Both the position numbers and the translations under genes were made by a program. Shown here in pieces: positions 1 through 32,915 of a stretch of DNA of 32,915 bases. Below the pieces are notes generated by a model that had not been told where the DNA came from, did no database searches, and saw only the letters and a program-made list of their open reading frames with translations. The DNA comes from Acidobacteriota bacterium (GTDB lineage: Bacteria; Acidobacteriota; Terriglobia; Terriglobales; Acidobacteriaceae). How positions within the stretch are numbered: the first letter of the stretch is position 1; the number at the start of each line of letters is the position of its first letter. The DNA is taken from NCBI GenBank assembly GCA_021818105.1, contig JAKAFB010000034.1, positions 1-32,915 on the forward strand, given 5' to 3'.

Positions 1-101
1 AGATCCTGCTTGCGCAGTCCGCTTGCCCCCGGAATCTCAAGGGTACGCGCGATACGGCTCAGTTCCGTTATGTTTTTCTCTTTTAGTTCAGCGATGGTCA
101 T
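1..101 (-). CDS. rho: Transcription termination factor Rho, N-terminal fragment (cut by window edge)
   Basis: The first 33 codons of a minus-strand gene run off the window at base 1. The peptide begins MTIAELKEKNITELSRIA and ends near LRKQD. This is the small helical Rho N-terminal domain, including the RKQD/E signature that precedes the RNA-binding domain of this hexameric ATP-dependent RNA helicase. The ATG at 101-99 is preceded by AGGTGA four bases upstream, a good ribosome binding site. rpoZ lies upstream on the same strand, about 220 bp away, so two transcription-machinery genes sit in line. Only the N-terminus is visible, so the helicase core cannot be checked. Confidence 0.85.
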   Translation of the reverse strand, partial: MTIAELKEKNITELSRIARTLEIPGASGLRKQD

Positions 102-319
102 AGTCACCTGCAATTGGCGGGATGGGTGTGGAAGGTCCGGGAGGGGAAGTGCTCCGGAAACAATTAGGCGGGATTGAAGGGGTTACGGTCTGCGTGCTGT
201 TTGGTATGTGCTCTTCCCGGGCTCGAACAGGACACCCACGCAAGGGCGCGGAACAGCCATCTGTGGAGCTGGCTCCGTTGAACTCCTTGCAGGGCGAGTT
301 AATGCTTCGGGAGGTGCGG

Positions 320-538
320 TCAGGCCGCGCGGCGCGTTTCGACCGGTTTGTCCGCCGTCTGCTCAGCAGCCGGGGCACTTGGGTTGGTGTGATGGAAGCG
401 AACCAGGACTTCGTTCATCGTGTCTTGAAGCCGAGTGTTCGGCTTGTGCAGCTTGCGGGTAGCCTTGCTGGCAAGCTGACAAAGCTGGTAGCGGTTGGGC
501 ACATGAGAGAGTGCACCAAAAACCAAATCAGAACGCAT
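320..538 (-). CDS. rpoZ: DNA-directed RNA polymerase omega subunit
   Basis: The product is 72 aa and begins MRSDLVFGALSHVPNRYQLC. The segment NRYQLCQLASKATRKLH, followed by NTRLQDTMNEVL, matches the omega fold: an N-terminal helix, the (N/S)RY-LV---A-R-R motif, then the conserved helix reading NEVL. Omega is a small accessory subunit that helps assemble beta-prime into RNA polymerase. The ATG at 538 was chosen because AAGGAG lies nine bases upstream. The reading frame is open 14 codons further up, but that extension has no ribosome site and no family similarity. The tail after NPSAPA is low-complexity and probably disordered. In many bacteria rpoZ follows gmk; here it precedes rho instead, with a long non-coding stretch upstream. 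Confidence 0.85.
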   Translation of the reverse strand: MRSDLVFGALSHVPNRYQLCQLASKATRKLHKPNTRLQDTMNEVLVRFHHTNPSAPAAEQTADKPVETRRAA

Positions 539-1112
539 GATGTGTTTCTCCTTCACATTCAGCTGCCGGCTGGAACTCATTGGCGCCGCCGGTTCAACTG
601 GCTGACAATCAGTACTGAGCTGCTCCCACAGCCCTCATCCAACGATTAGACGCAAAAACCACGCATCAAGTTTTAAAAACTTTGACGCAACTCCGTGCAA
701 AAGGGTACAGGCGAGCTGACCTGTCAGGGTTTCAGATTGCCGCAGCTGGAATGCTAACGCCCTGTATTCCCGTTTCGGCATGTTTGTAAAACACACCGAT
801 ACATCAAAGGATGAGCCCTGGCTCAAGATTGATGCGGGTCATGACAGAGAAACGCGTGATCGCGTTGTGCAATCTGCCCTTGTGGATGGCACTCATGAAT
901 GTATACCCAGCCCACTTCGGGGTCAACAGTTTTTTTGCCCTGGAAATTGTGACAATCGCCCCGCGATAGAGCCATAGGATAAGCGGAGCGTAAACGTTTT
1001 ATTTCGAGTCAATTAAGCTGTCGTCTCGTAGCCGGGTTATTTTCGTGCAACCCCATGCAGTCCCAAAATGTGCGCTTTGCCCAGCCGATTGCCGTAGCGC
1101 AAGATGCCCCGC
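539..1112. other. 574-bp intergenic stretch without a convincing gene
   Basis: This lies between the start of rpoZ and the end of comM, both on the minus strand. Short open frames on either strand here lack ribosome sites and recognisable sequence. Two small symmetric elements are visible: an AT-rich palindrome at 668-682 (AAGTTTT-A-AAAACTT) and a hairpin at 851-866 (AACGCG-TGAT-CGCGTT). The rpoZ promoter should be in this stretch, but no pair of hexamers is good enough to name. No tRNA-like cloverleaf was seen. Confidence 0.5.
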
Positions 1113-2672
1113 CTATGCCCAGTAACTGCGGTCCAGCGTCCGATATTGGATGGCTTCGGCCAAGTGCGCCACCACCAGATGCTCTGCTCCCTCCAGGTCG
1201 GCGATTGTCCGAGCCACTTTCAGGATGCGGTCATGGGCACGGGCGGTTAGACCCTGCTGATGCATAACCCGTTCGAGCAAACGTTCGGCATCCGGGTTCA
1301 GCTCACAATAGGCACGAATCTGTCGGGTGGACATCTGAGCATTCGAGTAAATCTTTTCGCCAAACCGTCCAAAGCGCTCCCTCTGCCTCTCGCGCGCTGC
1401 CAACACACGCGCGCGAATTTCTGCCGATCCCTCTGCCGCTGCCCCACCGCGCAGCTCTTTATATTGGACAGCCGGCACCTCTATATGAATATCGATGCGG
1501 TCCAACAGTGGACCGGAGATCTTGGCCACATAGCGCTGAATCATCGGGGGCGTGCACATGCACTCGCGCGACTTATCGTTAAAGTAACCGCAAGGGCACG
1601 GATTCATGGCCGCAGCCAGCATGAAGCGCGCCGGAAAATTCAGCGACATCGATGCCCGCGCAATGGTCACCGTGTGGTCCTCAAGCGGCTGGCGCATCAC
1701 CTCCAGCACGTTGCGCGGGAACTCCGGCAGTTCGTCCAAAAATAGCAAGCCATTATGCGCCAGCGATACCTCGCCAGGCCGCGGCACGATGCCGCCGCCA
1801 ATCAGGCCCGCGTCAGAGATGGTGTGATGCGGCGAGCGAAAGGGGCGCTGGGTCACCAACCCCGCGTTTGAGTCAAGTACGCCAGCCACGGAATGAATCT
1901 TTGTCGTTTCGAGGGCCTCCTCAAACGTCAGCGGCGCCAGAATAGACGGCAGGCGCTTGGCCAGCATCGTCTTGCCGGAGCCGGGCGGGCCGATCATCAA
2001 AATGTTGTGGCTCCCCGCTGCTGCCACCTCCAGCGCGCGCTTGGCCGTCTGCTGCCCTCGCACATCCTTGAAGTCAAGGGTGAAGTGCTGCAACTCGCCC
2101 ACCAGCGTCTCTGCCGAAACCCGATACGGCTCGCGCTGAATGACGCCAACCACCGCAGAGTTGAGAAGCTCGAGCACGTCGAGCAGCGATGAGACAGGAT
2201 AGACATTGACGCCTTCAACCACTGCAGCCTCCGCAGCGTTGGCCGCAGGTAGTATCAGGTTGGGGATACCTTTCTCACGCGCCAGGATAGCAATGGGCAA
2301 AATGCCGGGCACCGCGCGCACGCTTCCGTCCAGCCCCAGCTCGCCCACCAGCATGTATCGGCTTAAATCGCTGACTTGCAGTGCTCCATAGGCACCCAGG
2401 ATTCCAACTGCGATGGGCAAATCGAACCCTGAGCCTTCCTTTTTCAGATCAGCGGGCGCCAGGTTGATGGTGATATGCGTGGGTGGAATCAAGTAGCCGG
2501 AGTTCTTGATGGCGGCGCGCACGCGATCGCGGCTTTCGCGCACCGCCGCATCCGGCAGCCCGACTGTATGAAAGTGATCCTGATCTGTAACTACGCCGCT
2601 ATAGTCGACTTCGACATCAATGAGGTTGGCGTCGATTCCGTAAACGGCCGCGCTGAGAGCTTTAAAGAGCAT
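1113..2672 (-). CDS. comM: ComM/YifB-family Mg-chelatase-like AAA+ ATPase
   Basis: The product is 519 aa, the normal length for this family. The N-terminal part begins [20 protein letters not shown] and contains the [14 protein letters not shown] segment typical of YifB/ComM. The AAA+ core follows, with Walker [16 protein letters not shown] and Walker [13 protein letters not shown] cysteine-rich stretch ([15 protein letters not shown]) follows Walker B, then the C-terminal Mg_chelatase_C helical domain. ComM is a hexameric branch-migration helicase that extends heteroduplex during natural transformation; despite the name it does not chelate metal. The ATG at 2672 fits the family N-terminus. 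A GTG 13 codons further up (2711) is possible but adds unconserved residues. Neither start has a strong ribosome site. The gene diverges from the serine dehydratase gene over less than 100 bp. Confidence 0.9.
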
Positions 2673-2727
2673 GGCGGTTGTTTGCTGCGAGTGTACCAGA
2701 TAGCGGCGCACTGCTGCTGGTGACCGC

Positions 2728-2757
2728 TGAACAAGCGTGCCGGTTTCCCGCTACAAT
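2728..2757 (+). promoter_or_regulatory. Candidate promoter for L-serine dehydratase, likely leaderless
   Basis: A -35-like TGAACA (2728-2733, 4/6) and a -10 TACAAT (2752-2757, 5/6) are separated by 18 bp. Initiation about 7 nt after the -10 would fall on the GTG at 2764, so the mRNA would start at or beside the start codon. No Shine-Dalgarno sequence is present, which agrees with that. Confidence 0.5.
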
Positions 2758-2763
2758 GCTTGC

Positions 2764-4176
2764 GTGACGACGAGCCTTTTTGATTTGTACAAAATCGGCG
2801 TCGGTCCATCCAGCTCACACACCATGGGCCCCATGCGAGCCGCCTGCCTCTTTGCGCGCGAGCTTGAAACGCGTGGCGTGCTGCCCCATGTAAAGCGCGT
2901 GCAGGCGGAGTTGTTCGGCTCCCTCGCACTCACCGGCATGGGCCATGCCACAGACCGCGCCGTGTTGCTCGGATTGTCCGGTCACGAACCCGCCACCATC
3001 GAACCGTCTGCCATCGAAGCAACTGTGACAGCAATTCGCACAGCTAGGCGTATCCAGTTGGCAGGCAAACACGCAGTTGCCTTTGAAGAGTCAAGCGACC
3101 TGCTTTTCCGGCGTGATCAGATGTTACCCCCGGATGCACACACGCAGCATCCCAACGGCATGCGCTTTTCGGCATGGGATGCGGCGGGGACAAAGCTCGA
3201 CGAGCGCACCTACTTTTCCATCGGCGGGGGATTCATCACAGAGGACGGTGTAGCTGAGACCAGCGAGCGTCCGCAGGTTTTGGTTCCCTTCCCCTTTCAC
3301 ACCGGTGAGGAACTTCTTGCAATCGCACACGCGCATGAATTGAGCATCAGCGCGCTGATGCTAGAGAACGAGTGTGCCCTCATGCCTCCCAATGCGGGGC
3401 GTTCTCCGGTAGAAATGGTCCGCGAAGGTATCGATCACATCTGGCAGACCATGCAGGACTGTGTGCAGCGTGGCATGGCAACGGAGGGCATCCTGCCCGG
3501 AGGACTAAATGTGCGCCGCCGTGCACACCGTCTAGCCGAACGTCTGCGTGAGCGGGAGGTCAACGGCCTGCGCGGCGATCCACTTGCGCCTCTGGACTGG
3601 GTGACGGTGTATGCCATGGCCGTCAACGAGGAGAACGCGGCGGGTGGCCGCGTGGTCACAGCCCCCACCAACGGCTCTTCCGGTGTGGTGCCGGCCGTGG
3701 CGCATTACTATGATCGCTTTGTGCCGGGCGCCGATCACGAGGGCCTGCTGCGCTTCTTCCTCGCCTCCGCTGCCATCGGCATCCTCTATAAGGAGAACGC
3801 TTCCATCAGTGGTGCCGAAGTCGGCTGTCAGGGAGAAGTAGGAGTTGCCTGCTCGATGGCGGCGGGCGGTCTGGCCGCGGCGATGGGTGGCACCAATGGC
3901 CAGGTGGAACACGCAGCGGAGATCGCCATGGAGCATAATCTCGGCATGACCTGCGATCCCATCGGCGGACTGGTCCAGATCCCCTGCATCGAACGAAACG
4001 CCATGGGCGCGGCAAAGGCCGTGCAGGCCACACGAATCGCTCTGAACGAATCTGAAGCACACAAGGTTTCGCTCGACCAGGTGATTCACACCATGTATGT
4101 GACCGGTCTCGACATGCAGTCACGCTACAAGGAGACCAGCCTGGGCGGGCTCGCCTTGAATATCATCGAGTGCTAA
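2764..4176 (+). CDS. sdaA: L-serine ammonia-lyase (iron-sulfur L-serine dehydratase, single chain)
   Basis: The product is 470 aa and converts L-serine to pyruvate and ammonia. The N-terminal beta domain starts TTSLFDLYKIGVGPSSSHTM, with the family signature GPSSSHTMGPMRAA. The alpha domain carries the catalytic [4Fe-4S] region: SGAEVGCQGEVGVACSMA, then GMTCDPIGGLVQIPCIERN, with the conserved cysteines present. Both domains are fused in one chain, as in E. coli SdaA/SdaB and unlike the two-subunit Bacillus enzyme. The GTG at 2764 was chosen because it begins the family-conserved part and sits six bases behind a TACAAT box. A GTG at 2737 would add nine unconserved residues. The next gene, a CPBP protease, starts about 80 bp downstream on the same strand. 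Confidence 0.92.
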   Translation: MTTSLFDLYKIGVGPSSSHTMGPMRAACLFARELETRGVLPHVKRVQAELFGSLALTGMGHATDRAVLLGLSGHEPATIEPSAIEATVTAIRTARRIQLAGKHAVAFEESSDLLFRRDQMLPPDAHTQHPNGMRFSAWDAAGTKLDERTYFSIGGGFITEDGVAETSERPQVLVPFPFHTGEELLAIAHAHELSISALMLENECALMPPNAGRSPVEMVREGIDHIWQTMQDCVQRGMATEGILPGGLNVRRRAHRLAERLREREVNGLRGDPLAPLDWVTVYAMAVNEENAAGGRVVTAPTNGSSGVVPAVAHYYDRFVPGADHEGLLRFFLASAAIGILYKENASISGAEVGCQGEVGVACSMAAGGLAAAMGGTNGQVEHAAEIAMEHNLGMTCDPIGGLVQIPCIERNAMGAAKAVQATRIALNESEAHKVSLDQVIHTMYVTGLDMQSRYKETSLGGLALNIIEC

Positions 4177-4255
4177 CAAAGAGGTCAGTTCGTCCGCCAG
4201 CACCCGCTAGTCGCAACACCATCCGATTGTCTGTTCATTGCCCGGGGGAACCTCA

Positions 4256-5086
4256 TTGGAAACGCCTGAACTGAGACCGGACGACATGCCGTCGGGTAAT
4301 GGAGAGCAAAGCGTGGCTGCCTCTCCCGCACAGGCCACAGTCGCGCCCACATGGCACACCCTCGTACTCGTCATGTGGATCCTCGGCATCTCTTTGAGCG
4401 GCGCATCTCGCCTTGCGATGCTGCGCCACACACCGGGACGGCTCTCCATTTACGCCATGACGGCCGTCATGGAACTCGTCCTCTTTGGGTGGGTCGCGCT
4501 AGGCCTGCGCCTGCGCAACATCCCACTGCGCTCCATCTTCGGCGCCATCGACGGCGGCATACGCGCCATTGCGCGGGACCTCGCCATCGCACTTGTGTTC
4601 TGGTTCGGGTCACTCATGATTCTTGGAACGCTGGGCGTGGCATGGGCTGGGGCAGATGCCATGTGGAAGCACCTACATCCCACTCCAGGACAGAAGGCTC
4701 CAGAGGTAAGCCCACAGCGGCAGAATGCGCGCATGCTCGCGCAGCTTGCGCCTGCAAATGCGCAGGAAGTCGCAGGCTGGGCGCTGCTGTGCATGCTCGT
4801 GGGACTGGTGGAAGAGACCGTGTTCCGCGGTTATCTGCAACGACAGTTCAGCGCGTGGGCAGGCGGAGGTGTTACCGCAGGCATTGTGTTTTCCGCGCTC
4901 ATCTTCGGCGCGGCACATGGATATCAGGGCGTGCGCAGCATGGTGCTGCTCGCAGTCTTCGGCGTGCTTTTCGGTTTGCTCGCTCACTTCCGCCGCAGTT
5001 TGCGCGCAGGAATGTTTGCGCACAGCTGGCACGATCTCATCACTGGTTTAGCGCTTGCTCTGCTCAGAATGCACCACATACTTTGA
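4256..5086 (+). CDS. CPBP-family intramembrane metalloprotease (Abi/CAAX-prenyl-protease-like)
   Basis: The product is about 276 aa and strongly hydrophobic, with roughly six to eight membrane segments after a polar N-terminus of about 35 residues. The three hallmarks of the CPBP/Abi family are in order near the C-terminus: EETVFRGYLQ (the EExxxR motif), FGAAHGY (FxxxH) and FAHSWHD (HxxxD/N-type). The Glu and His residues form the glutamate-type active site in the membrane. Bacterial members have roles in protein processing, bacteriocin self-immunity and stress; the substrate cannot be told here. The start is uncertain. TTG at 4256 has a GGGGGAA tract a few bases upstream, TTG at 4238 is in frame, and ATG at 4286 is a shorter alternative. 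Confidence 0.82.
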   Translation: METPELRPDDMPSGNGEQSVAASPAQATVAPTWHTLVLVMWILGISLSGASRLAMLRHTPGRLSIYAMTAVMELVLFGWVALGLRLRNIPLRSIFGAIDGGIRAIARDLAIALVFWFGSLMILGTLGVAWAGADAMWKHLHPTPGQKAPEVSPQRQNARMLAQLAPANAQEVAGWALLCMLVGLVEETVFRGYLQRQFSAWAGGGVTAGIVFSALIFGAAHGYQGVRSMVLLAVFGVLFGLLAHFRRSLRAGMFAHSWHDLITGLALALLRMHHIL

Positions 5087-5158
5087 GCGTCCTCGACGGC
5101 GTTCGGTACCGAGTTAAATAATTGATGACACTTTTTCCACTTTGCTCACGTTTTTTGC

Positions 5159-5187
5159 TTGACACTGAGCAAGCATGAATCTATACA
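5159..5187 (+). promoter_or_regulatory. Strong sigma-70-type promoter of the Lys/Ala peptide gene
   Basis: A perfect -35 TTGACA (5159-5164) and a -10 TATACA (5182-5187, 5/6) are separated by exactly 17 bp. This is the best consensus promoter in the window. Transcription should start near 5194, which is the first base of the palindrome at 5194-5215. Confidence 0.8.
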
Positions 5188-5193
5188 TTCCTC

Positions 5194-5234
5194 AACTGCA
5201 ATTCCAATTGCAGTTTCGATGCAACCCATCGAAA
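5194..5234 (+). promoter_or_regulatory. Structured 5' leader: two back-to-back hairpins
   Basis: The first hairpin is a perfect 10-bp inverted repeat, AACTGCAATT (5194-5203) and AATTGCAGTT (5206-5215), separated by CC. The second is TTTCGATG (5214-5221) and CATCGAAA (5227-5234) with loop CAACC. They share two bases, so both stems cannot be fully formed at once. The first lies at the predicted 5' end of the transcript, where it could protect the mRNA from decay. As DNA, the same palindrome could be an operator just downstream of the promoter. Confidence 0.6.
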
Positions 5235-5249
5235 AGGGAGAATAGGCAA

Positions 5250-5321
5250 ATGGCAACGAAGAAAGCAGCCAAGAAGGCACCCGCGAAGAAGGCCGCGAAG
5301 AAAGCCGCGAAGAAGAAGTAA
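5250..5321 (+). CDS. 23-residue Lys/Ala-rich histone-H1-tail-like peptide
   Basis: A tiny frame opens with ATG at 5250 and stops with TAA at 5319-5321. The product begins MATKKAAKKAPAKK and continues with AAKKAAKK-type repeats to KKK. It is almost only lysine and alanine, with one proline and one threonine. GGGAG lies about 10 bases before the ATG. The composition matches the C-terminal tails of bacterial H1-like proteins (Bordetella BpH1, chlamydial Hc1) and the AKK repeats of some actinobacterial HU proteins, which bind DNA by charge. Here the tail stands alone with no globular domain. The unit has a consensus promoter, a folded leader and a very strong terminator, so it is a compact monocistronic gene of about 190 nt. 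DNA or RNA binding is inferred from charge. It could instead be the coding part of a dual-function small RNA. Confidence 0.72.
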   Translation: MATKKAAKKAPAKKAAKKAAKKK

Positions 5322-5342
5322 CGGGTCATCCAACCAAAAGGC

Positions 5343-5384
5343 AACACTGAGGGGGACGCTCACAGCGTCCCCCTCAGTGTTTTT
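5343..5384 (+). terminator. Rho-independent terminator of the Lys/Ala peptide gene
   Basis: A perfect 18-bp stem has its left arm at 5343-5360 (containing ACTGAGGGGGACGCT) and its right arm at 5364-5381. The loop is three bases (CAC) and the 3' end runs through GTTTTTGG. It begins 21 bp after the peptide stop codon and about 50 bp before rsmE, so it insulates the two genes. Confidence 0.9.
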
Positions 5385-5430
5385 GGAAACAAGGTATGCT
5401 TGTAGGCGCAGGATGCACGAGGGAGCGCCG

Positions 5431-6162
5431 ATGACACGCCGCCGCTGGATTGCAGAACACTGGGATGAAGCCACCGCAACGCTCGTGGGAACGCAGGCCG
5501 AGCACATGATTCGCGTGCTGCGCGCGCAGCGCGGCATAGAGGCCGATGTAGTCGCCGGTGGCCGTGTTTTCCATGCCGAAGTCGCCGCCATTGAAAACGG
5601 CGAGGTGCGCTTCAATCTGCTCGCGGAGTTGGAAGCGGATCCTGCGCTGCCGGTCACGCTCGCGATGGCCGTTTACAAATTCGATCACATGGAGTGGGCC
5701 ATCGAGAAAGCCACCGAGCTCGGCGTCGCCGCCATTGCGCCCATGATCGCGTGGCGCACCGAAAAGCATCTGGCGCAGGCCGCCGAAAAGCGTGCGGAGC
5801 GCTGGCGGCGCATTGCCAAGGAAGCATCGCAGCAGGCACGCCGTGCTGACATTCCGGTGATCCGCAATCCTGTGCCGCTCGCAACGCTCGTCCGTACCGC
5901 CTCATCTGCGGCCCGCATCGTGTTAGCCGAGCAGGAGCGCTCCACCACACTTCGCCATGCCATGGATGCAATCCTGGCCTCCACGGGTGATGAGATGCCC
6001 TCGCTCGAAATTGCCATTGGCCCCGAGGGCGGATGGGCTCCGGCAGAAGAGGCGATGTTTGACGCGAACGGCTGGCACGCCGTCTCGCTAGGGCCGCGCA
6101 TCTTGCGTGCGGAAACAGCCGCCATCTCGGCGCTCGCGGTTGTCGCTTCCTATTTGGAGTAG
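5431..6162 (+). CDS. rsmE: 16S rRNA (uracil1498-N3)-methyltransferase
   Basis: The product is 243 aa, the usual RsmE length. It has an N-terminal PUA-like domain and a C-terminal SPOUT (trefoil-knot) methyltransferase domain. Visible signatures are the EKATELGV helix, RWRRIAKEASQQARR, IGPEGGW (the SAM-binding knot) and SLGPRILRAETA. The enzyme methylates N3 of U1498 in the decoding region of 16S rRNA. The ATG at 5431 was chosen because GAGGGAG precedes it with five bases between. An in-frame ATG at 5413 is less well placed. A terminator isolates it from the small gene upstream, and it converges on the UxaA-type gene with 34 bp between the stops. Confidence 0.93.
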   Translation: MTRRRWIAEHWDEATATLVGTQAEHMIRVLRAQRGIEADVVAGGRVFHAEVAAIENGEVRFNLLAELEADPALPVTLAMAVYKFDHMEWAIEKATELGVAAIAPMIAWRTEKHLAQAAEKRAERWRRIAKEASQQARRADIPVIRNPVPLATLVRTASSAARIVLAEQERSTTLRHAMDAILASTGDEMPSLEIAIGPEGGWAPAEEAMFDANGWHAVSLGPRILRAETAAISALAVVASYLE

Positions 6163-6196
6163 CATGGTCGCCGCGAGTATTACTCGGGCGATGCGC

Positions 6197-7834
6197 TCAG
6201 AGCGATACCCCGCGCTTCCACGGGATGAAGTCATTCTGCCCAAGCTGTTCGGCCTTGGTCAGGCACTGCCCGCTGGCCACCTCAATGCAAAGCTCGAGCA
6301 GTTTCTCTGCGCAGGCAGGGATGTTTGTTTCGCCGGTCACAATTCCGCCTGTGTCAAAGTCGATGATGTCTGCCATCCGTTGCGCTAGTGCTGTGTTGGT
6401 GGAAATCTTCACAACCGGCGCAATCGGGTTGCCGGTCGGCGTGCCCAGTCCGGTAGTAAACAGGACGATACTTGCGCCTGCCCCCACCTGCGCCGTCACG
6501 CACTCCAGGTCGTTGCCCGGCGTACATTGCAGGTTGAGCCCCGGCGTGGTCGCGTACTGGGGAAAATCCAGCACACCACTCACCGGCGCCACGCCACCCT
6601 TGCGTGCCGCTCCCGCAGACTTGATGGCATCCGTGATGAGGCCATCTTCAATGTTGCCCGGCGAGGGATTCATCTCGAACCCTGACTGCACAGCTCGAGC
6701 CCGTGCTGCGTAAGCATGCATCAGGTCATAGAAGCGTTGCGCCAGTTCGTCGGTAACACAGCGATTGATGAGCTCCTGCTCAACGCCGTGCAGTTCGGGG
6801 AACTCAGACAGCAGCGTTTTGCCTCCCAACCCCACCAGCAGATCAGAAAGATAGCCAATCGTCGGATTGGCCGAGATGCCGCTGAACCCATCCGAGCCGC
6901 CGCACTTCAGACCAACAGTTAGCGCCGACAAGGGTGCGGGCGCACGCTCTGCTCGGTTGGCCACTGCCAATGCCGCAAAGGTTTCGTCAATCGCGCGGCT
7001 CATCAGCGCTTCGTCGCTGCCCGAACGCTGTTGATCAAAAATCAGCACCGGCTTGCTCAGTTTCGGATCACGTGCGCGCAATTCATCCATCAGCATGCTG
7101 ATCTGCGCGTTCTGGCAGCCAAGACTCAGAACCGTTGCGCCTGCCACATTGGGATGATGAATATACCCCGCCAGCAGCCCACAAAGGGCCTGCGCGTCCT
7201 GGCGTGTTCCTCCGCAGCCGCCCTCATGCGTCAAAAAGCGAATACCATCCAGGTTTGGGAACACGCGCTCTTGCTGCATTTCCACGATGATTTCTTGCTC
7301 TCCCGGCATCCTGGCCGCCGCCTGGTTCTGCACCAGCGCACGCACGCGCTGGCGATAAGGATTGTGCGCTTTGGCGTAGCCCAGCTCCTCTTCCAGTGCC
7401 TCCCGCATGCGCTCCACGTTGCGGTTTTCGCAGAAGACGAGCGGCAGCACCAGCCAGTAGTTCCGCGTACCCACCTGGCCATCGGCGCGGTGATAGCCCA
7501 TGAAAGAGCGCTTCCCCCAAGGCGTGGGATCCGGCAGTGCAAACGACACAGGCTGGCGCACAGCCGTGTATTCTTCAGCGCGGTGACGAATGTTGCGCGT
7601 CGTCAGCAGCCCGCCACGCTGAATGGGGGCGGTCGCTTCACCCACGACCATTCCGTAGAGATAAATCAGGTCGCCGGGCTTCAGGTCCACCAGCGCCAGC
7701 TTGTGCTTTGCGGGAATCGCTTCCACGACAGGGCAAGAGAACTGCCCGAAGTGCACCACAGTACCAGCGCTCAGCGAAGCAAGCGCCACCAGCACATTAT
7801 CGCGCGGATCAATTTGCAGCACGGTTTGCAGCAT
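6197..7834 (-). CDS. UxaA-family sugar-acid dehydratase (altronate/galactarate dehydratase-like)
   Basis: The product is 545 aa and has the two-part layout of the UxaA/GarD family. An N-terminal SAF domain (about residues 1-90) begins MLQTVLQIDPRDNVLVAL. The larger catalytic region contains MGYHRADGQVGTRNYW, THEGGCGG, SLGCQNAQIS, LKCGGSDGFSGISANP and VLFTTGLGTPTGNPIAPVVK, all family-typical, with conserved cysteines that suit iron binding. These enzymes remove water from aldonic or aldaric acids to give 2-keto-3-deoxy acids. Altronate or galactarate are the classical substrates. Next to fucose/rhamnose-type genes, a deoxy-sugar acid such as fuconate or rhamnonate is possible but is inference. 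The ATG at 7834 has GGAG nine bases upstream. The gene diverges from the glycosidase operon around a shared operator-like element. Confidence 0.88.
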   Translation of the reverse strand: MLQTVLQIDPRDNVLVALASLSAGTVVHFGQFSCPVVEAIPAKHKLALVDLKPGDLIYLYGMVVGEATAPIQRGGLLTTRNIRHRAEEYTAVRQPVSFALPDPTPWGKRSFMGYHRADGQVGTRNYWLVLPLVFCENRNVERMREALEEELGYAKAHNPYRQRVRALVQNQAAARMPGEQEIIVEMQQERVFPNLDGIRFLTHEGGCGGTRQDAQALCGLLAGYIHHPNVAGATVLSLGCQNAQISMLMDELRARDPKLSKPVLIFDQQRSGSDEALMSRAIDETFAALAVANRAERAPAPLSALTVGLKCGGSDGFSGISANPTIGYLSDLLVGLGGKTLLSEFPELHGVEQELINRCVTDELAQRFYDLMHAYAARARAVQSGFEMNPSPGNIEDGLITDAIKSAGAARKGGVAPVSGVLDFPQYATTPGLNLQCTPGNDLECVTAQVGAGASIVLFTTGLGTPTGNPIAPVVKISTNTALAQRMADIIDFDTGGIVTGETNIPACAEKLLELCIEVASGQCLTKAEQLGQNDFIPWKRGVSL

Positions 7835-7975
7835 CAGGATTTCTCCGGAATCAGACGGATGAAGATCTTCAAACAACACTCCGCCTCAGCCAGCATACAA
7901 CCTCTTTCGCTAGGGCTCTCGGCCCCTGCGGATACGGGCATCAAGCAGCAATCGGACGTTGCTCGCGCACAGATG

Positions 7976-8012
7976 CGAATGCCAATACGGAAAATATTGC
8001 AACTGGCATTCG
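7976..8012. promoter_or_regulatory. Operator-like inverted repeat between the divergent sugar genes
   Basis: CGAATGCCA (7976-7984) and TGGCATTCG (8004-8012) are a perfect 9-bp inverted repeat with a 19-bp centre. Inside it CAATA (7983-7987) and TATTG (7995-7999) are also inverted, so the element is symmetric over most of 37 bp. It covers the -35 of the plus-strand promoter proposed at 7997-8026. This is the expected position for a repressor that senses the sugar substrate. No regulator gene is present in the window. Confidence 0.6.
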
Positions 8013-8026
8013 AGGGATGATATACC
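7997..8026 (+). promoter_or_regulatory. Candidate promoter of the glycosidase-mutarotase-isomerase operon
   Basis: TTGCAA (7997-8002, 4/6) and TATACC (8021-8026, 4/6) are separated by 18 bp. The leader would be about 60 nt. The right arm of the inverted repeat lies between the two boxes and the -35 lies inside the element, consistent with repression by steric block. Confidence 0.4.
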
Positions 8027-8094
8027 TTGGCGGCAAGTTCAGGCGCGCCATGTGTCACCCAGCGCAGCGGCGCGCAAGCAAGACAGGGGGCACG

Positions 8095-9591
8095 ATGTTA
8101 CAAGGAATGTGTAGGCGGGCATGGCTGGCTGTACTCTTCATGGCGTCGGCCGTAACTCATGGCCAGCAACCACTGGACGTACATGTGCAATGGGACAAGG
8201 TCGACGTGGTTTCCAAATCCACGCCTACGCTGCAAGTAGTCGTGAATCCACCGTTGCGACCGGGTCAGCCCTTGGGCATTGCATCCTACAAGGCGCTCAA
8301 GGATCTTGGTGCAGACTACGTGCGCTACGTCCCGTGGTTGCCCTATCCCAAGCTGGCCGTCGCTGAGCTGGAACCGCCCACGCCGCAGAAGACCAGTTGG
8401 GACTTCAGCCTAATTGATCCCATGACGAAGGATTTTCTCGCCGCCACGGATGGCCACTCCACGATTCTCAACTTCAGCACCATTCCAGCTTGGCTCTTCA
8501 AGACCGACAAGCCCGTAGCCTATCCCGCCGACCCCAACGAGGTCGAGTGGCACTATACGCAGGGAACCGAGCTACGCGATCCTAGCGGCAAGGAACTCGG
8601 AGACTACTACGCGCGACTGGTGAGCTGGTACGTGAATGGTGGCTTCACCGATGAGAATGGCGTGCCTCACAACTCCGGCTACCGTTACAAGCTCCCCTAC
8701 TGGGAGGTGCTGAACGAAGTCGACTTCGAACACACCATGACGCCGCAGCAGTACACCGAACGCTACGATGCCATCGTCAGCGCCATCCACGCTGTTTCGC
8801 CGGAGACCAAGTTCGTGGGCCTTGCACTGGCCATGCCCAGTCACTCACCGGCGTACTTCGAGTACTTCCTCAACCACGCAAATCATCGCCCCGGCATTCC
8901 GCTGGACATGATCTCGTATCACTTCTACGCGTCGCCGGTGGCGCCGCAGACCATTGACAGCTGGCAGTACTCATTCTTCGATCAGGCCGATGGTTTCCTG
9001 AACACCGTGCGCTACGTCGAATCGATCCGCAAGCGTCTCTCGCCGGAGACGCGCACTGACTGCGACGAGCTCGGCGTGATTCTGCCCACTGACAATACGC
9101 CGCAGGACAAGGTGCCGCCGCCCAGGGCTTATTGGAACCTCGCCGGCTCGCTCTACGCCTATCTCTATATCCAGCTTTCGCGGCTGCAGATTGACGTCAT
9201 CGGCGAATCGCAGCTGGTAGGCTATCCCACGCAGTTCCCCAGTGTGAGCATGATGAACTGGCAGAATAACAGGCCCAACGCGCGATTCTGGGTGCTCAAG
9301 CTCATCAAGGACAACTTCAACCCCGGCGACAAGCTGGTGAAGACTGACATCGAGAGCAAAGACAAAAATGCGGGCAATATCGTCGCGCAGGCCTTTGTCA
9401 CGCCCGGCGGCCACAAGCTGTTGCTGGCCAACAAGCGCAATGTCGCCATCGACCTGACTCTGCCTGACGCCGCGAGCGCCACGGCGCTCACGGTGGATGA
9501 GCAAACCGGCGACGAACCGGCACGCAGCGTCAAGCTCGAAGCAGGCAAGCTGCACATGGCGCCCTTTGCCGTCACGGTGGTGAGCTGGTGA
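8095..9591 (+). CDS. Secreted clan GH-A glycoside hydrolase (GH39-like)
   Basis: The product is 498 aa. An N-terminal hydrophobic segment (CRRAWLAVLFMASAVTHG, cleavage likely before QQPLD) marks it for export. A TIM-barrel domain follows, with an Asn-Glu pair in YWEVLNEVDF that fits the acid/base Glu of clan GH-A. A second Glu in DVIGESQLVGYP is a candidate nucleophile. The C-terminal 100 residues (from about DKLVKTDIES) look like the beta-sandwich usual in GH39 and GH51 enzymes. GH39 contains beta-xylosidases and iduronidases; the true substrate here is unknown. ATG 8095 has AGGGGG five bases upstream, and ATG 8107 is a possible later start. The stop overlaps the start of the mutarotase gene (GTGA), so the two should be translationally coupled. 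Together they suggest release and use of a deoxy-hexose from a polysaccharide. Confidence 0.78.
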   Translation: MLQGMCRRAWLAVLFMASAVTHGQQPLDVHVQWDKVDVVSKSTPTLQVVVNPPLRPGQPLGIASYKALKDLGADYVRYVPWLPYPKLAVAELEPPTPQKTSWDFSLIDPMTKDFLAATDGHSTILNFSTIPAWLFKTDKPVAYPADPNEVEWHYTQGTELRDPSGKELGDYYARLVSWYVNGGFTDENGVPHNSGYRYKLPYWEVLNEVDFEHTMTPQQYTERYDAIVSAIHAVSPETKFVGLALAMPSHSPAYFEYFLNHANHRPGIPLDMISYHFYASPVAPQTIDSWQYSFFDQADGFLNTVRYVESIRKRLSPETRTDCDELGVILPTDNTPQDKVPPPRAYWNLAGSLYAYLYIQLSRLQIDVIGESQLVGYPTQFPSVSMMNWQNNRPNARFWVLKLIKDNFNPGDKLVKTDIESKDKNAGNIVAQAFVTPGGHKLLLANKRNVAIDLTLPDAASATALTVDEQTGDEPARSVKLEAGKLHMAPFAVTVVSW

Positions 9592-9947
9592 GCGCGCCCA
9601 TCACCCGTTCACCCTCGCAGGAGCTGCCGCTCAAACGCTATGCCTTCATGTTGCGTCTCAGGCCAGGCGCCGCCGAGGCCTACGACGCAGCGCATCGCGC
9701 CGTGTGGCCGGAGATGCTCGCGCTGCTCAAGCGCGCGGGCATCAGCGAGTACTCCATTTATCGCCGCGACGATTTGCTGATCCTCGCCCTACGCGCCGCG
9801 GACTTTGACGCCACCTGGAGCCGGATTGAAAACGACCCGGTGAACCTGCGCTGGCAGCGGGCGATGGCACCCTACTTTGCCCCCACTGAGGGCTTGCGCC
9901 CTGGCGAACGCTTCCCCATGCTGGAAGAAGTCTTTTACCTGCCCTGA
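9588..9947 (+). CDS. rhaM: L-rhamnose mutarotase family protein
   Basis: The product is 119 aa, with an unstructured N-terminus of about 16 residues before the conserved domain begins at KRYAFMLRLRPGAAEAYDAA. The family landmarks are the HRAVWPEM segment (catalytic His), the ISEYSIYRRDDLLILAL strand pair, NDPVNLRWQRAM, and the C-terminal EVFYLP, which E. coli RhaM also has. The enzyme interconverts alpha and beta anomers of L-rhamnose so that the isomerase receives its preferred form. Related proteins act on L-fucose-like sugars. The GTG start at 9588 overlaps the preceding stop codon by four bases, and the isomerase-like gene follows after 28 bp. The symbol is by family; the sugar is not proven. 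Confidence 0.85.
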   Translation: MSAPITRSPSQELPLKRYAFMLRLRPGAAEAYDAAHRAVWPEMLALLKRAGISEYSIYRRDDLLILALRAADFDATWSRIENDPVNLRWQRAMAPYFAPTEGLRPGERFPMLEEVFYLP

Positions 9948-9975
9948 GGTACGGGCGAAATGCAAAGGAGCAACA

Positions 9976-11406
9976 ATGAGTGCGGAGCACTCCCTGCGCG
10001 TGGGCTTATGTGGCATCGGCCTTGAGGCCTACTGGAGCCAGTTCGCCGGGCTCAAGGCGGAGCTTGAGGGGTACGTCGCGCGCGTCGCGGAGCGTCTCCA
10101 GCGGCCCGGCGTTGCAGTCATCAACCTTGGCCTTGTGGATACGCAGCAGCGCGCGCAGCAGGCCGGCCGCCAGTGCCGCCGCGATGACATTGACGTGCTG
10201 TTCCTCTACGTCACCACCTATGCACTCTCAAACACCGTGCTGCCGCTCGTGCAGCGAGCGGGCGTGCCGGTGGTGGTGCTGAATCTGCAGCCTGAGGCCG
10301 CCATCGACTACGCCGCCTTTAACCGCCTCGCCGACCGCACCACCATGACGGGCCATTGGCTGGCTTTCTGCTCCGCATGCCCCGTGCCGGAGATCGCCAA
10401 CGTGCTCAAGCGCGCGCGGATTCCCTTCCACCAGGTGACAGGCATACTGGATGATGTCGCAACCTGGCTGGAGATTGAAGAATGGCTGGCCGCGGCACGC
10501 GTGCGGTCAATGCTCGCTGCGGCGCGGCTGGGGCTGATGGGCCACTACTACAGCGGCATGCTTGACATTATGACCGACGTGACCCTGGTTTCCATTGCAT
10601 TCGGGACACACGTTGAGCTGCTTGAGGTGGACGAACTCAGCGAACTCGCGGCCGCAGCAAGCGAAGACGCGATCACCAATCGCGTCGCTGATTTCCACGC
10701 GAGCTTTGAGGTGCAGCCCGATTGTCCGCCGGAGGAACTGCGCCTCGCGGCGTGCACCTCGGTCGCGCTGGATGCCTTCGTCGAGCGGCATGAACTCGAC
10801 CTGATGGCCTATTACTACAAGGGCTCAGGCAATGCAGCCAACGAGGACACGATGAGCTCCATCATCCTGGGCACATCGCTGCTCACCGCTCGGCATATTC
10901 CGGTGGCGGGTGAGTACGAAGTGAAAAATGCACTGGCTATGAAGATAATGGACCTGCTGGGCGCAGGCGGCTCGTTCACCGAATATTACGCGATGGACTT
11001 CAATGACGATCTTGTCCTGATGGGTCATGACGGCCCGGGCCATATCGCGATTGCAGAAGGTAACACGAAGGTGCGCCCGCTGCGCGTGTATCACGGCAAG
11101 GTGGGGCGCGGCCTGTCAGTGGAAATGAGTGTCAAGCACGGCCCCGTCACACTGCTGTCCGTTGTAGAGGACGCGCAGACTCGATTCAAGCTGGTAGTCG
11201 CGGAAGGGGAAAGCGTGCCTGGACCGATTCTCGAGATCGGCAACACCAACAGCCGCTATCGATTTCCCTTAGGTGCACGCGGCTTTGTTCAGGCGTGGAA
11301 TGCGCAAGGTCCCGCGCATCACTGTGCCGTGGGCGTGGGCCACGTAGGGGCAACGCTAGAAAAGACCGCCGCGCTGCTGGGCATTGGCTTTTGCCGCGTC
11401 TGCTGA
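9976..11406 (+). CDS. L-fucose/L-arabinose isomerase family protein
   Basis: The product is 476 aa, near the usual 480-500 for this superfamily. The N-terminal Rossmann-like domain begins HSLRVGLCGIGLEAYWSQFA. The segment DIDVLFLYVTTYALSNTVLPLV is a substrate-domain strand-helix typical of the arabinose-isomerase fold. Later segments include MGHYYSGMLDIMTD, MAYYYKGSGNAANED, VAGEYEVKNALAMKI, MDFNDDLVLMGHDGPGHIAI and a C-terminal beta domain. Acidic and His residues in EYEVKNA and MGHDGPGH suit a divalent-metal site. Members convert an aldose to a ketose; with the adjacent mutarotase, L-fucose, L-rhamnose or L-arabinose are all possible. AAAGGAG precedes ATG 9976. Its stop (11404-11406) abuts the stop of the convergent membrane-protein gene without any gap. 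No kinase or aldolase gene follows. Confidence 0.82.
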   Translation: MSAEHSLRVGLCGIGLEAYWSQFAGLKAELEGYVARVAERLQRPGVAVINLGLVDTQQRAQQAGRQCRRDDIDVLFLYVTTYALSNTVLPLVQRAGVPVVVLNLQPEAAIDYAAFNRLADRTTMTGHWLAFCSACPVPEIANVLKRARIPFHQVTGILDDVATWLEIEEWLAAARVRSMLAAARLGLMGHYYSGMLDIMTDVTLVSIAFGTHVELLEVDELSELAAAASEDAITNRVADFHASFEVQPDCPPEELRLAACTSVALDAFVERHELDLMAYYYKGSGNAANEDTMSSIILGTSLLTARHIPVAGEYEVKNALAMKIMDLLGAGGSFTEYYAMDFNDDLVLMGHDGPGHIAIAEGNTKVRPLRVYHGKVGRGLSVEMSVKHGPVTLLSVVEDAQTRFKLVVAEGESVPGPILEIGNTNSRYRFPLGARGFVQAWNAQGPAHHCAVGVGHVGATLEKTAALLGIGFCRVC

Positions 11407-11775
11407 TTAGCTAACCTCCGCCGCTGCCTGTTCTGTGCTGAGGGCTGCCTTGAGGCTGAAGCCCGCGAGCACAAGCGCGGCAATGCCGTGAATCAGTCCG
11501 CGTGCGTCCAGAGGATGGCCAATGAGCTTGTCGAAGGTAAAGGCGGCCGCTGCCCAGAAGAGACTTCCCGCAAAGGCCATCCAGGCAACAGGGCGATCAG
11601 CGGGACGCTGAGCACGCAGGAGGTTCAGCGCTGCGATGAGCAGGGCCAGCGCAGAGGCGCTCTCCGCCCACAACAGCGTGACAGGCTCGGATCTGTATCC
11701 GATAAAGGAGCCAATGCCGTGCAGAATGGCGCCAAGGATGAGAACCCACGCAAAGATATGATCGACAATCTTCAC
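11407..11775 (-). CDS. Small four-helix integral membrane protein, function unknown
   Basis: The product is 122 aa with four evenly spaced hydrophobic segments: FAWVLILGAILHGIGSFIG, ALALLIAALNLL, VAWMAFAGSLFWAAAAF and the LIHGIAALVLAGFSL region. It is probably a four-helix inner-membrane protein. No functional motif was recognised. The GTG at 11775 was chosen because AAGGAGG precedes it with a five-base gap, the best ribosome site in this part of the window; ten extra codons upstream lack one. It lies 79 bp downstream of the aquaglyceroporin gene on the same strand and may be co-transcribed with it. Its stop codon directly abuts that of the opposing isomerase-family gene. Confidence 0.75.
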   Translation of the reverse strand: MKIVDHIFAWVLILGAILHGIGSFIGYRSEPVTLLWAESASALALLIAALNLLRAQRPADRPVAWMAFAGSLFWAAAAFTFDKLIGHPLDARGLIHGIAALVLAGFSLKAALSTEQAAAEVS

Positions 11776-11854
11776 GGCGACCTCCTTGCTCAAGCTGGAC
11801 CGCAACCGAAGAGGATGCAGTCAACGGAAGCCCGTAACAAACATCCTGCACATC

Positions 11855-12583
11855 TTACACGTGCGCAGCGTGCAACAGCAGCCCAGCCAATGCGCCACCC
11901 ACCAGCGGGCCAAGAACAGGGATAGGCGCGTAGCTCCAGTTGGAGCCGCCTTTGCCGGGTATGGGCAGCAGCGCATGCATCAGACGCGGGCCCAGGTCGC
12001 GCGCAGGATTGATGGCGTAGCCTGTGGTGCCGCCGAGCGAAAGACCAATGCCCCAGACGAGACTCGCCACCAGCCACTGTCCCATGCCTGCTGCGGGCCC
12101 CGTGGCCGACACGCCATGCGATCCGATGGCTCCGGCAACCACCACCAGCACCATAGTGCCAATGATTTCGCTGAGCAGGTTGAAGAGCGGATTGCGTACT
12201 GCGCCGCAGGTACAAAAGATGCCCAGCTTGGCCGCAGGGTCGTCTGTGAGGTGCCAGTGCGGTCCATAATGCAGCACCATCAAGCACGCACCGCACATGG
12301 CTCCCAGCAGTTGTGCAGACCATAAATAGAGCAGGTGTGCATAGTGGCCGGTGTTCACGGCAACGGATAAGCTGATGGCAGGGTTCAGATGCGCGCCGGA
12401 GCTGCCGAAGGCCTGCGCAACCAGCACTCCGCACAACACGGCCATCGCCCAGCCCGTGGTGATGGCCATCCAGCCTGCGTCCGCTGCATATGACTTGCGC
12501 AGAGTGACGCCGGCGCTGACGCCCTCGCCCAGCAGCACCAGCACGAGCGTGCCCATAAACTCGCCTAACCAGACTGAATGCAT
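11855..12583 (-). CDS. glpF: MIP-family channel, aquaglyceroporin (GlpF-like)
   Basis: The product is 242 aa with six membrane segments and the two half-helix NPA loops of major intrinsic proteins, HLNPAIS near residue 68 and INPARDLGPR near residue 190. The Asp after the second NPAR is the usual mark of glycerol-conducting channels rather than strict water channels. Such channels allow passive entry of glycerol, and of other small neutral solutes, across the inner membrane. Glycerol kinase and glycerol-3-phosphate dehydrogenase genes, the common neighbours of glpF, are absent here, so the solute is unproven. The ATG at 12583 has only a weak AGGGA-type ribosome site. It lies 159 bp downstream of the nucleoside-permease-family gene on the same strand. 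Confidence 0.87.
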   Translation of the reverse strand: MHSVWLGEFMGTLVLVLLGEGVSAGVTLRKSYAADAGWMAITTGWAMAVLCGVLVAQAFGSSGAHLNPAISLSVAVNTGHYAHLLYLWSAQLLGAMCGACLMVLHYGPHWHLTDDPAAKLGIFCTCGAVRNPLFNLLSEIIGTMVLVVVAGAIGSHGVSATGPAAGMGQWLVASLVWGIGLSLGGTTGYAINPARDLGPRLMHALLPIPGKGGSNWSYAPIPVLGPLVGGALAGLLLHAAHV

Positions 12584-12742
12584 TCAGGAATTCCCTGCTG
12601 CCGGGCCTGCCGCCAATGCGCAGAGCGCGAGCCCGTTATGGATTTGCAGAACGCTAGCATTGTGCCTTGCCGGACCTTGCTTCGCCAAGAAACTCTTTGA
12701 AAGCCGCATTCGAACGATACAGCCGCGCAAGTCGCCGAGCAT

Positions 12743-13798
12743 TCACTCTGGCTGGCCGATCGTGGCTGTGGCGTAGCGCGACCAGTGCGTGAGCAGTTCA
12801 TTCACCACGGTATGGCCCACCGTGTAGGCCGCCTCCAGCGAGGGCAGATACGCGCTATACGTGCCGATGCGCTGGCGTGCCAGACTGTCTGCGGCACTCA
12901 TGCCGCGTGGCTGCTGGTCAAAGTTGCTTACCGTCCGGAGCACCATAATCCGTTGCCAGTCAACGCGCCCGGCATTCGCCAGGTTCTTGAGCGAGAGCAG
13001 CGTGCCGGTGTCCTCCATGGCAGTGGCAGCAAACTGCCCCTTGCCCCCGGTAAAGTAGCTAACCCATTGGTCTGCCCACGCATCCAGAAGTTTGCCATGC
13101 CAGAAGGTTGAAGAGGAGACCTCGTCGCCCATGCTCACAAACGGTGGACGCTGCGCGGCGGCTCCGTCAAATGCGGCACGTGCCTGCCTGAGCCGGTCAG
13201 TGTCACCGAGCGGCGTGCTCTTCGTCATGTCAAAGGCCCACTGGGCAAGCCCGGCATTGAGCGCAAACACCTGGTTTGGGAGTGGCGTGGCGGGCTGCTC
13301 GAATGGGTACGCCTTGAGGAAGGGTAGAAATCCTGTTACCCAATCGCTGGGGATTTCGCGCGCATCGATTTCATAGCCCAGGTCGCCATCCACCACCCAG
13401 CGCACCCACACAGCCGAGCCCAGAGAAACACGCTGCGGCGTGCCGCCCGCAATGCCCGCAACAATCCAATAAGCGTGGCGCAGGTCGAAACGCGGGTCTA
13501 ATCCGAGCGCCATGATGGTGGATGCTGCGTTGGCTGTGCCGGGCCCGGTGAGCACAGCCATTTCGCCCTCTGCATTCATGCGTACCGTGTGGTAACCGGC
13601 GAGCAAGGGATAGATGCGGTCCAGATGATCGCGCTCCACCCAGTACTGCAACTCGCCGGGCGTATCGCCTGTGTCCTGCCCCTGCTCAAACATGGCCACC
13701 ACGACCACCTTCACGGGAATGGGCCTGGCAAAGGCAACGGCAGCCCATAGAGACACACCAACCATCATGCAGAGGTATCCAGAAATTATTGAGGACAT
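12743..13798 (-). CDS. Purine nucleoside permease (NUP) family protein, exported
   Basis: The product is 351 aa. The signal peptide is MSSIISGYLCMMVGVSLWAAVAFA, with likely cleavage before RPIPVK. The mature protein begins VKVVVVAMFEQGQDTGD and keeps the NUP-family segments EGEMAVLTGPGTANAASTIM, YWIVAGIAGG, AVWVRWVVDGDLGYEIDARE and FVSMGDEVSSSTFWHG. NUP proteins, best known from Candida, have a nucleoside-phosphorylase-like fold and are linked to purine nucleoside uptake. In bacteria they are exported and the mechanism is unsettled, with binding or hydrolysis of nucleosides both possible. The ATG at 13798 starts the signal peptide and lies 7 nt behind a good promoter, so the mRNA may be leaderless. 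The gene diverges from the large TonB-dependent receptor gene. Confidence 0.85.
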   Translation of the reverse strand: MSSIISGYLCMMVGVSLWAAVAFARPIPVKVVVVAMFEQGQDTGDTPGELQYWVERDHLDRIYPLLAGYHTVRMNAEGEMAVLTGPGTANAASTIMALGLDPRFDLRHAYWIVAGIAGGTPQRVSLGSAVWVRWVVDGDLGYEIDAREIPSDWVTGFLPFLKAYPFEQPATPLPNQVFALNAGLAQWAFDMTKSTPLGDTDRLRQARAAFDGAAAQRPPFVSMGDEVSSSTFWHGKLLDAWADQWVSYFTGGKGQFAATAMEDTGTLLSLKNLANAGRVDWQRIMVLRTVSNFDQQPRGMSAADSLARQRIGTYSAYLPSLEAAYTVGHTVVNELLTHWSRYATATIGQPE

Positions 13799-13805
13799 GG
13801 TCCTG

Positions 13806-13835
13806 ATGATAGAGTCTGCGCTGGATTGTTCCCAA
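13806..13835 (-). promoter_or_regulatory. Candidate promoter of the NUP-family gene, likely leaderless
   Basis: On the minus strand, TTGGGA (13830-13835, 4/6) and TATCAT (13806-13811, 5/6) are separated by 18 bp. Only CAGGACC separates the -10 from the ATG at 13798, so transcription would start at or next to the A of ATG. There is no room for a Shine-Dalgarno leader. Confidence 0.55.
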
Positions 13836-13982
13836 ATGAAAATTCCCCTGCTTGCAGTGTCCGCGGCGTCCCTGATTCTGTGACCCGTACACAGGGCTGG
13901 TTTGCAACACAGGATGGGCAAACGCCGTGTATTTTGTTCAGATTCAACGCTTCTTCATTCAATTTGATACGGCCGGGACTAT

Positions 13983-14220
13983 AAAATAGTTGCAGCTTCC
14001 AACATCGTATGGGCTCCCGCTCCGAAGGGTCGGCACAGACCCGGAGCCATGCATTAGTTCGTCGGCGACACCGTTCGCCGCGAGGCGGGAACCCTGTTCA
14101 AGGGATGCAGCCCCACGATGGGCGCTGCGTCCTGCCCAGCAGCGTAAGCGCTGCACAGCCAGCCTTGTTGACCCCGCAGCATGGCTAACCAGTTTTGTTT
14201 TTGAGGAGAACCAGAACGCA
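13983..14220 (+). promoter_or_regulatory. Long structured 5' leader of the Oar-like receptor gene
   Basis: A TATAAAAT box near 13980-13987 may be the -10. The leader that follows, about 225 nt, folds into several clear hairpins. They are GGCTCC...GGAGCC enclosing GGGTC/GACCC (about 14010-14046), CGGCGA/TCGCCG (14063-14068 and 14075-14080), GCAGC+CCC with GGG+GCTGC (14107-14128), and GCAGCG/CGCTGC with loop TAAG (14139-14154). Segments 14123-14128 and 14139-14144 are also perfectly complementary, so the last two hairpins can be replaced by another one. No known riboswitch consensus was recognised. GAGGAGA at about 14202 is the ribosome site. Confidence 0.5.
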
Positions 14221-17200
14221 ATGAATACAATTCAGGCGATCCGCATGACCGGCCGCTGGAGTTTGCGCGGCCTGTTCCTTTGTTTGTCGCTGCTGTCCGT
14301 GATGGCACTTCCTGCGCACGCGCAGGAGGCCGGCTTCGGCTCCATCGCCGGCACCGTTACTGATCCCAATGGCGCAGTTGTAGCCAATGCAACTGTCCAG
14401 GTGATCCAGACGGACACCGGGATCGAGCGCACGCTGCAAACCACATCCACTGGTGGCTATGCCGCCGCATTCTTGAAGCCTGGCCATTACGAGATCATCG
14501 TTAAGGCGCCGGGTTTTGTCACTGTAGACCGCAAGGGCCTGAATCTGCTCGTGGGCCAGGCACTGGGTGTTGATATCCAACTGCCCGTTGCCGCCACACA
14601 AGATACAGTGACCATTACGGCTGAGTCTCCGCTGATTGACACTGAAAAGGTGAGCGCGTCGCAGGAGATCGGCCAGGAGTTGGTCGGCAATCTCCCTGTG
14701 AACGGCCGCCGCTACGACAACTTTGTGCTGCTGACCCCCAACGTGGTGCCTGACGGCACCAGCGGTCTTATTTCGTATCGCGGCATCTCGGGCCTCTACA
14801 ACACCAACCTGATTGACGGCGCCAATAACAACCAGGCGTTCTTCTCAGAGGCGCGCGGTCGTGCCAGCGGCGCTCCGTATGTCTACTCGATCGACTCGAT
14901 TCAGGAGTTCCAGTCCAGCTCCGGCGCCTACAGTGCAGAGCTTGGCCAGGCAGCGGGCGGACAGATCAACGCCGTCACCAAGTCCGGTACAAACCTGATT
15001 CACGGCGATTTGTTCTACTTCCTTCGCTACCCTGATCTGAACGCGCTCGATCCTTACACCAAGGCACAGAGCTACACGGCCACCTCGCCAGCACTCAAGC
15101 AGTCCTACCTGACGCAGCCGGTTCACCAGCAGCATCAATTTGGTGGCTCAGTTGGTGGACCTATCAAGAAGGACAAGCTCTTCTACTTTTTCACCTATGA
15201 CGGCTTCCGCAAGGTGAACCCGATTCTCTACGTTTCGTCTGGCCCCTTCAGCACGATTTCGCAGTCCATCAACTCCGGTGCGACAACTTACTGCCCGGCT
15301 CCGCTGACTTCCACGCAGTGCCTTACGGCGCTGAGCTATCTCGAAGGCAACCTTGAGGGCATGGGCGGCTACAAGCTGCAGGGCGAGTTCCCGCGCCTGG
15401 TCAAGCAGGATATTTTCTTCCCGAAGCTGGACTGGCAGCTGGACGGCAAGAACCACATCACAGCAGAGTTCAACTGGGACAACTTCACAGAGCCCAATGG
15501 TTACAACTCGTCCAACACCTCGACCAACAGTTCTGTAACGCAGAACGGCACCACTAACTTCCATGAGCGCTTCGGCATCCTCAACTGGAACACGGTGCTG
15601 AACGCCACATCAGTGAATCAGGTGCTCTTCCAGTGGTCGCGTGATCTGGAGACCTCCTCGGCCAACACGCCCGGCCCGTCGGTATTCATCAGCGGCGTTG
15701 CCTCCTACGGCATGACCATTGCGCTGCCGCGCCCGGCCTTCCCGGACGAACATCGCTGGCAGGTCGGCGATATCTATTCGAAGAGCTTTGGAAACAACAC
15801 ACTGAAGGCAGGCGTGGATGCGAACTTCATCCACGATGTGGCCATCAACCTCTTCCAGGGCGGTGGCAGCTACGGCTACTACGGCACGCCGACCGGCGCC
15901 TTCACCAACTGGGTGCAGGACGTCTACGGCGCGAATGGAGGCAAGCACTACTCCAGCTTTACGCAGGTCAACGACCCTATCACCCACGTCGGCAAGGATG
16001 ATTTCTGGGAGAAGGTGATCGGCGCGTTTGTCGACGACCGCTACAAGGTCACGTCGAACTTCCAGGTATCGGCTGGTTTGCGCTATGACATTCAGGCCGT
16101 GCCGCAACCGCCGCGTCCCAATACGAGCAGCGACCTGGCCAACTACTACACGTCTGTGATTCGTATCGGCAAGACGATGTTCCAGCCGCGCCTCGGCTTC
16201 AACTGGAACCCGTTCCCGAAGACAGTGGTGCGCGGCGGCTACGGCCTTTTCTATGGCCTGACGCAAGGCTCCACATACTACACGATGCGCGTGGAGAACG
16301 GCGTCTTCCAGCAGCAGTACAACGCGGCTGCATCCACGTCGTGGGCGCCGCAGAACCTTGGAGTGCTGTTCACGCCTCCGGGACCGGCGCTTGCAGCGCC
16401 CTTCCCGGGAGCCGTGACGCCGACTGTCCAGGGCGGCAGCGGCGCGACGCTGGCTCCACTGGCCGCGCGCGGACTTGATCCCGGCTTCAAGAATCCCTAC
16501 TCGCACTCGTTTGATGTCGCAGTCGACCAGGAATTCCCAGGGCGCATCATGCTGTCACTCGGCTACGTGGGCAATCGTGGCATGCGCCTGCCCCGGTTTA
16601 TCGATGCCAACGTGCTGCCTGCCACGGAAACGAAGAGCTACGACATTGTGGACGCGAACGGCGTGACGACGAGCACGGTCACGCTGCCGTGGTACACGCA
16701 ACGCGTCACCTATGACACCGCCAGCATGCTGGCCGGCTACTCTGACATCAACAGCTGGTACCACTCCATGGTGGTGACGGTGAAGAAACCGATGAGCCAC
16801 AGCGTGGACTTGCTGATGAACTACACCTGGTCCAAGGCAATGGACGAAGGTCAAGTGGGCGGACCGAGCGGCACCTTCAACGGCACCGACGTTCCGCTGG
16901 ATCCCTTCAACTTCAAGGCAGAGTATGCACGCTCTGACCTGAACATGACGAACCGCTTTGTGGGCAACCTGGTGTGGGCGCCAACGGTAAAGACCGCATG
17001 GAGCCCGCTGACCTATGCAGCGGAGGGCTGGAGCCTCTCCGGCACCTTCACTGCACAGACGGGCTTCCCGCTGACCGCAGCGATGGCCAACTATCCAGCG
17101 AGCGGGCTCACCACCCATACCATTGCTGGTGACGGCGGTCTGACGGGCGCTTCAGTAAGCTGGTTCAACTCGCCGACGCCAGGCCGCGTACCGCAGTTGC

Positions 17201-17538
17201 CCCGCAACTTCTTCCCGGGCCCGGGCCTGCGTAACGTGGATGCGCGACTGGCGCGTGACTTCGGCATCACAGAAGGCACCAAGCTGCAGTTCTACGTGGA
17301 AGCCTTCAACCTGATGAACCACACCAACATTCTTGGCGTGAACACGAAGTACTCGCAGTATGTGGCCCCGCTGGCTGCCGGATCATCGGGATACAACCCG
17401 GTATGCGACGCCAACAGCCACACCAACGGCTGCATCGCAGCATACACGGCGGCCGACAAGCTGGGCACGACCAACGCCACGAGCGGCGTGCTGTACGGCG
17501 CGCGCCAATTGCAGTTCAGCGCGAAGTTTGTGTTCTAA
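14221..17538 (+). CDS. Oar-like TonB-dependent outer-membrane receptor with carboxypeptidase-regulatory domain
   Basis: The product is 1105 aa. The signal peptide ends at about residue 31 (LPAHA before QEAGFG). A carboxypeptidase-regulatory-like beta-sandwich follows (about 35-115: SIAGTVTDPNGAVVANATVQ), then a plug region (about 120-260: LPVNGRRYDNFVLLTPNV, YSAELGQAAGGQINAVTKSG), then a large TonB-receptor barrel ending LQFSAKFVF, with the terminal aromatic typical of outer-membrane beta-barrels. SVGGPIKKDKLFYFFTYDGF is a hallmark of the Oar family, which is greatly expanded in Acidobacteriota and is linked to uptake of oligosaccharides or peptides. The substrate cannot be read from sequence. 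The ATG at 14221 has GAGGAGA 12 bases upstream; the frame is open further up through the leader but has no signal peptide there. A strong terminator follows. Confidence 0.92.
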   Translation: MNTIQAIRMTGRWSLRGLFLCLSLLSVMALPAHAQEAGFGSIAGTVTDPNGAVVANATVQVIQTDTGIERTLQTTSTGGYAAAFLKPGHYEIIVKAPGFVTVDRKGLNLLVGQALGVDIQLPVAATQDTVTITAESPLIDTEKVSASQEIGQELVGNLPVNGRRYDNFVLLTPNVVPDGTSGLISYRGISGLYNTNLIDGANNNQAFFSEARGRASGAPYVYSIDSIQEFQSSSGAYSAELGQAAGGQINAVTKSGTNLIHGDLFYFLRYPDLNALDPYTKAQSYTATSPALKQSYLTQPVHQQHQFGGSVGGPIKKDKLFYFFTYDGFRKVNPILYVSSGPFSTISQSINSGATTYCPAPLTSTQCLTALSYLEGNLEGMGGYKLQGEFPRLVKQDIFFPKLDWQLDGKNHITAEFNWDNFTEPNGYNSSNTSTNSSVTQNGTTNFHERFGILNWNTVLNATSVNQVLFQWSRDLETSSANTPGPSVFISGVASYGMTIALPRPAFPDEHRWQVGDIYSKSFGNNTLKAGVDANFIHDVAINLFQGGGSYGYYGTPTGAFTNWVQDVYGANGGKHYSSFTQVNDPITHVGKDDFWEKVIGAFVDDRYKVTSNFQVSAGLRYDIQAVPQPPRPNTSSDLANYYTSVIRIGKTMFQPRLGFNWNPFPKTVVRGGYGLFYGLTQGSTYYTMRVENGVFQQQYNAAASTSWAPQNLGVLFTPPGPALAAPFPGAVTPTVQGGSGATLAPLAARGLDPGFKNPYSHSFDVAVDQEFPGRIMLSLGYVGNRGMRLPRFIDANVLPATETKSYDIVDANGVTTSTVTLPWYTQRVTYDTASMLAGYSDINSWYHSMVVTVKKPMSHSVDLLMNYTWSKAMDEGQVGGPSGTFNGTDVPLDPFNFKAEYARSDLNMTNRFVGNLVWAPTVKTAWSPLTYAAEGWSLSGTFTAQTGFPLTAAMANYPASGLTTHTIAGDGGLTGASVSWFNSPTPGRVPQLPRNFFPGPGLRNVDARLARDFGITEGTKLQFYVEAFNLMNHTNILGVNTKYSQYVAPLAAGSSGYNPVCDANSHTNGCIAAYTAADKLGTTNATSGVLYGARQLQFSAKFVF

Positions 17539-17565
17539 GCAGCGCGCAGGCTGTATTCAACCTAG

Positions 17566-17595
17566 GGCATGGCGGCTTCGGCTGCCATGCCTTTT
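17566..17595 (+). terminator. Rho-independent terminator with UUCG tetraloop
   Basis: An 11-bp stem GGCATGGCGGC (17566-17576) and GCTGCCATGCC (17581-17591), one pair being G-U, is closed by a C(UUCG)G tetraloop and followed by TTTT. It lies 28 bp after the stop of the receptor gene. Confidence 0.85.
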
Positions 17596-17687
17596 CCATT
17601 TGCGCCATGACCCCGGCGTACTAGGATGGCTGTAATTCCATTTGGCGGCGCTCGCACGCGGTGGCGCCCGCTTGCGAGGAGCGCAAC

Positions 17688-18779
17688 GTGGGGCATTTTC
17701 TTTTCCCATTCTCAAAGCAAATGGCGGCGGTGGCCTGTGCAGCCGCATTGTTCCCAAAGACCACGGCGGCACAGCAGCAACCGCCCACGCATCACTGGGC
17801 CATTGTGGTGCATGGCGGCGCGGGCGTGATTGAGCGCTCGGCGCTGGGGCCTGAAGGCGACTCGGCGTATCGCGCGGGACTGACGCGCGCGACAGAGGCC
17901 GGGGCGAAGGTGTTAGAGCAAGGTGGCACAGCACTGGACGCGGTGGAGGCCACGATCAAAGTGCTGGAGGATGACCCGCACTTCAATTCGGGGCGGGGCG
18001 CGGTGTTCACCTCCGACGGCAGGAACGAGATGGACTCGGCGATTATGGATGGCTCAAACCTGAAGGCAGGCGCGGTGGCGAGCGTGTCGCACACGCGGCA
18101 TCCGATCAGCCTGGCGCGCGCGGTGATGGAGAAGACGCCGCATGTATTTCTTGTGGGCAAAGGAGCGGATGATTTTGGCGAGAGCATCGGGTTGCAGCAG
18201 GAGCCGCCGAGCTATTTTTTTACCGAAAGCCGCTGGCAGCAACTCGTGAAGCAACTGAAGAAGGAAGGCAAGCCGATTCCGCCGCGGCCGGCGGGCGTGC
18301 CTGCGGAGGGCGCGACGGTGCCGATGGCGCTGCTGGATGAGTCGTCTGACTCACGACACTACGGCACGGTAGGCGCGGTGGCGCTGGATGTGCACGGGAA
18401 CATTGCGGCGGGAACTTCGACGGGCGGGATGCAGGCGAAGATGCCAGGACGCGTGGGCGACTCGCCGATTATTGGCGCGGGAACGTATGCGTCGAACCAG
18501 TCGTGCGCGGTTTCGGGCACAGGCACGGGCGAGTTCTTTATCCGGCTGACGGTGGCACGCGAGGTGTGCAATCTAGTGCAGTTCAAGCACATGCCGCTGC
18601 AACAGGCTGCGGATGAAGTGATTCACAAGGAGTTGGACGACCTGCATGGCGACGGCGGCGTGATTGCGATTACACCGGACGGGCAGATGGCGTGGAGCTT
18701 CAACACGCCGGGCATGTTTCGCGCGCGGCTGCGCGAGGGCGGCAAGCTGGAAGTGGGCGTCTACAACGACGAGCCGTAG
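17688..18779 (+). CDS. iaaA: Exported isoaspartyl peptidase / plant-type L-asparaginase (Ntn hydrolase)
   Basis: The product is about 363 aa. It keeps the fold landmarks of E. coli IaaA: WAIVVHGGAGVI, ALDAVEATIKVLEDDPHFNSG, then HYGTVGAVALD, GTSTGGMQAKMPGRVGDSPI and SGTGTGEFFIR. Thr227, in HYG-TVG, is the expected autocleavage site and N-terminal nucleophile of the beta subunit. The enzyme removes isoaspartyl residues from dipeptides and hydrolyses asparagine. Unlike cytoplasmic IaaA, the N-terminus has a Lys followed by a hydrophobic stretch (MAAVACAAALF) and a TTAAQQQ site, so it is probably exported. The GTG at 17688 was chosen for the GAGGAG six bases before it; GTG 17661 and an internal ATG are alternatives. 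It follows the receptor gene after a terminator, so it is likely transcribed on its own. Confidence 0.9.
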   Translation: MGHFLFPFSKQMAAVACAAALFPKTTAAQQQPPTHHWAIVVHGGAGVIERSALGPEGDSAYRAGLTRATEAGAKVLEQGGTALDAVEATIKVLEDDPHFNSGRGAVFTSDGRNEMDSAIMDGSNLKAGAVASVSHTRHPISLARAVMEKTPHVFLVGKGADDFGESIGLQQEPPSYFFTESRWQQLVKQLKKEGKPIPPRPAGVPAEGATVPMALLDESSDSRHYGTVGAVALDVHGNIAAGTSTGGMQAKMPGRVGDSPIIGAGTYASNQSCAVSGTGTGEFFIRLTVAREVCNLVQFKHMPLQQAADEVIHKELDDLHGDGGVIAITPDGQMAWSFNTPGMFRARLREGGKLEVGVYNDEP

Positions 18780-19013
18780 ACGGACGGCGCTTGGGGGCGT
18801 TTCACAAAGGCACGAAATTTTCGGCAAACTTTTTGTGGAAAAGAAAAATATTCAAGGGGGGTGGGGGGGGGGGAGGGGGTATCCCCTGCCCTGCCTCTCC
18901 AGCCCCATGCATTACATGCAGGCTTGGGCTCAAGTGCACTATGTTCATTGTGCTCCTAAGCTGAGAAATTCTCTGCAAACCTGGCGCGGATTTTTTGCAG
19001 GCGTACCGACGAG
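18780..19013. repeat. Intergenic stretch with a poly-G tract and a diverged repeat
   Basis: Between the asparaginase and methyltransferase genes there is a G tract at 18856-18879, made of G6, T, G11, A and G5, that could form a G-quadruplex and is prone to replication slippage. TTTCACAAA near 18800 and TTTGTGGAA near 18834 form an imperfect hairpin. At 18944-18980 begins one copy of a 37-nt diverged repeat (TTCATTGTGC at one end, GAAATTCTCTGCAAAC at the other); the other copy is at 19729-19765. Confidence 0.6.
18944..18980. repeat. Diverged direct repeat, copy A (flanks the methyltransferase gene)
   Basis: This 37-nt segment aligns without gaps to 19729-19765 with 26 identical bases. TTCATTGTGC is identical at one end, and GAAATT-TCTGCAAA with one mismatch is near the other. 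Both copies also have CCCTGCCCTGC upstream (18884-18894 and 19686-19696). Confidence 0.5.
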
Positions 19014-19643
19014 TCAAGTGCGCGCGGCGATGACGACAAATGCGCCGTGGCCATGGCCGGGGTGGACGGGCTCAATCTCCCGCATCTCGGATAAGGGATG
19101 CGAGAGGGTCTGCGCCGAGGCCTCGACGGTGAAGCCGGCCTGCGTGAGGAGCTGACGCACATCGGCAAAGGAGTAGAAGCTGGCTGCGCGGTAGAAGATG
19201 CTTTCTTCGCGGAGAGCCAGGTAGAGACGGCCCACGTCACTCGCGCTGTCAATGAATCCGAGTGTGAGGGGCGAGTGGGGCTTGAGGACACGGTGAATCT
19301 CAGAGAACATTTGCAGCGGCGAATCCACAAAGCAGAGAGTGGTGACGGAGAGCGCGTAGTCAAAGGTGGCATCGGCGAAGGGCAGATCTTCAGCGTTGCC
19401 GTTCACTGTTTGCACGCCGCGCGTGGCGGCAAGGGCGAGCATGGCCTGGGACAGATCAACGCCGACGGCGACACCGAGCGGAGCGGCAAAGCGCCCGCTG
19501 CCCACACCCACCTCAAGGCCGTGGCCTTCCAGCGGGACAAAGGGGCGGAGGGCGAGAAGCTCAGAGACGTAGGCGGCGCTGTGCTCGTCGAACCAGGCAT
19601 CGTAGCGGGCGTGGTGCTCCTCGAAGATTTCAATTTTAGACAT
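19014..19643 (-). CDS. Class I SAM-dependent methyltransferase (UbiE/COQ5-like)
   Basis: The product is 209 aa. The SAM-binding Rossmann motifs are in order: motif I as GHGLEVGVGSGRFAAPLG, an acidic residue at the end of strand 2 (VGVDLSQAMLALA), motif II as NGNAEDLPFADATFDYAL, and motif III with LKPHSPLTLGFID. This layout is that of small-molecule methyltransferases of the Methyltransf_11 group. The substrate is unknown. The N-terminal FEEHHARYDAWFDEHSAAY resembles family members that form an N-terminal lid. The ATG at 19643 has GGAGGTG a few bases upstream; the open frame continues for 21 codons beyond but without a ribosome site. The gene is flanked by diverged direct repeats and stands alone between unrelated genes. 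Confidence 0.87.
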   Translation of the reverse strand: MSKIEIFEEHHARYDAWFDEHSAAYVSELLALRPFVPLEGHGLEVGVGSGRFAAPLGVAVGVDLSQAMLALAATRGVQTVNGNAEDLPFADATFDYALSVTTLCFVDSPLQMFSEIHRVLKPHSPLTLGFIDSASDVGRLYLALREESIFYRAASFYSFADVRQLLTQAGFTVEASAQTLSHPLSEMREIEPVHPGHGHGAFVVIAART

Positions 19644-19728
19644 GACGAAGCACCTCCGTGGCTGGCGTTCCGGGCTGCGGTGCTTCCCTGCCCTGCGGGG
19701 CGGCACTGGAGCCTTGGTGATTCATGTA

Positions 19729-19765
19729 TTCATTGTGCGACGGAATGAGGAAATTATCTGCAAAG
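19729..19765. repeat. Diverged direct repeat, copy B (flanks the methyltransferase gene)
   Basis: Partner of 18944-18980. The central ten bases differ while both ends are conserved. A third, partial match to the GAAATT-TC-GCAAA part is at 18814-18829. Confidence 0.5.
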
Positions 19766-19949
19766 CGGCGGAAGATTTTGGGGCGAGTGGAATGAGGAAG
19801 TTAGCGGCAGGTGCGGGCGGAGGGGCGCTTGACGGGGGTGAGGGGCACTAGCTTGCTGCGCTCAGGATGGCAAGGGGTTGGGGACGGTTCGCGGTATCAC
19901 ACCTTTTCCGCAGAGAGCGCGGAACAGGGTGGGACTACCATGTGAGTTG

Positions 19950-19985
19950 GAATCCCAGGTCTCAGAATCGAGACCTGGGGCACCC
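19950..19985. repeat. 36-bp palindromic repeat, copy 1 (intergenic)
   Basis: A perfect 10-bp stem, CCCAGGTCTC (19954-19963) and GAGACCTGGG (19970-19979), has a six-base loop AGAATC and the trailing bases GCACCC. A second copy with four differences lies at 31725-31760 inside the Rieske oxygenase gene. The shape and length are those of REP-like intergenic elements. It lies 24 bp after the end of the tricorn-like gene and could also act as a transcript-end hairpin for it. Confidence 0.75.
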
Positions 19986-20009
19986 ATTGTTTGTTGTGAG
20001 TCTTGCTTC

Positions 20010-23000
20010 CTATTTTCCCAGGCCGTCGTTCTTGTGGTAGTTGGGGTACGGCGGGACGGGGATGGGAGCGATGGGATGCTCCTTGAGCTCGTCGAGGACG
20101 GTTTGGACGCCGGTTTCGAGTTGCGGGTCGCGGCCTGCGGCAACGTCCTTGGGCAGCAGGTCTACGGTGATGTCGGGCGGGATGCCGCGGTTCTCGACCT
20201 CCCAGTCACCGTGGAGGCCGTAGATGGCATAGCGGGGAGCCATGACCATGCCGCCGTCGAGGAGCGTGGGATAGCCGCCGATGCCGACGAGTCCGCCCCA
20301 AGTGCGGGTGCCGATGAGCTTGCCGATGCCGGCCTTGCGGAAGTACCAGGGCATGGCATCGCCGCCGGAGCCTGCGTTCTGATTGATGAGCATGACCTTG
20401 GGGCCGAAGATGGCGCCGACGGGGTCGTGGATGGGCTTGCCGTCACGCTCGATGGCGCCGGAGAGCGGGAAGCGCTTGAGCACGTCGACGATGTAGTCGG
20501 CAATGAAACCGCCCTGATTCCAGCGCTCATCGAGGATGAGGGCCTGCTTGTCGAGCTGCGCGTAGAAGTAGCGGTTGAAGCTGTCATAGCCGGAGCCGCC
20601 GGTGTTGGGCATGTAGACGTAGGCGACTTTGCCGCCGGAGAGCTCGTCCACTTTGCGGCGGTTGGACTCGACCCAATCGATGTTGCGCAGGCCGTCCTCG
20701 TCGGGGATGGGAACTACGGTGACGTCGCGGGCGTCTTTGCCGTCGGGGGTGGGGCCGACACGGAGCACGGTCTGCTTGCCTGCGGTGCCGTTGAAGGCCT
20801 GATAGATGTTGTCAGTGGCAAGCAACTGACGGCCGTTGACGGCAAGGATGTACTCGCCCTGCTTGACGTAAACGCCAGGGAGGGTGAGCGGCGAGGCGAG
20901 GCCTGGTGTCCAGTTCTGGCCGCCGAGGATTTTGTCGATGCGGTAACGGTCGTTCTGAATGGAGTAGTCGGCGCCTAGGAGGCCGGTTTTGGGTGCGGTG
21001 TCATGCGGGCGCGGGCCGCCGACGAACATGTGGCCGACGGTGATTTCGCCGAGCATTTCGATGGAGAGATAGGTGAACTCGTCGCGCGAGGCGAGGCCGG
21101 CGAGATAGGGGCTGTAGCGGGCCTCGATTTTGGGAATGCTGAGGCCGTGGATGTTGGGGTCATAGAAGAAGTCACGCTCAATGCGCCAGGTTTCGTTGAA
21201 CATCTGGCGCCACTCGGCGCGTGGGTCGATGGTGGTTTGCATGCCGGCGAGGTTGAGCGGCTTTCCGGGATTGTCGTTGCCGGGCTTTAGGTCTTCGGCG
21301 GGAGCGATGGTCCAGGCTTCGTGGCGGTTGTAGAGGACCTTGGCGCCGTCATGGGAGACGGTGAAGGAGTCAACGTCGGCAAGGACCTGCTCGGGCTTGC
21401 GCTTTTCCAGGGTGAAGCGCCAGACGGCGCGGATGCCGGCGCCTTCGCCTTCGTCTGACGGACGGCCGACGGGCGGACCTTCCAGCAGATAGATGACGCC
21501 GTCTTTGCCTGCGCCGAGACTCATGTAATTGCGCTCGGGGATGGGCAGCGAGAGGATGCGGTTGCCGATGTTTTCAAGATCGACGGTGACCTTGACGGGC
21601 TCCTTCTTCTCTTTGTCCTTGTCTTCGGGTTTGGCCTCGGACCTGGCTGCGTCTTTGCCGGTGGATTTGTCGGCGGGCTTGGCCTCGTCCTCCTTCTGGT
21701 CGTCGGGCTTCTTTTCATCTTTGACTTTTTCGTCGTCGCTCTCGGGCGGGATGGGTGAGGCACCGTCCCTGGCGAGGACAACGACGTAGGGAGCGGTGGT
21801 CTGGGAGCGATTGAGCGAAGAGAGATCGATGCCCGCGCTTGAGGGGCCGTCGTTGGTGGATGAGAGGAAGTAGAGGTACTTGCCGTTGGCGTCAAAGGCG
21901 GGGCTGGTGGCGTCGCTCATGCCATCGGTGACCTGCGTGGACTTGTGAGTGTCCATCGAGTAGAGAAAGATGGCGTGGAGCTGGTTGTTGAGGTCGCGCT
22001 GGTAGGCGATCCATTTGGAGTCGGGCGACCAGACTTGGTTGTAGGAGGAGCCGAAGCCGCCGTAGATGCCGGTGTCAACGAGTTGCGGCTTGCCGGTGGG
22101 CACATCGACGACCCAGAGGCGGAGGTGCTTGTCAGAGTAGGCAATGTGTTTGGAGTCCGGCGACCAGGCGGGATTGTAGAAGAAGCTTGGATTGGGGCCG
22201 AGGTCGATGACGGTGGGCGACTTGAAACCGGTCTGGTCGTGGAGGAGAAGCTTGTACTCGCCGGAGGCGTCAGAGAAATAGGCGATGGTTTTGCCGTCGG
22301 GGCTCCAGGAGGGGTTGCGCTCAGCGACAGCGGAGGTATTGGTGAGGTTGCGAATGTCGCCTTTTTCAGCGGGGACGGTAAAGATTTCGCCGTGAGCCTC
22401 GAAGACGGCGCGGGCGCCGGTGGGCGAGAGCGCGGAGTTCTGAATCTCGTCGGGGTGAACACTGGCAAGATGCGGCGCGAGATTGGTGAGTTCGCCGTGG
22501 ATCTGGATGGGGACGACGCGGTCGGCGTTGGTGGCGGTGTCTACAAAGTGGATGGAGCCGAACTGCTCATAGACGAGTCCACCCGGGCCGGCCTGGAAGG
22601 TTTTGAGGTCGAAGCTCTTGTTGGGCTCGACCTGGCTGACCTGCCTGGATTCGACGTCATAGCGGAAGAGCGAGACGGGACCGTTGCGGTCGGAGAGGAA
22701 GTAGACGGTATTGCCGACCCAGACGGGGTTGGAGTCATTGGAGTTTTCGCGCGGGACTTTGACGAGGTCGAGAGTCTTGAGGTTGACGAGCCAGATGGGC
22801 GTGGTCTGGCCGCCAACGTAGCGCTTCCATGCGGGCTGCCACTTGGTGATGGGCTGGTAGGCGATGGACTCACCGTCGGGCGAGTAAGAGCCCTGGAAGC
22901 CGGAGGGCAGAGGCAGAGGCTCGGGCATTCCGGAGCCGTCAGCGTGCACGAGGAAGAGCTTAAGGAAGCGGCGGTAGCTGAGCATGCCGCTGGCGATGAG

Positions 23001-23393
23001 GACACTGCTGCCGTCGCGCGACCAGCCGATGACTGAACTACCCGCGGGGTGCCAGGTGATGCGCCGGGGCACGCCGCCGCTGGAAGGGATGACGTAGACG
23101 TCAGTGTTGCCGAGCAGATGGGCGGAATAGGCGATCTGCGAGCCGTCTGGCGAGTAGAACGGGCCGGCAACGACGTGGCCGTTGGATGTGAGGCGCTGAG
23201 CCTCGCCGCCCTGACGGCCGACGGTCCAGACATCATCGGCGTAGAGGAAGGCGATGCTGTTCTGCGAGAGCGAGGGGTTGCGCAGCAGAAGCGGTGGATC
23301 AGCTTTGGCGGTGGACTGAGCCAGGACAACGGCAGGAAGCAGTGCGGCTAAAGCAAACAGGCAAAACTTCACCAGGGAAGTGGAGCGCTTCAT
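20010..23393 (-). CDS. Tricorn-type S41 serine protease, exported
   Basis: The product is 1127 aa, close to archaeal tricorn (about 1070). The signal peptide is at 1-26 (FALAALLPAVVLAQS). Two beta-propellers rich in SPDG/SPDSK blades span about 30-740, and a PDZ-like domain lies at about 830-920. The C-terminal S41 fold has the candidate catalytic Ser1009 in NQNAGSGGDAM and candidate His788 in VGHMFVGG. The segment ILDERWNQGGFIADYIVD and the C-terminal ENRGIPPDITVD are family-typical. A highly charged Lys/Asp/Glu/Pro linker at about 548-600 interrupts the region between the propellers and the catalytic half. The family degrades peptides; an exported form would work in the periplasm. GGAGG lies four bases before the ATG. 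The gene diverges from the SDR-type gene. Confidence 0.9.
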   Translation of the reverse strand: MKRSTSLVKFCLFALAALLPAVVLAQSTAKADPPLLLRNPSLSQNSIAFLYADDVWTVGRQGGEAQRLTSNGHVVAGPFYSPDGSQIAYSAHLLGNTDVYVIPSSGGVPRRITWHPAGSSVIGWSRDGSSVLIASGMLSYRRFLKLFLVHADGSGMPEPLPLPSGFQGSYSPDGESIAYQPITKWQPAWKRYVGGQTTPIWLVNLKTLDLVKVPRENSNDSNPVWVGNTVYFLSDRNGPVSLFRYDVESRQVSQVEPNKSFDLKTFQAGPGGLVYEQFGSIHFVDTATNADRVVPIQIHGELTNLAPHLASVHPDEIQNSALSPTGARAVFEAHGEIFTVPAEKGDIRNLTNTSAVAERNPSWSPDGKTIAYFSDASGEYKLLLHDQTGFKSPTVIDLGPNPSFFYNPAWSPDSKHIAYSDKHLRLWVVDVPTGKPQLVDTGIYGGFGSSYNQVWSPDSKWIAYQRDLNNQLHAIFLYSMDTHKSTQVTDGMSDATSPAFDANGKYLYFLSSTNDGPSSAGIDLSSLNRSQTTAPYVVVLARDGASPIPPESDDEKVKDEKKPDDQKEDEAKPADKSTGKDAARSEAKPEDKDKEKKEPVKVTVDLENIGNRILSLPIPERNYMSLGAGKDGVIYLLEGPPVGRPSDEGEGAGIRAVWRFTLEKRKPEQVLADVDSFTVSHDGAKVLYNRHEAWTIAPAEDLKPGNDNPGKPLNLAGMQTTIDPRAEWRQMFNETWRIERDFFYDPNIHGLSIPKIEARYSPYLAGLASRDEFTYLSIEMLGEITVGHMFVGGPRPHDTAPKTGLLGADYSIQNDRYRIDKILGGQNWTPGLASPLTLPGVYVKQGEYILAVNGRQLLATDNIYQAFNGTAGKQTVLRVGPTPDGKDARDVTVVPIPDEDGLRNIDWVESNRRKVDELSGGKVAYVYMPNTGGSGYDSFNRYFYAQLDKQALILDERWNQGGFIADYIVDVLKRFPLSGAIERDGKPIHDPVGAIFGPKVMLINQNAGSGGDAMPWYFRKAGIGKLIGTRTWGGLVGIGGYPTLLDGGMVMAPRYAIYGLHGDWEVENRGIPPDITVDLLPKDVAAGRDPQLETGVQTVLDELKEHPIAPIPVPPYPNYHKNDGLGK

Positions 23394-23661
23394 CGGGCCT
23401 CCGTGGAGCCAGCGAACAGAACTGGGCAGGACGAAATTGGACAGAATTCGTGCTTTGGTATGGTACGCCCCTGGAAGGGATTTTGTTTCCGGAATTGCAG
23501 AGCGTCAGTTGATGAGACGAAACAAACGCGATGGGAAGCGCGCTGGACCGGGGAGACGCAGGGCGACAAGGGCACCGCACCGAGGCGATTTGCGTATGAA
23601 TTGAGTCAAACGCAGAGAGTCACCGGGGTTTGGATGCCGGTGGCGGCAAGGAGAACGGATC

Positions 23662-24591
23662 GTGATCACGATTCTTGGTGCGGGCGGTTCCATCAGCAAC
23701 GAACTGGCGCGGCGGCTGGCGGCGCGGAAGGAGGCTTACCGGCTGGTGGGGAGGAATCCGCAGCCGGTGAGTGGCGCGGCGGAGGTGGTTGCGGCGGACC
23801 TGACGGACCAATCGGCAACAGAGCAGGCGGTGGCGGGGTCCAGCGTGGTGTATCTGGTGGCGGGCTTGAAGTATGACCACAAGGTGTGGGCCGAGGCTTG
23901 GCCGCGCATCATGAGCAACACAATCGAGGCCTGTAAGCGGGCGGGCGCGAAGCTCATCTTCTTTGACAACGTGTACATGTATGGCCGGGCGCAGGGAGCG
24001 ATGAGCGAGGAGACGCCGTTCAACCCATGCAGCCGCAAGGGGGAGATACGGGCACGAATTGCGACACAACTGATGGGCGCATGGAAGGCGGGAACGCTGA
24101 CCGGGATGATTGCGCGGTCGGCGGATTTTTATGGGCCGGGGGCGAAGACGGGGATTCCCAATGCGCTGGTGTTTGAACCGCTGAGCAAGGGGGAGAAGGC
24201 GATGTGCCTGGCGAGTGATACGCAGCCGCATTCGTATACCTATACGCCGGACGCAGCGCGGGCACTGGTGGAGCTGGCGGAGAGCGAGACCGCCTGGAAC
24301 CAGACGTGGCACCTGCCGACGGCGACGAACCCGCCGACGGGGAGGCAGTTCATCGAAATGGCAGCAAAGGAGATGGGCGTGGAGGCAAAGTATCGCGTGC
24401 TGAGCAGGCCGATGGTGAAGATGGCGGGGTGGTTCAACCCGATGGTGGGCGAGGTGTACGAGATGCTGTACCAGAACGACGCGCCGTATCTGTTTGACTC
24501 GTCGAAATACGCGCGGGCGTTTGGGTTCACAGGCACTCCGTATGCGGAGGGGATTCGAGCGACGGCGGGGGGATACCGGCAGGCTGGCTGA
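23662..24591 (+). CDS. NAD-dependent epimerase/dehydratase family protein (atypical SDR)
   Basis: The product is 309 aa. The Rossmann N-terminus is ITILGAGGSISNELARRL, with the glycine-rich GAGGSI loop, followed by VVAADLTDQSATEQAVAG (the acidic residue of the cofactor region) and VVYLVAGLKYD. At the position of the usual YxxxK catalytic pair the sequence reads NPCSRKGEIRARIATQLM, so the Tyr is not evident and this is probably an atypical SDR that binds NAD(P) without classical catalysis. The C-terminal part carries DAARALVELAE and WHLPTATNPPTGRQFIEMA, as in sugar epimerase relatives. The GTG at 23662 has AAGGAG eight bases upstream. No substrate can be assigned and no partner gene is adjacent. 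Confidence 0.8.
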   Translation: MITILGAGGSISNELARRLAARKEAYRLVGRNPQPVSGAAEVVAADLTDQSATEQAVAGSSVVYLVAGLKYDHKVWAEAWPRIMSNTIEACKRAGAKLIFFDNVYMYGRAQGAMSEETPFNPCSRKGEIRARIATQLMGAWKAGTLTGMIARSADFYGPGAKTGIPNALVFEPLSKGEKAMCLASDTQPHSYTYTPDAARALVELAESETAWNQTWHLPTATNPPTGRQFIEMAAKEMGVEAKYRVLSRPMVKMAGWFNPMVGEVYEMLYQNDAPYLFDSSKYARAFGFTGTPYAEGIRATAGGYRQAG

Positions 24592-24921
24592 TGTACTGAA
24601 CCGAAGCCGGCTGGAGAGACCCGGTAGCAAGCGGGCGGAACCGGAGCGGGCAGGGCTGCGTATCGGAACGTGAGAGAGAGGAGGCGGGAGAGGCCTGTCT
24701 TGCGCCTGGCATGTGCGGCCTATGAGCGTGGTTGTTCGTCCATAGGAATACCGGAGCGATTTCAACTCTCATGTGATCTTCCGCACCGGCGGGGTGGCTG
24801 TTGGCCTTTTCCCGATGGTGGGTATTGCCATCGGGATCCCGGTTTTCCGAGCTTTTTCAGCCTGTGCTGGCGGATGCTTGCGTAGACTGGGAGAGCCGGA
24901 GGAGCACGAGCTAGCGGAACC
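24592..24921. other. 330-bp intergenic stretch with a hairpin
   Basis: No gene is supported between the SDR-type gene and the first permease. CCCGATGG (24811-24818) and CCATCGGG (24828-24835) form an 8-bp stem with a nine-base loop. A T-rich run (GGTTTTCCGAGCTTTTTC) follows some bases later, so it may be a weak terminator or an element of the permease leader. Confidence 0.45.
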
Positions 24922-26148
24922 ATGAAGCTGATAGAAGCCTTCAAACTTGCGATGCAGTCGCTGTGGGGCAACAAGCTGCGATCCATTCTGACGCTGATTG
25001 GCGTGGTGATGGGCGTGGCTTCAGTGATCATGGTGATCACCCTGGTGAACGGCGCAAACCGCTACGTGGCAACGAAGCTTTCAGGCTACGGAGCCGACGT
25101 GTTCACGGTGTCGCGGATGCCGCAGGTAATCTTCTCTGCCGAGGAGTACCTGAGCTACCAGAAGCGCAAGATTCTGCGCATGGACGACTATGAGGCCGTG
25201 AAGGCGGCGTGCACGGATTGCAGCGAAGTGGGGGCTCTGCTGAGCAAGTCAACGAACGTGGTGGCCAACGGGCACTCCAGCAACAACACGGAGGTGCGGG
25301 GCTACACGTGGACGATGCTTTCACTGAACAACATCGAGATTGAGATGGGGCGTGGGTTTACGCCGATTGATGAGGAGCGCGCGACCAAGAACGCGATTGT
25401 GGGCTACGACATTGTGGACAACCTGCTGGGGCCGGGCGACCCGATCGGCAAGGAGATCCGCGTGGACGGGATTCCCTACACGATTATTGGCGTGGCGGAG
25501 CGGCTGGGCAAGACGCTGGGGCAGTCACAGGACAACTGGGTGGCTGTGCCGATAACAACCTATCAGCAGAACTACGGCTACAACGACTCGGTGACGATCT
25601 ATGCGCGCGCGGGGGGCAATGCGCAAGTGATGGCGCAGGCCGAGGACCAGGTGCGCGTGCTGATGCGCACGCGGCGGCACAACGAACCGGACAAGCCGGA
25701 CGACTTCAATCTCGAAACCAACGATACATTTCTGGACATCTGGAAGCAGATCAGCTCGCTGTTTGTATGGGTAGTGCTGGGGCTGGCCTCGATTGCACTT
25801 GTGGTGGGCGGCGTGGTGATTATGAACATCATGCTGGTGAGCGTGACGGAGCGGACGCGGGAGATTGGCGTGCGCAAGGCGCTGGGCGCCAAGCAACGCG
25901 ATGTACTACTGCAGTTCCTGATTGAGAGCGCATCGCTGGCCGTGGTTGGCGGCGCATTCGGCGTAGGCGGCGGCATCCTGGTAGGCAAACTAATCACGAT
26001 CTTCGTGGGATTCCCGACGGCGGTGCCGGTGTGGGCGATCCTCCTGGGACTGCTGCTGGCCGGAGCGGTAGGCATCTTCTTTGGGGTGTATCCGGCGAGC
26101 AAGGCGGCGAAGCTGGACCCGGTGGTGGCGCTGCGGGCGGAACTGTAG
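24922..26148 (+). CDS. MacB/FtsX-type ABC transporter permease, paralogue 1
   Basis: The product is 408 aa. It has an N-terminal membrane helix (LRSILTLIGVVMGVASVIMV), a large periplasmic MacB_PCD domain (about 50-270) and a C-terminal FtsX domain with three helices (LFVWVVLGLASIALVVGGVV, the VVGGAFGVGGGILVGKL region and VWAILLGLLLAGAVGIFFGV). VYPASKAAKLDPVVALRAE at the end is the standard MacB C-terminus. Such permeases pair with a separate ATPase to drive export or lipoprotein-related tasks by mechanotransmission; no ATPase gene is in the window. ATG 24922 has only a weak GCGGAA site upstream. The next permease begins 41 bp later. Confidence 0.88.
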   Translation: MKLIEAFKLAMQSLWGNKLRSILTLIGVVMGVASVIMVITLVNGANRYVATKLSGYGADVFTVSRMPQVIFSAEEYLSYQKRKILRMDDYEAVKAACTDCSEVGALLSKSTNVVANGHSSNNTEVRGYTWTMLSLNNIEIEMGRGFTPIDEERATKNAIVGYDIVDNLLGPGDPIGKEIRVDGIPYTIIGVAERLGKTLGQSQDNWVAVPITTYQQNYGYNDSVTIYARAGGNAQVMAQAEDQVRVLMRTRRHNEPDKPDDFNLETNDTFLDIWKQISSLFVWVVLGLASIALVVGGVVIMNIMLVSVTERTREIGVRKALGAKQRDVLLQFLIESASLAVVGGAFGVGGGILVGKLITIFVGFPTAVPVWAILLGLLLAGAVGIFFGVYPASKAAKLDPVVALRAEL

Positions 26149-26189
26149 TGGCGGGGCGGGCGACCGCTGACGACTGGAGTGTTTTTGTT

Positions 26190-27440
26190 GTGCGAGGACA
26201 GACGCGCGAATCCGTGAAGATGGCGCTGCAGACGCTGCGCGCGAACAAGCTGCGCTCCGGGCTGACGGTGCTGGGCATCGTGATTGGAGTGAGCACGGTG
26301 ATCACGATCTCCTCGGCCATCAACGGGCTGAATAAGCGCGTGGGGGACTGGGTGAGCTCGCTGGGCACGAACGTGATCTGGGTCTTCCACATGCCGGTGA
26401 TCGGGGTGCGGCCCACGGCGGAGATGCTGGCGCGGAAGAAGCTGACGATGGAAGACGTGATGGCGCTGCGCGAGCTGCCGCACGTAGTGGCGGTAGACGG
26501 CGGACGGCAGCACGTGGGGCAGTTCCGCGTGGGCCAGGTGAGCGTGAAGTACAACGGCAAGAAGGTGGCGGGGACGATTCTGCAGGGCGACACGGCCGAG
26601 GTGAGCGAGGTGAACGACCTGACGCTGCTGCAGGGGCGCATCTTTACGGACGAGGAGGACCAGCGCGCGGCACACGTGTGCGTGCTGGGCCATGACACTT
26701 GGCAAGAGCTGTTTGGAGACGAGTCTGCGATTGGCAAGGAAGTGAACGTGGAAACGGGCCTCTACACGGTGATTGGCGTGCTGGACAAGCAGAAGCAGCC
26801 GTTTGGCGGGGGCAAAAATCCCCAGGACAACAGCGTGTATTTTCCCATGGGCACCTTCCGCAACCTGCACCCGGAGGACAGGGACCTGTGGGTGAGCGTG
26901 AAGTATGACGACCCGAAGAATAAGGAACTGGTGCAGGAGCAGATCCGCGAACTGCTGCGCGTCCGGCGCAAGGTTCCCGTGGACAAGCCGGACGATTTTG
27001 AAATCTTCGGACCGGACACGATCAGCAAGCTGTGGGGACAACTGACGGGCGGGCTGGTGCTGTTCATGATTGCTGTAAGCAGCGTGGGGCTGATGGTGGG
27101 CGGCGTGGGCGTGATGAACATCATGCTGGTGAGCGTGACGGAGCGGACGCGGGAGATTGGGGTGCGTAAGGCGCTGGGCGCGACAAAGCGCACGGTGCTG
27201 ACGCAGTTCACGACCGAAGCGGTGACGCTGTGCGCGGTGGGCGGAGTGATTGGCGTAATCGTAGGCGCGATTGTGACAGGAACTGTCTATCTGCTGCCGA
27301 TAGGGCTACCGGCGACGCTGTCACTGGTCTGGGTGCTAATCGGGTTTGGCGTGTCGTGCGCGATAGGGCTGCTGTTTGGGATTTATCCGGCGTGGAAGGC
27401 GGCGAACCTGGACCCAATAGAGGCACTACGCTACGAGTAG
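26190..27440 (+). CDS. MacB/FtsX-type ABC transporter permease, paralogue 2
   Basis: The product is 416 aa with the layout of paralogue 1: an N-terminal helix (LTVLGIVIGVSTVITISSA), a periplasmic MacB_PCD domain with VVAVDGGRQHVGQFRVG and GTILQGDTAEVSEVNDL, and a C-terminal FtsX domain (SVGLMVGGVGVMNIM) ending GIYPAWKAANLDPIEALRYE. It is much closer to paralogue 3 than to paralogue 1. The GTG at 26190 was chosen because the N-terminus RGQTRESVKMALQTLRANKL then aligns with paralogue 3; ATG 26220 is an alternative. GGAG lies nine bases upstream of the GTG. It carries a 47-nt block identical to one in both other paralogues. Confidence 0.85.
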   Translation: MRGQTRESVKMALQTLRANKLRSGLTVLGIVIGVSTVITISSAINGLNKRVGDWVSSLGTNVIWVFHMPVIGVRPTAEMLARKKLTMEDVMALRELPHVVAVDGGRQHVGQFRVGQVSVKYNGKKVAGTILQGDTAEVSEVNDLTLLQGRIFTDEEDQRAAHVCVLGHDTWQELFGDESAIGKEVNVETGLYTVIGVLDKQKQPFGGGKNPQDNSVYFPMGTFRNLHPEDRDLWVSVKYDDPKNKELVQEQIRELLRVRRKVPVDKPDDFEIFGPDTISKLWGQLTGGLVLFMIAVSSVGLMVGGVGVMNIMLVSVTERTREIGVRKALGATKRTVLTQFTTEAVTLCAVGGVIGVIVGAIVTGTVYLLPIGLPATLSLVWVLIGFGVSCAIGLLFGIYPAWKAANLDPIEALRYE

Positions 27441-27461
27441 AACAAACAGTAGTATGTGTGC

Positions 27462-28715
27462 ATGGCGAGGGGACAGAACCGCGAGGCAGTGCAGATGGCG
27501 CTGGAGACGCTGCGCGCCAATCGGTTGCGGTCAGGGCTGACAGTATTGGGCATCGTGATAGGGGTAACGACGGTCATCACCATCTCCTCGGTCATTAATG
27601 GCATCAACATCCGCGTGTCAGACTTTGTGAACTCGCTGGGCACGAATGTGTTCTGGGTGACGCGCATGCCAGTGATAGGCGTGCTGCCCACAGCCGAGAT
27701 GCTAACGCGGAAGAAGCTCACACTGGACGACGCAGCTGCTTTGCGCGAGATGCCGCACGTGGTGGACGCGGACGTGGAGGCGGACTATCGCAAGGGCTTT
27801 GCGATGGGCAAGATCAGCGCCAAATATGGCGGCAAGAAGGTCTCCGGCACGCTGCTGGAAGGCGACACGGCAAGCGTGGGCGAAGTGTCGGACATGACGC
27901 TGCTGGAGGGCAGGCTATTCACGGAGGATGAAGACCTGCGGCACACACACGTATGCGTGCTGGGACACGATACGTGGGAGGCGCTGTTTGGCGATCAATC
28001 AGCCGTGGGCAAGCAGGTGAACGTAGAGACAGGCCTTTACACGGTGATCGGCGTGCTGGACAAGCACAAGCAGCCGTTCGGCAGCGGGAAGAATCCGAAC
28101 GACAACACCATCTACTTTCCGCTGGGTACCTTCCACAACCTGCACCCGGAAGAGGATGACCTGCAGATTGTGGTGAAGTACGACACGCCGCAAAACAAGG
28201 ACCTTGTGCAGGACGAGATTCGCGAAACGCTGCGGGTGCGGCGTCGGGTGAAGGTCCAGGATGACGACAACTTTGAGATTTTTAGCACCGACTCGCTGAC
28301 GCGGCTGTGGGGACAACTGACGAGCGGACTGGTGCTCTTTATGGTCTCAGTGAGCTGTGTGGGGCTGATGGTAGGCGGCGTAGGCGTGATGAACATCATG
28401 CTGGTGAGCGTGACGGAGCGGACGCGGGAGATTGGCGTGCGCAAGGCACTGGGCGCGACGAGGCGCACGGTGCTGACGCAGTTCACGACAGAAGCGGTGA
28501 CACTGTGCGCGATGGGCGGAGTGCTGGGCGTGCTGTTGGGAGCGGTGATTACGTGGGTGGTGTATCTGCTGCCCATCGGGTTGCCGGCGACGCTTTCGCC
28601 GCCCTGGGTGGCGACGGGCTTTGGCGTGTCGTGCGCGATCGGGCTGCTGTTCGGGATTTATCCCGCATGGAAGGCTGCAACGCTGGACCCCGTTGAGGCG
28701 CTGCGGTATGAGTGA
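27462..28715 (+). CDS. MacB/FtsX-type ABC transporter permease, paralogue 3
   Basis: The product is 417 aa and a close paralogue of the preceding gene. The N-terminus is MARGQNREAVQMALETLRAN, followed by a membrane helix (LTVLGIVIGVTTVITISSV), a MacB_PCD domain with the same VNVETGLYTVIGVLDKHKQP segment, and a C-terminal FtsX domain ending GIYPAWKAATLDPVEALRYE. The ATG at 27462 follows paralogue 2 by only 21 bp and has no Shine-Dalgarno sequence, but TAGTAT sits six bases upstream. It may be translated by coupling, or from a leaderless mRNA. With the other two it forms a row of three permeases without any ATPase or membrane-fusion gene. Confidence 0.87.
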   Translation: MARGQNREAVQMALETLRANRLRSGLTVLGIVIGVTTVITISSVINGINIRVSDFVNSLGTNVFWVTRMPVIGVLPTAEMLTRKKLTLDDAAALREMPHVVDADVEADYRKGFAMGKISAKYGGKKVSGTLLEGDTASVGEVSDMTLLEGRLFTEDEDLRHTHVCVLGHDTWEALFGDQSAVGKQVNVETGLYTVIGVLDKHKQPFGSGKNPNDNTIYFPLGTFHNLHPEEDDLQIVVKYDTPQNKDLVQDEIRETLRVRRRVKVQDDDNFEIFSTDSLTRLWGQLTSGLVLFMVSVSCVGLMVGGVGVMNIMLVSVTERTREIGVRKALGATRRTVLTQFTTEAVTLCAMGGVLGVLLGAVITWVVYLLPIGLPATLSPPWVATGFGVSCAIGLLFGIYPAWKAATLDPVEALRYE

Positions 28716-28763
28716 GTGATTGCGCTTTCCTTCACCGCGCAATCGTTCGTTACACTAGGCGAT

Positions 28764-29936
28764 GTGATGCCGCACACTCTGGCCATGGCTGTGGAAGTGG
28801 CGACCACTGTGCTGGCCGTGGCCGGAATGGGCTATTTTCTGGCGGCGCTGGTGGCGGCGCGGGTGTTTGTGGCGGAGCGGCGAAGGGCCCTGCCGCAGTA
28901 TGCGCCGGGCGTGACGATTCTGAAGTCGCTGAAGGGGCTGGACCCCGGCATGCTGGACGCCTTTCGCAGCCATTGTATGCAGACCTATGCCGGCGAGTTT
29001 GAGCTGCTGTTTGGCGTGTCGTCGCTGGACGACCCGGCGGTGGCAGCGGTACAGCAGTTACAGCGCGAGTTTCCTGAACGGGCAATCCGAATTGTGGAGT
29101 GCCCGGTGCGGCTGGGCACGAACGGGAAGGTGAGCACGCTGGCGCAGCTTGTACCCCATGCGCAATACGATTGCCTGCTGGTCAATGACTCGGACATTAT
29201 GGTGAGTCCGCGCTATCTGGAGCGGGTGATGGCGCGCTTTGCGCCGGTGGCGCAGGGTCAGCCGGTGGGGCTGGTGACGGCGCTGTACCGGGGGAAGGCG
29301 CATGGCACGCTGGCCTCGCGGATGGAAGCGCTGGGCATTGCGACGGACTTTCAGGCGGGCGTGCTGCTCTCAAAGATGATTGAAGGCGGGCTGCACTACG
29401 GGCTGGGTTCGACGCTGGCGGTACGGCGCGAGGCACTCGACAGGATTGGCGGGTTTGCGGCGCTGGTGGATCATCTGGCCGACGACTACGAACTGGGCGC
29501 GCGCGTGGCGGCTGCGGGCTACAGCGTGGCGCTGAGCGGCGAGGTGGTGGAGACGGCGGTGCCCGCGTATGACTGGCGCGGCTTTGCGGATCACCAGTTG
29601 CGGTGGCTACGGACGGTGCGCGACGCGCGGCCGGGCGGCTATGCGGGGCTGGTGTTTACGCATGGGCTGGGCTGGGCGCTGCTGAATGTAGTGGCGAGCG
29701 GGGTAAGCCCCGTGAGCCTTTGGCTGCTGGGGCTAAGCTTCTTTTTGCGATTGACGGTGGCGATGACGGTGGGCGCGGAGGCGCTTGGCGACCGGCAGGT
29801 GTTGCCGAACCTATGGCTGCTGCCAGTGCGAGATGTTGTTGCGATGGGCCTATGGGTGGCGGGTTTTGCGGGGAATACGATTGTGTGGCGCGGCGAGCGG
29901 TTTGTGGTGGAGAAGGGCAGGCTGCGCAGGGCGTGA
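28764..29936 (+). CDS. hpnI: Hopanoid biosynthesis glycosyltransferase, HpnI type (GT2)
   Basis: The product is about 390 aa. An N-terminal membrane helix (VATTVLAVAGMGYFLAALVAA) precedes a GT2 domain with VTILKSLKGLDPGMLDAF, the NDSD motif (LLVNDSDIMVSPRYL), the conserved GSTLAVRREALDRIGGF, the DDYELG base and a QLRWLR motif near the end, then two C-terminal hydrophobic segments. This is the ceramide-glucosyltransferase-like family that includes HpnI, which adds N-acetylglucosamine to bacteriohopanetetrol in the hopanoid side-chain pathway. HpnJ and HpnK, its usual neighbours, are not in the window. The start may be GTG 28764 or ATG 28767; TACACT at 28751-28756 is only seven bases before the GTG, so the mRNA may be leaderless. 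Confidence 0.83.
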   Translation: MMPHTLAMAVEVATTVLAVAGMGYFLAALVAARVFVAERRRALPQYAPGVTILKSLKGLDPGMLDAFRSHCMQTYAGEFELLFGVSSLDDPAVAAVQQLQREFPERAIRIVECPVRLGTNGKVSTLAQLVPHAQYDCLLVNDSDIMVSPRYLERVMARFAPVAQGQPVGLVTALYRGKAHGTLASRMEALGIATDFQAGVLLSKMIEGGLHYGLGSTLAVRREALDRIGGFAALVDHLADDYELGARVAAAGYSVALSGEVVETAVPAYDWRGFADHQLRWLRTVRDARPGGYAGLVFTHGLGWALLNVVASGVSPVSLWLLGLSFFLRLTVAMTVGAEALGDRQVLPNLWLLPVRDVVAMGLWVAGFAGNTIVWRGERFVVEKGRLRRA

Positions 29937-30033
29937 CGCGCGCGGCGCTCCGGAAGTAGCGGTGGTATCGCAAAGCTGGAGGAGTCTGGTAGATTCGGGT
30001 GGCACGGCGATGTACCGTGCGTGGAGGCAATCC

Positions 30034-30603
30034 ATGATCTTTCCCAAGAGTGTGTGGAGTGGAGTGGCGGGCGTATGCCTGCTGGCGGCAGCATGCGGAG
30101 TGGGCCATGCACAGATGCAGGCAGCGAAGCCAGCAGTGGGCACGCAGGTGGCACCGGCGCAGGTGTTTGGCCAGGTGCTGAGTGGCTGGGAGCGGGAGTT
30201 TGTGTCACTGGCGGAGGCGATGCCGGAGGACAAATACAACTATGCGCCGACGCAGGGCGAGTTCAAGGGTGTACGCTCGTTTGCCGAGCAGGTGAAGCAT
30301 GTGGCTGAGGCGAACTATGCGTACTTTGCAGACCCGACGAAGCCGAGGGCCGACAAGAGCGCCACGATTGAGAAGCTGAAGACGAAGGCGGAGATCGTGG
30401 CGGCGCTGAAGGACTCGTTTGCCCAGGCGCATGCTTATGTGAATGCGATGACGCCGGAGAATGCGTTTGTGATGACTGAACATGGAACGCGCGCGGGTAC
30501 TGCGGCATTTGCGATTGCGCACATGATGGACCACTACGGGCAGATGGTGGTGTATCTGCGGATGAACGGCATGATTCCGCCCGCAAGCCGCGGCAGTATG
30601 TAA
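30034..30603 (+). CDS. Exported DinB-family four-helix protein
   Basis: The product is 189 aa. The signal peptide is MIFPKSVWSGVAGVCLLAAACGVGHA, with likely cleavage before QMQAA. The rest is a DinB_2-type four-helix bundle. His residues in EQVKHVAEANY and in AHMMDHYGQMVVYLRMNG fit the metal-binding triad of the fold. DinB-like proteins include thiol transferases and metal-dependent hydrolases; most are cytoplasmic, so the signal peptide is a point of interest and points to a periplasmic role. The function is unknown. ATG 30034 has GGAGG six bases upstream; ATG 30010 is upstream but has no ribosome site. The gene is 97 bp after hpnI and 60 bp before the Rieske oxygenase gene, all on the same strand. 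Confidence 0.82.
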   Translation: MIFPKSVWSGVAGVCLLAAACGVGHAQMQAAKPAVGTQVAPAQVFGQVLSGWEREFVSLAEAMPEDKYNYAPTQGEFKGVRSFAEQVKHVAEANYAYFADPTKPRADKSATIEKLKTKAEIVAALKDSFAQAHAYVNAMTPENAFVMTEHGTRAGTAAFAIAHMMDHYGQMVVYLRMNGMIPPASRGSM

Positions 30604-30609
30604 CTGGGC

Positions 30610-30634
30610 CGCCGCGTTGGACACCGACGCGGCG
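30610..30634 (+). other. Intergenic hairpin before the Rieske gene
   Basis: CGCCGCGT (30610-30617) and ACGCGGCG (30627-30634) form an 8-bp stem with a nine-base loop just after the DinB-like gene. No T-run follows, so this is not a standard terminator; it might be a processing or regulatory site. Confidence 0.45.
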
Positions 30635-30662
30635 TGCACACAGATGCTATGGTATTGGGCAA

Positions 30663-31811
30663 ATGCCGCTGGTAACGACGACAGAGACGGGCATCCCGAT
30701 TCAGGGGCCTAGCGCGACGCTGATTTACGACGACTGGTACCCGGCGCTGCGCACGGACACGCTGGACAAAAAAGGGCGGCGTGGGGGCAAGCTGGCGACG
30801 GCGATGCTGCTTGGCATCCCACTGGTGATTGGGAGGAAAAGCAACGGGCAGTTGTTTGCGATGCGCGACAGCTGCCCGCACCGTGGGATTCCGCTGAGCG
30901 TGGGGTGGTTTGACGGCCAGCGGGTGACGTGCAAATACCACGGCTGGGAGTTTGAGCCGTGCAGCGGGCAGTGCGCGGTGATTCCTTCACTCAGCAGCCA
31001 CGACCACCTGGACGCGACAAAGATTTATGCGACGGCGTATCCCTGCGAGGAGCGCGACGGGCACGCGTGGGTGTATGTGCCAAGCGCGGGCAGCGGACGC
31101 ATTGCGGACACGGCGCAGTTGAGGCCTGTGCCTGAGCTTCAGAAATTTGGCCCGCGGTATCGCTCAGCGTTTTTGACGGCGGACCTGCCGTGCAACGTGG
31201 ATCACGGGATTATCGGATTGATGGACCCGGCGCACGGGCCGTTTGTGCATCAGGCGTGGTGGTGGCGAACGCGTGGATCAATTCGCGAGAAGACGAAAAA
31301 GTTTGAGCCGATTCCCGAAGGCTTCAGGATGAGCGCGCATGCGCCGAGCGGGAACTCCGCGCCGTACAAGCTGCTGGGCGTGTATGGGCAACCGGTGGAG
31401 ACGACGATCGACTTTGTGCTGCCGAACCGGCGGACAGAGGTGATTCGCTGCGGTGAGAAGTGGTTCAGCAGCCTGACGACGGTAACGCCGGTGACTGCTT
31501 CGACGTGCCGTATTGACGTGGTGGCCGCGTGGAACGTGTTTTATCACGTGCCATTTGTGACGCCGATTGCGAAGTTCTTTGGCGCGAAGTTTGTGCGGCA
31601 GGATCAGGTGACGATGATTCAGCAGGCGGAGGGGTTAAAGCACAACCCGAGCCTGATGCTGATTGACGATGCGGACAAGCCGGCGAAGTGGTACTTCGCG
31701 TTGAAGCAGGCGCGGCTGGATGCAGATTCCCAGGCCTCAGAAGCGAGACCCGGGGCACCCGCAGTGAAGCATCCGATGGATGGTCCGGTGGAACTGCACT
31801 GGCGAAGCTGA
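30663..31811 (+). CDS. Rieske [2Fe-2S] aromatic-ring-hydroxylating-type oxygenase
   Basis: The product is 382 aa. The Rieske domain is N-terminal, with the ligands Cys71 and His73 (SCPHRG) and Cys90 and His93 (TCKYHGWEF). The catalytic domain contains the mononuclear-iron segment NVDHGIIGLMDPAHGPFVH. The family includes choline-monooxygenase-like and pheophorbide-oxygenase-like proteins; the substrate is unknown. No ferredoxin or reductase gene is adjacent. The ATG at 30663 has TATGGT nine bases upstream and no clear Shine-Dalgarno site. A 36-bp repeat (31725-31760) that is also found between genes at 19950 lies near the C-terminus and encodes exactly twelve residues, DSQASEARPGAP. The stop is 4 bp from that of the convergent phosphatase gene. 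Confidence 0.86.
   Translation: MPLVTTTETGIPIQGPSATLIYDDWYPALRTDTLDKKGRRGGKLATAMLLGIPLVIGRKSNGQLFAMRDSCPHRGIPLSVGWFDGQRVTCKYHGWEFEPCSGQCAVIPSLSSHDHLDATKIYATAYPCEERDGHAWVYVPSAGSGRIADTAQLRPVPELQKFGPRYRSAFLTADLPCNVDHGIIGLMDPAHGPFVHQAWWWRTRGSIREKTKKFEPIPEGFRMSAHAPSGNSAPYKLLGVYGQPVETTIDFVLPNRRTEVIRCGEKWFSSLTTVTPVTASTCRIDVVAAWNVFYHVPFVTPIAKFFGAKFVRQDQVTMIQQAEGLKHNPSLMLIDDADKPAKWYFALKQARLDADSQASEARPGAPAVKHPMDGPVELHWRS
31725..31760 (+). repeat. 36-bp palindromic repeat, copy 2 (inside the Rieske gene)
   Basis: It differs from copy 1 (19950-19985) at four of 36 positions. The stem is weakened to eight of ten pairs. Thirty-six bases is exactly twelve codons in the reading frame, so the gene stays open and reads DSQASEARPGAP. 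This part of the protein is hydrophilic and proline/alanine-rich, unlike the folded domain before it. Confidence 0.72.
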
Positions 31812-31815
31812 TTTC

Positions 31816-32915
31816 CTACACAACTGCAGGGGCTTCACGAGCGACGGTGAGGACGGTGATGTCGTCTTCCTGGCCGAAGGCCTGCGCGGCCTGTGCGATG
31901 AACTCCGCTGTGCGGCTGGCGAGGGCGGCGGTTCGCTCAAAGCCGAAGAGTTCGCCGGAATTGTTGCGGGCCTCGACCACTCCGTCGGTCAGCAGGGTGA
32001 GTTTGTCGTCATGACTCGCTTGAAAAGTGAATTCGCAGTAGTTGGCCTCCGCGGCGAGACCGAGAGGCAGGTTATTTTCACAGGCCAGTTCTTCGCCGTT
32101 GCGATAGGGAGGGATGTGGCCGGCGTTGGCAACGGTGCATGTGCCGTCGGGGCTGGAGTGAAGGATGAGGCAGGTGGTAAAGCCGCCATGGTTCCGGCCA
32201 AGGATGCGGCGGTTGAGGCCGGAGAGAAGCTGCGCGGGGCTGCTGGTGGTTTCGGCGAGCGCGTTGAAGGCGCCCACCAGGAGCGAGACCATCATGGCGG
32301 CGGGCATGCCCTTGCCGCTCACGTCGCCGATGGCGATGAGCACGCTGCCATCGGGACGGGGAAGAATCTGGAAGAAGTCGCCGCCTACTTCTCCGTAGGG
32401 TTTGTAGACGGATTCGATCTGGAAGCCGGGAACTGCCGGGGATTGCTCAGGAATGAGGACATTCTGCACGGCGCGGGTAGCAGCGAGCTCGGCCGCCATG
32501 CGCATCTTCTCATGGCGGTCGCGCATCAGGTCGCGCACGAAGACGGCAAGGATGACGGACCCCAGCAAGATCACGACGAAAACTGGGTACGGCCAGTCCC
32601 ATCCACCCAGGTGGATGACCCCTCCGATGCCGGTAAGGTGTTGGAAGCTGGTTGAGAGCGGCATACGCACCAGGAAGTAGCCGAGGAAAACGTAGGCTAT
32701 CGACCTGTTGGTGGCTTTGCCCTGCCGGAACCCCTGGACGACGAGAATCAGCAGAGCCAGCTCGGAAAAGACAATGGGCCACTCCCGCACAAAGGCCATC
32801 GCTGGGAACCAGCCGGCAACCGCGGCAAACCCATAAATAGGCCAGAAGTATCGCGTCCACCGGCGGTTCCGGATTCGCATCGCTTCAGCTGCAATCTCGA
32901 CGAGCACAACGACGG
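31816..32915 (-). CDS. SpoIIE/PP2C-type serine phosphatase with membrane N-terminus (5' end beyond window)
   Basis: The frame is open to the window edge, giving 366 codons; a GTG at 32907 could be an internal start but is probably not the true one. The visible N-terminal part has several membrane segments (WPIYGFAAVAGWFPAMAFV, IVFSELALLILVVQGF, AYVFLGYFLV, VFVVILLGSVILAVFV). A short linker helix (RDRHEKMRMAAELAATRAVQ) is followed by a PP2C/SpoIIE domain with the acidic metal-binding motifs YGEVGGDFFQI and LIAIGDVSGKGMPAAM, then FTTCLILHS, NAGHIPPYRN, LTLLTDGVVEAR and GQEDDITVLTVAR. Such proteins dephosphorylate partner anti-anti-sigma factors or related regulators. The stop is almost back-to-back with that of the Rieske gene. 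Confidence 0.9.
   Translation of the reverse strand, partial: VVVLVEIAAEAMRIRNRRWTRYFWPIYGFAAVAGWFPAMAFVREWPIVFSELALLILVVQGFRQGKATNRSIAYVFLGYFLVRMPLSTSFQHLTGIGGVIHLGGWDWPYPVFVVILLGSVILAVFVRDLMRDRHEKMRMAAELAATRAVQNVLIPEQSPAVPGFQIESVYKPYGEVGGDFFQILPRPDGSVLIAIGDVSGKGMPAAMMVSLLVGAFNALAETTSSPAQLLSGLNRRILGRNHGGFTTCLILHSSPDGTCTVANAGHIPPYRNGEELACENNLPLGLAAEANYCEFTFQASHDDKLTLLTDGVVEARNNSGELFGFERTAALASRTAEFIAQAAQAFGQEDDITVLTVAREAPAVV

Follow-up and report, generated by a model that had tools for sequence, protein, structure and literature searches.

A tiny stand-alone Lys/Ala micro-gene with a structured RNA spans a class of soil bacteria

A compact transcription unit and its conservation within the genus

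The window analysed here is a stretch of 32,915 nucleotides (contig JAKAFB010000034.1, positions 1 to 32,915) from a member of the Acidobacteriaceae. Between the genes for an Rce1-like (CPBP) protease (PF02517) and RsmE (PF04452), both named by Pfam, the window carries a promoter, two leader hairpins, a ribosome site, a 23-residue Lys/Ala frame and a terminator-like hairpin, in agreement with the original prediction (positions in Table 1). The gene is too short for normal annotation. The −10 element agrees with the consensus at four of six positions, and a promoter scan requiring T at the sixth −10 position did not list the promoter. The transcript would start near position 5194. The conserved stem of hairpin 1 comprises 7 bp (5196-5202/5207-5213). 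The predicted fold of the window RNA reached −71.6 kcal/mol (z = −6.0), and none of 200 dinucleotide shuffles was equally low. In a terminator scan, the 3′ hairpin was listed for the minus strand alone, since part of the T run was counted into the stem on the plus strand; the plus-strand terminator was read by eye. Given the minus-strand score, the hairpin (5343-5381) could work as a terminator in both directions.

Table 1. Features of the unit in the window and its downstream neighbour
Feature	Position	Strand	Description and basis
Promoter	5159-5187	+	TTGACA 5159-5164, 17-nt spacer, TATACA 5182-5187; direct reading
Leader hairpin 1	5195-5214	+	stem 5195-5202/5207-5214; fold; at predicted RNA 5′ end
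Leader hairpin 2	5215-5233	+	stem 5215-5221/5227-5233; fold
Ribosome site	5236-5245	+	GGGAGAATAG; GGGAG at 5236-5240
GGCAA copy 1	5245-5249	+	5′ of start codon; motif enrichment; unpaired probability 0.70
Micro-ORF	5250-5321	+	MATKKAAKKAPAKKAAKKAAKKK, 23 aa; ATG 5250, TAA 5319-5321; reading and same-genus conservation
GGCAA copy 2	5252-5256	+	overlaps start codon; unpaired probability 0.52
GGCAA copy 3	5340-5344	+	3′ UTR; motif enrichment; unpaired probability 0.70
3′ hairpin, terminator-like	5343-5384	+	18 pairs 5343-5360/5364-5381, 3-nt loop, T run 5380-5384
rsmE (outside the unit)	5431-6162	+	PF04452; Pfam match

A DNA query covering positions 5140-5400 was searched against 60 genomes, 35 of which are other members of the same genus. 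Near-full-length matches, one of them truncated where its contig stops, were found in 31 of these genus members and not in G007, G019, G021 and G033. Since the unit is conserved in relatives, it is not a chance arrangement. TTGACA and TATA were invariant in all 31 same-genus leaders, and the 17-nt spacer varied. This comparative evidence supports the proposed self-contained unit, which is probably transcribed as such. The frame was intact in all 32 loci read (the 31 and the window), encoding MATKK...KKK peptides of 20-30 aa whose length changes were all in frame. This is the fairest count of frame intactness, because these loci were found with the whole unit and not by a start-codon pattern. 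Among 10 distinct 23-aa frames from 12 loci, pairwise single-base codon differences numbered 27, 0 and 283 at codon positions 1, 2 and 3 (310 in total), and 283 of them were synonymous. The intact frames and the third-position bias indicate coding selection on the micro-ORF, as had been predicted.

The RNA structure is also conserved. Compensatory changes occurred at eight of 15 consensus pairs of the 3′ stem in the 32 loci. In the same-genus leaders, 92.3% of cells kept the hairpin pairs, with seven double-changed cells versus 1.2 in shuffles, and further pair types were no more frequent than in shuffles (327 of 500 as high). For hairpin 1 in a set of 70 of 71 leaders (L151 is truncated), 94.6% of cells paired; 50 cells were double-changed, compared with 17.0 in shuffles (none of 500 reached 50). 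Slid controls did not exceed 11, and a 48-leader subset gave the same result. These double changes fell at five of the seven pairs, a number reached by 154 of 500 shuffles. When 92 distinct leaders were folded (a set without L146 and L151), 83 had two hairpin loops and nine had one, with a mean z of −3.8 against mononucleotide shuffles and 85 leaders below −1; Edaphobacter-type leaders often folded differently. The stem of hairpin 2 occurred as TCGATG/CATCGA, TCCAT/ATGGA, TCGATT/AATCGA or TCCAC/GTGGA, and no hairpin 2 was found in 16 of the 92 leaders. The two leader hairpins share two bases in the window (5214-5215), as proposed, but these shared bases are kept in only three of 31 aligned leaders, the window included. 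Therefore, a leader switch is not supported. RNAalifold suggested that the −10 element pairs with the Shine-Dalgarno (SD) region; this was rejected because that element lies outside the predicted transcript. At least five T within 8 nt after the 3′ hairpin were present in 73 of 94 units; the tract was weak in the other 21 and scarcer in Edaphobacter-type loci. As the threshold is reached in only 73 of the units, we infer termination rather than observe it.

Distribution and gene neighbourhood

At E ≤ 0.1, a model built from the 31 same-genus leaders (R1) had matches in 104 of the 399 genomes of the class. Scanning named genomes with a sequence pattern gave at least 118 loci; the 80 loci listed all had Acidobacteriota titles, including Edaphobacter, Granulicella, Terracidiphilus, Acidobacterium, Candidatus Sulfotelmatobacter and other bins. 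Cultured carriers of the unit include Granulicella rosea DSM 18704 and Edaphobacter modestus DSM 18101. Of the 80 listed loci, 78 encode peptides of 12-30 aa and two run off the locus, and many Sulfotelmatobacter-type units encode MATKKKAKKKKKH. A second model (R2) matched 164 of the 399 class genomes at E ≤ 0.1, namely 105 of 110 in the home family and 59 of 289 in others. A Lys-rich frame followed the leader in all 37 other-family loci fetched of these 59, with peptides such as MAAKKKAKKKR (11 aa), MPTKKAPAKKKPAAKKKK, MKNATKKAAKKAPAKKAAAKKKK and MATKKRAAKKTTKKKKTKKRK and long forms of 52 and 76 aa. A third, sequence-only model (R3), made from 37 class-wide leaders, matched 233 of the 399 genomes at E ≤ 0.001 (97 of 110 in the home family, 136 of 289 in others). 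Twenty further R3 loci all came from family f6, which also supplied training rows for this model; 15 of them had a frame passing the K+R filter, and three had K/A/P frames of 87, 104 and 120 aa. The scan pattern contains the ATG and first codons and the R1-R3 models include the start region, so that these sets over-represent intact frames. In the 37 class-wide leaders, the GAC of the −35 element, T-TA of the −10 element and GGAGAA were invariant. The unit is single-copy, with one match per genome in all 233 R3 rows and in nearly all R1 and R2 rows. When R3 was run over 396 phylum genomes, only weak and scattered matches of 14-18 bits (best E = 0.007) were found outside the class.

Peptide lengths across the class are usually 11 to about 30 aa, and some reach 50-120 aa. 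In loci L253, L257, L351, L352 and L358, a leader of this type is followed by a K/A or K/A/P frame 52-120 aa long, which suggests a repeat expansion of the micro-ORF. Five home-family genomes (G268, G306, G417 of g30, G317 and G430) lacked any R2 match and are candidates for complete loss of the unit.

The original prediction placed the unit between a CPBP-like gene and rsmE. Within the genus, rsmE lies directly downstream on the same strand in all 31 loci, but a CPBP-like gene was found upstream in no more than 14 of them; among the remaining 17, L040 has no upstream flank to search. As a general layout this proved too narrow, since the unit spans the class and its neighbours differ. In the Edaphobacter and Granulicella rosea loci fetched, no rsmE was found. 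In 12 Sulfotelmatobacter-type loci (L079, L082, L085, L086, L100, L102, L103, L116, L132, L138, L141 and L153), it lies 3.4-5.0 kb downstream and is encoded on the opposite strand, and the neighbourhood may therefore predate the adjacency. L109 likewise has a CPBP gene upstream of the unit, which may be a remnant of an older gene order. Among 30 representatives, 28 gave a unit (L242 and L301 did not), and the nearest large downstream ORF, defined heuristically, ran antiparallel to the unit in 20, shared its strand in seven (three of them rsmE loci) and was absent in one. Of four convergent neighbours submitted to Pfam, three received a name (UvrD, RmuC and Methyltransf_28). A conserved co-directional downstream gene was thus found within the genus and not across lineages.

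RNA kept where the reading frame is lost

Two genera related to the home genus, g22 and g24, have lost the start codon and the frame. All eight matched g22 genomes and all nine matched g24 genomes retain the promoter, hairpin, GGGAG and 3′ hairpin, and a K-rich frame was absent from all 17 when seven start codons were tried, except for a 7-residue chance frame in L270. In the eight g22 genomes, the former-ORF core, from GGGAG to GGCAACACA, had 43 of 53 columns invariant and a mean identity of 0.92, compared with 0.69 for the hairpin region, 0.78 for the 3′ hairpin, 0.60 for the promoter spacer and 0.38 for the gap to rsmE; rsmE itself gave 0.82, 0.90 and 0.45 at the three codon positions. One-nucleotide indels within the core make a hidden conserved frame unlikely. 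rsmE starts 56-85 nt past the 3′ hairpin in all eight g22 loci. These data point to selection on the RNA that is separable from the ORF, most strongly in g22. The original prediction held that frame-destroying changes in close relatives with conserved hairpins would make the unit a plain sRNA. Such changes are what g22 and g24 display, but the plain sRNA was not borne out, because the home-genus frame is under clear coding selection; the outcome is both.

In a tree of 44 RsmE rows, the 16 included g22 and g24 rows formed one branch (100/96). A single ORF loss followed by long maintenance of the RNA is the simplest reading of these sequences; it is no proof, because L272 and genera without an adjacent rsmE, such as Edaphobacter, are outside the tree. 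The loss in g22 and g24 may have been one event, followed by exaptation. Two g19 genomes (L280 and L282) are likewise frameless, and so are two f6 loci (L353 and L357), in which ATG is changed to ACG while the promoter, hairpin and GGGAGAATC are kept and a hairpin with T's lies downstream. From their sequences, these four may represent simple decay.

In 24 ORF-less or unmatched genomes, no relocated micro-ORF was found by an exact SD plus MATKK pattern, which other starts would escape. The pattern matched 20 sites in 18 of the 24 genomes, all with frames of 79-211 aa, and relocation was rejected as all these matches were longer proteins, many of them K/A-tailed. Loci L286-L303 comprise MATKK-start proteins with K/A/S/T tails from genomes lacking the micro-ORF; many share a C-terminal part, which in one case was identified as PF20106.

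The frameless RNAs are rich in a short motif. In 19 ORF-less RNAs, GGCAA was counted 53 times in the segment bounded by GGGAG and the 3′ hairpin, 11.6 times the number in mononucleotide shuffles. Among distinct 3′ UTRs from units with an ORF, 67 of 91 contained it (74 copies versus 3.9 expected). Both counts rest on related and hence non-independent sequences. The ORF-less L268 and L280 have a single copy each, a number often reached by shuffles. The first core copy in g22 had unpaired probabilities of 0.78-1.0, and the other copies ranged from 0.03 to 1.0 (L269 was outside this set). The motif looks confined to the home group.

A putative dual-function RNA and its relatives

The unit matches no known family in the libraries searched. 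Rfam gave no match at the gathering score in the window and 12 related loci, and a known RNA family was therefore rejected; seven sub-threshold matches at E ≤ 10 all overlapped the 3′ hairpin. Among peptides long enough for the search (20 aa or more), two of 23 aa and a 29-aa variant had no Pfam match. NCBIfam gave no match above cut-off, the 29-aa variant showing a sub-threshold similarity (E = 0.095) to hist_H1_lk_Burk. A literature search of open-licence PMC papers yielded no description of the unit, and PMC5521070 does not mention Acidobacteria. To its composition, the closest likeness is that of histone H1-like tails (Hc2, AlgP and BpH1/hist_H1_lk_Burk), which share the Lys/Ala repeats. 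These are longer proteins, Hc2 being reported to have 165-237 aa, whereas the tail of the unit is free-standing with its own structured RNA. The K/A-tailed PF20106 (DUF6496) proteins, present in genomes without the micro-ORF, resemble it in their MATKK start and tail but are longer, have a C-terminal domain (one was checked against Pfam) and lie at other loci. In the home genome, the secondary DNA matches to the frame of the unit come from the gene of a 233-aa protein (L002; G000:C72, about 17.5 kb), which is acidic in its N-terminal part and carries a long K/A/P tail.

By analogy, the nearest precedent is SgrS/SgrT with its ORF-less relatives. According to PMC4021124, the ORF is lacking in Yersinia and its start codon in E. 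coli O157:H7, while the RNA is kept. Both systems combine a short RNA (predicted for the unit), a small ORF in its 5′ part, an intrinsic terminator (here a terminator-like hairpin) and ORF-less relatives. In the enterobacterial system, however, SgrT is a 43-aa protein that targets PtsG, and mRNA targets of SgrS are known, whereas the unit encodes a Lys/Ala polycation of mostly 11-30 aa and is found class-wide in another phylum. What distinguishes the unit is its polycation product, peptides as short as 11 aa and its presence across the class as a single copy. Spot 42 differs from the unit in composition and host group. It resembles the unit in that it codes for a functional protein of only 15 aa (PMC10339803).

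The coding selection in the home genus and the RNA kept in frameless genera support the predicted role of the unit as both sRNA and mRNA. With a probability of roughly 0.6, we interpret it as a single-copy dual-function RNA gene, that is, a polycation-micropeptide mRNA and a regulatory RNA, because two selections act on one transcript, one on the charge and frame of the micropeptide and one on the RNA. Two jobs are probable since one species group lost the peptide yet kept the RNA. A sigma-70-type promoter would produce an RNA of about 190 nt with a hairpin at its 5′ end and a terminator-like hairpin at its 3′ end. As an mRNA, it would be translated into a free polycationic micropeptide, mostly of 11-30 residues and made up almost wholly of Lys and Ala. 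The most likely ligands of this peptide, which would need no folded domain to bind them, are polyanions (RNA, DNA or ribosomes). The RNA itself would act in a second and separable way by means of its 5′ hairpin; in the home family, the repeated AGGCAA motifs, many of them predicted to be unpaired, probably contact a partner RNA or an RNA-binding protein, possibly Hfq, for which the genome has three matches over cut-off.

A rather unlikely alternative is a plain small-protein gene, in which the hairpins, SD and 3′ hairpin do no more than stabilize the mRNA and promote its translation. The product would be a histone-tail-like polycation with nucleic acid or some other polyanion as its ligand, and the ORF-less copies would be degenerate or exapted. 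The strong coding signature, the Lys-rich frames throughout the fetched other-family loci and in most further f6 loci, and the K/A tails on longer proteins agree with it, and a 5′ hairpin with a strong SD is a usual layout for high expression. Against it stand the g22 core conserved far above neutral without a frame, the GGCAA enrichment outside the frame, and the 17 of 17 matched g22 and g24 genomes that keep the RNA without the frame. Those frameless genomes would suit a purely regulatory RNA with an accidental frame; the third-position bias, the lack of second-position differences, the in-frame indels and the Lys-rich charge kept across families make that reading highly improbable. The same low standing goes to a leader peptide or attenuator of rsmE. 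Although rsmE directly follows the unit in all same-genus loci and the core in all g22 loci, it is missing from the fetched Edaphobacter and G. rosea loci and inverted in the 12 Sulfotelmatobacter-type loci, and the downstream gene elsewhere is often convergent; the attenuator was therefore rejected as a general explanation.

Concerning the ligand, the histone H1-like protein AlgP is reported to take part in the spacing of polyphosphate granules (PMC9239181). Tiny basic ribosomal proteins are known as well. It is nevertheless hardly likely that polyphosphate or ribosomes, and not nucleic acid, are the main ligand of the peptide, as a low-complexity peptide of varying length is more in keeping with a loose polyelectrolyte than with a defined site on the ribosome. 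An improbable but more specific extension of the dual-function reading is that of an ancient regulatory RNA carrying its own RNA chaperone. The micropeptide would be made from, and act with, the RNA that encodes it, helping the AGGCAA motifs to anneal to partners or compacting the RNA into a ribonucleoprotein, and g22 and g24 would have swapped the peptide for another cationic protein while keeping the RNA.

To our knowledge, coding genes of 11-16 residues conserved this deeply are very rare. The unit is a single-copy, class-wide gene missing from the protein and RNA family libraries searched (Rfam, Pfam and NCBIfam), and it makes two questions testable: the role of free polycation peptides in bacteria, and how a dual-function RNA may lose its coding half and keep its RNA half.
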